Below, piece by piece: positions 1 through 52,384 of a stretch of DNA of 52,384 nt. Positions within the stretch are counted from its first letter, which is position 1. The number at the start of each line of letters is the position of its first letter. A program made the position numbers and the translations under genes. The notes under the pieces are model-generated. The model saw nothing but the letters and a program-made list of their open reading frames with translations. It had not been told where the DNA came from and made no database searches. This DNA is from Thermoplasmata archaeon. GTDB lineage: Archaea > Thermoplasmatota > Thermoplasmata > Thermoplasmatales > Thermoplasmataceae. Where the stretch lies: NCBI GenBank assembly GCA_021794355.1, contig JAJYRA010000004.1, positions 1 to 52,384 on the forward strand, written 5' to 3'.

Positions 1-285
1 TTTTGATGAATATCTTATGGCTCTTTTCCTGTACATGAAGAACTCTTCATGTTTCAGGGAATAATCGGGTATCCTTGAATCCCTCTTCAGGGGTGTTATG
101 AAATACAATCCGTCAGTATTCATCTTATCAAAGTTATCATCGTCTATGAAACCACGATCCATGACGAATAATGTTCCGGGAGACATCTCCTTTTCTGTTT
201 TTCTGAGAGTATCAATATCTGCTATGCTTCCTGGAACCAATCTTACATGAACTGAAGAACAAGGAAAAATCAGGAAGAACGTTGA
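1..285 (-). pseudogene. IS4/IS1634-like transposase fragment, cut by the window edge
   Basis: Reading the minus strand from about 285 down to 1 gives an open frame containing PGSIADIDTL, then VMDRGFIDDDNF and FITPLKRDSR. The DRGF block with the following beta-strand is typical of the second catalytic Asp region of DDE transposases of the IS4/IS1634 type. The frame is closed upstream by a stop at 286-288, and no start with a full N-terminal domain follows, so the 5' part is missing or decayed. The fragment runs off the left edge. I infer a degraded insertion sequence; the exact family is uncertain. Confidence 0.7.
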
Positions 286-593
286 TTATTTGAAGGACTT
301 ATAAGAATGTGGTCAATGATAGTTCCTCGTCGAAAACTTAAAAATCCATCAGATCAGAAAAGGGACCACTGCATGCTACCTCCTCATCAATGCGTTGAAG
401 AAGTCCAGTTGAATTGAATTAAGAATGGTACTTCTATTTAGTAATTATTCGACTTTCAAGGAACACTTTTACGTTAAATTTCATAGGAAAATTAATATAC
501 TATGAAAGGAGGCAACGAATACAATTGAAGAAAGAGCCCTATATTGACTATTTTTCTGAAAATACTATGAACTTAAGTATGTGGTTTTAGATC
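286..593. other. intergenic stretch, probably eroded IS sequence
   Basis: About 300 bases with no convincing gene. On the minus strand short open pieces separated by stops lie just upstream of the transposase fragment and may be its eroded N-terminal half, but I cannot recognise a domain. The right part is AT-rich and leads into the promoter of the binding-protein gene. Confidence 0.4.
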
Positions 594-603
594 AAATATA
601 AAT
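594..603 (+). promoter_or_regulatory. TATA box of the ABC-importer operon
   Basis: The A/T block aaatataaat is centred about 29 nt before the ATG at 628. This is the archaeal TATA-to-start distance expected for a leaderless transcript, and no SD precedes the ATG. Confidence 0.55.
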
Positions 604-627
604 AGAAAATCTCTAATCGTTAGGTTA

Positions 628-2493
628 ATGAAAGATAATTTCAAAAATAGGAAGATCCTAATAGCATTGGGATTGAGTATGTTAATGATTCTCTCAGGCC
701 TCTCATTTTTTGCGGCAGGAGCGAATTCATCGGGTATTCTGGTTGCAAGCAATGCAACCTCAGGTACATCGACTAATAATAATAGCACCCTTTATCTCTC
801 GCCTGGCCCAAGTCCAGCGTTTACGAATGATTTTAACCCATATAACATATGGACAGGCCCTACAGGTATAATGGGAATGATCTATGAACCCTTGCTCCAG
901 GTAAATACATACAACGGAACCGTGTTACCATGGCTTGCCACCGGCTATTCCTTCAGTCACAATGGTTTATACCTGAATATGACCCTGAGACACAATGTAA
1001 CCTTCTCCAACGGACAACCCTTTAATTCTTATGACGTGGTTTATACTTTCAATATACAGAAAAAGGTGGTAGATGGCTGGGCGGCAATTGAAAACATTTC
1101 AGCCCCGAGCCTTTATAAAGTTACCTTTAAATTCTATACACCGCAGACAAACTATCTCTTTTACATAGGATGTACTGCCATAATGCCAACAAACCAGACA
1201 TGGGAACAACAGACAAACAGCACAGGTTTCCCTGATCCCCAGAGCGCCGTTGTAACAGACCCAATTGGGACGGGACCATATACGTTGCAGAGTTTCAGCC
1301 CTCAAAAGATTGTGCTGGTAAGAAATCCCCATTACTGGCAGCCTGGCTTACCAAAAATCGATAAGTTAGTCTATGTTGATTACACCAGTAACAGTGCTTT
1401 GGCCCTGGCTCTTGCTGAGGGAAAGGTGCAGTGGGCATCCGTCTTTGAACCCAATGTAACATCGCTTTTCGTTCACAATAACCCCACGTATAATCATTAC
1501 TGGTATCCACCCGGACAACCTGTTACTATGATGATTAATGATCAGACTCCATTTTTGAATGAGAGTTATGTAAGGCAGGCTATCAGTCTTGCCATTAACA
1601 GGACAGCCATCTGCCAGATCGGAGAGTATGGATATGAGCCACCAGCCAATGGAGCAAACATTCTGTCTCAGCAATTAAATTTCCTGAACAACACAAATGC
1701 TCAAAAGGCTACCAGTCTTGCCAAATTCAATCCTTCCGGTGCACTTGCTCTCCTTGAATCCCATGGATTTAAGCTTAATGCCAAGAAGCAACTGGAATAT
1801 AAAAACGGTACCTTGGTTCCGACCATCTCACTCATGTCTGTATCAGGATACACTGATTGGGATACAGATATAACCATAATCGCTTCCGATCTCAAAGCTA
1901 TTGGAATAAATGTAGTTACCACAACCCCTACGGACAGCGTTCTTCAAAGTGACATTGGAAGTGGTAATTACCAGATGGCTCTAGATACAGTAACAGGCAT
2001 TGGTCCAAACCCATGGTATGATTACAGTGGATTAGTGGGACCCGTAACACCCATAGGAAAGACGGCCTTTGTAAATGAAGAAAGGTGGAATGCCACTGGA
2101 ACAGACTTCATGAGTGCTTACAACAACTTTACACTGACCGGAAACCTCACCCTGCAGGATAAATATATCAACGAAATGGCGGGAGTTATGTTAAACCAGA
2201 TGCCAATAGTACCCCTAGTCTACTCAGGTGACTGGTATGAATACGTTAACAATACCATAGGTGGATGGCCAAATCAGGCAAATCCATATTGGATTCCAAT
2301 GCCATGGTACCCTCACCCAGCAGAAGTAGTTGTTTTGCATCTATATCCCCTGACATCTAAATCAACCACATCTGGTAAGCCCATCTCCACGGTGACTTAC
2401 GAATATATTGGTGCTGCAGTGGTAATAGGAATAGTGGCCGCAGTGTCTGCCGTAACATATATGGGAAAAAGACAAAAGAAGAGGAATGATTAA
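628..2493 (+). CDS. ABC transporter substrate-binding protein, family 5 (Opp/Dpp type), membrane anchored
   Basis: This 621-aa extracytoplasmic protein captures the substrate for the importer encoded just downstream. An N-terminal hydrophobic signal segment (about residues 10-32) is followed by a Ser/Thr/Asn-rich linker. The family 5 binding fold follows, with typical stretches such as IMGMIYEPLL, the LRHNVTFSNGQPFNSYDV block and the DPIGTGPY block near residue 215. A C-terminal membrane helix (about 590-612) ends in basic residues, an anchor seen in other archaeal family 5 binding proteins. Many N-x-S/T sequons fit an N-glycosylated surface protein. The ATG start sits at leaderless distance from a TATA box. 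Family 5 proteins bind peptides, nickel or oligosaccharides; the nearby TrmB-like regulator and beta-glycosidase favour a sugar (inference). Confidence 0.9.
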   Translation: MKDNFKNRKILIALGLSMLMILSGLSFFAAGANSSGILVASNATSGTSTNNNSTLYLSPGPSPAFTNDFNPYNIWTGPTGIMGMIYEPLLQVNTYNGTVLPWLATGYSFSHNGLYLNMTLRHNVTFSNGQPFNSYDVVYTFNIQKKVVDGWAAIENISAPSLYKVTFKFYTPQTNYLFYIGCTAIMPTNQTWEQQTNSTGFPDPQSAVVTDPIGTGPYTLQSFSPQKIVLVRNPHYWQPGLPKIDKLVYVDYTSNSALALALAEGKVQWASVFEPNVTSLFVHNNPTYNHYWYPPGQPVTMMINDQTPFLNESYVRQAISLAINRTAICQIGEYGYEPPANGANILSQQLNFLNNTNAQKATSLAKFNPSGALALLESHGFKLNAKKQLEYKNGTLVPTISLMSVSGYTDWDTDITIIASDLKAIGINVVTTTPTDSVLQSDIGSGNYQMALDTVTGIGPNPWYDYSGLVGPVTPIGKTAFVNEERWNATGTDFMSAYNNFTLTGNLTLQDKYINEMAGVMLNQMPIVPLVYSGDWYEYVNNTIGGWPNQANPYWIPMPWYPHPAEVVVLHLYPLTSKSTTSGKPISTVTYEYIGAAVVIGIVAAVSAVTYMGKRQKKRND

Positions 2494-2511
2494 GAATCAT
2501 TCCCTATATGG

Positions 2512-3528
2512 GTGATCATAACGGCTATTCCAATTAAATATATTTTAAAAAGATTAACTATTTTTATAGGTGTTTTCTTTGGCGCTCTTACTTTAAATTT
2601 TGTTTTGCCCAGGCTGATGCCAGGTGATCCTGCAGAAGTCGTTTATGAAGATTTATTGAAGGACTCCGGTGGAACTTTGAATGTAACCTATTTACACCAA
2701 CTGGAATCGGAGTATGGCATTTCAACAACCAAGCCCATATGGGACCAGTATTTTACCTATCTGAATGATCTATTCCACGGGAATTTGGGTATATCCATTT
2801 CATTCTATCCAACACCTGTATCCAAGATACTTGAGGAGGCATTGCCATGGACCCTTTTTCTCGTTATTTCTGCAGTTACAATTTCCTTCTTCGTGGGAAA
2901 CAGGTTGGGAAGGTATGCTGGAATTAACAGGAACACAGGCAAGGATCTTGCAATTGATCTTTTTTCAATGTTTATGGCAGCCTTTCCGGCCTTCGTGCTT
3001 GCGTTCATCATGCTAGATGTATTCTCCGTTTACGGAAAGTTATTCCCCATAGGTGGTGCTTATTCTTCATCGGTCAACATGGGATTCAATATACCATTCA
3101 TAATAAGTGCCATGTATCATGCTGTTCTACCGGTGGGTACCATAATACTCACATCCTTGGGGGGTTGGGTTCTTGGAATGAGGAATAATATTATTCCAAA
3201 CGTGAATAGTGATTATATCAACTTTTCACAGAATCTAGGAATGAAGGATTATCAGATCAAAAGTATCGCCTATAGAAATGCACTTTTACCCAATTTAACT
3301 GGTTTTTCAATGTCCATAGGTCTGTCTGTGAGTGGAGTTATCATAGAAGAATCCATTTTCTCCTATCCAGGCGTTGGCATGTATATGATTACAGCCATAG
3401 ACAACCTGGATTATCCCCTCTTACAGGGAATATTCCTGATGGTTATAATAGCTGTCCTTGTTGGTAATTTGATAGTGGACATACTCCTTGGATTCCTTGA
3501 TCCAAGAATAAAACAGGAGGGTGAGTAA
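2512..3528 (+). CDS. ABC transporter permease, DppB/OppB type
   Basis: 338-aa inner-membrane subunit of the Opp/Dpp-type importer. The N-terminal helix (KRLTIFIGVFFGALTLNFVLPRLMPGDP) carries the family-typical start of DppB proteins, including the LPGDP-like motif. Five further hydrophobic segments follow, with an EAA-like cytoplasmic loop around residues 235-260 (YINFSQNLGMKDYQI) that contacts the ATPase. The C-terminus shows the usual SYPGVGMY and DPRIK motifs. It starts with GTG, 18 nt after the binding-protein gene, and its end overlaps the next permease by 8 nt, so the genes are co-transcribed. Length matches the family. Confidence 0.92.
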   Translation: MIITAIPIKYILKRLTIFIGVFFGALTLNFVLPRLMPGDPAEVVYEDLLKDSGGTLNVTYLHQLESEYGISTTKPIWDQYFTYLNDLFHGNLGISISFYPTPVSKILEEALPWTLFLVISAVTISFFVGNRLGRYAGINRNTGKDLAIDLFSMFMAAFPAFVLAFIMLDVFSVYGKLFPIGGAYSSSVNMGFNIPFIISAMYHAVLPVGTIILTSLGGWVLGMRNNIIPNVNSDYINFSQNLGMKDYQIKSIAYRNALLPNLTGFSMSIGLSVSGVIIEESIFSYPGVGMYMITAIDNLDYPLLQGIFLMVIIAVLVGNLIVDILLGFLDPRIKQEGE

Positions 3529-4483
3529 GATTCAGGAGAACAGGTCCATTGGAAACTTTAGGGGAGAGTTTGTAAAAAATAAACTCATAAACTCCCTTAA
3601 AAAATTATTAAAACCCTTTGGATTGTTGCTTGCCAATAATAAATCCAAGGCTGGTTTCGTTTTGCTGATGGGAATGATAATTTTCTCCATCGTGGGAGTG
3701 TTTTATACCCCATATGCCCCAGATGCATACCTATTCAAGAAATCCCTGGGTCCAAGTTCCAGTCACCTACTGGGAACAACAGGTTATGGCCAGGACGTTT
3801 TTTCACAGTTACTGGGAGGAGCCGCTCCCACCCTAATGGTAGGTTTTTCAGTGGGTATTCTCGGAACCTTGATATCTGTATTTGTTGGAGTTCTCTCAGG
3901 CTTTGCCTCCAAGCGGGTCAATGAATTGATCAATGGCATAGTTAACATTTTCCTTGTAATACCTGGAGTTTTATTGATCATGTTATTCGGGGCATACTTT
4001 CTCGGTTTACACCAGAATCTCGGTTATCTGTCCACTGTCCTCATACTGGTCATAACTGGATGGGCATTCGGAGCCAGAACCTTTCGTTCGGTTACCCTTT
4101 CAGTGGCCAAACGTGACTATATTCTTTCATCCATATTGGTAGGAGAAAGGAAATTAAGCATTATTTTCAGGCAGATTATTAAATCCATCATGCCAGTTAT
4201 AGTTTCCAACTTTTTCTTTACTGCCATGTATGGTACCATGGGACTGACATTTGTTGAGTACCTTGGGGTTGGTAACTTGAATCAGGTAAACTGGGGAACA
4301 ATGCTGTACTGGGCAATTAACAACGAAGCATATCTGGTTGGAGAATGGTGGTGGATATTACCTCCAGCCATTCTCATATCCGTACTGATGTTTGCATTTA
4401 TACTGTTAAACTTTGGAATGGATGAAATCGCAAACCCAGCTCTCAGGGTTTTTCAAACAAAGAAACATAGGGTGAAGGCATGA
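3521..4483 (+). CDS. ABC transporter permease, DppC/OppC type
   Basis: 320-aa second permease subunit. A first helix (about 45-67) is followed by the domain typical of DppC N-termini (YTPYAPDAYLFKKSLGPSSSHLLGTTGYGQDVFSQLL). The transport domain has about five helices and an EAA-like loop (ITGWAFGARTFRSVTLSVAKRDYI). The GTG start lies directly after an aggagg SD-like run inside the end of the previous gene, which leaves unusually short spacing; a start a few codons downstream is possible. The 3' end overlaps the first ATPase gene by 4 nt (ATGA). Confidence 0.9.
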   Translation: MSKIQENRSIGNFRGEFVKNKLINSLKKLLKPFGLLLANNKSKAGFVLLMGMIIFSIVGVFYTPYAPDAYLFKKSLGPSSSHLLGTTGYGQDVFSQLLGGAAPTLMVGFSVGILGTLISVFVGVLSGFASKRVNELINGIVNIFLVIPGVLLIMLFGAYFLGLHQNLGYLSTVLILVITGWAFGARTFRSVTLSVAKRDYILSSILVGERKLSIIFRQIIKSIMPVIVSNFFFTAMYGTMGLTFVEYLGVGNLNQVNWGTMLYWAINNEAYLVGEWWWILPPAILISVLMFAFILLNFGMDEIANPALRVFQTKKHRVKA

Positions 4484-5277
4484 GTGTTCTCAATATAGAA
4501 GATCTATCAAAGGAATTTACAGTTAGAAAAAGCCTTACCAGGGCTGGCGTAATCAGGGCTCTGGATCATGTGAACATTGAATTAAGGGAAAAAGAGGTAC
4601 TTGGAATAGTAGGCTCCAGTGGCAGTGGTAAGAGTACCCTTGCAAGATTGATGGTGCTCCTATACAGACCCACTTCAGGTAAGATATTATTTGATGGAAC
4701 AGATGTTTCAAAATATAAGGGCAGAAAACTCCGAGAATATCGGAGTAATATCCAGATGGTATTCCAGGATCCATATGCTTCACTGGACCCGTTTCACAAT
4801 GTTGAATGGCATATTAAAAGACCATTGATAATAAATGGATATACTGGAAATGTCAAGGATAAAATTGATGATCTATTGACTGAGGTCAGGCTTGATCCAC
4901 CAGCCCAATTCAGGGACAAGTTTCCCCATCAAATGTCCGGTGGGCAGAGGCAGAGGGTTTACATGGCAAGGGCCCTTGCCACGGGTCCAAAAATCCTCAT
5001 TGCAGATGAACCTGTTTCAATGCTGGACGTTTCTCTCAGGGTGGAAATACTGGAGCTCCTGCTTTCACTCAGGGATTCCATGGGAATAAGTATCATTTAT
5101 ATTACCCATGATCTGAACACTGTGAGCATGATTACGGATAGAATTTACGTACTGAACAGGGGTAGGGTGGTTGAGTCTGGATCAACCAAACAGGTCATAG
5201 ATAATCCCGTGGAAGATTATACAAGGAGATTGATCGGAGCTGCACCTGATCCATTTAAGAAAATAGAGGTGGATTAG
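4480..5277 (+). CDS. ABC transporter ATP-binding protein, Opp/Dpp type, first of two
   Basis: 265-aa cytoplasmic ATPase driving the importer. Walker A GSSGSGKST is near residue 45, the Q-loop is in MVFQDPYASLDP, the signature is MSGGQRQR, Walker B is ILIADEPVSMLD, and the H-loop is ITHDL. The ASLDP block and the sequence after the Q-loop are typical of the DppF/OppF branch. The C-terminal oligo-HPY extension is minimal. It overlaps the upstream permease by 4 nt and abuts the second ATPase exactly (stop at 5275-5277, next start at 5278), so the two ATPases should be made together and pair as a heterodimer. Confidence 0.93.
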   Translation: MSVLNIEDLSKEFTVRKSLTRAGVIRALDHVNIELREKEVLGIVGSSGSGKSTLARLMVLLYRPTSGKILFDGTDVSKYKGRKLREYRSNIQMVFQDPYASLDPFHNVEWHIKRPLIINGYTGNVKDKIDDLLTEVRLDPPAQFRDKFPHQMSGGQRQRVYMARALATGPKILIADEPVSMLDVSLRVEILELLLSLRDSMGISIIYITHDLNTVSMITDRIYVLNRGRVVESGSTKQVIDNPVEDYTRRLIGAAPDPFKKIEVD

Positions 5278-6255
5278 GTGAATGAAGCAATAAGCATTAA
5301 CAACCTGACCGTTGGATACCACTGGGAAAATGGCTTTTCCATCGTAATTAAAGACTTCAACCTGGACATTCCAAATGGAATTATATTTGGTATAGCGGGT
5401 GAATCCGGATCCGGTAAGAGCACCCTTGCCCAGGCAATTTATCATTCCTTGAAATATCCAGGAGAAATAACCTCCGGGAAGGTTATATACAACGGCATCG
5501 ATCTTTTGAAGACTCCAAAGAATGAACTGAGGAGAATGAGAGCTATGGATCTGACCTTCATACCACAAGCCGCAATGAATGCACTAAATCCTGTTAAAAG
5601 AATAGGAGATCAATTCAATGATGTGCTGGAGGCCCATGGAAAGAATTTTGCAGAATTCCAGCATGATATAATTGATGTCCTGAACATGGTCAGATTGGGG
5701 TCCGAGGTCCTGAATAATTATCCCCATGAACTGAGTGGAGGAATGAGGCAGAGGACTGTCATTGCCATGGCGCTGGTTCTATCTCCCAACCTTGTAATTC
5801 TGGATGAACCTACCACGGGTTTGGACGTATTGGTGGAGCATGATATTCTTGTTGATTTAAAGAAAATACAGAGAAAGAAACAGCTCACAATGATAATGAT
5901 CACACACGATCTGTCCATTCTTTACGAAATTTCCGATCAGATTGCAATGATGTATGCCGGTGAGATTACAGAATATGGAGATCGAGATACAATGCTTATG
6001 TCACCGGCACATCCCTATAATTACCTTCTGTTGAAAAGCATTCCAAGAATAGGGGTTAAGAAATATGATGGAATAAAGCTAACCGGCAATCCAACAAACT
6101 TCAACGAAGGTAACAAAGGTTGCCAGTTCATTTCAAGATGTCCCTTTAAAACCTATGACTGTGAGATAAACCACCCAGTACTGGAAAAGGAGAAAGACAG
6201 AACTCACTATTTTCGTTGTATCAGGTACCCAGAGTGGATGAAAGAACAAGGTTAA
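5278..6255 (+). CDS. ABC transporter ATP-binding protein with C-terminal oligopeptide-transporter extension
   Basis: 325-aa partner ATPase. Motifs are Walker A GESGSGKST (about residue 42), Q-loop TFIPQAAMNALNPV, signature LSGGMRQRT, Walker B LVILDEPTTGLDV and H-loop ITHDLSIL. The NALNPV block is typical of the DppD/OppD branch. The C-terminal about 70 residues form the oligo_HPY extension, with SRCPFKTYDC and further cysteines; some members of this family bind an Fe-S cluster there, which I cannot confirm here. It starts with GTG directly after the previous stop and ends the five-gene importer operon. Confidence 0.93.
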   Translation: MNEAISINNLTVGYHWENGFSIVIKDFNLDIPNGIIFGIAGESGSGKSTLAQAIYHSLKYPGEITSGKVIYNGIDLLKTPKNELRRMRAMDLTFIPQAAMNALNPVKRIGDQFNDVLEAHGKNFAEFQHDIIDVLNMVRLGSEVLNNYPHELSGGMRQRTVIAMALVLSPNLVILDEPTTGLDVLVEHDILVDLKKIQRKKQLTMIMITHDLSILYEISDQIAMMYAGEITEYGDRDTMLMSPAHPYNYLLLKSIPRIGVKKYDGIKLTGNPTNFNEGNKGCQFISRCPFKTYDCEINHPVLEKEKDRTHYFRCIRYPEWMKEQG

Positions 6256-6436
6256 CAATAATTCGTGATATATTCTCCTAGCTTTCCGTTGTTGCTTGCG
6301 GAAACTACACGGGCTTAATTTACCCATTCTGCTTGATGATTTATCGCTCTTTTGTCTCCCCTTATAATTTCCCTATGTGGGATAAATTGAACAGGCCATG
6401 TGATGATATTTAATAGGATATTTAGATTATGAGAAT

Positions 6437-7459
6437 GTGCAGGAAAATTTATTTGAGGGTCTGAGCAAGTTTGGACTAACGAGCTATGAAATCAAGATTT
6501 ACGAATCCCTACTTCTCAAAGGACCGATGACGTCTACAAATATTGTTAAGGAGACAAGTATTCCACAGCCAAGGGTTTATGATCTGTTCAGTTCACTGGA
6601 AAAAAAGGGATTCATCGAAAGCAGTTTCGGAAAGAAAAAACTGTACAGGGCAATCCCAATTTCAACCATTATGGAAAGGGAGAAGAAATGGCTGGACTCC
6701 TATAGCTTCAATTTAGAACACTACGTGCAGAACAAGAAGATCTACACCAATGATTATTCCCCCTTTTTGTCACTGGTTGAGGGAGAAAAACAGGTTACAG
6801 AGAAGATGATTTCACTCATAACTGAGACGGAGGATGAATTGATCCTTTCAACAAGCTATGAAAGATTCAAGATTCTCTATCCCTTCATTGAGAAGCTGAG
6901 CCTTAAGAAGGCCACCCTGTGTATAATTGTTTTCCTATCACCAAGACAAACAGTCGAGGAGAAAATTGAAGGAAACTGCTTCATCCGAACCATGATGGGA
7001 AACCCCATTGAATTATTGATTTCTGACAGAAAAAACTGCACAATGAAGGTGGAAAGTAAAGAGCGGAAGAATGAAGTGGCTCTCTATTTTGAGGAAGATA
7101 ATTTTATTCATGTGATTTCCTATTACTTTAACCAATCCCTCTGGAAATATGCAAGTATATATCTGGATCAGATCAGCGACGAATGCATTCGCTTCAGAAC
7201 CATATGGCTTGCGTGTGACATAATTGAATATTTTTTGGATCAGGGCTATAGAATTAAATCACATCTTGAAGGCTTCTATAAGGATGATTTCAGGAAGATG
7301 GATGGGGAAATAGTAAGGGTTGAAAAAATTCCCTTTGTGAAAAATACTTTTTTCCTGAAGACCAGGAACGAAGAGTTTTCAGTGGGTGGAAAAACTTCCT
7401 CCATTGAAAAGATACGTATGCTATTTCTTCAATTGAAACCTGAAATACTACAAAAGTAA
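6437..7459 (+). CDS. TrmB-like transcriptional regulator
   Basis: 340-aa DNA-binding protein. The N-terminal 80 residues form a TrmB-type winged helix, with GLTSYEIKIYESLLLKGPMT, the TNIVKETSIPQPRVYDLFSS recognition-helix region and a wing. A short linker leads to a C-terminal domain resembling the PLD-like/effector region of longer TrmB proteins. TrmB proteins of Thermococcales sense sugars and control sugar ABC transporters and glycosidases. This gene lies between an ABC importer and a beta-glycosidase on the same strand, so it probably controls one or both (inference). It starts with GTG, about 25 nt after a TATA-like atatttaata, and is likely transcribed separately from the importer. Confidence 0.8.
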   Translation: MQENLFEGLSKFGLTSYEIKIYESLLLKGPMTSTNIVKETSIPQPRVYDLFSSLEKKGFIESSFGKKKLYRAIPISTIMEREKKWLDSYSFNLEHYVQNKKIYTNDYSPFLSLVEGEKQVTEKMISLITETEDELILSTSYERFKILYPFIEKLSLKKATLCIIVFLSPRQTVEEKIEGNCFIRTMMGNPIELLISDRKNCTMKVESKERKNEVALYFEEDNFIHVISYYFNQSLWKYASIYLDQISDECIRFRTIWLACDIIEYFLDQGYRIKSHLEGFYKDDFRKMDGEIVRVEKIPFVKNTFFLKTRNEEFSVGGKTSSIEKIRMLFLQLKPEILQK

Positions 7460-7507
7460 GTATAGTACATTTCATAATATTCAAATATGGTAAGTTCATA
7501 AATTATA

Positions 7508-8962
7508 ATGTTTCCAAAAAACTTCAAAATTGGGTTCTCAGAGGCAGGTTTCCAGTTCGAAATGGGACTGACGGGTAAGGATGAAAATACAGATTGGTTT
7601 AAATGGTCTCATAATCAGTCTAATATGGAAAAACATATGGTTTCAGGTGATAACCCGGAGGATGGAGCTGCCTATTGGGAGCTTTACAGGAAAGATCACG
7701 ACATGGCTCAGTATATTGGCATGAATGCTGCAAGAATAGGAACTGAATGGTCAAGGATTTTTCCCAAATCCACAGAACATATCCCAGTTGAAATTAAGGA
7801 AAACAATAATGATATCGTGGACATAAAAATTACGAATGAAACCATACATCAACTGGAAGCTTCCTGCGATCAGGAAGCCGTAAATCATTATATGGAAATA
7901 TTCAAGGATATTAAGGGCAGGGGATGGTATTTGGTAATCAACCTCTTTCACTGGTCTCTGCCACTCTGGATAAACGATCCGGAAAGGAGGGAGAAAAGCG
8001 AGGAAGGTTCTATTGGTAATTGTTTCGATAAAAAGACTGTGGTCGAATTTTCCAAGTACGCTGCATTTATGGCTTATAAGTTTGGAGATTTGGCCGACAG
8101 ATTTGCCACAATGAACGAACCAAATGAAGTGTTCAAGACATGCAGTGATGACAAGAGAGTCGAATCATACCACATTAGAATGAAATACTTCATAGAGGCT
8201 CATGCGAGAGCCTATGATGTAATGAGGAACTTTACAAAAAAGGAAATTGGGATCATTTATGCCAACGGGGATGTACAATCACTTAACAACGAAGATCCGG
8301 CACTGAAAAACGAGGTTGAATATGAACAGAGGTATTCTTTTTTTGATGCGCTTTTGAAGGGCGATGTCAGCTGGTACACAAATGCGTGCAGGAGGAAGAA
8401 TATAATTCATGGAGAGAACCAAAGGGATGACCTTAAGGGAAGAATGGACTGGATTGGTGTGAACTATTATAGCAGAAATGTGGTGAAGAGAACAGAGAAG
8501 GGATATGAAAACGTTAAAGGGCTTGGTTATGACACGGGGTGGATATCCTACGAAAAATCACTGGACGGAAGATCGGTGACGGAAACTGGATGGGAGATCT
8601 ATCCTGAGGGGATTTATAATGTTTTGATGAGCTATCACAACAAGTATCATCTTCCAATGATGATAACGGAAAATGGGATGGCAGATGATAATGATATACT
8701 GAGACCCAGATACCTTGTATCCCACCTGAGTAATATTGAAAGAGCCATAGAAGATGGCGCCCGGGTTGAGGGTTATTTTCACTGGGCACTTACAGATAAT
8801 TTCGAATGGGGAAGTGGTTTCTCCAAAAAATTTGGACTTCTCAAGATAGATTATTCTTCCAAGAGAAGGTACTACCGTCCCAGTGCACTGGTTCTTAAGG
8901 AAATTACAAAGTATGGAGGCATACCTCCAGAACTGGAATGGATGATTCAAGATAAATTCTGA
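7508..8962 (+). CDS. glycoside hydrolase family 1 beta-glycosidase (LacS-like)
   Basis: 484-aa enzyme hydrolysing beta-linked glucosides or galactosides by a retaining mechanism. The N-terminus (FPKNFKIGFSEAGFQFEMG, then NTDWFKW) closely follows Sulfolobus LacS. The acid/base Glu is E204 in TMNEPN and the nucleophile is E388 in ITENG; both fall at nearly the same positions as E206 and E387 of LacS, and the length is also LacS-like. No signal peptide is present, so it should act in the cytoplasm on sugars brought in by the upstream importer. It starts with ATG 48 nt after the TrmB-like gene. Confidence 0.93.
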   Translation: MFPKNFKIGFSEAGFQFEMGLTGKDENTDWFKWSHNQSNMEKHMVSGDNPEDGAAYWELYRKDHDMAQYIGMNAARIGTEWSRIFPKSTEHIPVEIKENNNDIVDIKITNETIHQLEASCDQEAVNHYMEIFKDIKGRGWYLVINLFHWSLPLWINDPERREKSEEGSIGNCFDKKTVVEFSKYAAFMAYKFGDLADRFATMNEPNEVFKTCSDDKRVESYHIRMKYFIEAHARAYDVMRNFTKKEIGIIYANGDVQSLNNEDPALKNEVEYEQRYSFFDALLKGDVSWYTNACRRKNIIHGENQRDDLKGRMDWIGVNYYSRNVVKRTEKGYENVKGLGYDTGWISYEKSLDGRSVTETGWEIYPEGIYNVLMSYHNKYHLPMMITENGMADDNDILRPRYLVSHLSNIERAIEDGARVEGYFHWALTDNFEWGSGFSKKFGLLKIDYSSKRRYYRPSALVLKEITKYGGIPPELEWMIQDKF

Positions 8963-8971
8963 TTTTCTTCA

Positions 8972-9265
8972 TCATGGTCCAAAAAGAAAGCCCACTCCGC
9001 TTTCAGCCTCCTCGTCCTCATCCTTAATTTTTTTATATATCTCGGAGGCTTCTTTTTCATCTAAAGGTACAATATCTTTACTCATAACATCGTGTACCCT
9101 GCTGAATATACTTTCCTGGCCTTCAATTATGAGAACAATCTTTCCCTCCTTTCCAAGGTTTGTTCCATCCTTCTGAACGATTGTCTGACGGCCCAGAGTG
9201 TCATCAGATAGGATTTTATCAATTTCACCCTTTCTATCTTTGTTTAAAAGATAAACTTTGTACAT
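8972..9265 (-). CDS. conserved-looking hypothetical protein with acidic tail
   Basis: 97-aa soluble protein that I do not recognise. The N-terminal half is beta-rich (MYKVYLLNKDRKGEI, then KEGKIVLIIEG). A helical segment (about 62-82) and a strongly acidic stretch EDEEAESG follow, ending in a hydrophobic GVGFLFGP tail. It is convergent with the glycosidase gene, only 9 nt apart. Clean codon use and a plausible ATG suggest a real gene; no function can be assigned. Confidence 0.6.
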   Translation of the reverse strand: MYKVYLLNKDRKGEIDKILSDDTLGRQTIVQKDGTNLGKEGKIVLIIEGQESIFSRVHDVMSKDIVPLDEKEASEIYKKIKDEDEEAESGVGFLFGP

Positions 9266-9428
9266 ACACGGGTATTTATGAAAATGACTTAATGTTTTCT
9301 TTCTGGTTAGACCACTTTTAATTCATGTCTTCATATATATTTAACCCAATAGGACAACTTTGTCTCAGTAGTTAAGGGGCAGACCATTGAATAAATAGAT
9401 TCATGTAGTAGAGAAGTATGTATTTTTA

Positions 9429-10409
9429 ATGCAAAAGGAAAAATTAAACATCGATTCGAAAAAAATAGTTGATATTTTCCAGAATAAAGAATATTTCTTT
9501 GCCTCATATCGGTATCTATCCATAAAATCATATTTGGTGACTGATGGTTTTAATGTTGAAAGCGATGAGAACGTACTGGTAAAGGAGATCGAACGCGGAG
9601 TTTACCTGTTGTCACAAAACAAAGAGAAAAGCCTATGGGATTCAGTTGGGTTTCGTTACAATAACATCTTTCTTTTATTTAGATTGACCGAGGAAAAAAA
9701 GATGCCTTATCCGATAAGGAATGCAATTGATGGTGTTGTGCCTTTACAATTTTCAAAAACTAATATGTATGATTTAATATCAAAAAAACGTGATGATGTA
9801 AGCATATGGGAATACAGAGCGAAAAAATCTAGTGAACAATCTTATTTTAAAGATGAGACCAACAAGAAAATCGACCTTTATAACAGGATAGATCAAGACT
9901 ATAAAATGGGGTTGAAACCCTATCTGGCGACCTTTAGGGTTGAATCCCACCCTAAAGATTCAAGTTTTAAAATACATGGAGATGGTTTTGCGCAATGTAT
10001 CGCAGAATTTTTCCCCGAAATAGCAGATAAAATGCTAAAAATATTTGCAGACATAGTAGAAAAGGAAAGCGATGAAATGCAATTTGTTACAAAAATAAAA
10101 TTAGAAAGAGTATATGATAATGTCCCCTATCTATCAACGGGCACTAAGATTGCACTTGTCAATAATTTTGATATCAAGAATTTTAAAGATATGGCAAAGA
10201 AACATTTCATTCAAATTGTTAACGCTGATGATTCAGAAAAAAATAGGCAATTTACACTCTATGAATACAATTTAAAAGATTATGTTAGTTTGACAATTTT
10301 TCCTAAAGTGATATATGTATACCCAAGATCATTAAGTAACTCAAAGCAAGAAAATATTGTAGCTAATTTAAGATACATACTTGATGAACTCTTTGGATTA
10401 GTACATTAA
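9429..10409 (+). CDS. unknown 326-aa protein, first gene of an accessory pair
   Basis: A soluble, Lys/Asp/Glu-rich, AT-rich protein with no domain I recognise. It has mixed alpha/beta content, including FRVESHPKDSSFKIHGDGFAQ around 170-190 and a C-terminal helix NLRYILDELFGLVH. It ends 14 nt before the broken nuclease-like gene on the same strand, so the two were probably one transcription unit. Its setting, beside a PD-(D/E)xK-like gene, IS debris and a DGQHR protein, suggests a mobile or defence function (inference). The TATA-like block at 9331-9340 would leave a leader of about 70 nt. Confidence 0.65.
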   Translation: MQKEKLNIDSKKIVDIFQNKEYFFASYRYLSIKSYLVTDGFNVESDENVLVKEIERGVYLLSQNKEKSLWDSVGFRYNNIFLLFRLTEEKKMPYPIRNAIDGVVPLQFSKTNMYDLISKKRDDVSIWEYRAKKSSEQSYFKDETNKKIDLYNRIDQDYKMGLKPYLATFRVESHPKDSSFKIHGDGFAQCIAEFFPEIADKMLKIFADIVEKESDEMQFVTKIKLERVYDNVPYLSTGTKIALVNNFDIKNFKDMAKKHFIQIVNADDSEKNRQFTLYEYNLKDYVSLTIFPKVIYVYPRSLSNSKQENIVANLRYILDELFGLVH

Positions 10410-10423
10410 GTTGGAGATTTCAT

Positions 10424-11548
10424 ATGCGAAACTCAGCGAAGACCTCGGAATTCAAAGAAAGAGAGAGCCAGGCCAAAAGGCAATTGCTCCATAGGAAATA
10501 CGTTTCACTTATTTACAATGGTTTTCAAAATAGAACTACTGAGGATTTAACAGAAGAATCGGATCTTTTTTCAAACTACCGGATAGATATGGAAATTGAT
10601 GACCCGGTAACGAAAATGAGTTCTTAGGACTTGGTTCTTTTCAGGGAAGAGGAAAACTTAGATACAGTGGACATGATATTCATTGAGGTAAAAACCTCCG
10701 TTAAAAGTTTAAACTTGGAGGAGGAAATTAGGAACAAGATAGGAAAGACTATTTCCACGCTAGGCAAGAATAGGGACGGGAAACTACGCATTAAAATGGG
10801 TGACCAAGAAAAAATAATTAGTTGTATCGAATTTGTAGTAGCATCTCCACCCGATTGCCAGGGTGAACTCCGGAACAAATTTCAGGCAACTAATAAATAT
10901 TGTCCAATCATTCTGTGGCAAATAGATGATTCTTCTGCAGTTCAAAGTGAATAATTCGTTGGGAAACTTTCCATTCAATATGCATCTGAACAGGGCGTTA
11001 AGGTTTACCCATTATGTTGCTCTAGACAAGCAAAAAGTGGAATTGTTAACGACTGTTATCTTTTGAATAATAATGAAGAGTGGTATTCCATGGAAAAACC
11101 AAAAGGTGCAAAACTTGACAATTTAAAAAAGCACAATCATGAGAAATTGAATTCGTTTTTGGAAATCCCTAATATTAATTCACTCGCTTTAATTCCTGGG
11201 AGATCCACAATGATAGATAATTTGGTAAATGACGTTGTTTTAATCACAAATGGACCCCTGTCTGGAAAGGGAGAAATGGTCTCCAAAACAAAAAATGAAT
11301 GGAAGAGTGTAATAGATGAGTTTTTTAATGAGTATGGATTAGTAAATTACGATGATAAAACCACATATGGAGAATACTATTCTGAACAACTTATCGGTGC
11401 TAATATCTTGATTCAAAGCAAGTTAACACCAAATAGTTTTTATGTTAAGAAAACGAGCGGGAAAACCGAGAAGATTCTTAGCTTTATCATGAATAAAGTA
11501 TTTAGTTATGAGAAAAAAAATAGAACACAAACCTTTCGTGATAAATGA
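10424..11548 (+). pseudogene. PD-(D/E)xK nuclease-like gene interrupted by two in-frame stops
   Basis: One continuous frame of 375 codons runs from ATG 10424 to the stop at 11546-11548 and is interrupted by TAG at 10625-10627 and TAA at 10952-10954. The three pieces share the same phase and read through smoothly: KMSS-stop-DLVLFREEE, then VQSE-stop-FVGKLSIQYASEQG. Just after the first stop, DLVLF followed about 18 residues later by MIFIEVKTS matches the D...E-x-K core of restriction-like nucleases. The C-terminal half (about 200 residues) is unrecognised. Two different stop codons and the lack of any frameshift point to nonsense mutations in a dying gene rather than programmed recoding. It lies 14 nt after the 326-aa gene, so the pair may have been a defence system. 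Confidence 0.7.
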
Positions 11549-11808
11549 GTATAATTTTTACTTTTTATCTGCCATTTATTTCTTAGATAATCTCCTTTTG
11601 AACAACAAGGAGAATTTGACGTGAATAATGGATTTAAATTAATGTTAATATCACCTAAAGCTCTGATTTTTCAGATTTTATTATAGTATCAGGCGGGGGG
11701 CATCTTTACTTTCTCTTCTTGCATCTAAAAATTAAGCCTTCCCCGATTTCAATGCAGATATTTTCCTTGCTAGGTAAGCAAAAAAGGCTTCGAGTGACAC
11801 GACCTTAC

Positions 11809-12048
11809 CTATTCCGAAGGAAAGAGTATCTCTATTTCAGATAAGTCTGTGATTACTTTAAGCGATCCTGGCAGAATGGCTTTCACATCAGATGGTTTTA
11901 CCCCTATTTCGTGGTTATCTAAAGCCTTCACCTCTTCTCCATTCAACGATAATGTACCAGATTTGGTTATCTCAAATCCCATTCCCTTAAGTATTTCAAT
12001 CTTCCCCACTCCTTGCATTGTTAACCAAATTAAGTCTTTACTATTCAT
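11809..12048 (-). CDS. small hypothetical protein
   Basis: 79-aa soluble protein, unrecognised. It reads as plausible protein, with MNSKDLIWLTMQGVGKIEIL, GTLSLNGEEVKALDNHEIG and ILPGSLKVITDLSEIEILF, alternating beta strands and turns. The next bases downstream on the same strand keep another frame open (VVSLEAFFAYLARK), so the gene may once have been longer and suffered a frameshift near 11812. It stands alone between the broken nuclease gene and an IS remnant. Confidence 0.45.
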   Translation of the reverse strand: MNSKDLIWLTMQGVGKIEILKGMGFEITKSGTLSLNGEEVKALDNHEIGVKPSDVKAILPGSLKVITDLSEIEILFPSE

Positions 12049-12188
12049 TTTAATCCTAGGATGCGACTAATTATTGCTTTAGTGTTTATATTTCTTTTGG
12101 TATTATTTATTTGTTCCCGTTAATAGAGCTATTATCATATTCTTGCTGCAATGAAAGAGATATGTAGCTATCACATTATTGTTTTGAC

Positions 12189-12511
12189 ATACACTATGGC
12201 GGTAATTGAGGGTTGATTCTTTCAGACCTTTCTAACTGGCATTACTCAAATTTCGCAAAGCATAGGCTTTATCCATCGTTTCGTTATTGTACGTATTCTC
12301 AGCCAATGAATTACTGAACTTTGTTTCTATTGCTTTATCAGCCAGATTCAGAGTATTCTTTCCCACTTTTGCTCTTACGTTTTTTTGCAGTTATTAACGT
12401 AACTGGTAATTACGGAATACATTTTGATTGCTTCTGAATCCGGTATTTTCCGTAAGAAATGAGATAAAATATAATTATAGCGTCAACTGCATATAACCGC
12501 CATAGAATACA
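12189..12511. mobile_element. internally deleted insertion sequence (MITE-like) with inverted ends
   Basis: The ends carry the inverted repeat ctatggcggt (12194-12203) and accgccatag (12496-12505); similarity continues inward imperfectly to about 27 bp. The pentamer ataca flanks the element on both sides (12189-12193 and 12507-12511), offset by one base on the right, which fits a target-site duplication. Inside, only the last roughly 50 codons of a transposase-like frame remain. The element is about 312 bp, so it is a non-autonomous deletion derivative. Confidence 0.6.
12232..12378 (-). pseudogene. C-terminal remnant of a transposase
   Basis: The minus strand reads VRAKVGKNTLNLADKAIETK and then SLAENTYNNETMDKAYALRN before a stop at 12232. 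It looks like the end of a transposase and stops about 30 bp before the left terminal inverted repeat, as expected for an IS. No intact catalytic part is present. The family was not identified. Confidence 0.5.
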
Positions 12512-12733
12512 AAGAAGATTATATGTATAGAATCAAACATAGATGGTGACGTTCTCTCGGAACCTGGAACTGCATTCAGACACATAAGGAAAGCAGTAAT
12601 AAAGATCGGGAAGAACGCCCCCTCGATTCGGCAGAAGGTATCAAAAAACAGAAGATCTACAATAGATAGGGCAGAACTCAGGATTTTTGTTCACCAGAGC
12701 ATAATAATCTGCAAAGAATTAAAATGATGACGT

Positions 12734-14761
12734 TTAATCATTAGTAACCTGTTCGTTGAATCTTTCTATGAACGTTTTGATTTTTAACGCAGCGGCTTCA
12801 CCCATTTGTCTATCACTTTGATCTACCGTTCTTCCATGGCTTTCTGCATCCCTTAGCTTCTTAAAATTCTTAAATGTGTAAACTACATCTAATTTATCGG
12901 AAAATGATGAAATCTCACTATCCAAAAAGATTATCTTAAAAACAGAATCCCATTTTTTATTACCCTCGATTATTTTAATTATAGAGCCAATATCTATATA
13001 CTCCCATAACTCGTCTGACGTTTTGTCCTTATGCTTTATCTTCAAAGTATCTTTTACATCCGTTGGCAACGATTCTTCAAACCATTTCTCACTTTCTGTG
13101 GACAATCTATCTTTTAAGAAGTCTCTAATGTTTTTCTCGACCTCTTGAGTGGAAGTTTTTCTAGTTAATAGTGGGATCTTTTTGATATTTGTACTAGTCT
13201 CTGTAATTCTTTCATTAATCCAAGTAATCATTTCTCCAATGAATCTACTTTTCTCCTCCCTTGAATTTAAGGATTTTTCAATATTCTTTATTTTAGTATC
13301 GGTGTCAAATCTTCTATTCGTTTTGGTTTTTTCGCATAACAACTTGAGATATGATTTGATATTTTCCTCATTTCCTGCATAGAAAAGCAAATGATTTGAC
13401 AATAAAATTATAAATATTTGAATTCCAGTGGTAGTGGTAAAGAATTTCAATAGCCACGAATCATTTTCACCAATCAGTGTCAGATTGTCATCTATGAATT
13501 TAGTAAGTCGTTCGGTATTCTTCTGATCATCATCCTTTTTTTTAAAAATTGGGTTTGGTTTGTTGTCTTCAAGATTTCCATAAAATAACTTTGGTTGTTC
13601 ATTTATAGTTCTAGCGATTTTTGATATACCTATCAATCCTTTTTTTCTAACGGGACTTATACTTGGAATGTATACTTTATCCTTTAAATTGGTTAATTCG
13701 TTCAATCTCTTAGGAGTCAAAGCTGATACGTTCCTCCTAGGTTCTCCAGTGTAGACACCGTAAAGATCCCATTTATAGTCCTCGGAGAGTATGGTTTGAT
13801 TGGTATTGATAGAGATAAAAATGCTACCTTGGTCTCTTTCAGTTCTACTTACTATAATGCTCAAGGGAATTTTCGGCTTATTAAGATCATTTATGTCCTT
13901 AACATTGCTATAACCATATAATCTATGTTGCCCATCAACAACCCAAAGACTTTTCAAATGATTATTCACAGACAACTTACCTAAAGAAACATTATCTTTT
14001 GAACTTAACTCCTCAAAATCAAGACCTTCTTCGCTCAAAGTGCTTAGAATTAGATTATTAAAAAAGGATAACTTATTTTTTTGAATTTGATAGGCTATTT
14101 TTTTAACTTTCTCTTGATTAATCATTCTCTGATAAAAGCTTTGATCTCCTCGTTCTCTCCTAGCTACATATGATACTTTCAATAATTCGATAGGATCTAC
14201 CGCTGTCAAATAATAGAAATCGCCCTTATCAAGCGTAATTCTAAGTGATGGCATATTTTTTAAGTTCATAAATTCGGAGTCGTCAAGTTTTACCTCTAAC
14301 TCTCGTTGAAGTTCATACTTTGCATAAACTCCAATTTTACTCTGTAATGTCCTGTAATACTCAAAAAACTGTTCATCCCACAGAAAAACTCTTGGTTCAG
14401 TCTCACACAGTTTCCTATCCCTCTCTGTTGGTTGTATTCCTTTTGTTGCAAGTACTAGCCTTAGGTTATTATAGCTTTTCAAGCTATCGATTGAATTTAA
14501 TCCCTTAAGCAACGAAGCATGCCATCCTTTAAGTTCATTAATTTTCGTTTCTATTGATCCTTCTCGCGTTGTCTTATTTCTTGTCGTGCAGCTAACAATT
14601 ATATAGGTTTTTGAAAGCGTTCCAAAGGCCGCATCAATTTGCTTCCCATCTATTCTAAAATCTGCACCCCCTCTAACATCATTAAAGTCCAAATTCTGAA
14701 GGAACTCCCTGACTTCACTTTCGAATTCTAATCCCATTTGTTCGTATCCTTTTCGCGCCAA
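12734..14761 (-). CDS. DGQHR-domain protein with N-terminal Mrr-like domain (DndB-related)
   Basis: 675-aa protein. Residues 1-130 resemble a restriction-endonuclease-like (Mrr) fold: GLEFESEVREFLQNLDF, GGADFRIDGKQIDAAF, then YIIVSCTTR where an active nuclease would carry E-x-K, so the domain may be catalytically dead. The DGQHR motif is at 276-280 in WVVDGQHRLYGYSN, followed by SINTNQTILSEDYKWDLY, as in DndB-type proteins tied to DNA phosphorothioate modification. No dndCDE-like genes are present in the window, so it is orphan or part of another system. The start is TTG at 14761; ATG at 14737 is an alternative. It is AT-rich, flanked by IS remnants, and probably horizontally acquired. Confidence 0.75.
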   Translation of the reverse strand: MARKGYEQMGLEFESEVREFLQNLDFNDVRGGADFRIDGKQIDAAFGTLSKTYIIVSCTTRNKTTREGSIETKINELKGWHASLLKGLNSIDSLKSYNNLRLVLATKGIQPTERDRKLCETEPRVFLWDEQFFEYYRTLQSKIGVYAKYELQRELEVKLDDSEFMNLKNMPSLRITLDKGDFYYLTAVDPIELLKVSYVARRERGDQSFYQRMINQEKVKKIAYQIQKNKLSFFNNLILSTLSEEGLDFEELSSKDNVSLGKLSVNNHLKSLWVVDGQHRLYGYSNVKDINDLNKPKIPLSIIVSRTERDQGSIFISINTNQTILSEDYKWDLYGVYTGEPRRNVSALTPKRLNELTNLKDKVYIPSISPVRKKGLIGISKIARTINEQPKLFYGNLEDNKPNPIFKKKDDDQKNTERLTKFIDDNLTLIGENDSWLLKFFTTTTGIQIFIILLSNHLLFYAGNEENIKSYLKLLCEKTKTNRRFDTDTKIKNIEKSLNSREEKSRFIGEMITWINERITETSTNIKKIPLLTRKTSTQEVEKNIRDFLKDRLSTESEKWFEESLPTDVKDTLKIKHKDKTSDELWEYIDIGSIIKIIEGNKKWDSVFKIIFLDSEISSFSDKLDVVYTFKNFKKLRDAESHGRTVDQSDRQMGEAAALKIKTFIERFNEQVTND

Positions 14762-15217
14762 TTGAATCTAACCCCGTTAACAAATATCTATACTTTTATA
14801 CTATATAATTTAATGCCGGGATATTATTAACCTCAATCTTCTGATCTGAGCTACTTAGAATTAGACAAATTTTAATGAGATATAATGAAATCATTGAATT
14901 ATTGTTTTTATATGCAACCTTATGGAAGTCAAATCAGAGCACACTGAGTGTCCACATTTAAAGGTGGTACACTAAAATTATCAATTCGGATCAGTTTTCT
15001 ACCTTTTTTGGCTAATATATGGCAGCCATTTCAGGTACCCTTGAATCTTTTTTGAATCATTCGTAGATAAAAGACATTTGAGAGAAAAGAAAAAAGAGAG
15101 GATTATTGCAAACTCAATGGGAATTAATTCTGTATTGATATGTATCCACGGCTCATTTTGATGTTTTGATAAAGTTTGAAGTAGACTAAATTTTAATACG
15201 TAAATAGCAATCATTGA
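14762..15217. other. gene-poor stretch with one hairpin
   Basis: About 450 bases without a convincing gene. The left end holds A/T-rich promoter-like sequence for the DGQHR gene (tatactatata near 14795). An inverted repeat, agtgtccac (14947-14955) with gtggtacact (14964-14973), has one bulged base and an 8-nt loop; it could be a terminator or a leftover IS end. A weak 71-codon minus-strand frame (14999-15214) lacks recognisable features. Confidence 0.45.
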
Positions 15218-15322
15218 ATGATAAAATTGGAAAATAGAAAGAAACAGCTGATAGGTTTCATGATTGTGCTCGTCTGCATGTCTGCTCTTATGTTCTATGT
15301 TTCATATTTGAATAATATTTAA
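15218..15322 (+). CDS. 34-residue single-span membrane protein
   Basis: ATG at 15218 opens a 34-codon frame: a basic N-terminus MIKLENRKKQ, a hydrophobic span LIGFMIVLVCMSALMFYVSY and a short tail. The AT-rich block ttttaata (about 15190-15197) lies some 25 nt upstream, consistent with a leaderless start. It ends 11 nt before the ATG of the CinA-like gene, so the two may be co-transcribed. No homologue is recognised and the function is unknown. Confidence 0.5.
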   Translation: MIKLENRKKQLIGFMIVLVCMSALMFYVSYLNNI

Positions 15323-15333
15323 GATTGACTGAA

Positions 15334-16107
15334 ATGAGAATTGGAATTATAGCGATCGGAAACGAGGTTGTTAAGGGTAGAACTTTAGATACAAACTCCA
15401 ACAAAATTGCATCCTTTTTCACTGAACTTGGTTTTGAAATAGTCTCTCACATAGTATGCAGGGATATTCAATCAGAGATTTGCAATTCAGTGAAGTATAT
15501 GATGAATAGGACTGATGTTATTATCACCACGGGTGGGTTGGGCCCAACAATGGACGATATCACAATTAAATCCATTTCAGATTGCCTTCAACTTCAACTC
15601 CTGGTGAATCAAGAGGCACTAAAGGTTCTAAGGGACAGATATGAAAGATTAAATCTTAATATTACTGAGGAACGTCTGAAAATGGCAATGATGCCGGAGA
15701 ATGCTCAGATAATTTCAAATCAGGAAGGTACAGCACCGGGAATGTTTCTGCAGTATCAAGGAATAAAAATTTTCTCAGTGCCTGGTGTTCCAAGAGAAAT
15801 GAACGGTATGCTTCCTCAAATCCAGGCAACATTGGGCATTTCAGATAAATTTTATATGAGTAAGGAGCTAAGCGTAGTGGGAATAATGGAAAGTGCCATG
15901 GCTCCCATTGTAAAACAGGTGTCTGGATTATTAAACAATGGGGTAAACATTAAATCTCATCCAGAGTCATTTGAGCTCAACCATCCCATATTAACAATTG
16001 AATTTTATGGCTTTGGGAAAGATAGGGAAGATATTTCCATTAGAATAGAGGATACATATAAAGAAATGAGATCAAGAGTTAAAGATAAATTCCATATGAT
16101 AATATGA
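15334..16107 (+). CDS. CinA N-terminal / MoCF-domain protein (molybdopterin-binding like)
   Basis: 257-aa protein of the CinA-N family. It starts with MRIGIIAIGNEVVKGRTLDTNS, the usual opening of the MoCF (MogA/MoeA-like) domain. TTGGLGPTMDDIT (near residue 65) and VPGVPREMNGML (near 150) are the conserved loops of this fold. The bacterial CinA amidohydrolase domain is absent, as in archaeal short forms. Bacterial relatives include NMN deamidases and ADP-ribose pyrophosphatases, so the substrate here is open. ATG 15334 was preferred over the in-frame TTG at 15325 because it begins the conserved first strand. A 55-codon gene follows closely. Confidence 0.85.
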   Translation: MRIGIIAIGNEVVKGRTLDTNSNKIASFFTELGFEIVSHIVCRDIQSEICNSVKYMMNRTDVIITTGGLGPTMDDITIKSISDCLQLQLLVNQEALKVLRDRYERLNLNITEERLKMAMMPENAQIISNQEGTAPGMFLQYQGIKIFSVPGVPREMNGMLPQIQATLGISDKFYMSKELSVVGIMESAMAPIVKQVSGLLNNGVNIKSHPESFELNHPILTIEFYGFGKDREDISIRIEDTYKEMRSRVKDKFHMII

Positions 16108-16119
16108 GCGTTGATGTGA

Positions 16120-16287
16120 ATGAGGGAGCTGGAAAAATTCGAAGTAAATGTTCTTGAACTTTGCAAGGATAAAAAATTAAAGGAAAAACTGAGAAATAAG
16201 ATGATGAAAAGCAAGGAACCCATAGATGCTTTTCAGCTTAAAAAGATAGAAAGCAAAATTGAAAAGACAAATAAGAAATTTTCTTAA
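16120..16287 (+). CDS. 55-residue charged helical protein
   Basis: ATG 16120 opens a 55-codon frame rich in Lys and Glu (MRELEKFEVNVLELCKDKKL, ending KIEKTNKKFS), predicted almost wholly helical and possibly a coiled coil. It starts 12 nt after the CinA-like gene on the same strand, and its stop overlaps the end of the convergent SIS gene by 4 nt. The clean coding character and operon position support a real gene, but no family is recognised. Confidence 0.55.
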   Translation: MRELEKFEVNVLELCKDKKLKEKLRNKMMKSKEPIDAFQLKKIESKIEKTNKKFS

Positions 16288-17312
16288 TGCTGCCCTGGAG
16301 GAAAAATTACCATATCAAAATCGTAATACTCCTTTTCATCAAATCTCAGCAAATCGGGATTTATTCCAAGTTTTAAAGCAAGATGATAGGCAAGGAAATA
16401 TGTATAGATTACGGATTCCACCGGTAGCTCAAAGCTGTTTCTCACATCTAGATCCACTTCATAATCTCCTTCCCCTCCAATTCCAATGGATTTCGCTCCT
16501 ACCAATCTGATACCGCTGTTTATTTCCCTGACACGCTTCAGATCTTCCCTGTTACAGATGTTAATTAAAAGTGTTCCCTTACCAGTTAGGGAAGTACATC
16601 CATGGTTATACTCTTCAAGTTCTATTCCTTCAGCAAAAATATGGGTGGCTTCCTTAATTTTCTGAGCGGTCTCCCTTGCTGCAAAGAAATTGTTTCCTGA
16701 TCCTAGGACAAAAATATTATGAATTTCAGGCAATTCTGAAACAATGGATTTCATCCTTGAATCCGCTTTTTTGATGTTTCTGGATATAACTTCTATGAAC
16801 CCCTTGAAATCATACTCAGACTTTTCATACTTTTTTGCTACTATGGCAGATGCTAGAACGTTATCAAAAAAAGCCTTCGTATTACAAAGGGATAAATCTT
16901 TCTCCCCTATATTTATACTCTTCCTAACCGATCTGGCAAGAGGCGAGTTGCCGTCATGGGTTACACCAATACTGTTGGTTTCAGGATGCTTAAGTACCGA
17001 TCTCACCGTTGAGCCCGTCTTTCCCGTATGGGATAGGGCCAGAATATTTCCCAGTGGTTTTTTATAGTTTTCCAGTTCATAGGATTGAATTGCATTCCAG
17101 ACTTTGGTTTCGTCGCTTAAGACCTGAAAACCGAGGATACCTGCATGGTACGATGTCCCATTTCCTGTGATTGTAACTCCACCTCGGTTGAAAACCAGAT
17201 CTTCTTTACTTACAGTTGAAAGCGTCGTGTTTAGAGCCTTTGGAGTTTCCATTAACATTTCATACATCAAATAGGGGTGCTTATTCCTCACCTCTGGAAT
17301 TTCGTCTGTCAT
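16284..17312 (-). CDS. SIS-domain protein (GlmS isomerase-domain-like)
   Basis: 342-aa phosphosugar-binding protein with two SIS domains. The N-terminal HPYLMYEMLMETPKAL resembles the linker before the isomerase domain of glucosamine-6-phosphate synthase. ITGNGTSYHAG is the first SIS phosphate-binding loop, and ALSHTGKTGSTV contains its Ser/Thr-rich strand. A second SIS begins near 190 with IFVLGSGNNFFAA. The glutaminase domain of GlmS is absent, so it should act as an ammonia-dependent aldose/ketose amino-sugar isomerase or deaminase, or a related enzyme. A TATA-like block at 17317-17327 lies only some 10 nt from the ATG; a leaderless start at GTG 17291 would fit better. Confidence 0.8.
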   Translation of the reverse strand: MTDEIPEVRNKHPYLMYEMLMETPKALNTTLSTVSKEDLVFNRGGVTITGNGTSYHAGILGFQVLSDETKVWNAIQSYELENYKKPLGNILALSHTGKTGSTVRSVLKHPETNSIGVTHDGNSPLARSVRKSINIGEKDLSLCNTKAFFDNVLASAIVAKKYEKSEYDFKGFIEVISRNIKKADSRMKSIVSELPEIHNIFVLGSGNNFFAARETAQKIKEATHIFAEGIELEEYNHGCTSLTGKGTLLINICNREDLKRVREINSGIRLVGAKSIGIGGEGDYEVDLDVRNSFELPVESVIYTYFLAYHLALKLGINPDLLRFDEKEYYDFDMVIFPPGQH

Positions 17313-17461
17313 CTATCTTTTATATTTGCAATACATAAAACACTTTGGAAAGAAAATTTAACTCTACCTGCAATTTACAAAACCTATTGGGAATGATGAT
17401 TTGTGAATTATTTGTTGTGCGGGCTAAATAGCCAAATTAATTTTAGTTTTCATCCTGAAAT

Positions 17462-17478
17462 CATTCTTAAATAGAATG
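17462..17478 (+). promoter_or_regulatory. TATA element inside an inverted repeat
   Basis: cattct-taaat-agaatg is a perfect 6-bp inverted repeat around a TATA-like core centred about 24 nt before the ATG at 17494. It may be the promoter with an embedded operator, or chance symmetry. Confidence 0.4.
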
Positions 17479-17493
17479 TAAGGATTCAACAAT

Positions 17494-17847
17494 ATGCAAA
17501 ATGTGCTTGAAAAAAGCGGGGATTTCAGTAACATAATGGAATATTTTTCACGCATGCTGGCAGTTCAACAGAGAAGAACCTTTCCTCTTCACGATTATAC
17601 ATTCACTTTCCTAAACCATATTGTAATATCAGATGCTGACAGTGGCAAAATAGTTGAAAATGAATCTTTTCCAGATAAGGACAACATGGATAGGATAAAG
17701 ACCATATCCTTTCTGGTAAGCGGAATAAATATGGAATTTACGCTTCATATTGGGTGGGATAGTTTTAAGGTGAGTCTTAAGAGTGGGACGCTTCAGTTTG
17801 ATAAATTTGTAGAAATGATTGATCAATCGACGTTCAGATTTTTTTGA
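17494..17847 (+). CDS. hypothetical 117-aa protein
   Basis: A soluble protein with no recognised family. An N-terminal helix (FSNIMEYFSRMLAVQQRR) is followed by a run of strands (YTFTFLNHIVISDADS, KTISFLVSGINMEFTLHIGW, FKVSLKSGTLQFDKF), suggesting a small beta-barrel or alpha+beta domain. ATG 17494 lies at leaderless distance from a TATA-like core. It precedes a membrane protein and a glycosyltransferase on the same strand, each apparently with its own promoter. Confidence 0.6.
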   Translation: MQNVLEKSGDFSNIMEYFSRMLAVQQRRTFPLHDYTFTFLNHIVISDADSGKIVENESFPDKDNMDRIKTISFLVSGINMEFTLHIGWDSFKVSLKSGTLQFDKFVEMIDQSTFRFF

Positions 17848-17907
17848 ATTCTCACCCTATGAACGGTTTTAAAATAAAGGATTTATACTGAATCGCTATA
17901 ATATTCC

Positions 17908-18474
17908 ATGGCTCAGGTCAAACTTCGGGGTAACTTGGATTCTTTCTACAAGCTGCGGAATGTGGTTGTACTTTCCTTCATAATTACGTTTTTCCTAACA
18001 ACAGACATTGGTAAGATATACATTCCATCGGATACGCTGATCACCAAGAACATCGTGTCCTTCTACTCCAGTTCGTCCATATTGACATTCTATGGGACCA
18101 TAATGGGTTTAATGATGGCTGCCTATACGGTAATGATATCCATGATCCCCATATTCCACCCAGACAGCCTGAAACAGCCCATATTCGGACAGATCAACAG
18201 GCTGTTTGTGTTCACCATAATGATTGGTCTTTTATCAATGATTATGAACTTTGCAAGTTCAGTTTTTATTTATAAATCATCCTATTTTGTCATATTCTTC
18301 GAGGTGTTTCTATTCATATCTCTTATAACAGGAATTATATTCTCAGTTCTTTCCCTTTCTGACATATTCAACATACTCAGAGGCAAGCGAATCGGGAAGG
18401 ATGCAGAACCTTCAAGGGGAACAAGAGGGAGCAGGACCATCCCAATAAGTGAGATTGATGATAATAAACATTGA
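17908..18474 (+). CDS. membrane protein with about four helices
   Basis: 188-aa integral membrane protein. Hydrophobic segments lie near residues 22-37, 58-80, 98-118 and 125-150, followed by a basic cytoplasmic tail (LRGKRIGKDAEPSRGTRGSR). No family is recognised. The ATG lies about 24 nt after the TATA-like atttatact. Its 3' end overlaps the glycosyltransferase gene start, so the two are probably translated from one mRNA and may act together at the membrane (inference). Confidence 0.65.
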   Translation: MAQVKLRGNLDSFYKLRNVVVLSFIITFFLTTDIGKIYIPSDTLITKNIVSFYSSSSILTFYGTIMGLMMAAYTVMISMIPIFHPDSLKQPIFGQINRLFVFTIMIGLLSMIMNFASSVFIYKSSYFVIFFEVFLFISLITGIIFSVLSLSDIFNILRGKRIGKDAEPSRGTRGSRTIPISEIDDNKH

Positions 18475-19558
18475 GTTATTAAAAATATACTGGTTAGTTA
18501 TTCTTGCAATTCTAATTATATTTACTTTCCTTAGATTTTACCTTGCCATGTGGTGGAAGAAAGAAGGCGCAGTAAAGTATAATTTAGAGAATAAAAAAAT
18601 AACTGTTATAGTCCCCTGTAAGGGGGTGGATCTCGAGTTTGAAAGAAATATAAAGTCACTTATAAATCAGTCTTTTAAAGGATTCCATATTGTTTCAGTG
18701 GTAGATTCAATGGATGATCCTGCTGTGGAAATTCTAAGGAATAATCAATTGGAGGTAATATGCTCTGATAGGAAATTCAAGGGAAGTGGCAAGGTTGCTG
18801 CCATATCTACGGCCATTGAAAAATATTCCCAAAGCGATATTTTCATCCTGCTTGATTCGGATACGTATGTTGATAACACCTGGTTGAAAAATCTAGTTTC
18901 ACCCTTGGGAGACGGAAGTGTTGGTGCAGTAAGTACATATCCCTTTTACGATCCGGTGGGAAAGGGAAATTTGTGGGATTATATAAAGAAAACCTGGGGA
19001 TATCTTGGAATAAACATGATGGAATTCAAACCTACAAGATTTGTATGGGGTGGTTCCGTGGCCTTCAGGAAGGATCTAATATTTCCAGAAAATTTTCAAA
19101 GGTTTTCCCAATCCGTATCGGACGATTCACAGATAACCCTATTCTGCAAAGAAAAGGGATTGGATATTGCATATGCCCATAAAACCAGACCAATCGTCTA
19201 TGTAAACGAGACAAGATCCAGTTTCATGGAATGGTCTAACAGGCAGGTAGCTATCAGTATATCACACTCTAAGAAAGCCCTATATGCGGGAATTACAATT
19301 TATGGGCTTATGATTGCCTATTTAATTGCATTGATCCCACTTTCCATATTTGTGTGGGATATTTTCCTCCTGGGTTATCTTCCATGGCTCCTGAATATAC
19401 TTTTTAACATTTCAAGGGAGAAAAAGGGGATATCTATGATTTTTCTGGCTTCTGTATTATTACCTTTTATATATTTCATTAATATGGTCAAGGGTTCCAG
19501 ATCCAATCACATCATCTGGAGAGGAAAGAAGTATAAATTAAAAAATGATAAAGTTTAA
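18458..19558 (+). CDS. family 2 glycosyltransferase, membrane bound
   Basis: 366-aa enzyme transferring a sugar from an activated donor to a lipid or polymer acceptor on the cytoplasmic face. An N-terminal helix (about 5-25) is followed by the GT-A domain: ITVIVPCKGVD, the DxD metal site in FILLDSDTYVD, GAVSTYPFYDP and WGGSVAFRKDL. SVSDDSQITLFCKEKG and SNRQVAISIS correspond to the D3 and (Q/R)xxRW-like regions of the ceramide-glucosyltransferase (GT21-like) group. Two to three C-terminal helices anchor it. ATG 18458 begins just inside the end of the preceding gene; GTG 18449 is an in-frame alternative. A role in glycolipid or surface glycan synthesis is likely. Confidence 0.85.
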   Translation: MIINIELLKIYWLVILAILIIFTFLRFYLAMWWKKEGAVKYNLENKKITVIVPCKGVDLEFERNIKSLINQSFKGFHIVSVVDSMDDPAVEILRNNQLEVICSDRKFKGSGKVAAISTAIEKYSQSDIFILLDSDTYVDNTWLKNLVSPLGDGSVGAVSTYPFYDPVGKGNLWDYIKKTWGYLGINMMEFKPTRFVWGGSVAFRKDLIFPENFQRFSQSVSDDSQITLFCKEKGLDIAYAHKTRPIVYVNETRSSFMEWSNRQVAISISHSKKALYAGITIYGLMIAYLIALIPLSIFVWDIFLLGYLPWLLNILFNISREKKGISMIFLASVLLPFIYFINMVKGSRSNHIIWRGKKYKLKNDKV

Positions 19559-19582
19559 TACTTCATCCTTATCATTATATAA

Positions 19583-19915
19583 ATGGCGTCATACAAACTT
19601 TATTACAAGATAGGAATAATTGGAGCTTTGATCAATATAGCGTTGGGGCTGATTCTTTTCGTTGCCCATGATATCACAAGTTATATCTCCATTTTTGGGA
19701 AGGTCAACGCAGGAGTCGTAGTAATAGATAACATACTTTTCAGTGTAATTGCTATTTTAGGGGTTGAGCTGAGCAGGAGAAAACGGGATGATGGACTTAC
19801 AACCATGGTTGTAATATCCGTCGCCGGAATAATTGCATATCCAGGCATATTTATTATTGGATATCTCATAGTTTTGGTGGCAGTGGTTATTGCAATAATT
19901 GAGAAGAAAAATTAA
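19583..19915 (+). CDS. small membrane protein, three to four helices
   Basis: 110-aa hydrophobic protein: helices near 8-27, 37-58 and 70-107, the last long enough to be two spans, with a basic loop SRRKRDDG between. It is not a recognised transporter. A TATA-like tttaatac near 19553-19560 gives a leaderless ATG at 19583. It lies 24 nt after the glycosyltransferase gene on the same strand. Confidence 0.6.
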   Translation: MASYKLYYKIGIIGALINIALGLILFVAHDITSYISIFGKVNAGVVVIDNILFSVIAILGVELSRRKRDDGLTTMVVISVAGIIAYPGIFIIGYLIVLVAVVIAIIEKKN

Positions 19916-19956
19916 CCAACACAAAACTTTTATTAGGATTAAGGGATTAAAGAAGC

Positions 19957-20778
19957 ATGGTATACGAATCTGAAATAAGTCGAAGAAACCCGGGGTTGTT
20001 TATTTTCCTTTTGGACCAATCAAGGTCCATGAGCAGGAAGATTGCAGGTGGTCAGAGATCAAAGGCTCAGGAAGCCAGTGATGCAATTAATAGACAAATG
20101 AATGAGGTAATTAGCCGATGCACAAAATCTGATGGTATAAGACCGTACTTTGATGTTGGGGTTATAGGATATGGATTCAAGAGTGGGGAGGCCCGCGGAT
20201 TAATTTCAAACAATCCCATTTCCATAGCAGAACTTGAGAATCACATCCTGAAGATGGAGAAAAGGACTGAAGAGATAGACGGAGAAACCATTGAGACGGA
20301 ATTCCCAATCTGGTTTGAGCCCGTTGCATCATATGATACCCCGATGGTAAAGGCACTGACCCTTGCCAAGGAATGGGTGGAAAAATGGGTAGACGAGCAT
20401 AAAAGTTCATTCCCACCAGTAGTGATCAACATAAGCGATGGTGGAGCGACAGATGGTGTTCCGGTTGATATCGCCAAAGAGATCATGAAACTGCAAACTG
20501 ATGATGGAAATGTTCTTTTATGGAACTGCCATCTTTCAGAAAAGACCGAGACTCCCATAAGCTTTCCAATGGATGAAACACAGATTCCTGAAGACAAGAA
20601 CGCGAGAACAATGTTTGCAATGACAAGTGTTGTACCAGAGCCAATGGTTGCCATTGCTAAGGAAGAATTTTCCAATGTGGAAAGCGGATCAAAGGCCTAT
20701 GTATTTAACGCAAACCTGGAAGAATTGATCAAACTTCTTGACATTGGAACGAGGGTAGTGTACGATAGGGTTGAATAA
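19957..20778 (+). CDS. von Willebrand A-domain protein, TerY-like
   Basis: 273-aa protein with a single vWA domain. The MIDAS metal site begins with LLDQSRSM (D-x-S-x-S); later metal ligands fit the Thr in SYDTPMVKAL and the Asp in VINISDGGATDG. The overall pattern follows the TerY branch of bacterial vWA proteins. It overlaps the PP2C gene by one base (TAATG), and a protein-kinase gene lies next, so the vWA-PP2C-kinase set of the TerY-P triad described by Anantharaman, Iyer and Aravind is present. The vWA protein probably scaffolds or is phosphorylated by the kinase (inference). It has its own TATA-like cttttatt near 19927. Confidence 0.85.
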   Translation: MVYESEISRRNPGLFIFLLDQSRSMSRKIAGGQRSKAQEASDAINRQMNEVISRCTKSDGIRPYFDVGVIGYGFKSGEARGLISNNPISIAELENHILKMEKRTEEIDGETIETEFPIWFEPVASYDTPMVKALTLAKEWVEKWVDEHKSSFPPVVINISDGGATDGVPVDIAKEIMKLQTDDGNVLLWNCHLSEKTETPISFPMDETQIPEDKNARTMFAMTSVVPEPMVAIAKEEFSNVESGSKAYVFNANLEELIKLLDIGTRVVYDRVE

Positions 20779-21488
20779 TGCAGGTTCGTTCCCTGAATTT
20801 TTCAAAGGTTGGAAATGAACCTCTGGAAACAGAGGATTCCCTCAGCATTGAAATTCCACATTCGAGATTTGCCATAGCCGATGGTGCCAGTGATTCCATA
20901 TTTTCGGGGCAGTGGGCTTCATCCCTCTCCTCCGTTTTTACGGGCAATTCATATGATTTAAATTCCAATAAAGATCTGGACAACTTTCTTGAGAGATCCA
21001 GAGACATATGGATAAACAGTATTGAATGGAACAATTTGAAATGGAATGTTAAGAACAAGGCCGTAAAAGGGGCCTTTTCCACATTCCTCGGATTCACCTG
21101 CTTTCCCGAGGAGAATGTGGGGCATATATATGCCGTAGGAGATTCATGCTTTTTTATTTTCCAGGATAACGGGATGATGAGTTTTCCCCTTACGAAACCC
21201 AGTGAATTTGGTATACATCCCAGTCTTGTATGGTCAGGTTACGGATATCCACTGGAAAAAAAACCATACGGAAAGAATGTAAAAATCAAGCTTCTGGATG
21301 TTGAAATCAAGGAGGGAACAAGGGTAATAATGGCAACAGATGCTCTATCCAAGTTTATAATGGAGAGCGAAGAACCGATCTTTGAATTACTGTGGAACCA
21401 TTACCAGAATAGGGAATTCTTTGATGAAAAAAGATCGGATAAGAGTATCAAGAACGATGATTTAGCTGCAATCCTTATTTCATTTTGA
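20778..21488 (+). CDS. PP2C-family protein phosphatase of a TerY-P-like triad
   Basis: 236-aa Ser/Thr phosphatase with PP2C metal-binding motifs: FAIADGASDSIFSGQWA (DGAS), IYAVGDSCFFIF (GDS) and RVIMATDALSKFI (metal Asp), with a final DDLAAILI. The GDS-C and DAL-SK variants are those of the TerY-P PP2C group rather than the bacterial Stp group. It should reverse the action of the neighbouring kinase. Its ATG overlaps the vWA stop by one base. Its 3' end overlaps the convergent kinase gene by 14 nt, so transcripts of the two enzymes can pair at their ends. Confidence 0.85.
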   Translation: MQVRSLNFSKVGNEPLETEDSLSIEIPHSRFAIADGASDSIFSGQWASSLSSVFTGNSYDLNSNKDLDNFLERSRDIWINSIEWNNLKWNVKNKAVKGAFSTFLGFTCFPEENVGHIYAVGDSCFFIFQDNGMMSFPLTKPSEFGIHPSLVWSGYGYPLEKKPYGKNVKIKLLDVEIKEGTRVIMATDALSKFIMESEEPIFELLWNHYQNREFFDEKRSDKSIKNDDLAAILISF

Positions 21489-22854
21489 TCAACTGATCTG
21501 GATCAAACCGACTCCAATCCGGAGATTCATGGAGAAATTCCATTATTAAATTTGCCAGTCTTTTCACTTTTCCCCCTTCTGAAATAAGAGATTTGAAAAC
21601 TGCTGACTTCTGCGGTGCCTGGAAATCAGAAATTTCAAAGAGTAACTTGTCCGGATCATTTCCGTTGAATTTCCATAATTTTGGATTCTTGGCCAGTGCC
21701 ATGAGGGATGTGTAGATAATAAGAATAGAGAAATTGTCCAGTTTCTCGCCGTAATACCTTCCCCTCCTAGGATGCTGGAAAGATTCATGGCCCAATTCTT
21801 CAGATCCGAGGAACCTTAGGGATGGGACATACATTCCATCGTAATCAATTAGCCATGCCTTTCTACTGGAGTCTATTAGTATATTATCACAGGACAGATC
21901 GCCATGGGCTATGCTATTCTGTTGAAGTTCCTTTATCTGACTGACCAGGTTCTTGCCAACTATTTTAAAAGACTCAGGATTTTTCAAGTTATCTATGATA
22001 TATGAATGAAGGGTCTTACCATCCAGCCATTCCATTGAGATAGCCGGAAAAAATTCCTTTGGTTTTTGCATAACCCTCAGAGCGCTTTCATAATACTTGA
22101 AATCCACCAGAAATGGGACCTTTGCTAAAGAGATTTTCTTGCTGATTTCATAGTATCTCAGTTGAATGTTTGGGCTTCCCCTTGTGAAACATTTCAGGGC
22201 ATAGAACTTATCACTTTTATTGAATTTAAAAACCACACCGAAGTTTCCAGCACCCTGAATTATGCTTCCATATTTCACGTTCTCATTTTTTACAAATGAA
22301 ATGCCATTTAACTGTTCGTTTTGCTTTGACAGGCTGAATGTCGGGTTTTGAAGTGCCTGAGCATATTGCGAGGAGGATGGCCATGATCGTCTTACAGGTA
22401 TAAATTGGCTGGAAATAGTGGCTGTGGATGGACTATTCCCTTTTTCAGCTTGAGATACTTCTGGTCCTGAACTTTTCATGATCTGTTCATCCTCGTTGAT
22501 CACCTTGGGATTCAGCTGATCCAGTGTATAGTCAACACGATCAAATTTACCATCCTTTCCAATGGAATAAATAGAAAAAATATACTTCTTTCCTAAATCC
22601 AGTGGAATTGATAGATAAAAGTCTCCTCCGTTCTTTTTAAACTTATAAATCCTATCCCGGAGTTTGTAATCCCTCAATGTAACCTCTATCTGTTTTATAT
22701 AGTTAGGGAATTTAGGCTTTATCCACACTTTAATCTGTTTTTCCTCGGTATAATAATTGGCATTGATGTCACCAAAAGTGGGTTCAAAATTCACGTATTT
22801 TTTGTTGAAATAACTTCGAATTCGTTCCATAAATCCATTCTTTTCAACACTCAT
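21475..22854 (-). CDS. TerY-P-like protein kinase with N-terminal beta domain
   Basis: 459-aa kinase. Residues 1-118 are beta-rich (IKVWIKPKF, KQIEVTLRDYKLRDRIYKFK, KYIFSIYSIGKDGKFDRV) and look like a small beta-sandwich. A low-complexity linker (about 120-180) leads to the kinase domain: glycine loop GAGNFG (201-206), ATP lysine K221 in ALKCF, catalytic HGDLSCDN (317-324) and metal-binding DYD (337-339) in place of DFG. HGD instead of HRD, with the LSCDN block, is usual in TerY-P kinases. Key residues are present, so it should be active. It is the third member of the triad, convergent with the PP2C gene. Confidence 0.87.
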   Translation of the reverse strand: MSVEKNGFMERIRSYFNKKYVNFEPTFGDINANYYTEEKQIKVWIKPKFPNYIKQIEVTLRDYKLRDRIYKFKKNGGDFYLSIPLDLGKKYIFSIYSIGKDGKFDRVDYTLDQLNPKVINEDEQIMKSSGPEVSQAEKGNSPSTATISSQFIPVRRSWPSSSQYAQALQNPTFSLSKQNEQLNGISFVKNENVKYGSIIQGAGNFGVVFKFNKSDKFYALKCFTRGSPNIQLRYYEISKKISLAKVPFLVDFKYYESALRVMQKPKEFFPAISMEWLDGKTLHSYIIDNLKNPESFKIVGKNLVSQIKELQQNSIAHGDLSCDNILIDSSRKAWLIDYDGMYVPSLRFLGSEELGHESFQHPRRGRYYGEKLDNFSILIIYTSLMALAKNPKLWKFNGNDPDKLLFEISDFQAPQKSAVFKSLISEGGKVKRLANLIMEFLHESPDWSRFDPDQLIKMK

Positions 22855-23175
22855 TTTCCAATACCTTTAATGTTTGTTCGTATATATTAAATCCCTGAAC
22901 TCATAAACCTTTGCTAATAAATCACGCATTTAAATTTCCCCCCTGAACGATTCGTTGACACATATGACTAATTGCCATAACATTTATCTTAATTAAGATT
23001 TACTGATCTGCATATTATTTTAAAACATTTTACCTGTAGGTCCAAAACAACAATCTTGATCGCAACGGATATTAGAAGCATAGAAAAAAATTCTTTGATA
23101 AATTATCCGGAATGCGCCTTTAAAAACCATAGATGAAATGCAAAATATTTAATGGAAATATAGACATTTACTTAA
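22855..23175. other. divergent promoter region between kinase and helicase genes
   Basis: About 320 bases with no gene. It holds a TATA-like tttaatatata (minus strand, near 22882-22892) for the kinase and the helicase promoter at the right end. The middle contains cttaattaag (near 22989), a perfect palindrome that could be a regulator site. Confidence 0.5.
23144..23153 (+). promoter_or_regulatory. TATA box of the helicase-nuclease gene
   Basis: aatatttaat is centred 27 nt before the ATG at 23176. No SD is present, so the mRNA is probably leaderless. Confidence 0.6.
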
Positions 23176-25884
23176 ATGGAAAAAATATCAAAAACATTGG
23201 TGTCTGCAAACCCCGGTTCCGGAAAAACGGAAGATCTCTCAACCAGAGTGGCGGAATTAATTAAATCAGGAACACGGGCTGATGATATCCTGTGTATTAC
23301 TTTTACAAATAAGGCCAGGGATCAGATGGAAGATAGGATAATATCCAAGCTAAGGGATATCACCTCGAAAATCCCTGATATTCATACCTTTCACAGTCTT
23401 GCAATGAACGTTATTTCACAGAGAGAACCCATTGCAGAAACCATCCCGGAGAGATACATGAGATATGAAATCTTGAAATCCATGGACGACCGGAAAATTA
23501 TGAATTATGAGTCAAATGTTTTGATGGAAAATTATCCCACAATCGTTAATGTTGGGCAGATTGTAAATGCCATAAAATTCCTGAAGAGCTTTGGTATTTT
23601 ACCTCATCATATAGAGGTACAGAAGATAAATTCAGAAATAGAATCTGAATATTCTGGTGGCAGAGGTATAAATGGTTATTCAAAGGAAGAGATGCTTAAA
23701 CTGGCCACTGGTTTCAAAGATATATTTCAGGACTACGAGAATTCCAAACTTTCCGGGGAACTTGATTACAACGATCTCCTGATTAAGGCCGTTGAGTATG
23801 CAAAACTGAACTTCAAACCCTACAATTATGTTTTTATTGATGAAGTTCAGGACATGAGCGAAACAGAGCATGAACTTGTAAAACTCGTTGGTTCCAATAT
23901 CTATGCTGTAGGAGACGTAAAGCAAGCTATCTTTGGGTTTCAGGGTGGAAATGTCAGGGCATACAGAGAAATGCAAAATAGTGAAGAGTACGAAAAGAGA
24001 TTCATGGAAGGAACCAGAAGACTCCCTGAGGAAGTGAAGGAATACTGCAAAAATTTTTATCGAAATCTTGAACCCGACTTCCTATCCCAGGAGTTGGACA
24101 GATTCACCAGTTTTTCAAAGGAAAAGGGAAAGGTAGACCTCCTGATTTTAAGTGATATGAAGGATGTGGAAGATGCCATTCCATCCATTTTGAAAGGCAT
24201 AGACGAAAAGGAAAGTGTTGGTATAATTGTAAGAACCAACGAACAGGCTAATTCAGTCTCAGATTACTTGAATATCCAGAACATAGATCATCAAAAGGTT
24301 TCCGGCACCAAGGGAGATATGGAACTAAGGAAAGAAATATGCTCATTCCTTGGTGGTATATACGGTAATTCCGACGATATAGTACCCATGATCTATTCCT
24401 CATTTTCACAGGTTCCACTGGCAGATGCAATGCAGATGGCCGAGAAATTGAGATTTAACAGTAATTTCAGCACCATAATACCAGAATATTTATTGAAGAC
24501 CCGGGAACTTTATGGTTCCTCCAAAAGAGATATTTTGAAGCTCTTTAAGGATTATCTCATTCCCTATTCCATAAAATTGGGAGAAAATGCCTTTGAAACC
24601 ACAAAGGATATTTATCTATCCCTACCCATTTTCCTTGGAAGGCTGGGAAGTAGTGGCGAATACAGCCTGTCCGCCCTTCAGAGATACATTTTACAGGAAA
24701 ATAATAGGGAGAGCGTTGAGGAGATAGCTAAAAGGATTTGCGTTATTACAGTGCATAAGGCCAAGGGACTGGAATTTAAGCATGTAATATATATACCAAA
24801 GTTTACGGAGAAGAAAAATCTAAGTGCCATAGATATGGTTGTTGATTCAATCCTAAACCAGAACCATATAGATTATGATCGGGAAGATAGGAGGAAGGAA
24901 GAAAACAGGATAGACTTTGTAGCCCTGAGCAGAACAGAGAAAACTCTTACCATAATGGTGACCAAGAAAGATGCGGAAAGATACAACGTTCAACCGGCGA
25001 AGAAAGTGGAATTCCTTAATAGAAGCATTGCAAACGAATTCATAAGCCTGACAGATATTATAAAAAGGGAACAGGAAAAGGTTGTAAATAATCCATGGAT
25101 GGTAGATTACCTAAAGAGAAGAATGAATAAATTCAACAACCTGAGTTTTACCATGCTGGGGCAAGTGAAGGACCTTGAGAAATTTGTAGAAAGTTACATA
25201 CTTGGAATACGAACAAGTTCCGGCGCAATGACGTTTGGCAGTGATATTCACGCCTATATCGAGAATTATATAAAGGAACATAAAAACCCCCCAATTCTTG
25301 AGGATGAGAAAATGCAGAAAACATGGAGTAATTTCATAGCCTATGACAAATTTGTGAGGGACGTCCAAAAGGGGGAGTGGATTGGATCCGAGATGAAGTT
25401 CAAGCAGAAGGTGAGTGATGTTTTTCCTCAGATTAATACGCCTCTGACAATTGACGGCAGGATAGACGGCCTCTATAAGTATATGAATGGGAATGTTGAA
25501 AAAATTGTAATAGTGGATTTTAAAACCTCGAAGAAGGAGAGTAGGGATCATGTCAACCAGCTTTCATTGTATGCAAAACTTTATTCCCTCGAGAACGGTG
25601 TTGACATGGAAAATATTGAATCGGAGATCTCCTATCTCAGCCTGAGAAATACAAAGGTGAATATTGGAGAGATAGATAAAAAATGGGACAGGGTTGAACA
25701 TACCATAGAAATGAGGGCACTGGAAAATGTAAGGGATATGGTTGAAAAATTTGTAAACTACAGAAATTCAGTTGATTCGCTTGTGAGGGATATCATTGCT
25801 GTAAAGGGACCGCAATCAAGAGTATTTCTGGAATTCCAAAGGATGCTTAAACTTGAAAGTGAAAGCACAAAAAGAAAATACTGA
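23176..25884 (+). CDS. UvrD/Rep-like superfamily 1 helicase fused to a RecB-type nuclease
   Basis: 902-aa DNA repair or defence enzyme. Helicase motifs in order: Walker A SANPGSGKTE (9-18), motif Ia ITFTNKARDQMEDR, Walker B VFIDEVQDMSE (near 218), motif III VGDVKQAIFGFQG, motif V VHKAKGLEFKHVIY and motif VI FVALSRTEKTL. The C-terminal 200 residues carry a RecB/Cas4-like PD-(D/E)xK nuclease: GSDIHAYIENYI, IDGRIDGL, VIVDFKTSKK and the QLSLYAKLY motif. The architecture resembles AddA-type enzymes, but no AddB partner lies nearby. It should unwind and cut DNA ends. It is divergent from the kinase gene of the triad. Confidence 0.9.
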   Translation: MEKISKTLVSANPGSGKTEDLSTRVAELIKSGTRADDILCITFTNKARDQMEDRIISKLRDITSKIPDIHTFHSLAMNVISQREPIAETIPERYMRYEILKSMDDRKIMNYESNVLMENYPTIVNVGQIVNAIKFLKSFGILPHHIEVQKINSEIESEYSGGRGINGYSKEEMLKLATGFKDIFQDYENSKLSGELDYNDLLIKAVEYAKLNFKPYNYVFIDEVQDMSETEHELVKLVGSNIYAVGDVKQAIFGFQGGNVRAYREMQNSEEYEKRFMEGTRRLPEEVKEYCKNFYRNLEPDFLSQELDRFTSFSKEKGKVDLLILSDMKDVEDAIPSILKGIDEKESVGIIVRTNEQANSVSDYLNIQNIDHQKVSGTKGDMELRKEICSFLGGIYGNSDDIVPMIYSSFSQVPLADAMQMAEKLRFNSNFSTIIPEYLLKTRELYGSSKRDILKLFKDYLIPYSIKLGENAFETTKDIYLSLPIFLGRLGSSGEYSLSALQRYILQENNRESVEEIAKRICVITVHKAKGLEFKHVIYIPKFTEKKNLSAIDMVVDSILNQNHIDYDREDRRKEENRIDFVALSRTEKTLTIMVTKKDAERYNVQPAKKVEFLNRSIANEFISLTDIIKREQEKVVNNPWMVDYLKRRMNKFNNLSFTMLGQVKDLEKFVESYILGIRTSSGAMTFGSDIHAYIENYIKEHKNPPILEDEKMQKTWSNFIAYDKFVRDVQKGEWIGSEMKFKQKVSDVFPQINTPLTIDGRIDGLYKYMNGNVEKIVIVDFKTSKKESRDHVNQLSLYAKLYSLENGVDMENIESEISYLSLRNTKVNIGEIDKKWDRVEHTIEMRALENVRDMVEKFVNYRNSVDSLVRDIIAVKGPQSRVFLEFQRMLKLESESTKRKY

Positions 25885-25923
25885 TTTTAACACTTAAAAA
25901 ATATCTTGAATCGCCTTCAAGTT

Positions 25924-26088
25924 TCAATTCTTCTTCCTATCACCTGTTCTTTCGTATTGATCAGAACCCGTCTCCATCACGTTACTGGGAGACCATTCAA
26001 CAGTGTTCTTCCAGCTTTCACTGCTGTTTCTGTTTCCTTTCCGAAAAGTATATATCATTTTTTTCAATGCAATTAATTGATCCTGCAC
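25924..26088 (-). CDS. 54-residue protein with a strong SD, hairpin-covered start
   Basis: GTG at 26088 opens a 54-codon frame reading LIALKKMIYTFRKGNRNSSE and then WKNTVEWSPSNVMETGSD, ending in a basic tail DRKKN. The near-perfect SD ggaggtga sits 5-6 nt before the GTG; this is unusual here, where many first genes look leaderless. The protein is small, basic and polar, and unrecognised. It is convergent with the helicase gene, 39 nt away. The SD and start lie inside a possible RNA hairpin (26078-26124). Confidence 0.5.
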   Translation of the reverse strand: MQDQLIALKKMIYTFRKGNRNSSESWKNTVEWSPSNVMETGSDQYERTGDRKKN

Positions 26089-26124
26089 ATTTTCACCTCC
26101 GAAAAGTCGAAGTTTGCAGGATCA
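26078..26124 (-). promoter_or_regulatory. possible RNA hairpin hiding SD and start codon
   Basis: A perfect 10-bp inverted repeat, tgatcctgca (26078-26087) and tgcaggatca (26115-26124), encloses 27 nt that contain the SD ggaggtga. The last two bases of the GTG start lie in the stem. In the minus-strand mRNA this could block ribosome entry. Confidence 0.45.
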
Positions 26125-26179
26125 TTTTGATCTTACGGCAGTTTCAATACAGAACTTAAGTAATCCGATTTGAGATTAT

Positions 26180-27193
26180 TCAAAACTTTATGAAAACTCT
26201 GCCGGTGTTCTTTTTGGCCTTTATCCTCTCAAATGCGTCATTTACGTTGTTCAAGGAAACTTCCTCTGATACAACGGCCTTAATTTTTTTCTTCGCGGAC
26301 ATTTCCAGAGCATCCATTACATCCCTTCTTGTGGATGAAATGCTACCTGTAACACTGTTTCCCTTCAATATGAGAACTCCAAGCTGAAGTGGCGGAGACG
26401 CTGGTTTCAGGTTCCCAACAACAACCATCTTACCACCAAACCCCAGAGACCTGAATGCTTCATTAAATGTTGCATCTCCCGTATTCTCAAGAGATATATT
26501 GGCTCCCTCTGGCCATATTTCCTTAATTTTCTTATTGAATTCACCTTCCGAACTTACCACATGATCAGCCCCTAATTTATATAGATCCTTCTCTTTCCAT
26601 GGAGAGCTGGTTATGGCAGCAACCTCAGCACCATAGGCCCTGGCTATCTGAATTGCATGGGTTCCCACACCTCCCCCAGCACCGGTAATTACCACCCTGC
26701 TCCCTTCGGTTATTCCCGCCACCTGCTTCAGTGCATGAATGACCATTCCTGTAACGCAGGCCGAAATGGTTGCCAATTCCCCATCCACCCCACTGGGTAC
26801 TTTTACAAGACTTCGCTGATTCAGTCTCACATACTGGGAATATGCACCATCGAGATTCTCTCCCAGAGTTTTCTTATACTGGCATAAATTCTCATTGCCA
26901 GACACACAATTAATACAATGACCGCATGGGAGATATATGAGACTTGCCACCCTATCTCCGACCTTGAAATCCTCCACTCCAGAGCCTGTTTTCTCAATAA
27001 TTCCAGATACTTCATGACCTGGTACAATCGGTGTCTTTAATCTTGGAAAGAATCCATCCCTTGTGAGAATATCCCTGTAACAGATTCCCGTAAAATCCTG
27101 TTTTACCACCACCTCGTTTTCAAGTGGTTCCGGGATGCCTCTTTCCTCAATTTCCAGATCCTGCCCGGTTTTATTTACAACTGCAACCTTCAT
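26180..27193 (-). CDS. zinc-dependent MDR alcohol dehydrogenase / acryloyl-CoA-reductase-like
   Basis: 337-aa NAD(P)H-dependent oxidoreductase. The GroES-like N-domain carries GICYRDILTRDGFFPRLKTP and VPGHEVSG (catalytic zinc region), and CGHCINCVSGNENLC supplies four structural zinc cysteines. The Rossmann domain has VITGAGGGVGTHAIQIA and the IKFGGKMVVVGN-like region. The CYRD...GFFPR..P.VPGHEV block closely resembles the Sulfolobales acryloyl-CoA reductase, so an enoyl-CoA or alcohol substrate is possible. ATG 27193 is preferred over GTG 27199 because it lies 23-24 nt from a shared TATA box and starts the usual first strand MKVAVVN. Confidence 0.82.
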   Translation of the reverse strand: MKVAVVNKTGQDLEIEERGIPEPLENEVVVKQDFTGICYRDILTRDGFFPRLKTPIVPGHEVSGIIEKTGSGVEDFKVGDRVASLIYLPCGHCINCVSGNENLCQYKKTLGENLDGAYSQYVRLNQRSLVKVPSGVDGELATISACVTGMVIHALKQVAGITEGSRVVITGAGGGVGTHAIQIARAYGAEVAAITSSPWKEKDLYKLGADHVVSSEGEFNKKIKEIWPEGANISLENTGDATFNEAFRSLGFGGKMVVVGNLKPASPPLQLGVLILKGNSVTGSISSTRRDVMDALEMSAKKKIKAVVSEEVSLNNVNDAFERIKAKKNTGRVFIKF

Positions 27194-27211
27194 ATGCACA
27201 TTAGAAAGAAT

Positions 27212-27221
27212 CTATATTTAG
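27212..27221. promoter_or_regulatory. palindromic TATA box serving two divergent genes
   Basis: ctatatttag reads ctaaatatag on the other strand. Its centre is about 24 nt from the ATG of the dehydrogenase (27193) and about 26 nt from the GTG proposed for the ThiF-like gene (27242), so a single TATA box could drive both. Confidence 0.45.
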
Positions 27222-27241
27222 CACTTTTCCATATTCTTGAG

Positions 27242-27958
27242 GTGAAGAATTCGTTTGAACAGACAAGCGTTTCCATAGTAGGTATGGGAGGGAATGGACA
27301 ACTTGCTTCAATGATACTGTCAGCCTATGATGTAAATTTAACAATTATAGATGGGGATACGGTGGAAGAAAACAATATTAGAAGGCAACCTCTATTTACC
27401 AGAAATGACGTGGGAAGGAAAAAATCAGAAGTGGTTTTTGAGAAAATAATGAACAGAAATAGTCCAACAAAAGTTAATTATATGGATGAGTACGTAGATT
27501 CAGCAAACATAGGTCGTATTTTAAAGGATTCAAGATTTATCTTTGATGCAACAGATTCCTTTCTAACCAGAGAACTGATCAATGAATATGCCTGTAAGGA
27601 AAATATCCCCTGGATCATGACCAATAGCTATGGAGATTTTGGTGAGGTAAAGTTAACTGTACCGGGCATCACATCCTGCCTTAACTGTCTCACCAATGGA
27701 AAAAATATGATCCCATTGAATTGCCACTGGGAAAATGTTTCTCCTCCGGTCCCCAGTGTTATTTCTGGTCTCGGATTGAAGCTTTTTCTTGATTTCAAGG
27801 AGAATGGAAAATTAAATGGAGATATGTATTTCTTTGACTTTTCTCAATACAATATTACTCGTATAGGGGCAAACAGGGCTAGAAATTGCAGGGTTTGTGT
27901 TGACGGCATATATGAAAAAATAAATGACGGGAAGATAATCGGCAGACAACTGTATTAA
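27242..27958 (+). CDS. ThiF/MoeB/HesA-like E1 adenylating protein
   Basis: 238-aa protein of the E1-like superfamily, which adenylates the C-terminus of ubiquitin-like proteins in sulfur transfer or protein tagging. SVSIVGMGGNGQLASMIL is the nucleotide-binding loop; IDGDTVEENNIRRQPLF contains the conserved Asp and Arg; FDATDSFLTRELINEYA follows. Zinc pairs CLNC (about residue 156) and CRVC (about 220) are typical. No catalytic Cys of the E1 thioester type is obvious. I chose GTG 27242, in frame with ATG 27194, because it sits at leaderless distance from the shared TATA and begins the Rossmann domain. Its partner ubiquitin-like protein is not in this window. Confidence 0.8.
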   Translation: MKNSFEQTSVSIVGMGGNGQLASMILSAYDVNLTIIDGDTVEENNIRRQPLFTRNDVGRKKSEVVFEKIMNRNSPTKVNYMDEYVDSANIGRILKDSRFIFDATDSFLTRELINEYACKENIPWIMTNSYGDFGEVKLTVPGITSCLNCLTNGKNMIPLNCHWENVSPPVPSVISGLGLKLFLDFKENGKLNGDMYFFDFSQYNITRIGANRARNCRVCVDGIYEKINDGKIIGRQLY

Positions 27959-27985
27959 TTGAACGGGTTTGAAAGAACTTCTCTC

Positions 27986-28657
27986 CTATAGATTAATTTT
28001 TATCCCGAGAAAGTCCATTGAAAGTGAGGATAAACCATTATTTATCCCTGACCCCTTGAGCATACCAATTAATGTAAGGTTCCCACTCATCATTCCCGAT
28101 TGATTTGCATATGAAACGTTTCCCAAAAGAGTTGTGCCGCTATATATGGCGATTTTCATGACGGAAAGTGCTATGGGTATCATATCCCTAATCAAAAGGC
28201 TGTAAGAACCATTACTATTTTTAATCATTGAGACGTTGGAGAAGAGAAATGGCATCTGCGTGGATACGTTCCTGGAAAGCGTTTCAATTCCAATTCCATT
28301 GAGGAATTCTGATATGACTGCCGTAGCATAATAGGTAATACTGTTAAATGGCCAACCCGATTTGTTAAGGGAGGTCATGTTGATGGGAATATTCAAACTC
28401 GAATGTGTTGAACTATAGGGATTTATTGTTAGATTGTTGTTCAGAATAGATATGGTTGAGGGTAGACCATTGGTATTTTTCGCGTACACATTGAAATCCG
28501 CTTTTACCATTCCCTTCTTAACATCCAAATTAAGGAAGGAAAGCTCCACAGCTCTTAGATCATTCTCCGCTGAAATGTATATACTTGATGCTGACACTAT
28601 TAAAAAAACGCATATTATGGAAAACACGGCGATGAATATGATGCGGGTTACTTTCAT
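27986..28657 (-). CDS. membrane-anchored extracytoplasmic protein
   Basis: 223-aa protein with one N-terminal membrane helix (about 5-27) and a beta-rich outer domain carrying many N-x-S/T sequons (NMTSLNKS, NVSTQM, NGSY, NVSY, NLTL), as expected for a glycosylated archaeal surface protein. The repeated pattern of a strand, an N-x-L or N-x-T turn and a further strand (VKADFNVYAKNTNG; LPSTISILNNNLTI) recalls LEA14-like domains, but I cannot prove this. It is convergent with the ThiF-like gene, 27 nt apart. Confidence 0.65.
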   Translation of the reverse strand: MKVTRIIFIAVFSIICVFLIVSASSIYISAENDLRAVELSFLNLDVKKGMVKADFNVYAKNTNGLPSTISILNNNLTINPYSSTHSSLNIPINMTSLNKSGWPFNSITYYATAVISEFLNGIGIETLSRNVSTQMPFLFSNVSMIKNSNGSYSLLIRDMIPIALSVMKIAIYSGTTLLGNVSYANQSGMMSGNLTLIGMLKGSGINNGLSSLSMDFLGIKINL

Positions 28658-28958
28658 TTATTTATATAGTGATCTACATTGCTGTAAATAAATCTTATTA
28701 TTGAGATTTTCTAAAACCCTTCTCTTTCTGTAGTCAGATTCCTCTACCCTTGATACAACCATAAAAAAAGGATTTCGTGAAATGCAAGATCTAATCGTAT
28801 CTGGATGAAATAGGATCCTCTGAGCTGATCTGGTACCGGACTTCCGGATTTGAATCTGGTGATGGATCAAACCGCAAATCCAAAGAGATTATTTAGGTAT
28901 CACGGGTGATAGGTGAATATTTAATAGTTGTTAGAAATTGTTCTAAAGATGGTAAGGA
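28658..28958. other. divergent intergenic region upstream of the DrrAB-like exporter
   Basis: About 300 bases without a gene. The left end carries the start region of the minus-strand surface-protein gene. A tRNA-like ggatttgaatct string near 28850 was examined and rejected. The right end holds the TATA box and palindrome listed separately. Confidence 0.5.
28916..28946 (+). promoter_or_regulatory. TATA box plus operator-like palindrome for the exporter operon
   Basis: The TATA-like aatatttaata (28916-28926) is followed by the perfect inverted repeat ttagaa-attg-ttctaa (28931-28946). The palindrome lies between the TATA box and the expected start of transcription near 28948, where a bound repressor would block polymerase. 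Confidence 0.5.
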
Positions 28959-29951
28959 ATGGGAGATATTATTATAACAAGGGATTTAACAAAGGTTTAT
29001 CATGGCCACATTAAAGCTGTGGATAACCTGAATATAAATATTGGGGAGGGGGAAATATATGGTTTATTGGGTCCAAATGGAGCTGGTAAAACCACAACCA
29101 TAAATATGCTTACCACAAGAATAGCCAGTTCAAGCGGAACCGCTACAGTGAACGGTTATGATATTAATAAGGAATCACTGAAAGTCAGGAAGACCATAGG
29201 TGTTGTTCCCCAGGATCTCACGGCTGATGAAGATCTCACTGGAAGAGAAAATCTAACTATGGTATCACAATTTTATGATGTTCCAAAGCAGGAGGCAAGG
29301 GAAAGAATAGAAAATCTCCTTAAACTGGTTGACATGACTGAACCGGCCGATAGATATGTTAAGACATACTCTGGCGGAATGAGAAAAAGACTGGAACTGA
29401 TAGTTGGACTTGTCCACAATCCAAAGATATTGTTTCTGGATGAGCCCACTCTTGGCCTTGACATCCAGACACGCTCCCAGATGTGGGAATATGTAAGGCA
29501 GATTCAAAAGGAGCTGGATGTTACCATAATCCTTACTTCTCATTATCTGGAGGAGATAGATGCCCTGGCTGATAGGGTTTCCATAATTGACCACGGAAAG
29601 GTTCTGGTCACCGGTTCCCCACAGGAGCTGAAATCCTCCCTCAACGGGGATATTATAACAATCACATTCAGGGAGCAGAATGAGGCAGATGCCATGAAAA
29701 ATATCCCGGGTGTTCTTGAAGTTACGGATTCTGGGCCTAACACAGTCAGGGTTAAAGTTTCCAACGCCGATGAGTCGCTGCCTGATGTTATAAATTTTAT
29801 ATCTACAAATAAGTTATCAACAATGAAGTTGACGGTGCAGAAACCATCCCTTGATGAGGTTTTTCTCGAGTATACCGGAAAGGATATCCGAGTTGAAGAT
29901 CCTGGGGATGCAAGAAAGATGATGATGAATATGAGGAGGTTGAGACAATGA
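28959..29951 (+). CDS. ABC-2 type exporter ATPase (DrrA-like)
   Basis: 330-aa ATPase. Motifs: Walker A GLLGPNGAGKTTTINML (near 35-50), Q-loop VVPQDLTADEDLTGRENL, signature YSGGMRKRLEL, Walker B ILFLDEPTLGLD and H-loop TSHYLEEIDALAD. The C-terminal roughly 100 residues form the extra domain of DrrA/daunorubicin-type ATPases. It exports an unknown compound with the downstream permease, whose start overlaps its stop by 4 nt. The palindrome in the promoter suggests ligand-controlled repression. Confidence 0.92.
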   Translation: MGDIIITRDLTKVYHGHIKAVDNLNINIGEGEIYGLLGPNGAGKTTTINMLTTRIASSSGTATVNGYDINKESLKVRKTIGVVPQDLTADEDLTGRENLTMVSQFYDVPKQEARERIENLLKLVDMTEPADRYVKTYSGGMRKRLELIVGLVHNPKILFLDEPTLGLDIQTRSQMWEYVRQIQKELDVTIILTSHYLEEIDALADRVSIIDHGKVLVTGSPQELKSSLNGDIITITFREQNEADAMKNIPGVLEVTDSGPNTVRVKVSNADESLPDVINFISTNKLSTMKLTVQKPSLDEVFLEYTGKDIRVEDPGDARKMMMNMRRLRQ

Positions 29952-30754
29952 GTGGTCTAATTCCTCTCACAGTGAGGGAATTGAAAAAGTGGTACAGGAA
30001 CCCTATATTCTTTATCACCGGATTATTACAACCCTTTTTCTGGATTGCCCTATTCGGAAGTGCCTTTGATATTACAAAGTTCCTTCCCAACGCATCGGGA
30101 TCCCTAATTCTTCAGGGAGCTCCCAATTATATAACATACATAGTTGGTGGGGTTCTCACCACCTCTTCCCTCTTTACTGCAATGTTTGCAGGAACAAATA
30201 TCATATTTGACAGAAGGCTGGGACCCATGGGAAGATTTCTGTCTTCACCCATAAGAAGAAGTTCCATAGTATTTTCCAAAATAATAAGCTCGACCATAAG
30301 AATTCTGCCACAGGCATTGATTCTTATTGTAGCAGCGCTGTTGATACCCAATGGACTTAAATTTATTCACGGTTTTACCATATTGGATGTTCTTGTTATT
30401 CTAGCGGCAATAACACTCGTTTCCTTCATTTTCTCATCCATATTCAGTGTAATTGCCATAAGAATGACCAATATGAACTCCATCTTCGGGATAGTAAATC
30501 TGGTTAATCTGCCGCTTCTCTTCGTAAGCTATGCGATGTTTTCTCCCGTAATGATGGCAACCTGGCTTTCCAATGTGGCAAAATATAATCCTGTTTCCTG
30601 GTCTGCAGAAGCGATGAGAATGGTCATAATTAACGGTTCTCTTACCGGGTCCCAGTGGTATCAAGTTGGAACATGGCTTGGTGCCCTGGCAGTTCTGGCT
30701 CTGGGGCTCTTGCTTCTAACAGCATATCTGTCTGAAAAGGAGATCAGGGATTGA
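29948..30754 (+). CDS. ABC-2 type permease (DrrB-like)
   Basis: 268-aa membrane partner with about six helices. The N-terminal cytoplasmic TVRELKKWYRNPIFFITGLLQPFFWIALFG is the typical start of ABC-2 permeases, followed by GTNIIFDRRLGPMGRFLSSPIRRSSIV and the conserved NLVNLPLLFVSYAMF and YNPVSW regions near residue 220. It overlaps the ATPase gene by 4 nt (ATGA). Substrates of this family include drugs, lipids and polysaccharides. Confidence 0.9.
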   Translation: MSGLIPLTVRELKKWYRNPIFFITGLLQPFFWIALFGSAFDITKFLPNASGSLILQGAPNYITYIVGGVLTTSSLFTAMFAGTNIIFDRRLGPMGRFLSSPIRRSSIVFSKIISSTIRILPQALILIVAALLIPNGLKFIHGFTILDVLVILAAITLVSFIFSSIFSVIAIRMTNMNSIFGIVNLVNLPLLFVSYAMFSPVMMATWLSNVAKYNPVSWSAEAMRMVIINGSLTGSQWYQVGTWLGALAVLALGLLLLTAYLSEKEIRD

Positions 30755-30809
30755 ATACACCCAATTTTAAAAAATATTTTAAATCCTATTCTTTCATATC
30801 TAAGTATAC

Positions 30810-32357
30810 ATGAACATATTTGAAGACATTTCCAACAAAATTGAAACTGGAGAGATAAACAGTAAGGATAAACTTCAACAGGAAAAGGTGAAACTGGCCA
30901 AGGTATACGGTCTAGATCATGTTCCATCCAATGCTGAAATACTAAATTCTGGGTATATAAATAAAAATAAAACACAGCTATTACAGTTAAAGCCGACCAG
31001 AACCATATCGGGAGTTGCAGTGGTTGCCGCCATGACCTCACCGGAAATATGTCCCCATGGGAGGTGTATATTCTGTCCGGGTGGTATGGAGAATAATTCA
31101 CCCCAGGCGTATACTGGTTACGAGCCCTCAGCTCTCAGGGGAAGGATGAACAACTATGATCCTTTCAGTATAACATTTAACAGACTGAAGCAACTGGAAA
31201 CCATAGGCCATGATACAAGCAAGGTTGATCTCATAATAATGGGTGGCACATTCACCGCAAGATCCAGGGAGTATCAGGAAGCTTTTGTTAAGGGGTGCTT
31301 TGATGGTATGAACGGGTTCCAGTCGGATAGCCTGGAAGAGGGTATGAAGATTAACGAAAAAGCTGGAAGGAGATGTATAGGACTGACTGTGGAAACCAAA
31401 CCAGACTGGTTTTTTGAAAAGGATATAGAACTCGCCCTTTCGTACGGTACCACCAAGGTAGAACTGGGGGTACAGATAATAAATGAAAATGCTTTGCGTA
31501 TAAACCACAGGGGACATGGCATCGAGGAGATAATAAAATCTACCAAGCTTTCAAGAGATGCAGGACTGAAGATCGTTTATCATCTCATGCCTGGAATGCA
31601 TGGCACCGATTTTAATATGGACATGGAAAGTTTCAGGCAGATAATTAAAGACCCTGATTTCAAACCTGATATGCTGAAAATATATCCAACTCTTGTGGTT
31701 AAGGGTACAAAACTGTACAATATGTGGAAGAATGGAGAATATAAACCGATGGAGACTGAAGAGGCAGTAGATTTACTTTATAATTACATGAAAGAAATGC
31801 CCCCATGGATCAGGGTTCAGAGGATGCAGAGAGACATTCCTGTAAAGTTTATTGAAGCAGGCGTGAAAAGAAGCGACCTGAGAAATCTTGTGGATAATAA
31901 ACTTAAATCGGATGGAATTAAGAGCAATGAAATCCGTGGAAGGGAGATTGGTTTCAGCGTGGCTGGAATTCACAATTTGTCAATGAAGAGGTTGGACTAT
32001 GAGGCGGGTAATTCAAGGGAAGTCTTCCTATCCTGCGAAGATGAAGATCATAATATTGCGGGTTACCTGAGACTCAGGCATATAAGGGAAGACTCATTTC
32101 TGAGGGAAACCAGAAACACTGGAATGATAAGGGAACTGAGAGTTGTAGGGAATGTGGTTCCAATTGGTATTCATGAGAAGAATAATTACCAGCACAAGGG
32201 GATTGGAAAGGCACTAGTTGCTGAGGCAGAAAGAATTACCAGAGAGGAGTTTGGGGAGAACAAAAATCTTGTAATTAGTGGTGTGGGTGTTCGGGAATAC
32301 TTCAGAAAAATTGGATATAATAGAGAATCCTATTATATGGGAAAAAACCTGAGTTGA
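30810..32357 (+). CDS. elp3: Elp3-type tRNA uridine-34 modification enzyme
   Basis: 515-aa enzyme starting cm5U-type modification at the wobble uridine of tRNA. The radical-SAM cluster is C81-x4-C86-x2-C89 in ICPHGRCIFCPGG, with PQAYTGYEPSALRG next. TVETKPDWFFEKDI, VELGVQI and KIVYHLMPGMHGTD are conserved Elp3 blocks. From about 380 to the end lies the acetyltransferase domain, with LRELRVVGNVVPIG and NNYQHKGIGKALVAEAERI binding acetyl-CoA. Archaea and some bacteria use Elp3 alone, without Elp1/2. ATG 30810 follows a TATA-like attttaaat (30776-30784) by about 30 nt. Confidence 0.93.
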   Translation: MNIFEDISNKIETGEINSKDKLQQEKVKLAKVYGLDHVPSNAEILNSGYINKNKTQLLQLKPTRTISGVAVVAAMTSPEICPHGRCIFCPGGMENNSPQAYTGYEPSALRGRMNNYDPFSITFNRLKQLETIGHDTSKVDLIIMGGTFTARSREYQEAFVKGCFDGMNGFQSDSLEEGMKINEKAGRRCIGLTVETKPDWFFEKDIELALSYGTTKVELGVQIINENALRINHRGHGIEEIIKSTKLSRDAGLKIVYHLMPGMHGTDFNMDMESFRQIIKDPDFKPDMLKIYPTLVVKGTKLYNMWKNGEYKPMETEEAVDLLYNYMKEMPPWIRVQRMQRDIPVKFIEAGVKRSDLRNLVDNKLKSDGIKSNEIRGREIGFSVAGIHNLSMKRLDYEAGNSREVFLSCEDEDHNIAGYLRLRHIREDSFLRETRNTGMIRELRVVGNVVPIGIHEKNNYQHKGIGKALVAEAERITREEFGENKNLVISGVGVREYFRKIGYNRESYYMGKNLS

Positions 32358-32454
32358 TAATCAGGATGTGTGTTTCTTTTGCCTTCAATTAACAAGTACT
32401 TGAAAGATCACCACCGGAAGAATTATTTGGTGGACCGAATGTATCACAAATGGA

Positions 32455-32592
32455 TTATTCCTGATAAGGGTGGATGCCGTAAAAATTGAGTACTTCTTGT
32501 GGCCAATCTTTCGCACCCGTTCCTGCGAACAAGTATTCTAAGTGGTATTTGAAAGTTGCAGTATTCACTATAAAAACGTGAGGGTTGTTCAT
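32455..32592 (-). CDS. 45-codon ORF just after the DNA methyltransferase gene
   Basis: ATG 32592 lies 4 nt after the methyltransferase stop and reads MNNPHVFIVNTATFKYHLEY then LFAGTGAKDWPQEVLNFYGI before a stop at 32455. It looks like real protein rather than noise, and its frame continues open into the methyltransferase on the upstream side. It may be a short gene or the start of a longer, truncated one, such as a restriction partner. No family is recognised. Confidence 0.4.
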   Translation of the reverse strand: MNNPHVFIVNTATFKYHLEYLFAGTGAKDWPQEVLNFYGIHPYQE

Positions 32593-32596
32593 TGCA

Positions 32597-33757
32597 TCAC
32601 TTTTGGAAAATGAATACATATTCATGCTTGAATACATAAAACCCACCAACCAGAGCTCTGTATCTCCAGAGATCTTCCTGGTTTCGTTTTCCCTTAGTTA
32701 CATCGAAGTTTTTGACAACAACTGATTTTAATTTAAACCCAATGTTTCTCAATTCATTCATTGATTCAAAACCCAAAGGGATCCATTCACCCTTAGAATA
32801 TTTGTCTCCTATAACGATAGCTAGATACCTACCACGGTCAAGTATTTCATAGCTCTTCTCTCCGATAGATCTAATGCCATCCAAAAATGATTTTTCATTC
32901 GTTGCATTGGAAAGATCATTTTGGTTCTCACTGAATTTAATTATGTCCCAGTAGGGCGGGTGCATAATTACTAATTGTACTGATTTTAGACCTACCGAAT
33001 TTAACATTTGCCTGTAATCAAGCATTGTGCTATCCGCATTGAAAAGTTCTGTTCTGATACTAAATTTATTCTCTTCTTTACTCAGATTATCATTTGTTGT
33101 GCTAAGTGCATCCTTTGATAAGTCTACCCCAATACCATTTCTCCCCAATCTTTTGCACTCTATCAATGTTGTTCCGCTTCCAATAAATGTATCTAACACC
33201 CATTCTCCTTTTTTTGTAAATCTCTTCATAAGTTGTTGAGGTATTTGTGGTATGAAATTACCCCAATATCCAGCATTATGAACACCACTTCTATCTCTTT
33301 TCTCCATAATCCATAGGCTATCGGTAACAATATCTCCGTACTCTTTCCATCGATTAAGATTTATATCGTTTATTTTACCACTTTTTTTTGTTGTTAGTGC
33401 TTTCAATAATCGTTTGACATAATATTGAGACCTCTCTAAAGAATATGTTTCCAAAATTTGTTCAAGATCTTTCAAAAGTGTTTCTGTTTTTATCCCATAT
33501 TCAGGTTCCTCACTTGAATTCTCCCGTGTGAAATTTCGTGCATTCTTTTTAATAGTTAAAGAAACGTTTGCGATCTGATTCCTAAGTTTCTTTAACTCGG
33601 TAATTTCCGTAATTTGTGTCAAGGCTTCTAATAATTGTTCCTTTCCGAACTCAGGCCTATCAACTTCCTCATTATCTATCCGGTTGAAGTCAACCAAATC
33701 TACACCCATCAAGAAGATAGTTTCCCTCAATAATTTAATTTTTCCTACAGTTACCAT
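32597..33757 (-). CDS. DNA methyltransferase, N6-adenine/N4-cytosine type
   Basis: 386-aa SAM-dependent enzyme. Motif I VLDTFIGSGTTLIECKRLGR (188-206) with NGIGVDLS binds SAM. The catalytic motif IV is MHPPYWDII (265-273), where HPPYW replaces the usual D/S/N-PPY-W. Residues 1-140 are helical and may recognise DNA. A conserved-looking GYWGNFIPQIPQQLMKRF precedes motif I, as in the N6_N4_Mtase group. No intact restriction gene follows; only a 45-codon ORF lies downstream, so it is an orphan or a decayed restriction-modification pair. It sits next to VapBC and IS debris and is AT-rich, suggesting transfer. Confidence 0.83.
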   Translation of the reverse strand: MVTVGKIKLLRETIFLMGVDLVDFNRIDNEEVDRPEFGKEQLLEALTQITEITELKKLRNQIANVSLTIKKNARNFTRENSSEEPEYGIKTETLLKDLEQILETYSLERSQYYVKRLLKALTTKKSGKINDINLNRWKEYGDIVTDSLWIMEKRDRSGVHNAGYWGNFIPQIPQQLMKRFTKKGEWVLDTFIGSGTTLIECKRLGRNGIGVDLSKDALSTTNDNLSKEENKFSIRTELFNADSTMLDYRQMLNSVGLKSVQLVIMHPPYWDIIKFSENQNDLSNATNEKSFLDGIRSIGEKSYEILDRGRYLAIVIGDKYSKGEWIPLGFESMNELRNIGFKLKSVVVKNFDVTKGKRNQEDLWRYRALVGGFYVFKHEYVFIFQK

Positions 33758-33846
33758 GACAATTATTAGTGGAGCTCATCAAAGAGAATAACTGACCAGT
33801 CAAAACAAGTTTGGCATAGAAAATTGTTGATAATAAATTGTTAATA

Positions 33847-33869
33847 TAGTATACATATTTAGTATACAT
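33847..33869 (+). promoter_or_regulatory. tandem operator-like repeat over the VapB start
   Basis: tagtatacat occurs twice, at 33847-33856 and 33860-33869, with 13-bp spacing; each copy contains the palindrome gtatac. The second copy covers the first two bases of the ATG at 33868, so binding would block a leaderless transcript. VapB-type antitoxins commonly autoregulate. Confidence 0.55.
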
Positions 33870-34122
33870 GCAAACTAAGGTAGTGCCAGTAAGAATAGAC
33901 AAAGCAACTTTAAACAAATTGGATAAAATGGTAAAATCAGGCTTATTCAAATCGAGAAATGAGGCTTTTAACACAGCTATAAAAGCTGGCATCAAAAATT
34001 TTGACCTGTGGACTGACATTATAAATATATCCGATAGCTACGATGAAGATTATGATAAAGAGGTATCTCTAAGACTGGGTAATGCGTTGGACAAATTTTT
34101 ATTGGAGCGTGATAGGTATTGA
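33868..34122 (+). CDS. vapB: ribbon-helix-helix antitoxin, VapB-like
   Basis: 84-aa protein. Residues 1-45 form a ribbon-helix-helix DNA-binding domain: the strand TKVVPVRIDKATLNKLDKMV, then GLFKSRNEAFNTAIKAG. The acidic C-terminal half (DSYDEDYDKEV) would wrap the toxin. It overlaps the PIN toxin gene by 4 nt and starts within a tandem repeat likely to be its own operator. It neutralises the VapC-like nuclease. Confidence 0.82.
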   Translation: MQTKVVPVRIDKATLNKLDKMVKSGLFKSRNEAFNTAIKAGIKNFDLWTDIINISDSYDEDYDKEVSLRLGNALDKFLLERDRY

Positions 34123-34565
34123 ATTATCTTGATACAAGCATCATTATAATCCTGCTGGATGGAAGTGATTATAGATTTCCTACTGTTAACGATACTGTAG
34201 TTAACGGAGGAAACATGGTTTCTGATCTTGGACTGGTTGAGCTAACATCATTTTTAAGTCGGAATAATGTGGAAAATCCTCTTGCATATGCCCTCCATAT
34301 AATCAAAAAATACAAAATAAATTTATTATCCACGGTTGGTAGTTCTTTTATCCCAGGATTTGGTAACATAAATGCATTGTTCTATAACTCCTTGGAATTA
34401 TCTGGGAAGTTAAAACTGAGAACACGGGATTTGATCCACGTTTCATATGGTATCCAATTGAAAGCCGAAGATTATGAGATTAACAGCCTGTTAACAGCCG
34501 ATAAAGAATTCATAAGATCTAAGGAATTACTTCATGAACATAAAATAAACTTAAGACTTATTTAA
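34119..34565 (+). CDS. vapC: PIN-domain ribonuclease toxin, VapC-like
   Basis: 148-aa toxin. The acidic PIN site is visible: Asp in the N-terminal MNYLDTSIII, Glu in DLGLVELTSFL, Asp in LRTRDLIHVSYG and Asp in LLTADKEF. It should cleave RNA when free of antitoxin. The start, with GTATTG just before MNYLDTS, is a TTG overlapping the vapB stop by 4 nt. Length and residue spacing match archaeal VapC proteins. Confidence 0.85.
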   Translation: MNYLDTSIIIILLDGSDYRFPTVNDTVVNGGNMVSDLGLVELTSFLSRNNVENPLAYALHIIKKYKINLLSTVGSSFIPGFGNINALFYNSLELSGKLKLRTRDLIHVSYGIQLKAEDYEINSLLTADKEFIRSKELLHEHKINLRLI

Positions 34566-34584
34566 CAAACTGAGAAAGGAGTTA

Positions 34585-34782
34585 AGTGCTTCATGGGATC
34601 TACCATTCTTTCCTATCTCCACAGTAGATCAAAATGTGTGCCATCTTAACTGGAGTGAATCAATGATGAACCAGCAACTTTCTGATGCAGAACTACTGAC
34701 TTTTGCCCTCCTCTGGCGAAAGGATAATTTAAATGGACAAATGTTAAATAGCATTTTTGCAAATCTATTTAAGATTATCTGA
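34585..34782 (+). pseudogene. transposase N-terminal remnant
   Basis: The open frame from 34585 reads WDLPFFPISTVDQNVCHLNW and then MMNQQLSDAELLTFALLWRK before a stop at 34780. The LSDAELLTFALL helix is typical of the N-terminal region of IS982-type and related transposases. The catalytic domain is absent. It lies directly between VapC and the kdp operon. Confidence 0.5.
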
Positions 34783-34808
34783 AAAAATTATTATAATGCC
34801 GATGATTA

Positions 34809-34916
34809 ATGGCATCGATGTATATTTCTGTGGAATGGTTGGTTTTGCCCATCGTCCTGGTGGCTTTGAGCTGCGCGTATCTGCTATATAGTATAATAAG
34901 AGCTGAAAAAATATGA
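34809..34916 (+). CDS. kdpF: KdpF-like small membrane subunit
   Basis: A 35-codon frame from ATG 34809 (or ATG 34818) encodes one hydrophobic span, WLVLPIVLVALSCAYLLYSI, ending IRAEKI. The Y-L-x-Y-x-x-x-x-x-E ending matches bacterial KdpF, a 25-35-residue stabiliser of the KdpABC complex. It overlaps kdpA by 4 nt (ATGA). An inverted repeat atgcc/ggcat (34797-34816) straddles the start and may be an operator. Confidence 0.75.
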   Translation: MASMYISVEWLVLPIVLVALSCAYLLYSIIRAEKI

Positions 34917-36685
34917 GTTCTACCGTTGTATCATCCGGAAATTTCTGGACCACCTTCTTTGTTAACAATCGGGTGGTTTCTGGAGTAATAATAATAGCAC
35001 TTTACCTGGCCATATTGAGTTTTTTTGGTTATCTTATAGCGCCTTACATAAAGAAAATATATACAGGGGAAAATACGAAATTAAGAAAATATACAGACCC
35101 CATAATTGGAACCATAGAAAAGTTGGCAGGAGTTGACAGGAACGAAACCTATTCATTCAAGGGTTATTTTATATCACTAATTATTTTTAATTTTGTTGCA
35201 GGTGCTGTTACCTTCTTTTTTCTAATTTTTCAGGGTTATTTCTTCAGGGCACCGGGACAGAGTGTGATGTCCCCATCACTGGCTTTCAATACCATTGTAA
35301 GTTTCCTGACAAATACCAATCTTCAGCACTATTCCTCTCCTTCGGTCTTGACATATGTGGATCTTTCCATCGTGATTATTGGTTTGATGTTCATTTCTGC
35401 TGGGACAGGTTTTGCCGCGTCTATGGCCTTTGTGAGAGGTATAATGAATGATGATAAGAAATTGGGAAACTTTTTCCACGATTTTCTTGTGGCTATCTTT
35501 GATCTTATATTGCCTCTTTCGCTCATAGCCACTGTATTGCTAATCATCGTGGGTGTACCCGACGTAACTTACTCAAACATCATCATACATCCATTTTTTG
35601 GTAGACTAACGGTGAACATACCGGTGGGTCCAGTGGCTTCCCTTGAGGGTATTAAAAATATTGGAACCAATGGAGGAGGCTTTTACGGGGCCAATGCAGG
35701 GTACCCCTTTGAGAATCCCAATTGGATTTCCAACCTTATAGAGGTTGTCTCATTTACAATTATCCCCATTGGATCCATATTTGCCCTTGGCCAGGCCCTC
35801 AATAACAGAAAGTTTGGCATGATGATTTATGGAGTAATAATGGCACTGTTTGTATTCAGCGCTCTGATGACATTCTTTGGAGAAATAGCTGGTATTCCTG
35901 CAATGGCTAACCTGGGATTTAATTATGGAGGTAATTTTATTGGAAAGGAGACTGCCATTGGAATTTCCCAGAGTTCCATTTTTGCCAGTGGAGCGACATT
36001 GACCTCAACAGGAGCAGCAAATTCGGCTCTTATTGATTACACTCCTGCGGGAATATTGGGCGTATTGTTCCCCTTGCTTCTGAATGATCCTTTGGGTGGA
36101 GTGGGTACTGGTGTTCTAAATATTTTCACCTATGTCATCTTTACGGTGTTTCTTATCTCCCTCATGGTGGGTAAGCTTCCTGAAATTATGAGTCTTAAAG
36201 TGAGTTCAAAGGAGATCAAGTATTCCACTTACAGCCTCATAACTCATCCACTTATTATAATCATCCCCCTTGGTGTTGTAGTATTGCTTTCACCCATTCT
36301 CATGAGTTCCTTTATAAATACCAAACCAGATCAGATAACACAACTCCTGTATGAATTTGCTTCGGCTGCTTCCAACAACGGTTCGGAAATGGGAGGCTTT
36401 ACAACAAACTCAGCGTTTTTCAACATTATGGACGGAATAATCATATTACTGGGCAGATACCCCATAATAGGGTTTCAACTGGTAATAGCACAATCATTTG
36501 CGACAAAGAAGCCCAAGGTGATGTACGGAAGAACCTTCGATATTGGTTCCTTCTGGTTCGGATTGATGTTGTTTTTTACCATGATCCTATTGGGCCTGTT
36601 GTCATTCTTCCCAATTCTGGCCGTTGGACCATTACTTGCCTGGGGTAAATCCTTCTCTCTTCTCATAGGAGGCGGTCTCCTGTGA
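34913..36685 (+). CDS. kdpA: potassium-transporting ATPase subunit A
   Basis: 590-aa channel-like subunit of the high-affinity K+ pump, with about ten helices. Recognisable family blocks are YFLIFQGYFFRAPG, TNTNLQHYS (selectivity-type loop), IKNIGTNGGGFYGANAGYPFENP (second filter loop), LTSTGAANSALIDYTP and ASNNGSEMGGFTTN. ATG overlaps kdpF by 4 nt and the stop overlaps kdpB. Length matches bacterial KdpA. It takes up K+ when external potassium is low, which in acidophiles also helps maintain a reversed membrane potential (established knowledge). Confidence 0.95.
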   Translation: MSSTVVSSGNFWTTFFVNNRVVSGVIIIALYLAILSFFGYLIAPYIKKIYTGENTKLRKYTDPIIGTIEKLAGVDRNETYSFKGYFISLIIFNFVAGAVTFFFLIFQGYFFRAPGQSVMSPSLAFNTIVSFLTNTNLQHYSSPSVLTYVDLSIVIIGLMFISAGTGFAASMAFVRGIMNDDKKLGNFFHDFLVAIFDLILPLSLIATVLLIIVGVPDVTYSNIIIHPFFGRLTVNIPVGPVASLEGIKNIGTNGGGFYGANAGYPFENPNWISNLIEVVSFTIIPIGSIFALGQALNNRKFGMMIYGVIMALFVFSALMTFFGEIAGIPAMANLGFNYGGNFIGKETAIGISQSSIFASGATLTSTGAANSALIDYTPAGILGVLFPLLLNDPLGGVGTGVLNIFTYVIFTVFLISLMVGKLPEIMSLKVSSKEIKYSTYSLITHPLIIIIPLGVVVLLSPILMSSFINTKPDQITQLLYEFASAASNNGSEMGGFTTNSAFFNIMDGIIILLGRYPIIGFQLVIAQSFATKKPKVMYGRTFDIGSFWFGLMLFFTMILLGLLSFFPILAVGPLLAWGKSFSLLIGGGLL

Positions 36686-38673
36686 ATAAATATGTCGAGG
36701 CAATAATAAATGCGCTGAAAGAATTCGATCCCAGAAAGCTGTATAGAAATCCTGTAATGTTCATAACTGAAATTGCTCTTCTATTATCCATTTACCTTCT
36801 GGTATTTCATTCAGAATATGATCTTTCACTGAGTGGGCTCTACATTCCATTCTACATTTCAGTATTAGTTTTACTCTTCCTGACCATATTTTTCTCAACC
36901 CTTGCTGAGTCCCTGGCAGAGGGTAAGAGCAGAGATATCACCGCAAGTCTCAGGAAAATGAAAAAGGAAACGACCGGTAGATTGATCGTGGATAAGGAAG
37001 AAAAAATTGTGGATTCTTCAACCCTGAGAAAGGGTATGATTGTGGAGGTGAGGAAGAATGAGATGGTTCCCACGGACGGTGAGATTGCTGAGGGTAGTGG
37101 ATATTTCAATGAATCCTCCATAACAGGAGAGTCAAAGGCGGTCTTTAAGGTGACCGGAGATAGTGTCACCGGAGGAACAGTCTTTCTGGACGATTCCATA
37201 AAGGTGAGAATTACCGCAAATCCTGGGGAAACTTTTCTTGACAAGATGATCGAGATGGTGGAAGGTTCAGTGAGAAAAAAGACACCGAACGAACTTGCCC
37301 TATCAGTTCTTCTTTCTGGATTAACACTCATATTCATAGTGGTCACATCCTCCATCCTACCGCTTGGTTCTTTCATGAAGTTCGACGTAAATCTCATTCT
37401 TCTCGTTGTACTGTTAATAACACTTATACCAACGACCATAGGAGCACTACTTCCTGCCCTGGGAATTGCGGCCATTAACAAGGTTTCCCAGTTTAACGTG
37501 ATTGCAAAGAGTGGTAGGGCGGTTGAAAACGCTGGAGATATAGATACCATAATCCTGGACAAAACTGGAACCATAACAATGGGTGAACGGGACGCATCGA
37601 AGCTTTACCCAAATAAGGGCGTATCGGATGAAGTAATGGCTTCTGTGGCCTATCAGAGTTCATACATGGATGAAACCAGGGAGGGAATTTCCCTTATAAA
37701 ATACGTGAAGAACCTGTTTCCTGACATAGAGAAATACAAAATCAAGGATGCATCATTCATACCTTTCTCTTCAGAAACAAAATTCAGTGGTATTGCCTAT
37801 GACGATCATAAAATTTACAAGGGATCACCACACGCCATTTGGGATCTTATGGGCGAAAAGGATGGTTTTATAGATGCTGTATGTGCCGAGATTTCAAGCA
37901 GGGGTGGCACCGCTATGGTCTTGGTTGAGGATTCCCACGTGATTGGTGCCATTGAATTTAATGACATCATAAAGCCATGGATAGGGGAAAGAATCAAAAC
38001 GATGAAGACCATGAATATAAAAACAGTAATGTGCACGGGAGATAACGAATTGACAGCGGCCTATATATCAAGGGAAGCTGGCCTTGATGAATTTGTTGCA
38101 AACAGCAAACCTCAGGATAAGTACCTGAAAGTTGAGTCGGAAAAAAACCAGCAAAGAATGGTTGCAATGGTTGGAGACGGAACAAACGATGCTCCGGCCC
38201 TTGCACTGGCTGATGTTGGGTTGGCTATGAATAGCGGTACACAGGCAGCAAAGGATGCAGCAAATATGATTGATCTTGACAATGACCCTACGAAACTGAT
38301 GGATGTAATATTTCTCGGGAAACAAATATTGATTACAAGAGGGTCTCTTACAACATTCAGCATTGCCAACGATATTTCAAAATATTTCGTTATCATTCCT
38401 GCCATATTCTACATATTCCCTGCACTTTCTTTCATAAATATACTTGGATTTACTGATCCACTGCTTGCCATTACCTCTGCGCTTATTTTCAACACAATAA
38501 TAATTCCACTTTTGATTCCAATGGCCATAAGAGGGGTAAGGTTCAAGCCCTCTACGGTGGACCAGCTTCTTAAGAGGAATATTATGGTCTATGGCTTTGG
38601 CGGGGTTGTACTCCCGTTCATAGCCATAGGCTTGATCTATCACCTGTTGTTGGGGGTGGGTATACTATGGTAG
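36682..38673 (+). CDS. kdpB: potassium-transporting P-type ATPase subunit B
   Basis: 663-aa energising subunit. The phosphorylation site is ILDKTGTITMGE (near residue 293), the A-domain loop is SSITGESKAVF, and the P-domain ends with MVGDGTNDAPALA. The N-domain lies around 300-440. It starts with GTG overlapping the kdpA stop by 4 nt. Helices at the N-terminus and after the P-domain complete the P1A-type layout. Together with KdpA it couples ATP hydrolysis to K+ import. Confidence 0.95.
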   Translation: MNKYVEAIINALKEFDPRKLYRNPVMFITEIALLLSIYLLVFHSEYDLSLSGLYIPFYISVLVLLFLTIFFSTLAESLAEGKSRDITASLRKMKKETTGRLIVDKEEKIVDSSTLRKGMIVEVRKNEMVPTDGEIAEGSGYFNESSITGESKAVFKVTGDSVTGGTVFLDDSIKVRITANPGETFLDKMIEMVEGSVRKKTPNELALSVLLSGLTLIFIVVTSSILPLGSFMKFDVNLILLVVLLITLIPTTIGALLPALGIAAINKVSQFNVIAKSGRAVENAGDIDTIILDKTGTITMGERDASKLYPNKGVSDEVMASVAYQSSYMDETREGISLIKYVKNLFPDIEKYKIKDASFIPFSSETKFSGIAYDDHKIYKGSPHAIWDLMGEKDGFIDAVCAEISSRGGTAMVLVEDSHVIGAIEFNDIIKPWIGERIKTMKTMNIKTVMCTGDNELTAAYISREAGLDEFVANSKPQDKYLKVESEKNQQRMVAMVGDGTNDAPALALADVGLAMNSGTQAAKDAANMIDLDNDPTKLMDVIFLGKQILITRGSLTTFSIANDISKYFVIIPAIFYIFPALSFINILGFTDPLLAITSALIFNTIIIPLLIPMAIRGVRFKPSTVDQLLKRNIMVYGFGGVVLPFIAIGLIYHLLLGVGILW

Positions 38674-39323
38674 AATGGAAAAATATATTGAAAATATTCA
38701 AGAGATCATTGATTGTTACGGTGATTAGTCTGGTCCTCCTGGGACTTGTGATACCAACGGCCACTGCATTTATAGCTGAAAAGGTGGACCCCGGATCAGC
38801 CAATGGTAGTCAGATAAACATAAACGGTAAGATCTATGGGAGTTATCTTCTTGCCCAGGCATTTAATAGGTCATATTTCTTTCAACCAAGACCATCGGCC
38901 ATAAATTATAACCAGACTGAGTCAGGTGCACCATGTTGTTCTCCCAATACAAATGCCTCAATAAACCAGACACTAAAAAATCTCAATCAATTTGAGCAGA
39001 TGAACAAGAATGTGAGCATCTCACAGATTCCGGGAGAAATGATAATGGAATCCGATTCCGGGCTTGATCCAAACATACCACTGGCCGGAGCATACCTGGA
39101 AGAGCACAGAGTGGCACAGTCCATCATTAATCTTTCAGCCTCAAGAAATGTAACACTGACACTGACGGCAGTGAATCAATTCCTATATATGGAGATCAAT
39201 TCCACTGCAAAACAGACGTTCCCGGTTTTCGGCTCTTACTATGTGAATGTAATGTACCTTGATGTGGGTATAATCAATCTACTGATTAAGGAAGGGGTCA
39301 TAAAACAGTCATCTTTTGATTAG
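38667..39323 (+). CDS. kdpC: potassium-transporting ATPase subunit C
   Basis: 218-aa subunit with one N-terminal helix (about 12-35) and an outer domain. Family blocks include GSYLLAQAFNRSYFFQPRPSAINYN, PLAGAYLEEHRVAQSIINLSA and ITLTAVNQFLY-like. It overlaps kdpB by 7 nt. Its 3' end overlaps the convergent universal-stress gene by 15 nt. No KdpD/KdpE sensor pair is present in the window. Confidence 0.93.
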   Translation: MVEWKNILKIFKRSLIVTVISLVLLGLVIPTATAFIAEKVDPGSANGSQININGKIYGSYLLAQAFNRSYFFQPRPSAINYNQTESGAPCCSPNTNASINQTLKNLNQFEQMNKNVSISQIPGEMIMESDSGLDPNIPLAGAYLEEHRVAQSIINLSASRNVTLTLTAVNQFLYMEINSTAKQTFPVFGSYYVNVMYLDVGIINLLIKEGVIKQSSFD

Positions 39324-40118
39324 GAGTGAATCGATGGGAGCGTCCTTAATAATTTTTTTAATTTCAGAGTTTATTCTCACGTTAGAGTAATTATCCGGCC
39401 GTATACCCAATATTACAAGATCTGAAGATGTGGAATAGATCCTCTGCTGAACCGCCTCTCTCAGATCATCCCCATGGATTTCGGCTATTTCATAGTCAAG
39501 TTTCAACTCCTTCCATATTTCCGCATTCATAAGAGTTTTAAATCCGTGAATTTTTTTTCTATCGAATGATCTCATATCGCAGAGATAAAATTTTGAATTC
39601 ATCACTCTTGCCATAACAGCAGCAAGATAAACTGACTTCCTGGTATTCAATTTTTCACTCATTGGAACCAGTATCTTCTTGTAAGGATATGTATCCCTTT
39701 TTATTGAAAGGGAAGCAGTTGTATTTTTGGAATGCTTGAGAATATAATCGCCAATTCCCCCAAAGAGTGATGCGGAAACACCGGATCTGGAACGGAAACT
39801 CATCAATACGAGATCATAGTTTTTAGAGTTTGCTTCCCTTATAATTCCCTCCTTGACATTTCTAGCGCTCTGGATCTTTGGAATCACTTTCAGGCCCTTT
39901 TGACTGGATTCCTTGTAGGCGTGCATCACAACTGCGACTTTATCACTCCATGTAACTTCCCTGGTTTCATCCTTTATGGTCAAAGCAGTGATTTCAGATC
40001 CAAAAATTTTGGCAAAATCTGTAGCAAACTCAAATGCCCTTCTGGAACTATCCCCCTTAGCCATGGGAACAAGAATTCTATCTGTTTTTGCATAATAGGA
40101 TGAGACCTGATCTAACAT
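39309..40118 (-). CDS. tandem universal stress protein (UspA-like)
   Basis: 269-aa protein of two Usp domains. The first begins RILVPMAKGDSSRRAFEFAT, with DLVLMSFRSRSGVSASLFGG as the nucleotide-binding region; the second begins KILVPMSEKLNTRKSVYLAA, ending SDLVILGIRPDN. ATG 40118 starts the first domain; the in-frame extension to 40256 is AT-rich and unlikely. A TATA-like tatttatta near 40145 lies about 27 nt upstream. A regulatory link to Kdp is suggested by position alone: KdpD sensors carry a Usp domain and none is present here (inference). Confidence 0.85.
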   Translation of the reverse strand: MLDQVSSYYAKTDRILVPMAKGDSSRRAFEFATDFAKIFGSEITALTIKDETREVTWSDKVAVVMHAYKESSQKGLKVIPKIQSARNVKEGIIREANSKNYDLVLMSFRSRSGVSASLFGGIGDYILKHSKNTTASLSIKRDTYPYKKILVPMSEKLNTRKSVYLAAVMARVMNSKFYLCDMRSFDRKKIHGFKTLMNAEIWKELKLDYEIAEIHGDDLREAVQQRIYSTSSDLVILGIRPDNYSNVRINSEIKKIIKDAPIDSLLIKR

Positions 40119-40169
40119 GTATAATGTATTACATATGCATAATAAATACTTTTGTTTTGTATTAAAATC

Positions 40170-40187
40170 AGTATTATTAATAATACT
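40170..40187. promoter_or_regulatory. 18-bp perfect palindrome upstream of the Usp gene
   Basis: agtattattaataatact reads the same on both strands and lies about 50 bp before the Usp start, just outside its TATA box. It could be a regulator site; the AT-rich composition also allows chance. Confidence 0.35.
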
Positions 40188-40256
40188 ATTATTATGCAGA
40201 AATATTGCTATTATGTGTGCGAAAATAAAATATATATTATTGTCATAGTATAACAC

Positions 40257-40662
40257 ACCAATGTCAAAAGTCAGAGTACTTTAAGAGTTTTGTTTATGAT
40301 TTCATTTTAAATACTATTTATTACAATCTTCTCAAATATCAACTCAAGATTTGTTGAAAAGAGCAGTGCACGTTAAAGATAGATAATATTGCCTGAATTC
40401 AAAATTCTATTAGAGAATGAATAAGTTATTTTTCAGTGACTATCGGTAGAGTGTGGTGATAGAGTGGTTACCCCATCTCTTGTATTGCTCTACTATAGTT
40501 AAGACACTGTATGGTTTTAGTTGATTTTTTTCCTTACGGATTTGAGTAACATTATGAGCATTCGTTTGAACTGGGAAATAGTTCTGTTATTACTAAAAGT
40601 AACTATTCTAGGGAGGTTTCAATTTTCAGAATACCAACGACTATTCGACAATATCCAATAGG
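40257..40662. other. gene-poor region ending in an IS remnant
   Basis: About 400 bases between the divergent Usp gene and the exporter operon. The first 260 bases are AT-rich with no gene. The last 140 hold a decayed coding fragment shared with 51.8 kb, listed separately. Confidence 0.5.
40521..40661 (+). pseudogene. decayed mobile-element coding fragment, copy A
   Basis: The frame LIFFLTDLSNIMSIRLNWEIV (shown here by its ends: LIFF ... NWEIV) continues through GRFQFSEYQRLFDNIQ to a stop at 40659. It aligns with copy B at 51.8 kb (LVDFSLLADLTNF, MSIRLNWEIV, FPFSNYQ, CDN), and 31 bases are identical (40552-40582 and 51849-51879). Two eroded copies of one coding sequence imply a dispersed IS. 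The family is not recognised. Confidence 0.55.
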
Positions 40663-40676
40663 AAAAATATTTTATA
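40663..40676 (+). promoter_or_regulatory. TATA box of the five-gene exporter operon
   Basis: aaaatattttatag is centred about 28 nt before the ATG at 40699. A second copy of the core attttatag follows at about 40684-40692. No SD precedes the ATG. Confidence 0.5.
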
Positions 40677-40698
40677 GTATGTTATTTTATAGTCATCA

Positions 40699-41436
40699 AT
40701 GGAATTTGATAATAGAATTGAGAAGGGGCGTTCTCGAGGAAAGTCAGTCTCTAGAATGGAGTCCTCGGTTATCAAAGGAGATAATGAAGAGATAAATGAA
40801 GACTCTAAGAAAACCATCTTTGCATTGTCTATGACAGCGATTTTTCTGGGTTCTATCTTCCTTGGAGCCGGATTTATGGTTCACAGTACACAAGCAAAGG
40901 TAAGTGGAAATGGGTCAAGAAAAATTAATGACATCAATTATGTGACAATACAGGGCAATTACAGTCATACAGATATAAAAGTCCCGCAGATCAATGGTCA
41001 AGGATGGGAATACTTCAAAGCCAGCGTTCACTATTCATATACATTCACAGAAAATTTGAAGTATGGTTCTTCGGCAATTATAAAGACATACAACTTCCTG
41101 AATTTCCCTCCTCCTACTGTCTGCAGCGCATCACAATATGTATCAGCCCATGTTTCTAATTTCAATGGATATACTGGTTTAAAAACCATAGTTACGTACT
41201 ACCAGTCAAATATACGTAAAACTGATATTGTAACAACTCAGGAACTTGGGCTTGCAGGAACAATTTCCATGAGTGGTTGGTTTATTACATCCCTAAACGC
41301 CAATTTAAAAGTAGTAACTGCGGCGGATCCCTATTACAGTTACGTTACAGGTAGCTATACATATTCAAAAACCTATCCAATTTCCAGTCCTTCATTTCCT
41401 GTTAACTTTCCAATTACCATACCCATTGATGGATGA
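40699..41436 (+). CDS. secreted or membrane-anchored beta-rich protein, likely export cargo
   Basis: 245-aa protein. It has a polar N-terminal leader of about 37 residues (with KGRSRGKSVSR), a hydrophobic span TIFALSMTAIFLGSIFLGAG, and a small-residue motif STQA that could be a signal-peptidase site. The outer part of about 180 residues is rich in Tyr, Ser and Thr, beta-stranded, and holds a single Cys (TVCSAS). Repeated short tyrosine motifs appear, such as VHYSYTFT and YYSYVTGSYTYS. I recognise no family. Being first in an operon with an ABC ATPase and permease, it resembles a bacteriocin-like cargo gene (inference). Alternatively it is a surface adhesin. Confidence 0.7.
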   Translation: MEFDNRIEKGRSRGKSVSRMESSVIKGDNEEINEDSKKTIFALSMTAIFLGSIFLGAGFMVHSTQAKVSGNGSRKINDINYVTIQGNYSHTDIKVPQINGQGWEYFKASVHYSYTFTENLKYGSSAIIKTYNFLNFPPPTVCSASQYVSAHVSNFNGYTGLKTIVTYYQSNIRKTDIVTTQELGLAGTISMSGWFITSLNANLKVVTAADPYYSYVTGSYTYSKTYPISSPSFPVNFPITIPIDG

Positions 41437-41457
41437 TGTCAGATTTAAGGTGAAATA

Positions 41458-42423
41458 TTGAATAAAAATATCTTAGTTGCTAGTTTAATCACTCTGGCCT
41501 TCGTGATCATTTCTTTCACACCGGCCATAGTTGTGGGAATTGAGAAAGTTGGACCTGGAGGTAACATTTCCAGTGTAAAAACCCTGAATTACAGAGGAGT
41601 TACCCATGTTAGTATAACATATGTCAATTATAACAGTTCTCAAAAAATAACATGCTCTAAAAGTGTACTTACGAAAAACATAACTTTTAATCTGAATCTT
41701 TTGGATAGAAACGGAAATATTTCCATAAATGGGAATTCATATGGACTTTCAGCTACCGGTATGAAAAACATAATATTTGCAGACAGCCAATCCTTCCCAA
41801 GTGATCCCCTAAATGAAAATATCTCAAGTTATGGTAGAAGCTCCTTTCATATGGTGCATTCCCCCTATGAAAAACCCTTCGGCTACATGAAAACGATTTG
41901 CAATCTTTATTATTCTTCAATTCCATCTTATGCTCTTCCAGTTTTAAATGGGACGGTACTCTCAGCAGGAAGCATAACATCAAGCGTAACCTCCGGCTAC
42001 CTTTTGGGTGGTAAAGCTATGTATGCTGAATGCTCAAGTATAAATCTTATAGGCAATAGATCCTGCTTTGGCACGGATTTCAGCAGACTTTCACCAACTG
42101 AACGGGATCTTGTCGGTCCCACTCTCATATACAAACCCATAATGAATGCCGTAAATTCAACGTACAGTTTTAATATGTATATAACAACTACATATAACTT
42201 GGAATCCTCCAATGCACTGTTTAAAATAAACTTAACATATTACCTTGAGTTTGGAATTCTCACGGGATCAATATTTCTTATTGCAGCGGGTCTCTTTCTT
42301 TACGGCAGACGCAGAAAATGGTCCATTTGGCAATCATCCTTTCTGCCCATTGTTACAATAGTTGTCATGTCATTCTTAATTCTACCTTATACATATATGC
42401 TCTATTTCCCCTATTCGTTGTGA
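41458..42423 (+). CDS. membrane protein with large outer domain, exporter-associated
   Basis: 321-aa protein. The N-terminal helix (about 5-25) is followed by a 240-residue extracytoplasmic domain with many N-x-S/T sequons (NISS, NYNSS, NITFN, NRNGNIS-like) and several cysteines. Two C-terminal helices flank a basic loop GRRRKWS. The start is TTG at 41458 behind a good SD (aggtga, about 4-5 nt spacing). It lies 21 nt after the cargo-like gene and 9 nt before the ATPase, so it belongs to the same operon. The layout recalls accessory proteins of bacteriocin exporters, but no sequence family is recognised. Confidence 0.65.
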   Translation: MNKNILVASLITLAFVIISFTPAIVVGIEKVGPGGNISSVKTLNYRGVTHVSITYVNYNSSQKITCSKSVLTKNITFNLNLLDRNGNISINGNSYGLSATGMKNIIFADSQSFPSDPLNENISSYGRSSFHMVHSPYEKPFGYMKTICNLYYSSIPSYALPVLNGTVLSAGSITSSVTSGYLLGGKAMYAECSSINLIGNRSCFGTDFSRLSPTERDLVGPTLIYKPIMNAVNSTYSFNMYITTTYNLESSNALFKINLTYYLEFGILTGSIFLIAAGLFLYGRRRKWSIWQSSFLPIVTIVVMSFLILPYTYMLYFPYSL

Positions 42424-42432
42424 TGTGGAAGA

Positions 42433-43245
42433 ATGATTGAAATAAACAGCCTCTCAAAAATTTATAAAAACAGCACTGTTTATGAAAACTGCTCCTTTAA
42501 CATACCAGAAGGAAAAACATTGCTGATTGGACCAAATGGTATAGGAAAAACGACTCTTCTATCAATGATTTACGGATACAGAAGGCCCAGTAGTGGAAAC
42601 ATAAAGGTTTTTTCTCTAGATTCCGTGGGAGATATTCAGGAAATAAGGGAAAGAGTTTCCTACATACCAGCCGATGGAAATCTGCCACTCAACCTAAAGT
42701 TTAATGAATTGCTGGAGTACGTGGAATGCTTTGTTGATAGAAAAAAATTGGATCGTTATTTAACCTATTTCGGCATCGAATATCTCCTTAAAAAATACCC
42801 CTCAAATATGTCATCTGGCGAAAGGAAGCTCGCAAGAATTAGCATTGGTTTATCCATGGAAAGAGAGCTTACAATCCTGGATGAACCACTTATAAACATT
42901 GATAAACAGAGAAAAAACCTTCTCGTGAAATTACTGAATCATGAGGTCAGGAATGTTATCATGACAACTCATGAAGATGATTATATCTTTTATGGTAAAT
43001 TTAACATGATAGCAGTTAGAAGAAATATTCAAAAATCCAGGTCAGAACTATATCAATTGGATGAGCGTAAGAATGCCTTCAGCCTGAGAGTGAAAGATGA
43101 AAAGATAGTTGAAGAAATATTGAAAAGATATGATATTGAATTCGAACTTGAAGATGGGAATTTCTTAATCCAGACCATGTCAGAGAATTTAATTGCAGAG
43201 ATCTTTCCGTTCCTTCTAGAATACAGGAGGGTGTTGTTTGAATAG
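42433..43245 (+). CDS. ABC transporter ATPase of the five-gene exporter operon
   Basis: 270-aa ATPase. Walker A is LIGPNGIGKTTLL (about 33-45), the signature is MSSGERKLARI (variant of LSGGQ), Walker B is LTILDEPLINIDK, and the H-loop is MTTHEDD. The last 80 residues form a divergent C-terminal domain. The sequence fits exporter-type (ABC-2) ATPases. Its start is 9 nt after the previous gene, and its end overlaps the permease by 8 nt. Confidence 0.88.
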   Translation: MIEINSLSKIYKNSTVYENCSFNIPEGKTLLIGPNGIGKTTLLSMIYGYRRPSSGNIKVFSLDSVGDIQEIRERVSYIPADGNLPLNLKFNELLEYVECFVDRKKLDRYLTYFGIEYLLKKYPSNMSSGERKLARISIGLSMERELTILDEPLINIDKQRKNLLVKLLNHEVRNVIMTTHEDDYIFYGKFNMIAVRRNIQKSRSELYQLDERKNAFSLRVKDEKIVEEILKRYDIEFELEDGNFLIQTMSENLIAEIFPFLLEYRRVLFE

Positions 43246-43906
43246 AAATAGGGTCAACTACTTAATGTGGGTGTTTAGGTATCTGGCTGGATCGCCCATA
43301 GTAATTTCCCTTTACGCTTTGGTTATGATATTATCGTTTTATACTCCTGCAACTGTCCTAGGAGAACAGGAAGCGTACGTTACAATTTCCTTAATCATAC
43401 TCATATTGTTGATTTATTTCAGTTATCGTTTTTCTGGGATATTTGAGAGAGGTGAAGCATTTTTCTATCTGAATGGACCCGTTACTCTAAACTTTATAAC
43501 ATCCTGTTTCCTGATCAGTGAATTAATATTAATATTGCCGTTCAGCCTATTCACAATTGACAATTCTGGCATATTGCTTTCCAAGGGTTTATTCCTTATG
43601 GAGACTGCATTCATTTTGTTTTACGTCGCACTAACCTTTTTAATTGATGTTGTGTTTAAAAATAGTTACATAGCCACCTTGACAATCCTCGTAGTTTATA
43701 TATTTCCTTTATTCACTTTCAGATTGTTTCTAACTGATACAACAAATGGAATGCCTTTTTTTGCCCTTTCACCTCTTTCAATGACAAGCGTCAACATGGT
43801 GAGTCAAATCAGCGGCCTTTTATTGTGGAGTCTTAGATACATTGTTGTAGTATGGTTCTTACTCATAATTTCAATTAAGTTAAACAACAGGAGGGATGTC
43901 CTGTGA
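43238..43906 (+). CDS. ABC-2-like permease subunit
   Basis: 222-aa integral membrane protein with about six helices (near 12-33, 40-60, 78-102, 110-135, 145-165, 190-213). It starts with TTG behind an aggaggg SD and overlaps the ATPase stop. It lacks strong family motifs, as is common for small ABC-2 permeases; the function is assigned from topology and operon position. Confidence 0.7.
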   Translation: MNRNRVNYLMWVFRYLAGSPIVISLYALVMILSFYTPATVLGEQEAYVTISLIILILLIYFSYRFSGIFERGEAFFYLNGPVTLNFITSCFLISELILILPFSLFTIDNSGILLSKGLFLMETAFILFYVALTFLIDVVFKNSYIATLTILVVYIFPLFTFRLFLTDTTNGMPFFALSPLSMTSVNMVSQISGLLLWSLRYIVVVWFLLIISIKLNNRRDVL

Positions 43907-44325
43907 GAAAAATTTTTCTAATTATTCTCCTATTAATTTCTCTTTCCTTTGGATTACATGGTCTCGCATACAACTCATCAACCCACTACCAGGTTCAAAA
44001 TTCCTGTCGTTATTATACAATAAAAACTGACGAAACCATTAGTTTAACTGTCTTGACAAACAATAGTCATAATTATCAGATTTGTATAAACCACAATTCT
44101 ACAACCCTAATGGGAAATAGAGCCATAACATTGAGAAACCTTAGTGGAACAATTGGAATTAAAACGTTCAGGGGGGCATTTCTTTTAAAAGTTACCATCA
44201 ATAAATCCTCACTTTTGAAGGAACTGTATTTGACACTTGGGTTTTCATTTTCTGCGGTAATAAGCATACCTCTTATATATTCATATTTTAGGGAACAGCC
44301 GAAATCATATTTATCTAAACGATGA
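43903..44325 (+). CDS. small membrane protein ending the exporter operon
   Basis: 140-aa protein with an N-terminal signal-like helix (3-22), an outer domain with sequons (NSST, NNSH, NHNST, NLSG) and two cysteines, and a C-terminal helix (about 105-127). The architecture is a smaller version of the 321-aa protein in the same operon. GTG 43903 overlaps the permease stop by 4 nt and follows an aggaggg SD. No family is recognised. It may be an immunity or chaperone-like factor for the cargo (inference). Confidence 0.6.
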   Translation: MRKIFLIILLLISLSFGLHGLAYNSSTHYQVQNSCRYYTIKTDETISLTVLTNNSHNYQICINHNSTTLMGNRAITLRNLSGTIGIKTFRGAFLLKVTINKSSLLKELYLTLGFSFSAVISIPLIYSYFREQPKSYLSKR

Positions 44326-44443
44326 AATTGTTACAATCAAGAGGGTGGTCTTGGTTTCATGCTCATAAATGATGTTTCATCTTTCATAACAAACAAGTCA
44401 TTAAAAATAGAAAGTGTTTAGTTATCCTTCCTTCTACGGAGGT

Positions 44444-44923
44444 ATGCAATGCCTTATTATTAACAGAGGAAAGATTTTAGGCTTTGAAGATTTTGATGAA
44501 CTCGCTAAGGTACCGTATGATGAAGCTTTTGTTGTAGATATGGATGCTATTGTACATTATCATTTTAATTTCAAACTATACAATGAATTATCCAAATATA
44601 TAGAATTTACCCTTATGGCATATCCCTATAAGGAAAATGATCTCATGGATATTATCATATCCGGGGCATCAAGAGTTGTAATAAATGAAACCCTTGATGA
44701 AAAGACCATAAAGAAATTTATTGAATCAACGGATGAACTCGTTATGAGATGCTCCAATAAAGAAACTGCTCAGATGTTTCATCAGCTTACTGGTAATATG
44801 TATCTTTCTTGCAAGATTTATGATATTCCTGGAGTGTTTTTCTATTATGGACCATTTATGAGTCGGGGTCCTAACGTGATTCCCCTGGAAAACTTCCCCC
44901 AGGAATTGAGAATGGATTGCTGA
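44444..44923 (+). CDS. truncated HisA/HisF-like protein
   Basis: 159-aa protein resembling one part of a TIM-barrel phosphoribosyl isomerase: EAFVVDMDAIVHYHFNFKLY (metal or phosphate strand of HisA-like proteins), DIIISGASRVVINETLD, and a further strand CSNKETAQM. Full HisA has about 240 residues, so half the barrel is missing or reduced. Relatives are the HisA/HisF-related proteins of archaea, whose function is unknown to me. ATG 44444 follows cggaggt immediately; GTG 44414 is an upstream alternative. It lies just before pyrD. Confidence 0.55.
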   Translation: MQCLIINRGKILGFEDFDELAKVPYDEAFVVDMDAIVHYHFNFKLYNELSKYIEFTLMAYPYKENDLMDIIISGASRVVINETLDEKTIKKFIESTDELVMRCSNKETAQMFHQLTGNMYLSCKIYDIPGVFFYYGPFMSRGPNVIPLENFPQELRMDC

Positions 44924-44972
44924 AACTTCCCGCATCTCTAAAAGCCCGTTTAATAAGTGAAACAATAAAATA

Positions 44973-45902
44973 ATGATTTGGGATGATGCAAGGAAAATTA
45001 TGGTCTCACTGGCTGTTCGAGTAGGAGGAATAAATCTGGAAAATCCTGCAATTCTCGCCTCAGGAATACTTGATGAAAATGGTTACACCATGAAGAGGGT
45101 ACTGGAGGAAGGTGCAGGAGCAGTTGTTACAAAATCCATTGGTGTTGATGAAAGAAATGGATATTATCCACCAGTTGTGGTGGAGGGAAATTCATACCTC
45201 ATAAATGCCATGGGTCTTCCGAACCCGGGTATTGAGAATTATGGGGAAGAGATCAAAATTGCATCCAACGGCAGGAAACCGATTATTGGAAGCATATTTG
45301 CATCAGGTGTTGATGATTTTCTAAGACTTGGAACAAGTATGGAAGATTTTGGTGTTTCAGCAGTTGAGTTGAATTTATCATGCCCCCATGTCAGGGGATT
45401 CGGATCGGAAGTTGGAAGTGATCCGGTTCTTGTAAGGGACATAGTGAAAACCCTTAAGGGGTCCTTAAAAATCCCAGTATGGAGTAAACTGAGCCCAAAC
45501 GTTTCGTCCATTCTTGATATAGCAGAAGCGGCTGTGGAATCTGATGCACTGGTTTTAATAAATACTGTAAGAGCCATGGCCATAGATGCAGAGACCAGAA
45601 TGCCAGTATTGAGTAATGCTTATGGTGGGATGTCGGGAGAGGCCATAAAACCAGTTGGGTTGAGATGTGTTTATGAGGTGAAGAAGGAGTTGAATGTTGA
45701 TATCATAGGTGTTGGAGGTATTTCAAATTACACAGATGCATTGGAATATATAATGGCAGGTGCATCTTCATTCCAGATTGGAACTGCAGTCATCAAATCA
45801 GGGAGAGGCGTATTTAAAAAAATAACTGAGGATCTGGAAGTTTATATGAATAATAATAGTATAGAAAGATTAAGTCAATTGGTGGGGGTGGCCATTAGAT
45901 GA
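44973..45902 (+). CDS. pyrD: dihydroorotate dehydrogenase, catalytic subunit (class 1B)
   Basis: 309-aa FMN enzyme oxidising dihydroorotate to orotate. VRVGGINLENPAILASGI opens the barrel, INAMGLPNPGIENY binds substrate, and NLSCPHVRGFG holds the Cys that acts as catalytic base in class 1B. IGVGGISNYTDALEYIMAGASS contains the FMN-phosphate loop. ATG 44973 follows a TATA-like tttaataag by about 22 nt; ATG 45000 would also be possible. It overlaps pyrK by 4 nt, so both subunits are made together. Confidence 0.93.
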   Translation: MIWDDARKIMVSLAVRVGGINLENPAILASGILDENGYTMKRVLEEGAGAVVTKSIGVDERNGYYPPVVVEGNSYLINAMGLPNPGIENYGEEIKIASNGRKPIIGSIFASGVDDFLRLGTSMEDFGVSAVELNLSCPHVRGFGSEVGSDPVLVRDIVKTLKGSLKIPVWSKLSPNVSSILDIAEAAVESDALVLINTVRAMAIDAETRMPVLSNAYGGMSGEAIKPVGLRCVYEVKKELNVDIIGVGGISNYTDALEYIMAGASSFQIGTAVIKSGRGVFKKITEDLEVYMNNNSIERLSQLVGVAIR

Positions 45903-46645
45903 TAAATCATTTAAAAATTGAAAGAAAAGAGGTAAATACACCCACCGTTTCTTCCCTGTATTTCCGTTGGGACAGAAAAGTAAAACCCGGTCAATTCGTG
46001 ATGGTATGGGTACCTGGTTTCGGAGAAGTGCCAATGTCAATTTCCAGCATTGGTGATTTGAAATGTATCACGGTAAAGGCCTATGGGGACAGCACCAGGA
46101 AATTGATTAGACTGAAGGAGGGAGATTTTATCCACTTGAGGGGACCCTATGGAAGACCCTTTTCTGAACCAGAAGGGGATATCCTCCTCATTGGTGGAGG
46201 GTCTGGCATGGCTTCTCTTAGAACACTTATAGGTCCCAGGGCGACGGGAATTATTGCTTCCAGAACCTCTGATGAATTACTTTTTTCTGAAGAATTTGAA
46301 AAGGAAAAACGGATAGAGGTAACAGAGGATGGTATTCGGGGTTTGAAAGGCTTAGTACTCATGGGATTGGATCAGGTTAATGTGGAAGATTATTCCTGTA
46401 TATATGTTTGTGGACCTGAAAAGATGCTCAAGGCAGTATATGAAAGGATAAGGGGGCACAAGGTAAGAGCGGAATTTTCCCTTGAAAGAAGTATGAAATG
46501 TGGTATAGGCATCTGCGATTCCTGCTCCATAAATGGATATCAGGTTTGCGTTGATGGGCCTACCTTTAGTATTGAAGAATTGGGGGAAATGACTGAGTTT
46601 GGAACCACGAAACTTCTCTCTTCTGGAAGAAGGGTTCAGATTTGA
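45899..46645 (+). CDS. pyrK: dihydroorotate dehydrogenase electron-transfer subunit
   Basis: 248-aa FAD and iron-sulfur protein taking electrons from PyrD to NAD or another acceptor. FAD-binding region: KPGQFVMVWVPGFGEVPMSI. Pyridine-nucleotide region: ILLIGGGSGMASL. The 2Fe-2S cluster binds C-x4-C-x2-C and a distal Cys in MKCGIGICDSCSINGYQVC. The ATGA overlap with pyrD and the next gene 7 nt away place it in the pyrimidine operon. Confidence 0.9.
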   Translation: MINHLKIERKEVNTPTVSSLYFRWDRKVKPGQFVMVWVPGFGEVPMSISSIGDLKCITVKAYGDSTRKLIRLKEGDFIHLRGPYGRPFSEPEGDILLIGGGSGMASLRTLIGPRATGIIASRTSDELLFSEEFEKEKRIEVTEDGIRGLKGLVLMGLDQVNVEDYSCIYVCGPEKMLKAVYERIRGHKVRAEFSLERSMKCGIGICDSCSINGYQVCVDGPTFSIEELGEMTEFGTTKLLSSGRRVQI

Positions 46646-46652
46646 GGTAAGG

Positions 46653-47282
46653 ATGTTAATAACTGAAAAATTTCACAGTATACAGGGTGAAGGTACACTT
46701 ACAGGTTTACCCATGTATTTTATCAGGACCAATCTCTGCAATCTGCGGTGCAGTTGGTGTGATACAACGTATTCATTTAAGGGAGGCATTGAAGAATCCG
46801 TAGTTGATCTCATAGAGGAATGTTCCAGTACCTGGGAGAACTGGATCTGCCTTACTGGAGGGGAACCACTATTGCAAAAGGATTCCTATGAATTTGTAAA
46901 ATCCCTGACGGAGAAAGGAAAGAAAGTGCTCATTGAAACTGGGGGCTCTCTGGATATTGATAAATTTGTTTCCGTTCCCGGTTCATTGATAGATATGGAT
47001 GTGAAGACCCCATCCTCCGGTGAGCAGAAGAGTCTGAAAAAAAGAAATCTCCTTCTCCTGAGAAACGAGGATTACATAAAGTTTGTAATCCAGGATGAAA
47101 CAGATTTTATTTACGCGATAAGATTCCTCAAGGAGAATACGATAAAATGCGGTGTGATCATTCAACCCGCATGGGGAAAAGATCCTGCATGGCTGGTTGA
47201 GAGGGTTTTGAGGGAAAAATTAAACGTAAGGGTTATGCTTCAATTACACAAGATCATTTATGGAGAAAGGAGGGGGGTGTGA
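46653..47282 (+). CDS. queE: 7-carboxy-7-deazaguanine synthase
   Basis: 209-aa radical-SAM enzyme converting 6-carboxytetrahydropterin to 7-carboxy-7-deazaguanine, the precursor of archaeosine in tRNA. MLITEKFHSIQGEGTLTGLP is the QueE signature start; cluster cysteines are C29, C33 and C36 in CNLRCSWCDT. LTGGEPLLQ binds SAM. ATG 46653 is chosen (SD-like gaggtaagg before it) over an in-frame start inside pyrK. Its stop overlaps the pyrC ATG by one base. Confidence 0.9.
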   Translation: MLITEKFHSIQGEGTLTGLPMYFIRTNLCNLRCSWCDTTYSFKGGIEESVVDLIEECSSTWENWICLTGGEPLLQKDSYEFVKSLTEKGKKVLIETGGSLDIDKFVSVPGSLIDMDVKTPSSGEQKSLKKRNLLLLRNEDYIKFVIQDETDFIYAIRFLKENTIKCGVIIQPAWGKDPAWLVERVLREKLNVRVMLQLHKIIYGERRGV

Positions 47283-48544
47283 TGACTGAGATTGTATACA
47301 GTGGAAAATTCTATTTTGAAGGTTCGTTCCAGGATTTATATGTAACCACAGGTGACGGGATTATTACGAAGGTTGAAAAATTCCAGAATATGAAACCTTC
47401 CATAAAAATTGAGGGCCCGATCCTACCGGGTTTTACAGATACCCACGTTCATTTCAGGGATCCTGGGGAAACGGAAAAGGAAGATTTCTTCACAGGCAGT
47501 ATGTCTGCTGCTTTCGGAGGTACCACCACGGTCCTTGATATGCCCAATAATATAATCCCGGTGAAGGATTATGAACAGTTTGACAGAAAGAAAGGAGCTA
47601 TTCGCAGGCGTTCTTTCGTTGATTATGGATTATATTCACTCTATGACGGGACAAATAGGGATATCATATCCAGGGAAAGTGTGGGAGTCAAGATTTTCAT
47701 GGGTGAGAGTACAAACAGTTCCACCTATTCCGGAGATTACAATTCTGACAGTTATTTACAGGAATACGAGAGACCGGTTGTTTTCCATGGAGAGGCGCTG
47801 GAATGCCTGAAAAAACATGAAAACGGATCAATAAATACTCTTCATGATCACAACATGTCAAGGCCATCACAATGCGAGAGAGAGGCTTTTGAGACCATTG
47901 CATCCCTTAAGACAAAAAACAAGATTGCAGCCCACGTGAGCGATATCAATAATCTGAATGGACTTGAAGGCAAATTCAACGGAGAGGTCACACCACATCA
48001 TATACTTCTTCATGACGGTATGCATCTTGGTGCTTACGGTAAGGTCAATCCACCCCTGAGAGAAAGGAATATTATGGATGAAACAAGACAGGGCTTTCTT
48101 GATGGAAAGTTTCAGCTTCTCTCCTCTGATCATGCGCCACATACTGAAAGGGATAAGGAAAATGTACAGTTTGGCAAATCCGGTATCATTGGGGTCGAGA
48201 CAAGAATCCCACTCATGCTTGCCCTTGTTCAGAAGAAGATTTTACCACTTCAAACCCTGATAAGTGTGGGAGCAGAAAAACCCTCAGAAATCTTCAATCT
48301 AAATAAGGGGAAGATAGAGAAAGGGTACTTTGCAGATTTTGTATCCATAAGATTTTCCGATATGACCAGATTGAACGAGGAAAGACTTCATTCTAAATTA
48401 CCCATTTCACCTTTCAATGGCTTTGATGTTCTCTTCCCACGGGATGTTTTTATCAGGGGGGAATGCGTCATATCATCAGGGGAAATAATTGAGGAATGCA
48501 ACGGAAATTTCATATTTCCTACAAAAGACCAAAATGTTTCATGA
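47282..48544 (+). CDS. pyrC: dihydroorotase (class I)
   Basis: 420-aa zinc enzyme cyclising carbamoyl-aspartate to dihydroorotate. Metal ligands: THVHFRDPGE (His-x-His), GVKIFMG (bridging Lys), HGEALE, AAHVSD, and SSDHAPHT with the catalytic Asp. The family-typical GGTTTVLDMPN follows the first motif. ATG 47282 overlaps the queE stop; GTG 47279 is one codon earlier. It is the last gene of pyrD-pyrK-queE-pyrC and overlaps the convergent phosphatase by 26 nt. Confidence 0.93.
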   Translation: MTEIVYSGKFYFEGSFQDLYVTTGDGIITKVEKFQNMKPSIKIEGPILPGFTDTHVHFRDPGETEKEDFFTGSMSAAFGGTTTVLDMPNNIIPVKDYEQFDRKKGAIRRRSFVDYGLYSLYDGTNRDIISRESVGVKIFMGESTNSSTYSGDYNSDSYLQEYERPVVFHGEALECLKKHENGSINTLHDHNMSRPSQCEREAFETIASLKTKNKIAAHVSDINNLNGLEGKFNGEVTPHHILLHDGMHLGAYGKVNPPLRERNIMDETRQGFLDGKFQLLSSDHAPHTERDKENVQFGKSGIIGVETRIPLMLALVQKKILPLQTLISVGAEKPSEIFNLNKGKIEKGYFADFVSIRFSDMTRLNEERLHSKLPISPFNGFDVLFPRDVFIRGECVISSGEIIEECNGNFIFPTKDQNVS

Positions 48545-49190
48545 TATCAATCAATCCAGAGCCATAATCTTCCGATGATATATATTCTGCAACTTCCTTC
48601 AGGTCTTTACTTCCGTTGCCGGCGGTCCCACTTGTCCCAACGGCCCTGAAAAGGTCTATGTCATTATCCCCGTCCCCGCATGCCATGGTTTCTTCAATCG
48701 GGATACTATATAGCCCCATGATTTTATTTGCTATGAACCCCTTATTCTGGCCGCGATTCATGATATGTTTTGCAAAACCGCTATCCTGTATCACAACATC
48801 AAACTTTTTTTCATAGGAAGAGTAGTCATGTTTTCCGTCAAGAATGAAGCTCACGGAAGTTTCCCTCCATCTGTTTGTTATGAATTCTCTTGCCCCAAGA
48901 TCCTTCTCTATTTCCCTGTAAGCAGACACAGTTTTTGATTTTTCAAAGTATGTTTCTATGTTATTTTCATGAAGCAATATTCCCCCGTTTTCTCCAGCCA
49001 GGGAATTTCCTACTCCGAGAATGTTTCTTATACCAAACATAACTGGAAGCACATTTCCACTTGCAAGACAGATTTTCAACCCCTCATTTATTCTGGATAC
49101 CTTTCTCAATACCATAAGGGTTTCTGGCAGGATACTCTGATCTTTCTGCGTGATTGTTCCGTCTATGTCCAATATGAGGAGTCGTATCAT
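48519..49190 (-). CDS. phosphoglycolate phosphatase, archaeal HAD type
   Basis: 223-aa HAD hydrolase. Motif I LLILDIDGTITQKD holds the nucleophile Asp; motif II is the Ser in LASGN; motif III/IV is MACGDGDNDIDLFRAVGTSG. The C2-type cap and length match the TA0175 phosphoglycolate phosphatase of Thermoplasma acidophilum. It removes 2-phosphoglycolate. Its ATG lies about 24 nt from a palindromic TATA shared with the RNase P gene, and its end overlaps pyrC by 26 nt. Confidence 0.88.
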   Translation of the reverse strand: MIRLLILDIDGTITQKDQSILPETLMVLRKVSRINEGLKICLASGNVLPVMFGIRNILGVGNSLAGENGGILLHENNIETYFEKSKTVSAYREIEKDLGAREFITNRWRETSVSFILDGKHDYSSYEKKFDVVIQDSGFAKHIMNRGQNKGFIANKIMGLYSIPIEETMACGDGDNDIDLFRAVGTSGTAGNGSKDLKEVAEYISSEDYGSGLIDIMKHFGLL

Positions 49191-49208
49191 TCACGTAAGC
49201 ATATTAAC

Positions 49209-49218
49209 TTTAAATTTA
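49209..49218. promoter_or_regulatory. palindrome-like TATA between two divergent genes
   Basis: tttaaattta contains the palindrome taaattta. It lies 24 nt from the phosphatase ATG (49190) and would place a plus-strand start near 49240, just before ATG 49253 of the RNase P gene. Confidence 0.45.
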
Positions 49219-49252
49219 TACGTGTCTATTGAGACCTGACAAAAATGCGACA

Positions 49253-49516
49253 ATGAAAACGGCAATGCGGAGAATAAAATATCTCCACGATCTCTCCCAA
49301 TCGGATTCACCCGTTGATCCAAGTCTGGCCATTGAGCAAATGGAGAGAATTGCCATAAGATTTGATATCACACTGCCCCAATACATAAAGAGGTCCTACT
49401 GTAAGCAATGCAGGAAACCTTATAGGAATAATGCAAGAATACGAAGTAAAAATGGCACTCTCTTGGTTACATGCCTTAATTGTGGTTGTATAAGACGATT
49501 TAGGCTCAGTCACTGA
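49253..49516 (+). CDS. rnp4: ribonuclease P protein component 4 (Rpp21 homologue)
   Basis: 87-aa subunit of archaeal RNase P, which trims the 5' end of tRNA. An N-terminal helical part (MKTAMRRIKYLHDLS, then SLAIEQMERIAIRFDITLP) is followed by a zinc ribbon: YCKQCRKPY and TCLNCGCIRRF. The basic stretch RNNARIRSK matches the family. ATG 49253 follows the probable transcription start closely; an in-frame TTG at 49229 would add 8 residues. Its end overlaps the next minus-strand gene by 11 nt. Confidence 0.92.
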   Translation: MKTAMRRIKYLHDLSQSDSPVDPSLAIEQMERIAIRFDITLPQYIKRSYCKQCRKPYRNNARIRSKNGTLLVTCLNCGCIRRFRLSH

Positions 49517-49733
49517 GAGTTTCGATATGAAACTGAACCTTAAACCCTTCAAGAGTTGCCTGAATCTTGTCTGCAAACCAGAGTGAATCCTCTTCGGTTG
49601 CGCTATTTGCCCATTCATAAACCATATCGTGATCTCCCATTACCGGCTTGAAACCGAGGGATCTCAACCTGTTTATTATTTCTGATGGTTTTGCTCCTTC
49701 ACTGGAGAAGGTTACGGTTAAATAAGTTCTCAT
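49506..49733 (-). CDS. hypothetical 75-aa protein
   Basis: A compact alpha+beta protein: strand MRTYLTVTFSSEG, helix KPSEIINRLRSLGFKPV, strand DHDMVYEWA and a C-terminal helix-strand (DSLWFADKIQATLEGFKVQFHI). The pattern looks like a ferredoxin-like fold and resembles conserved hypothetical proteins of related archaea, but I cannot name a family. It is convergent with the RNase P gene. Confidence 0.65.
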   Translation of the reverse strand: MRTYLTVTFSSEGAKPSEIINRLRSLGFKPVMGDHDMVYEWANSATEEDSLWFADKIQATLEGFKVQFHIETLSD

Positions 49734-49790
49734 CCCAATCTGATCGCATATCTCACTACTCTATTTATTCTTTGGCAATGAAAATTGGTG

Positions 49791-50264
49791 TTATAGCCTG
49801 CCGTATTTCAGATAAAATGCAACGGCCACAAGAATTGAGATTAGGCTTATTATGATGGATATGAATACAATCTCATTGAAATTGTAACTCCTGTAACTCA
49901 CAGAGAAGTCTATAACCTTATCTGAATTCCTTAGGTGAATCTGTCCTGAACTTATGTTTGAAGTATATTTATAAGGAAGGGATATGGAATAATTATAATT
50001 TCCATCTGGGAGAGTTATATTGAGATAATACCCTACAGATTTATAGCTTGATTTTCCAATGTGAACGGTGTAATTGATACCTGCAGGCAAGCCCTTTGCA
50101 TCAAAAACAACATAATTCTTTTCCGTCGTTAGGGACATTATTGAGTGGTTTTCTGATTGTCCTTGGGATCCTGAGAAATTCGGGGCCAATAATAATAGGA
50201 GAGCCACTGCCACAGTTATAACAATTATCTTTTTTCCCCAGGACATAGGGGTCAATTGCACCAT
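49791..50264 (-). CDS. surface protein with two membrane helices
   Basis: 157-aa protein. An N-terminal helix (about 10-28; start possibly ATG 50246, MSWGKKII) is followed by an outer beta-sandwich with VVFDAKGLPAGINYTVHIG and LPDGNYNYSISLPY, then a C-terminal helix (about 128-150) and a short basic tail. Such sandwich segments with G-L-P-x-G-x-x-Y occur in many extracellular proteins of Thermoplasmatales. It is probably anchored in the membrane with the sandwich outside. Confidence 0.65.
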   Translation of the reverse strand: MVQLTPMSWGKKIIVITVAVALLLLLAPNFSGSQGQSENHSIMSLTTEKNYVVFDAKGLPAGINYTVHIGKSSYKSVGYYLNITLPDGNYNYSISLPYKYTSNISSGQIHLRNSDKVIDFSVSYRSYNFNEIVFISIIISLISILVAVAFYLKYGRL

Positions 50265-50291
50265 AACATATTAATTATTTTTCATATCTTT

Positions 50292-51506
50292 CTACGCTGA
50301 TTGATTTAACAATTTTTCGCAGATTACTATATCGTCACCAATCTTAAACAGATGAGCTGTTTTATTACCGGAAAGATCCTTTTCAATCCCACGTTTCTCT
50401 TCATAATACATATGCGAACTATATCGGAGAATTATTTTCCCGATAGATTCCCTTCTCAAATAATCATGTAGTTTTTCCTCCTGACAGGTTGTATTAACCT
50501 TAAATACCTCACCCATAAAGTCATCAGGAATAAATTCCCCGCTGTAAATGGCCTTTCTTTTTTCTTCTGTAATTAGTCTCAGGCCCAGTTTATTACAGTA
50601 ATTACTGTGAAGATCGGAATAAAAGAGTGCAGGATCAGGTATGAATAAAAATTTCATTATTTTATCAGAGATCATGGGTTCTTCAAATTTATTTCCTGAG
50701 AAGAATTGATCCTTATCAGGCATGACAGCTTCAAATTTTCTTTCCTTATTCTCCCCGTAATATAGAGTTAATCTGGCCAACTGGCCGTTTACTGATAGAT
50801 ATTCCAGGGTACCGGGAAGTTTATCCAGTTTAGCTTTGTCCAGAAATGGAGGAAGATCGAAAACGAAATCTTTCACATAATTTCCGTATTTTTCCACAAT
50901 TAAGACAGGATCAGGCTGAAGCTCTTCCAGTTTTCTTTCCTGGGATCCAGCTGCACGAAGGGGATCACAATAGATTGTGTCATAATCGCCCTTCTTAATA
51001 TTTAGATTCAAGCCGTCTGCCCATGTAAAATTTGCTTTTCCTGACAGTGCAATATTGTTGAGTTTCGCCATTAATATTCTGTCTCTACTCATATCAATAC
51101 CGGTCACTGCAGAATTCATAGAAAGAAAAATTGATTGCATGCCTGCTCCACACCCTATATCCAATATTTTTCTTCCTTTCAATTTAAAGGATCTATAAAC
51201 GGCAACATTCTGCGGTGTTGAATATGAGGCGGAATAGCTATCCAGGAATACCCGATCATATTTTTCGTATTTGTTCCTAACCTTAATTCTCGATTTGGCA
51301 AGGTCGAATAAAATAGGCAACTCAACCGTTGGTATTTTAATACTCTTTCCTATTTTTTCAATCTGGTAACCATTCTCTATCATACTGCATATTTGATTCA
51401 TTTTTCTATCTACATCTTCCCTGAATTGACTGTCACTCATCATTCTGCTCAATAGAGTATATAATTCATTGGAGCAGTATGCCGGATTCGAATGGGTATC
51501 CATCAA
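50292..51506 (-). CDS. class I SAM methyltransferase with THUMP-like C-terminal domain
   Basis: 404-aa enzyme. A helical N-terminal region (1-110) precedes the methyltransferase fold: motif I ILDIGCGAGMQSIFLSM, GIDMSRDRILMAKLNN (motif II), and the catalytic-type loop YDTIYCDPLRAAGSQERKL. The last 130 residues carry the THUMP-like pattern (AIYSGEFIPDDFMGEVFKV). Bacterial and archaeal relatives are annotated as THUMP-like methyltransferases of unknown target, probably RNA. It stands alone 28 nt from the surface-protein gene on the same strand. Confidence 0.8.
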   Translation of the reverse strand: MMDTHSNPAYCSNELYTLLSRMMSDSQFREDVDRKMNQICSMIENGYQIEKIGKSIKIPTVELPILFDLAKSRIKVRNKYEKYDRVFLDSYSASYSTPQNVAVYRSFKLKGRKILDIGCGAGMQSIFLSMNSAVTGIDMSRDRILMAKLNNIALSGKANFTWADGLNLNIKKGDYDTIYCDPLRAAGSQERKLEELQPDPVLIVEKYGNYVKDFVFDLPPFLDKAKLDKLPGTLEYLSVNGQLARLTLYYGENKERKFEAVMPDKDQFFSGNKFEEPMISDKIMKFLFIPDPALFYSDLHSNYCNKLGLRLITEEKRKAIYSGEFIPDDFMGEVFKVNTTCQEEKLHDYLRRESIGKIILRYSSHMYYEEKRGIEKDLSGNKTAHLFKIGDDIVICEKLLNQSA

Positions 51507-51985
51507 GCCCCTATCTTGGAAGAATACTATAACTTACCGTAACTGGTCAGTCTAAAGTGCTCAGGGTGTTTAGAAATAGCTTGTAGCAAGGCGAAGGATC
51601 CATATATAATGAATACGTTACATTTGTAGAATGATTAGACTTCTTGCAGAAATGCCAGGGGATCAAGAAGAGTATTGATGCACTTAATAGGGCAGGAAAG
51701 TAGAAAGACAAAAAGATTGATGAGCTTGAAAGGGAGCGAGGATGCAAAACTATGGTGACAAGTATCATACACTAAAGAGTGACCAATTACTATCAAAGGC
51801 ATTGCCAACTTTTGGTTGATTTTTCACTCCTTGCGGATCTCACAAACTTTATGAGCATTCGTTTGAACTGGGAAATAGTACGGTTTTTGCTCCAAGGAAC
51901 TGTTCCAGAGTATTTTCCATTTTCAAATTATCAACACAAATGTGACAATGTCCTATCAAAGAAAAAGTAATATAATAATTTCTTA
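51507..51985. mobile_element. decayed insertion-sequence region
   Basis: About 480 bases with short open pieces broken by stops: a cysteine-rich piece CSGCLEIACSKAKD (from about 51558), a charged piece IKKSIDALNRAGK-stop-KDKKIDELERE, then copy B of the dispersed fragment. The pieces lie in order on the plus strand and may be one ruined transposase gene. Confidence 0.45.
51779..51970 (+). pseudogene. decayed mobile-element coding fragment, copy B
   Basis: A 63-codon frame from GTG reads QLLVDFSLLADLTNF, MSIRLNWEIVRFLLQ and FPFSNYQHKCDN. It is homologous to copy A at 40.5 kb at both DNA and protein level (31 identical bases at 51849-51879). No start signal or domain is recognised; it is probably the 3' end of an IS gene. 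Confidence 0.55.
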
Positions 51986-51994
51986 TTGTGTTCT

Positions 51995-52171
51995 ATGGTT
52001 CTTTCGTTAACAGAGGTAAAAGATAAACTCAAACCACAATTAAAGATCCTCTTGGATGTGGATGATTTTAAAATAATTACTGCAGAGCATAAAGACAATA
52101 GCTGGCTGGTTTTTGTAGAATATCAAATGCCTGAAAAAGGACCTTCAGGTGTTATGTTATATAGTTCATAA
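51995..52171 (+). CDS. small hypothetical protein
   Basis: 58-aa soluble protein with helix SLTEVKDKLKPQLKILL, strands FKIITAEHKDNSWLVFVEYQ and a final strand VMLYSS. The -SWLVFVEY- strand faintly recalls GvpO-type gas-vesicle proteins, but the likeness is too weak to use. A TATA-like taatataataat (51968-51979) lies about 22 nt before ATG 51995, supporting a leaderless gene. Confidence 0.5.
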   Translation: MVLSLTEVKDKLKPQLKILLDVDDFKIITAEHKDNSWLVFVEYQMPEKGPSGVMLYSS

Positions 52172-52213
52172 AACTGTTAATCTTACAATATAGAATGTGA
52201 TAGGTTATTAACA

Positions 52214-52384
52214 ATGAAAGCCAAAGAGGTTTTGAATTTACTACAGATATCCAGAAGAACACTTCATGTTTACGCTAAGGACGGGAGAATACACTATACA
52301 GTAATGCCAAACAAAATGTACAATTATAACGAAGAGGATGTTTATAAAATACTGAACAAAGATGTGAAGAGGAAAACTGTTCTC
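52214..52384 (+). mobile_element. IS607-type serine recombinase, N-terminal part, cut by window end
   Basis: ATG 52214 opens a frame running off the edge (57 codons seen). MKAKEVLNLLQISRRTLHVY and YNYNEEDVYKILNKDVKRKT are a MerR-like helix-turn-helix and the linker leading into the catalytic serine domain of IS607 TnpA proteins, where Y-A-R-V-S normally follows. It inserts and excises the element. A tnpB gene may follow outside the window. Confidence 0.82.

Follow-up and report, generated by a model that had tools for sequence, protein, structure and literature searches.

We describe a five-gene cassette (genes A to E) of a Thermoplasmata archaeon which, in the reading that we prefer with a probability of about 0.4, would be a horizontally exchanged unit for antagonism and self-protection: by analogy with known systems, protein A would be exported by Sec, and an ABC complex would protect the producer. 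Strong evidence from sequence comparisons points to the cassette as a horizontally moving accessory unit that is transferred as a block. It spans positions 40699-44325 of the window, i.e., of the whole stretch of 52,384 nucleotides that was analyzed.

Organization of the locus

Five open reading frames lie head to tail on the plus strand (Table 1), and a sequence-only reading of this DNA that had placed them there was reproduced in its positions and spacings. A and B are separated by 21 nt and B and C by 9 nt, while C/D and D/E overlap by 8 nt and 4 nt, respectively. One TATA box, at −26 relative to A, precedes the operon, for which that reading had proposed a single promoter. TATA elements were present approximately 25-33 nt upstream of the A start in five further loci examined, the distance in L015 (genome G075) being counted from an ATG further upstream whose frame differs from that of the remainder of A. 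The position of the TATA box and its similar spacing in the other loci suggest that a single leaderless transcript likely begins at A. Among the internal genes, B, D and E each have a Shine-Dalgarno-like motif upstream, and C has none. An Rfam search returned no match.

Table 1. Features of the cassette and its surroundings (window coordinates)
Feature	Position	Strand	Description
Promoter region	40666..40698	+	TATA element at −26 relative to the start codon of A
Gene A	40699..41436	+	245 aa, ATG start; predicted secreted protein
Gene B	41458..42423	+	321 aa, TTG start; membrane protein with external domain
Gene C	42433..43245	+	270 aa, ATG start; ABC ATPase
Gene D	43238..43906	+	222 aa, TTG start; six-span permease-like protein
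Gene E	43903..44325	+	140 aa, GTG start; hydrophobic stretch at both ends
Interval from usp (minus strand) to the pre-pyrD gene, containing the cassette	40257..44446		approximately 130-260 bp in six relatives

Predicted products of the cassette

The hydropathy profile of A shows a 38-residue polar leader, a single hydrophobic span at about residues 40-58 and then an AxA-like site, STQA, all three of which had been noted before. The C-terminal ~180 residues are probably beta-rich. A is thus predicted to be exported by way of a signal peptide whose leader is unusually long; part of this leader (NEDFKRT) is conserved among congeners. Since A begins like a signal peptide, its exit by Sec is more likely than exit through C and D, and an ABC exporter would be unnecessary for this step; the sequence-only reading had assigned the ABC complex that task, which we judge the less likely route.

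Searches of A against Pfam, NCBIfam, PHROG and the PDB sequences gave no significant match, in agreement with the earlier impression of a cargo of no recognized family. A known S-layer or pilin identity, named beforehand as the outcome that would speak against a bacteriocin-like role, was not among the results, and no Pfam match pointed to an S-layer domain or to a signal peptide of class III. Pilin peptidase cleaves before the hydrophobic span; the AxA-like site of A sits after it, and A therefore does not conform to the archaeal pilin type. AlphaFold2 predictions from three-sequence alignments had mean pLDDT values of 35 for A and 42 for B and gave unusable, uninformative models. A has no recognizable toxin fold. 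By eye, A looked similar to lactococcin 972 in the motifs GWEY and GWFI and in paired tyrosines, but this similarity was rejected: six A proteins had no match to this family in Pfam or NCBIfam at E ≤ 10, and the profile comparison gave a probability of 0.2%.

C is identified from its sequence as an ABC ATPase, with a match to ABC_tran (E = 1.1e-21; 78.3 bits versus a cut-off of 25), a Walker A motif (GPNGIGKT), a signature (MSSGE), a Walker B motif (LTILDEP) and an H-loop (TTH). The ABC motifs are kept in all seven C proteins found, with the signature S-S-G-E. C carries a C-terminal extension of ~85 residues, and it matched many curated ABC models, every one far under its cut-off. Hydropathy indicates one N-terminal span, an external domain of ~235 residues and two C-terminal spans in B, six spans in D, whose gene overlaps C, and one span at each end of E with a small external domain between them. 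D is predicted to act as a permease, and B and E to face outward.

None of B, D and E had a significant match in Pfam, NCBIfam, PHROG or the PDB sequence families, and D did not match the ABC-2 families. Profile searches of the PDB sequences with A, B and E gave nothing significant, the best hit of the B profile (E = 0.014) covering a 43-residue membrane stretch. Thus, A, B, D and E appear to represent undescribed families in the libraries searched. The proposal that E is a shortened B failed in profile comparison (probability 1.3%), where only the N-terminal hydrophobic stretch aligned; with it falls the argument that E is an immunity copy of B. A relation of A to B or E was likewise rejected.

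Conservation of the five genes

An initial search with A yielded relatives at ~30% identity in two congeneric genomes. Using a profile of B against 117 genomes of the order, we found seven carriers, five in the genus of the window (G000, G001, G003, G005 and G008) and two in two other genera (G075 and G014), i.e., three genera of one family. Three of the carriers are public metagenome-assembled contigs labeled Thermoplasmata archaeon (JAKAWY010000069.1, JAKAYK010000018.1 and JAKAPZ010000032.1). Five of the 12 species of the window's genus have the cassette. Profiles of A and D recovered the same seven genomes; the A profile additionally hit a short, weakly scoring stretch within a frame of 1126 residues, and the D profile a single weak fragment. 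A occurred only where B to D were also present. No convincing further carrier was found with B in a sample of 390 genomes of the phylum or with A in 400 genomes of the class. The weak matches (those of B across the phylum and the single ones of A and D, with E-values of 0.001-0.01) were short, broken or located in large unrelated frames and were attributed to chance.

The order A-B-C-D-E is kept in every carrier; in G003, A persists just as a remnant. Synteny had been proposed beforehand as a check, and the five genes are indeed conserved together in the seven genomes. In the pair with measurable dS, G003 and G008, dN/dS was ~0.11 for both C and D; for E it was 0.27. The kept order and these low ratios argue that the cassette is a five-gene unit far beyond chance. 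An arms race in which A evolves faster than its partners was considered and discarded: A was not faster than B, D or E.

Horizontal movement

The cassette tree conflicts with the species tree. In all five gene trees the window groups with G075, a member of another genus, and G008, G001 and G005 group together; the distance matrices of gene pairs correlate at 0.84-0.96 across A to E. For A, B, C and E, the window is 44-49% identical to G075 versus 25-38% to its congeners, and for D the values are 34% and 27-28%. The flanking genes have the opposite pattern: kdpB of the window is 71-75% identical to that of G008, G005 and G001 and 66% to that of G075, pyrD 66-67% to congeners versus 63%, and usp 51-66% versus 44%. 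The cassette is also less conserved than its flanking genes, and at every locus its GC content is below that of the flanks, a difference that is clear in five of six relatives.

The distance from usp to the pre-pyrD gene is ~4.2 kb in the window. In the one-contig assembly of the nearest relative, G009, it is ~260 bp, and in G011, G005, G008, G001 and G075 it is ~130-230 bp, the site being empty in all of them. Four of these six relatives (G005, G008, G001 and G075) hold the cassette at other positions. Shared cassette neighbors, among those tested, were seen for G008 and G003 only. Movement as a block is thus indicated by the tree shared by the five genes, which opposes the pattern of the flanks, and by the empty sites in relatives.

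State of gene A in the carriers

The window, G008 and G001 have an intact A. The gene is an open frame in G005, but with arginine at two tryptophans that are conserved in most other copies. In the remaining genomes described here, G003, G014 and G075 (three of the seven carriers), it is broken or oddly framed. In G075 (L015:3432-3545), the frame of the leader does not continue into the downstream part, the break falling at an AG repeat, and this may reflect either phase variation or a mistake in the assembly; a start directly upstream of the hydrophobic span would still yield a plain signal peptide. In G014 (L017:7500-7718, minus strand), the span is in a different frame from the leader and the mature part, as if two compensating frameshifts had removed it. 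In G003 (L016:4807-4950), a frameshift, together with a deletion extending to the start of B, truncates A after its leader. C, D and E are open in all seven genomes, except for an assembly gap in D of G005.

These are draft genomes, with a coverage of 2.9x for the G003 contig, and the single-base shifts in A may be sequencing or assembly errors, which would less easily explain the large deletion in G003. A clean loss of the toxin with retention of immunity is not demonstrated by G003, as B of this genome also has one frameshift and the G003 branch has accumulated 29 amino acid changes versus 16 on the G008 branch. The greater number of changes suggests that the G003 cassette may be decaying as a whole. 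Because of the risk of draft errors and this possible decay, we gave the damage to A little weight.

Comparison with known systems

In the lcn972-orf2-orf3 cluster of plasmid pBL1, orf2-orf3 have been proposed to form an immunity ABC transporter (PMC4055356). Like this cluster, which lies on a mobile replicon, the cassette is mobile and begins with the gene of a predicted Sec-type secreted protein, followed by those of a membrane protein and an ABC ATPase, with D and E in addition. Beyond the lack of sequence relation of A, the two differ in the mature protein (66 residues versus ~180 for A), the separate permease D, the extra protein E and the archaeal host; to our knowledge, lipid II, the target of the lactococcin, is not made by archaea. 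C scored 61.4 bits against the model of the lactococcin 972 immunity ATPase, TIGR03608, versus a cut-off of 254.85, in line with general ABC similarity only. Judged from these comparisons, the resemblance is one of layout only.

Lantibiotic producers protect themselves with LanFEG and LanI, an ABC complex and an outward-facing binding protein encoded beside the bacteriocin gene. The cassette would similarly combine an ABC complex and outward-facing proteins with the gene of a secreted protein, but B, D and E have no family match. For nisin-type systems, nisI and nisFEG are the immunity genes cited (PMC4055356). C also aligned over nearly the full length of the model of PmtA, from the phenol-soluble modulin exporter PmtABCD (E = 3.4e-19), but at 69 bits versus a cut-off of 350, which is ordinary ABC ATPase similarity; in addition, A is large and has a signal peptide. 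The sulfolobicins SulA and SulB are proteinaceous agents of a thermoacidophilic archaeon that act against close relatives, are patchy among strains and include a truncated copy; they are encoded by a two-gene operon and found with vesicles, with no mention of an ABC complex (PMC3718332, PMC10117752). By description, they share with the cassette the patchiness and a truncated copy, and would share with it an action of proteins against close relatives; they differ from it in having two genes and no described ABC complex rather than five genes that include ABC components.

Possible functions of the cassette

An antagonism cassette could work as follows. A single leaderless promoter would drive a five-gene operon inherited as a block, a step strongly supported by sequence. 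A would be moved across the membrane by Sec through its signal peptide with a long charged leader, and cleavage after the AxA-like site is predicted to free a beta-rich protein of ~180 residues. This protein would attack the membrane or a surface target of close relatives. The ATPase C and the permease D would form an ABC complex that, helped by the outward domains of B and E, captures A and clears the producer's membrane of it. Such a cassette is in keeping with the patchy, mobile distribution and with the observation that A is the gene most often damaged while C, D and E stay open; the lack of a recognizable toxin fold and of faster evolution in A argues against it. The bacteriocin-like character proposed at the outset is thus plausible, with killing and immunity as its inferred parts and export of A through the ABC complex as the less likely route.

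The conserved leader of A and the history that A shares with the transporter genes make a dedicated exporter or surface-assembly role a serious rival. C and D would then recognize the cytoplasmic leader and, with B and E, export or assemble A, which would serve as a structural protein on the surface or outside the cell, such as an adhesin, sheath or aggregation factor, with no killing involved. Accessory surface proteins are plausible in these archaea, as the group is generally regarded as having no rigid cell wall. Yet A starts in the manner of an ordinary signal peptide, the out-of-frame leader of G075 leaves room for a plain one, and a mobile, patchy distribution would be less expected for structural proteins, so that we consider this role somewhat unlikely. 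We see still less reason to think that the ABC complex exports or detoxifies some small molecule or foreign peptide, in which case A would be a partner rather than a cargo and would, like B and E, have a binding or accessory role outside the cytoplasm. The ABC-2-like layout of C and D, the domain-level kinship of C with DrrA/PmtA-type ATPases and the outward-facing domains of B and E are consistent with such a function; that A stands first, is most often lost or damaged and matches no binding protein is not. It is very improbable that the cassette is a remnant or module of a mobile element or virus of a kind not yet known, with A as a surface or superinfection-exclusion protein. Horizontal movement is clear and the insertion sites differ, but we found no terminal repeats or target duplication at the cassette ends, no transposase or integrase among the neighbors seen, no match in phage records or viral contigs and no significant match in PHROG.

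As a kind of system, an antagonism cassette of this form would be a variation on an already known layout. More tentatively than for the general reading, A may represent secreted protein toxins of a new family that come with their own ABC-based self-protection and are exchanged horizontally among Thermoplasmatales-type acidophiles. Known archaeal protein weapons are few, and the literature that we searched describes no such system for Thermoplasmatales; a 2023 study of this order did not find bacteriocin loci in the E-plasma genome searched (PMC10354927). A toxin role, if true, would therefore represent an antagonism system where we found no protein toxin of such a kind described. The compact cassette, its natural empty sites and its conserved partners make archaeal antagonism in acidic communities directly testable. 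Even without a toxin role, four protein families unmatched in databases and a fast-evolving mobile surface system merit naming.

The usp-pyrD interval in other genomes

In G004 (L062:2510-4074), the interval between usp and the pre-pyrD gene is ~1.6 kb and apparently encodes, instead of the five-gene cassette, two small predicted membrane proteins that resemble each other; the interval may be a variable spot. The protein encoded before pyrD (window 44414-44923) is conserved, with ~158-169 residues and a start that is probably the ATG at 44447. It is 81% identical in G009 and ~46-63% in others, and has a sub-threshold Pfam match to CTD9 of ABC-3C systems (17.7 bits versus 27.9).
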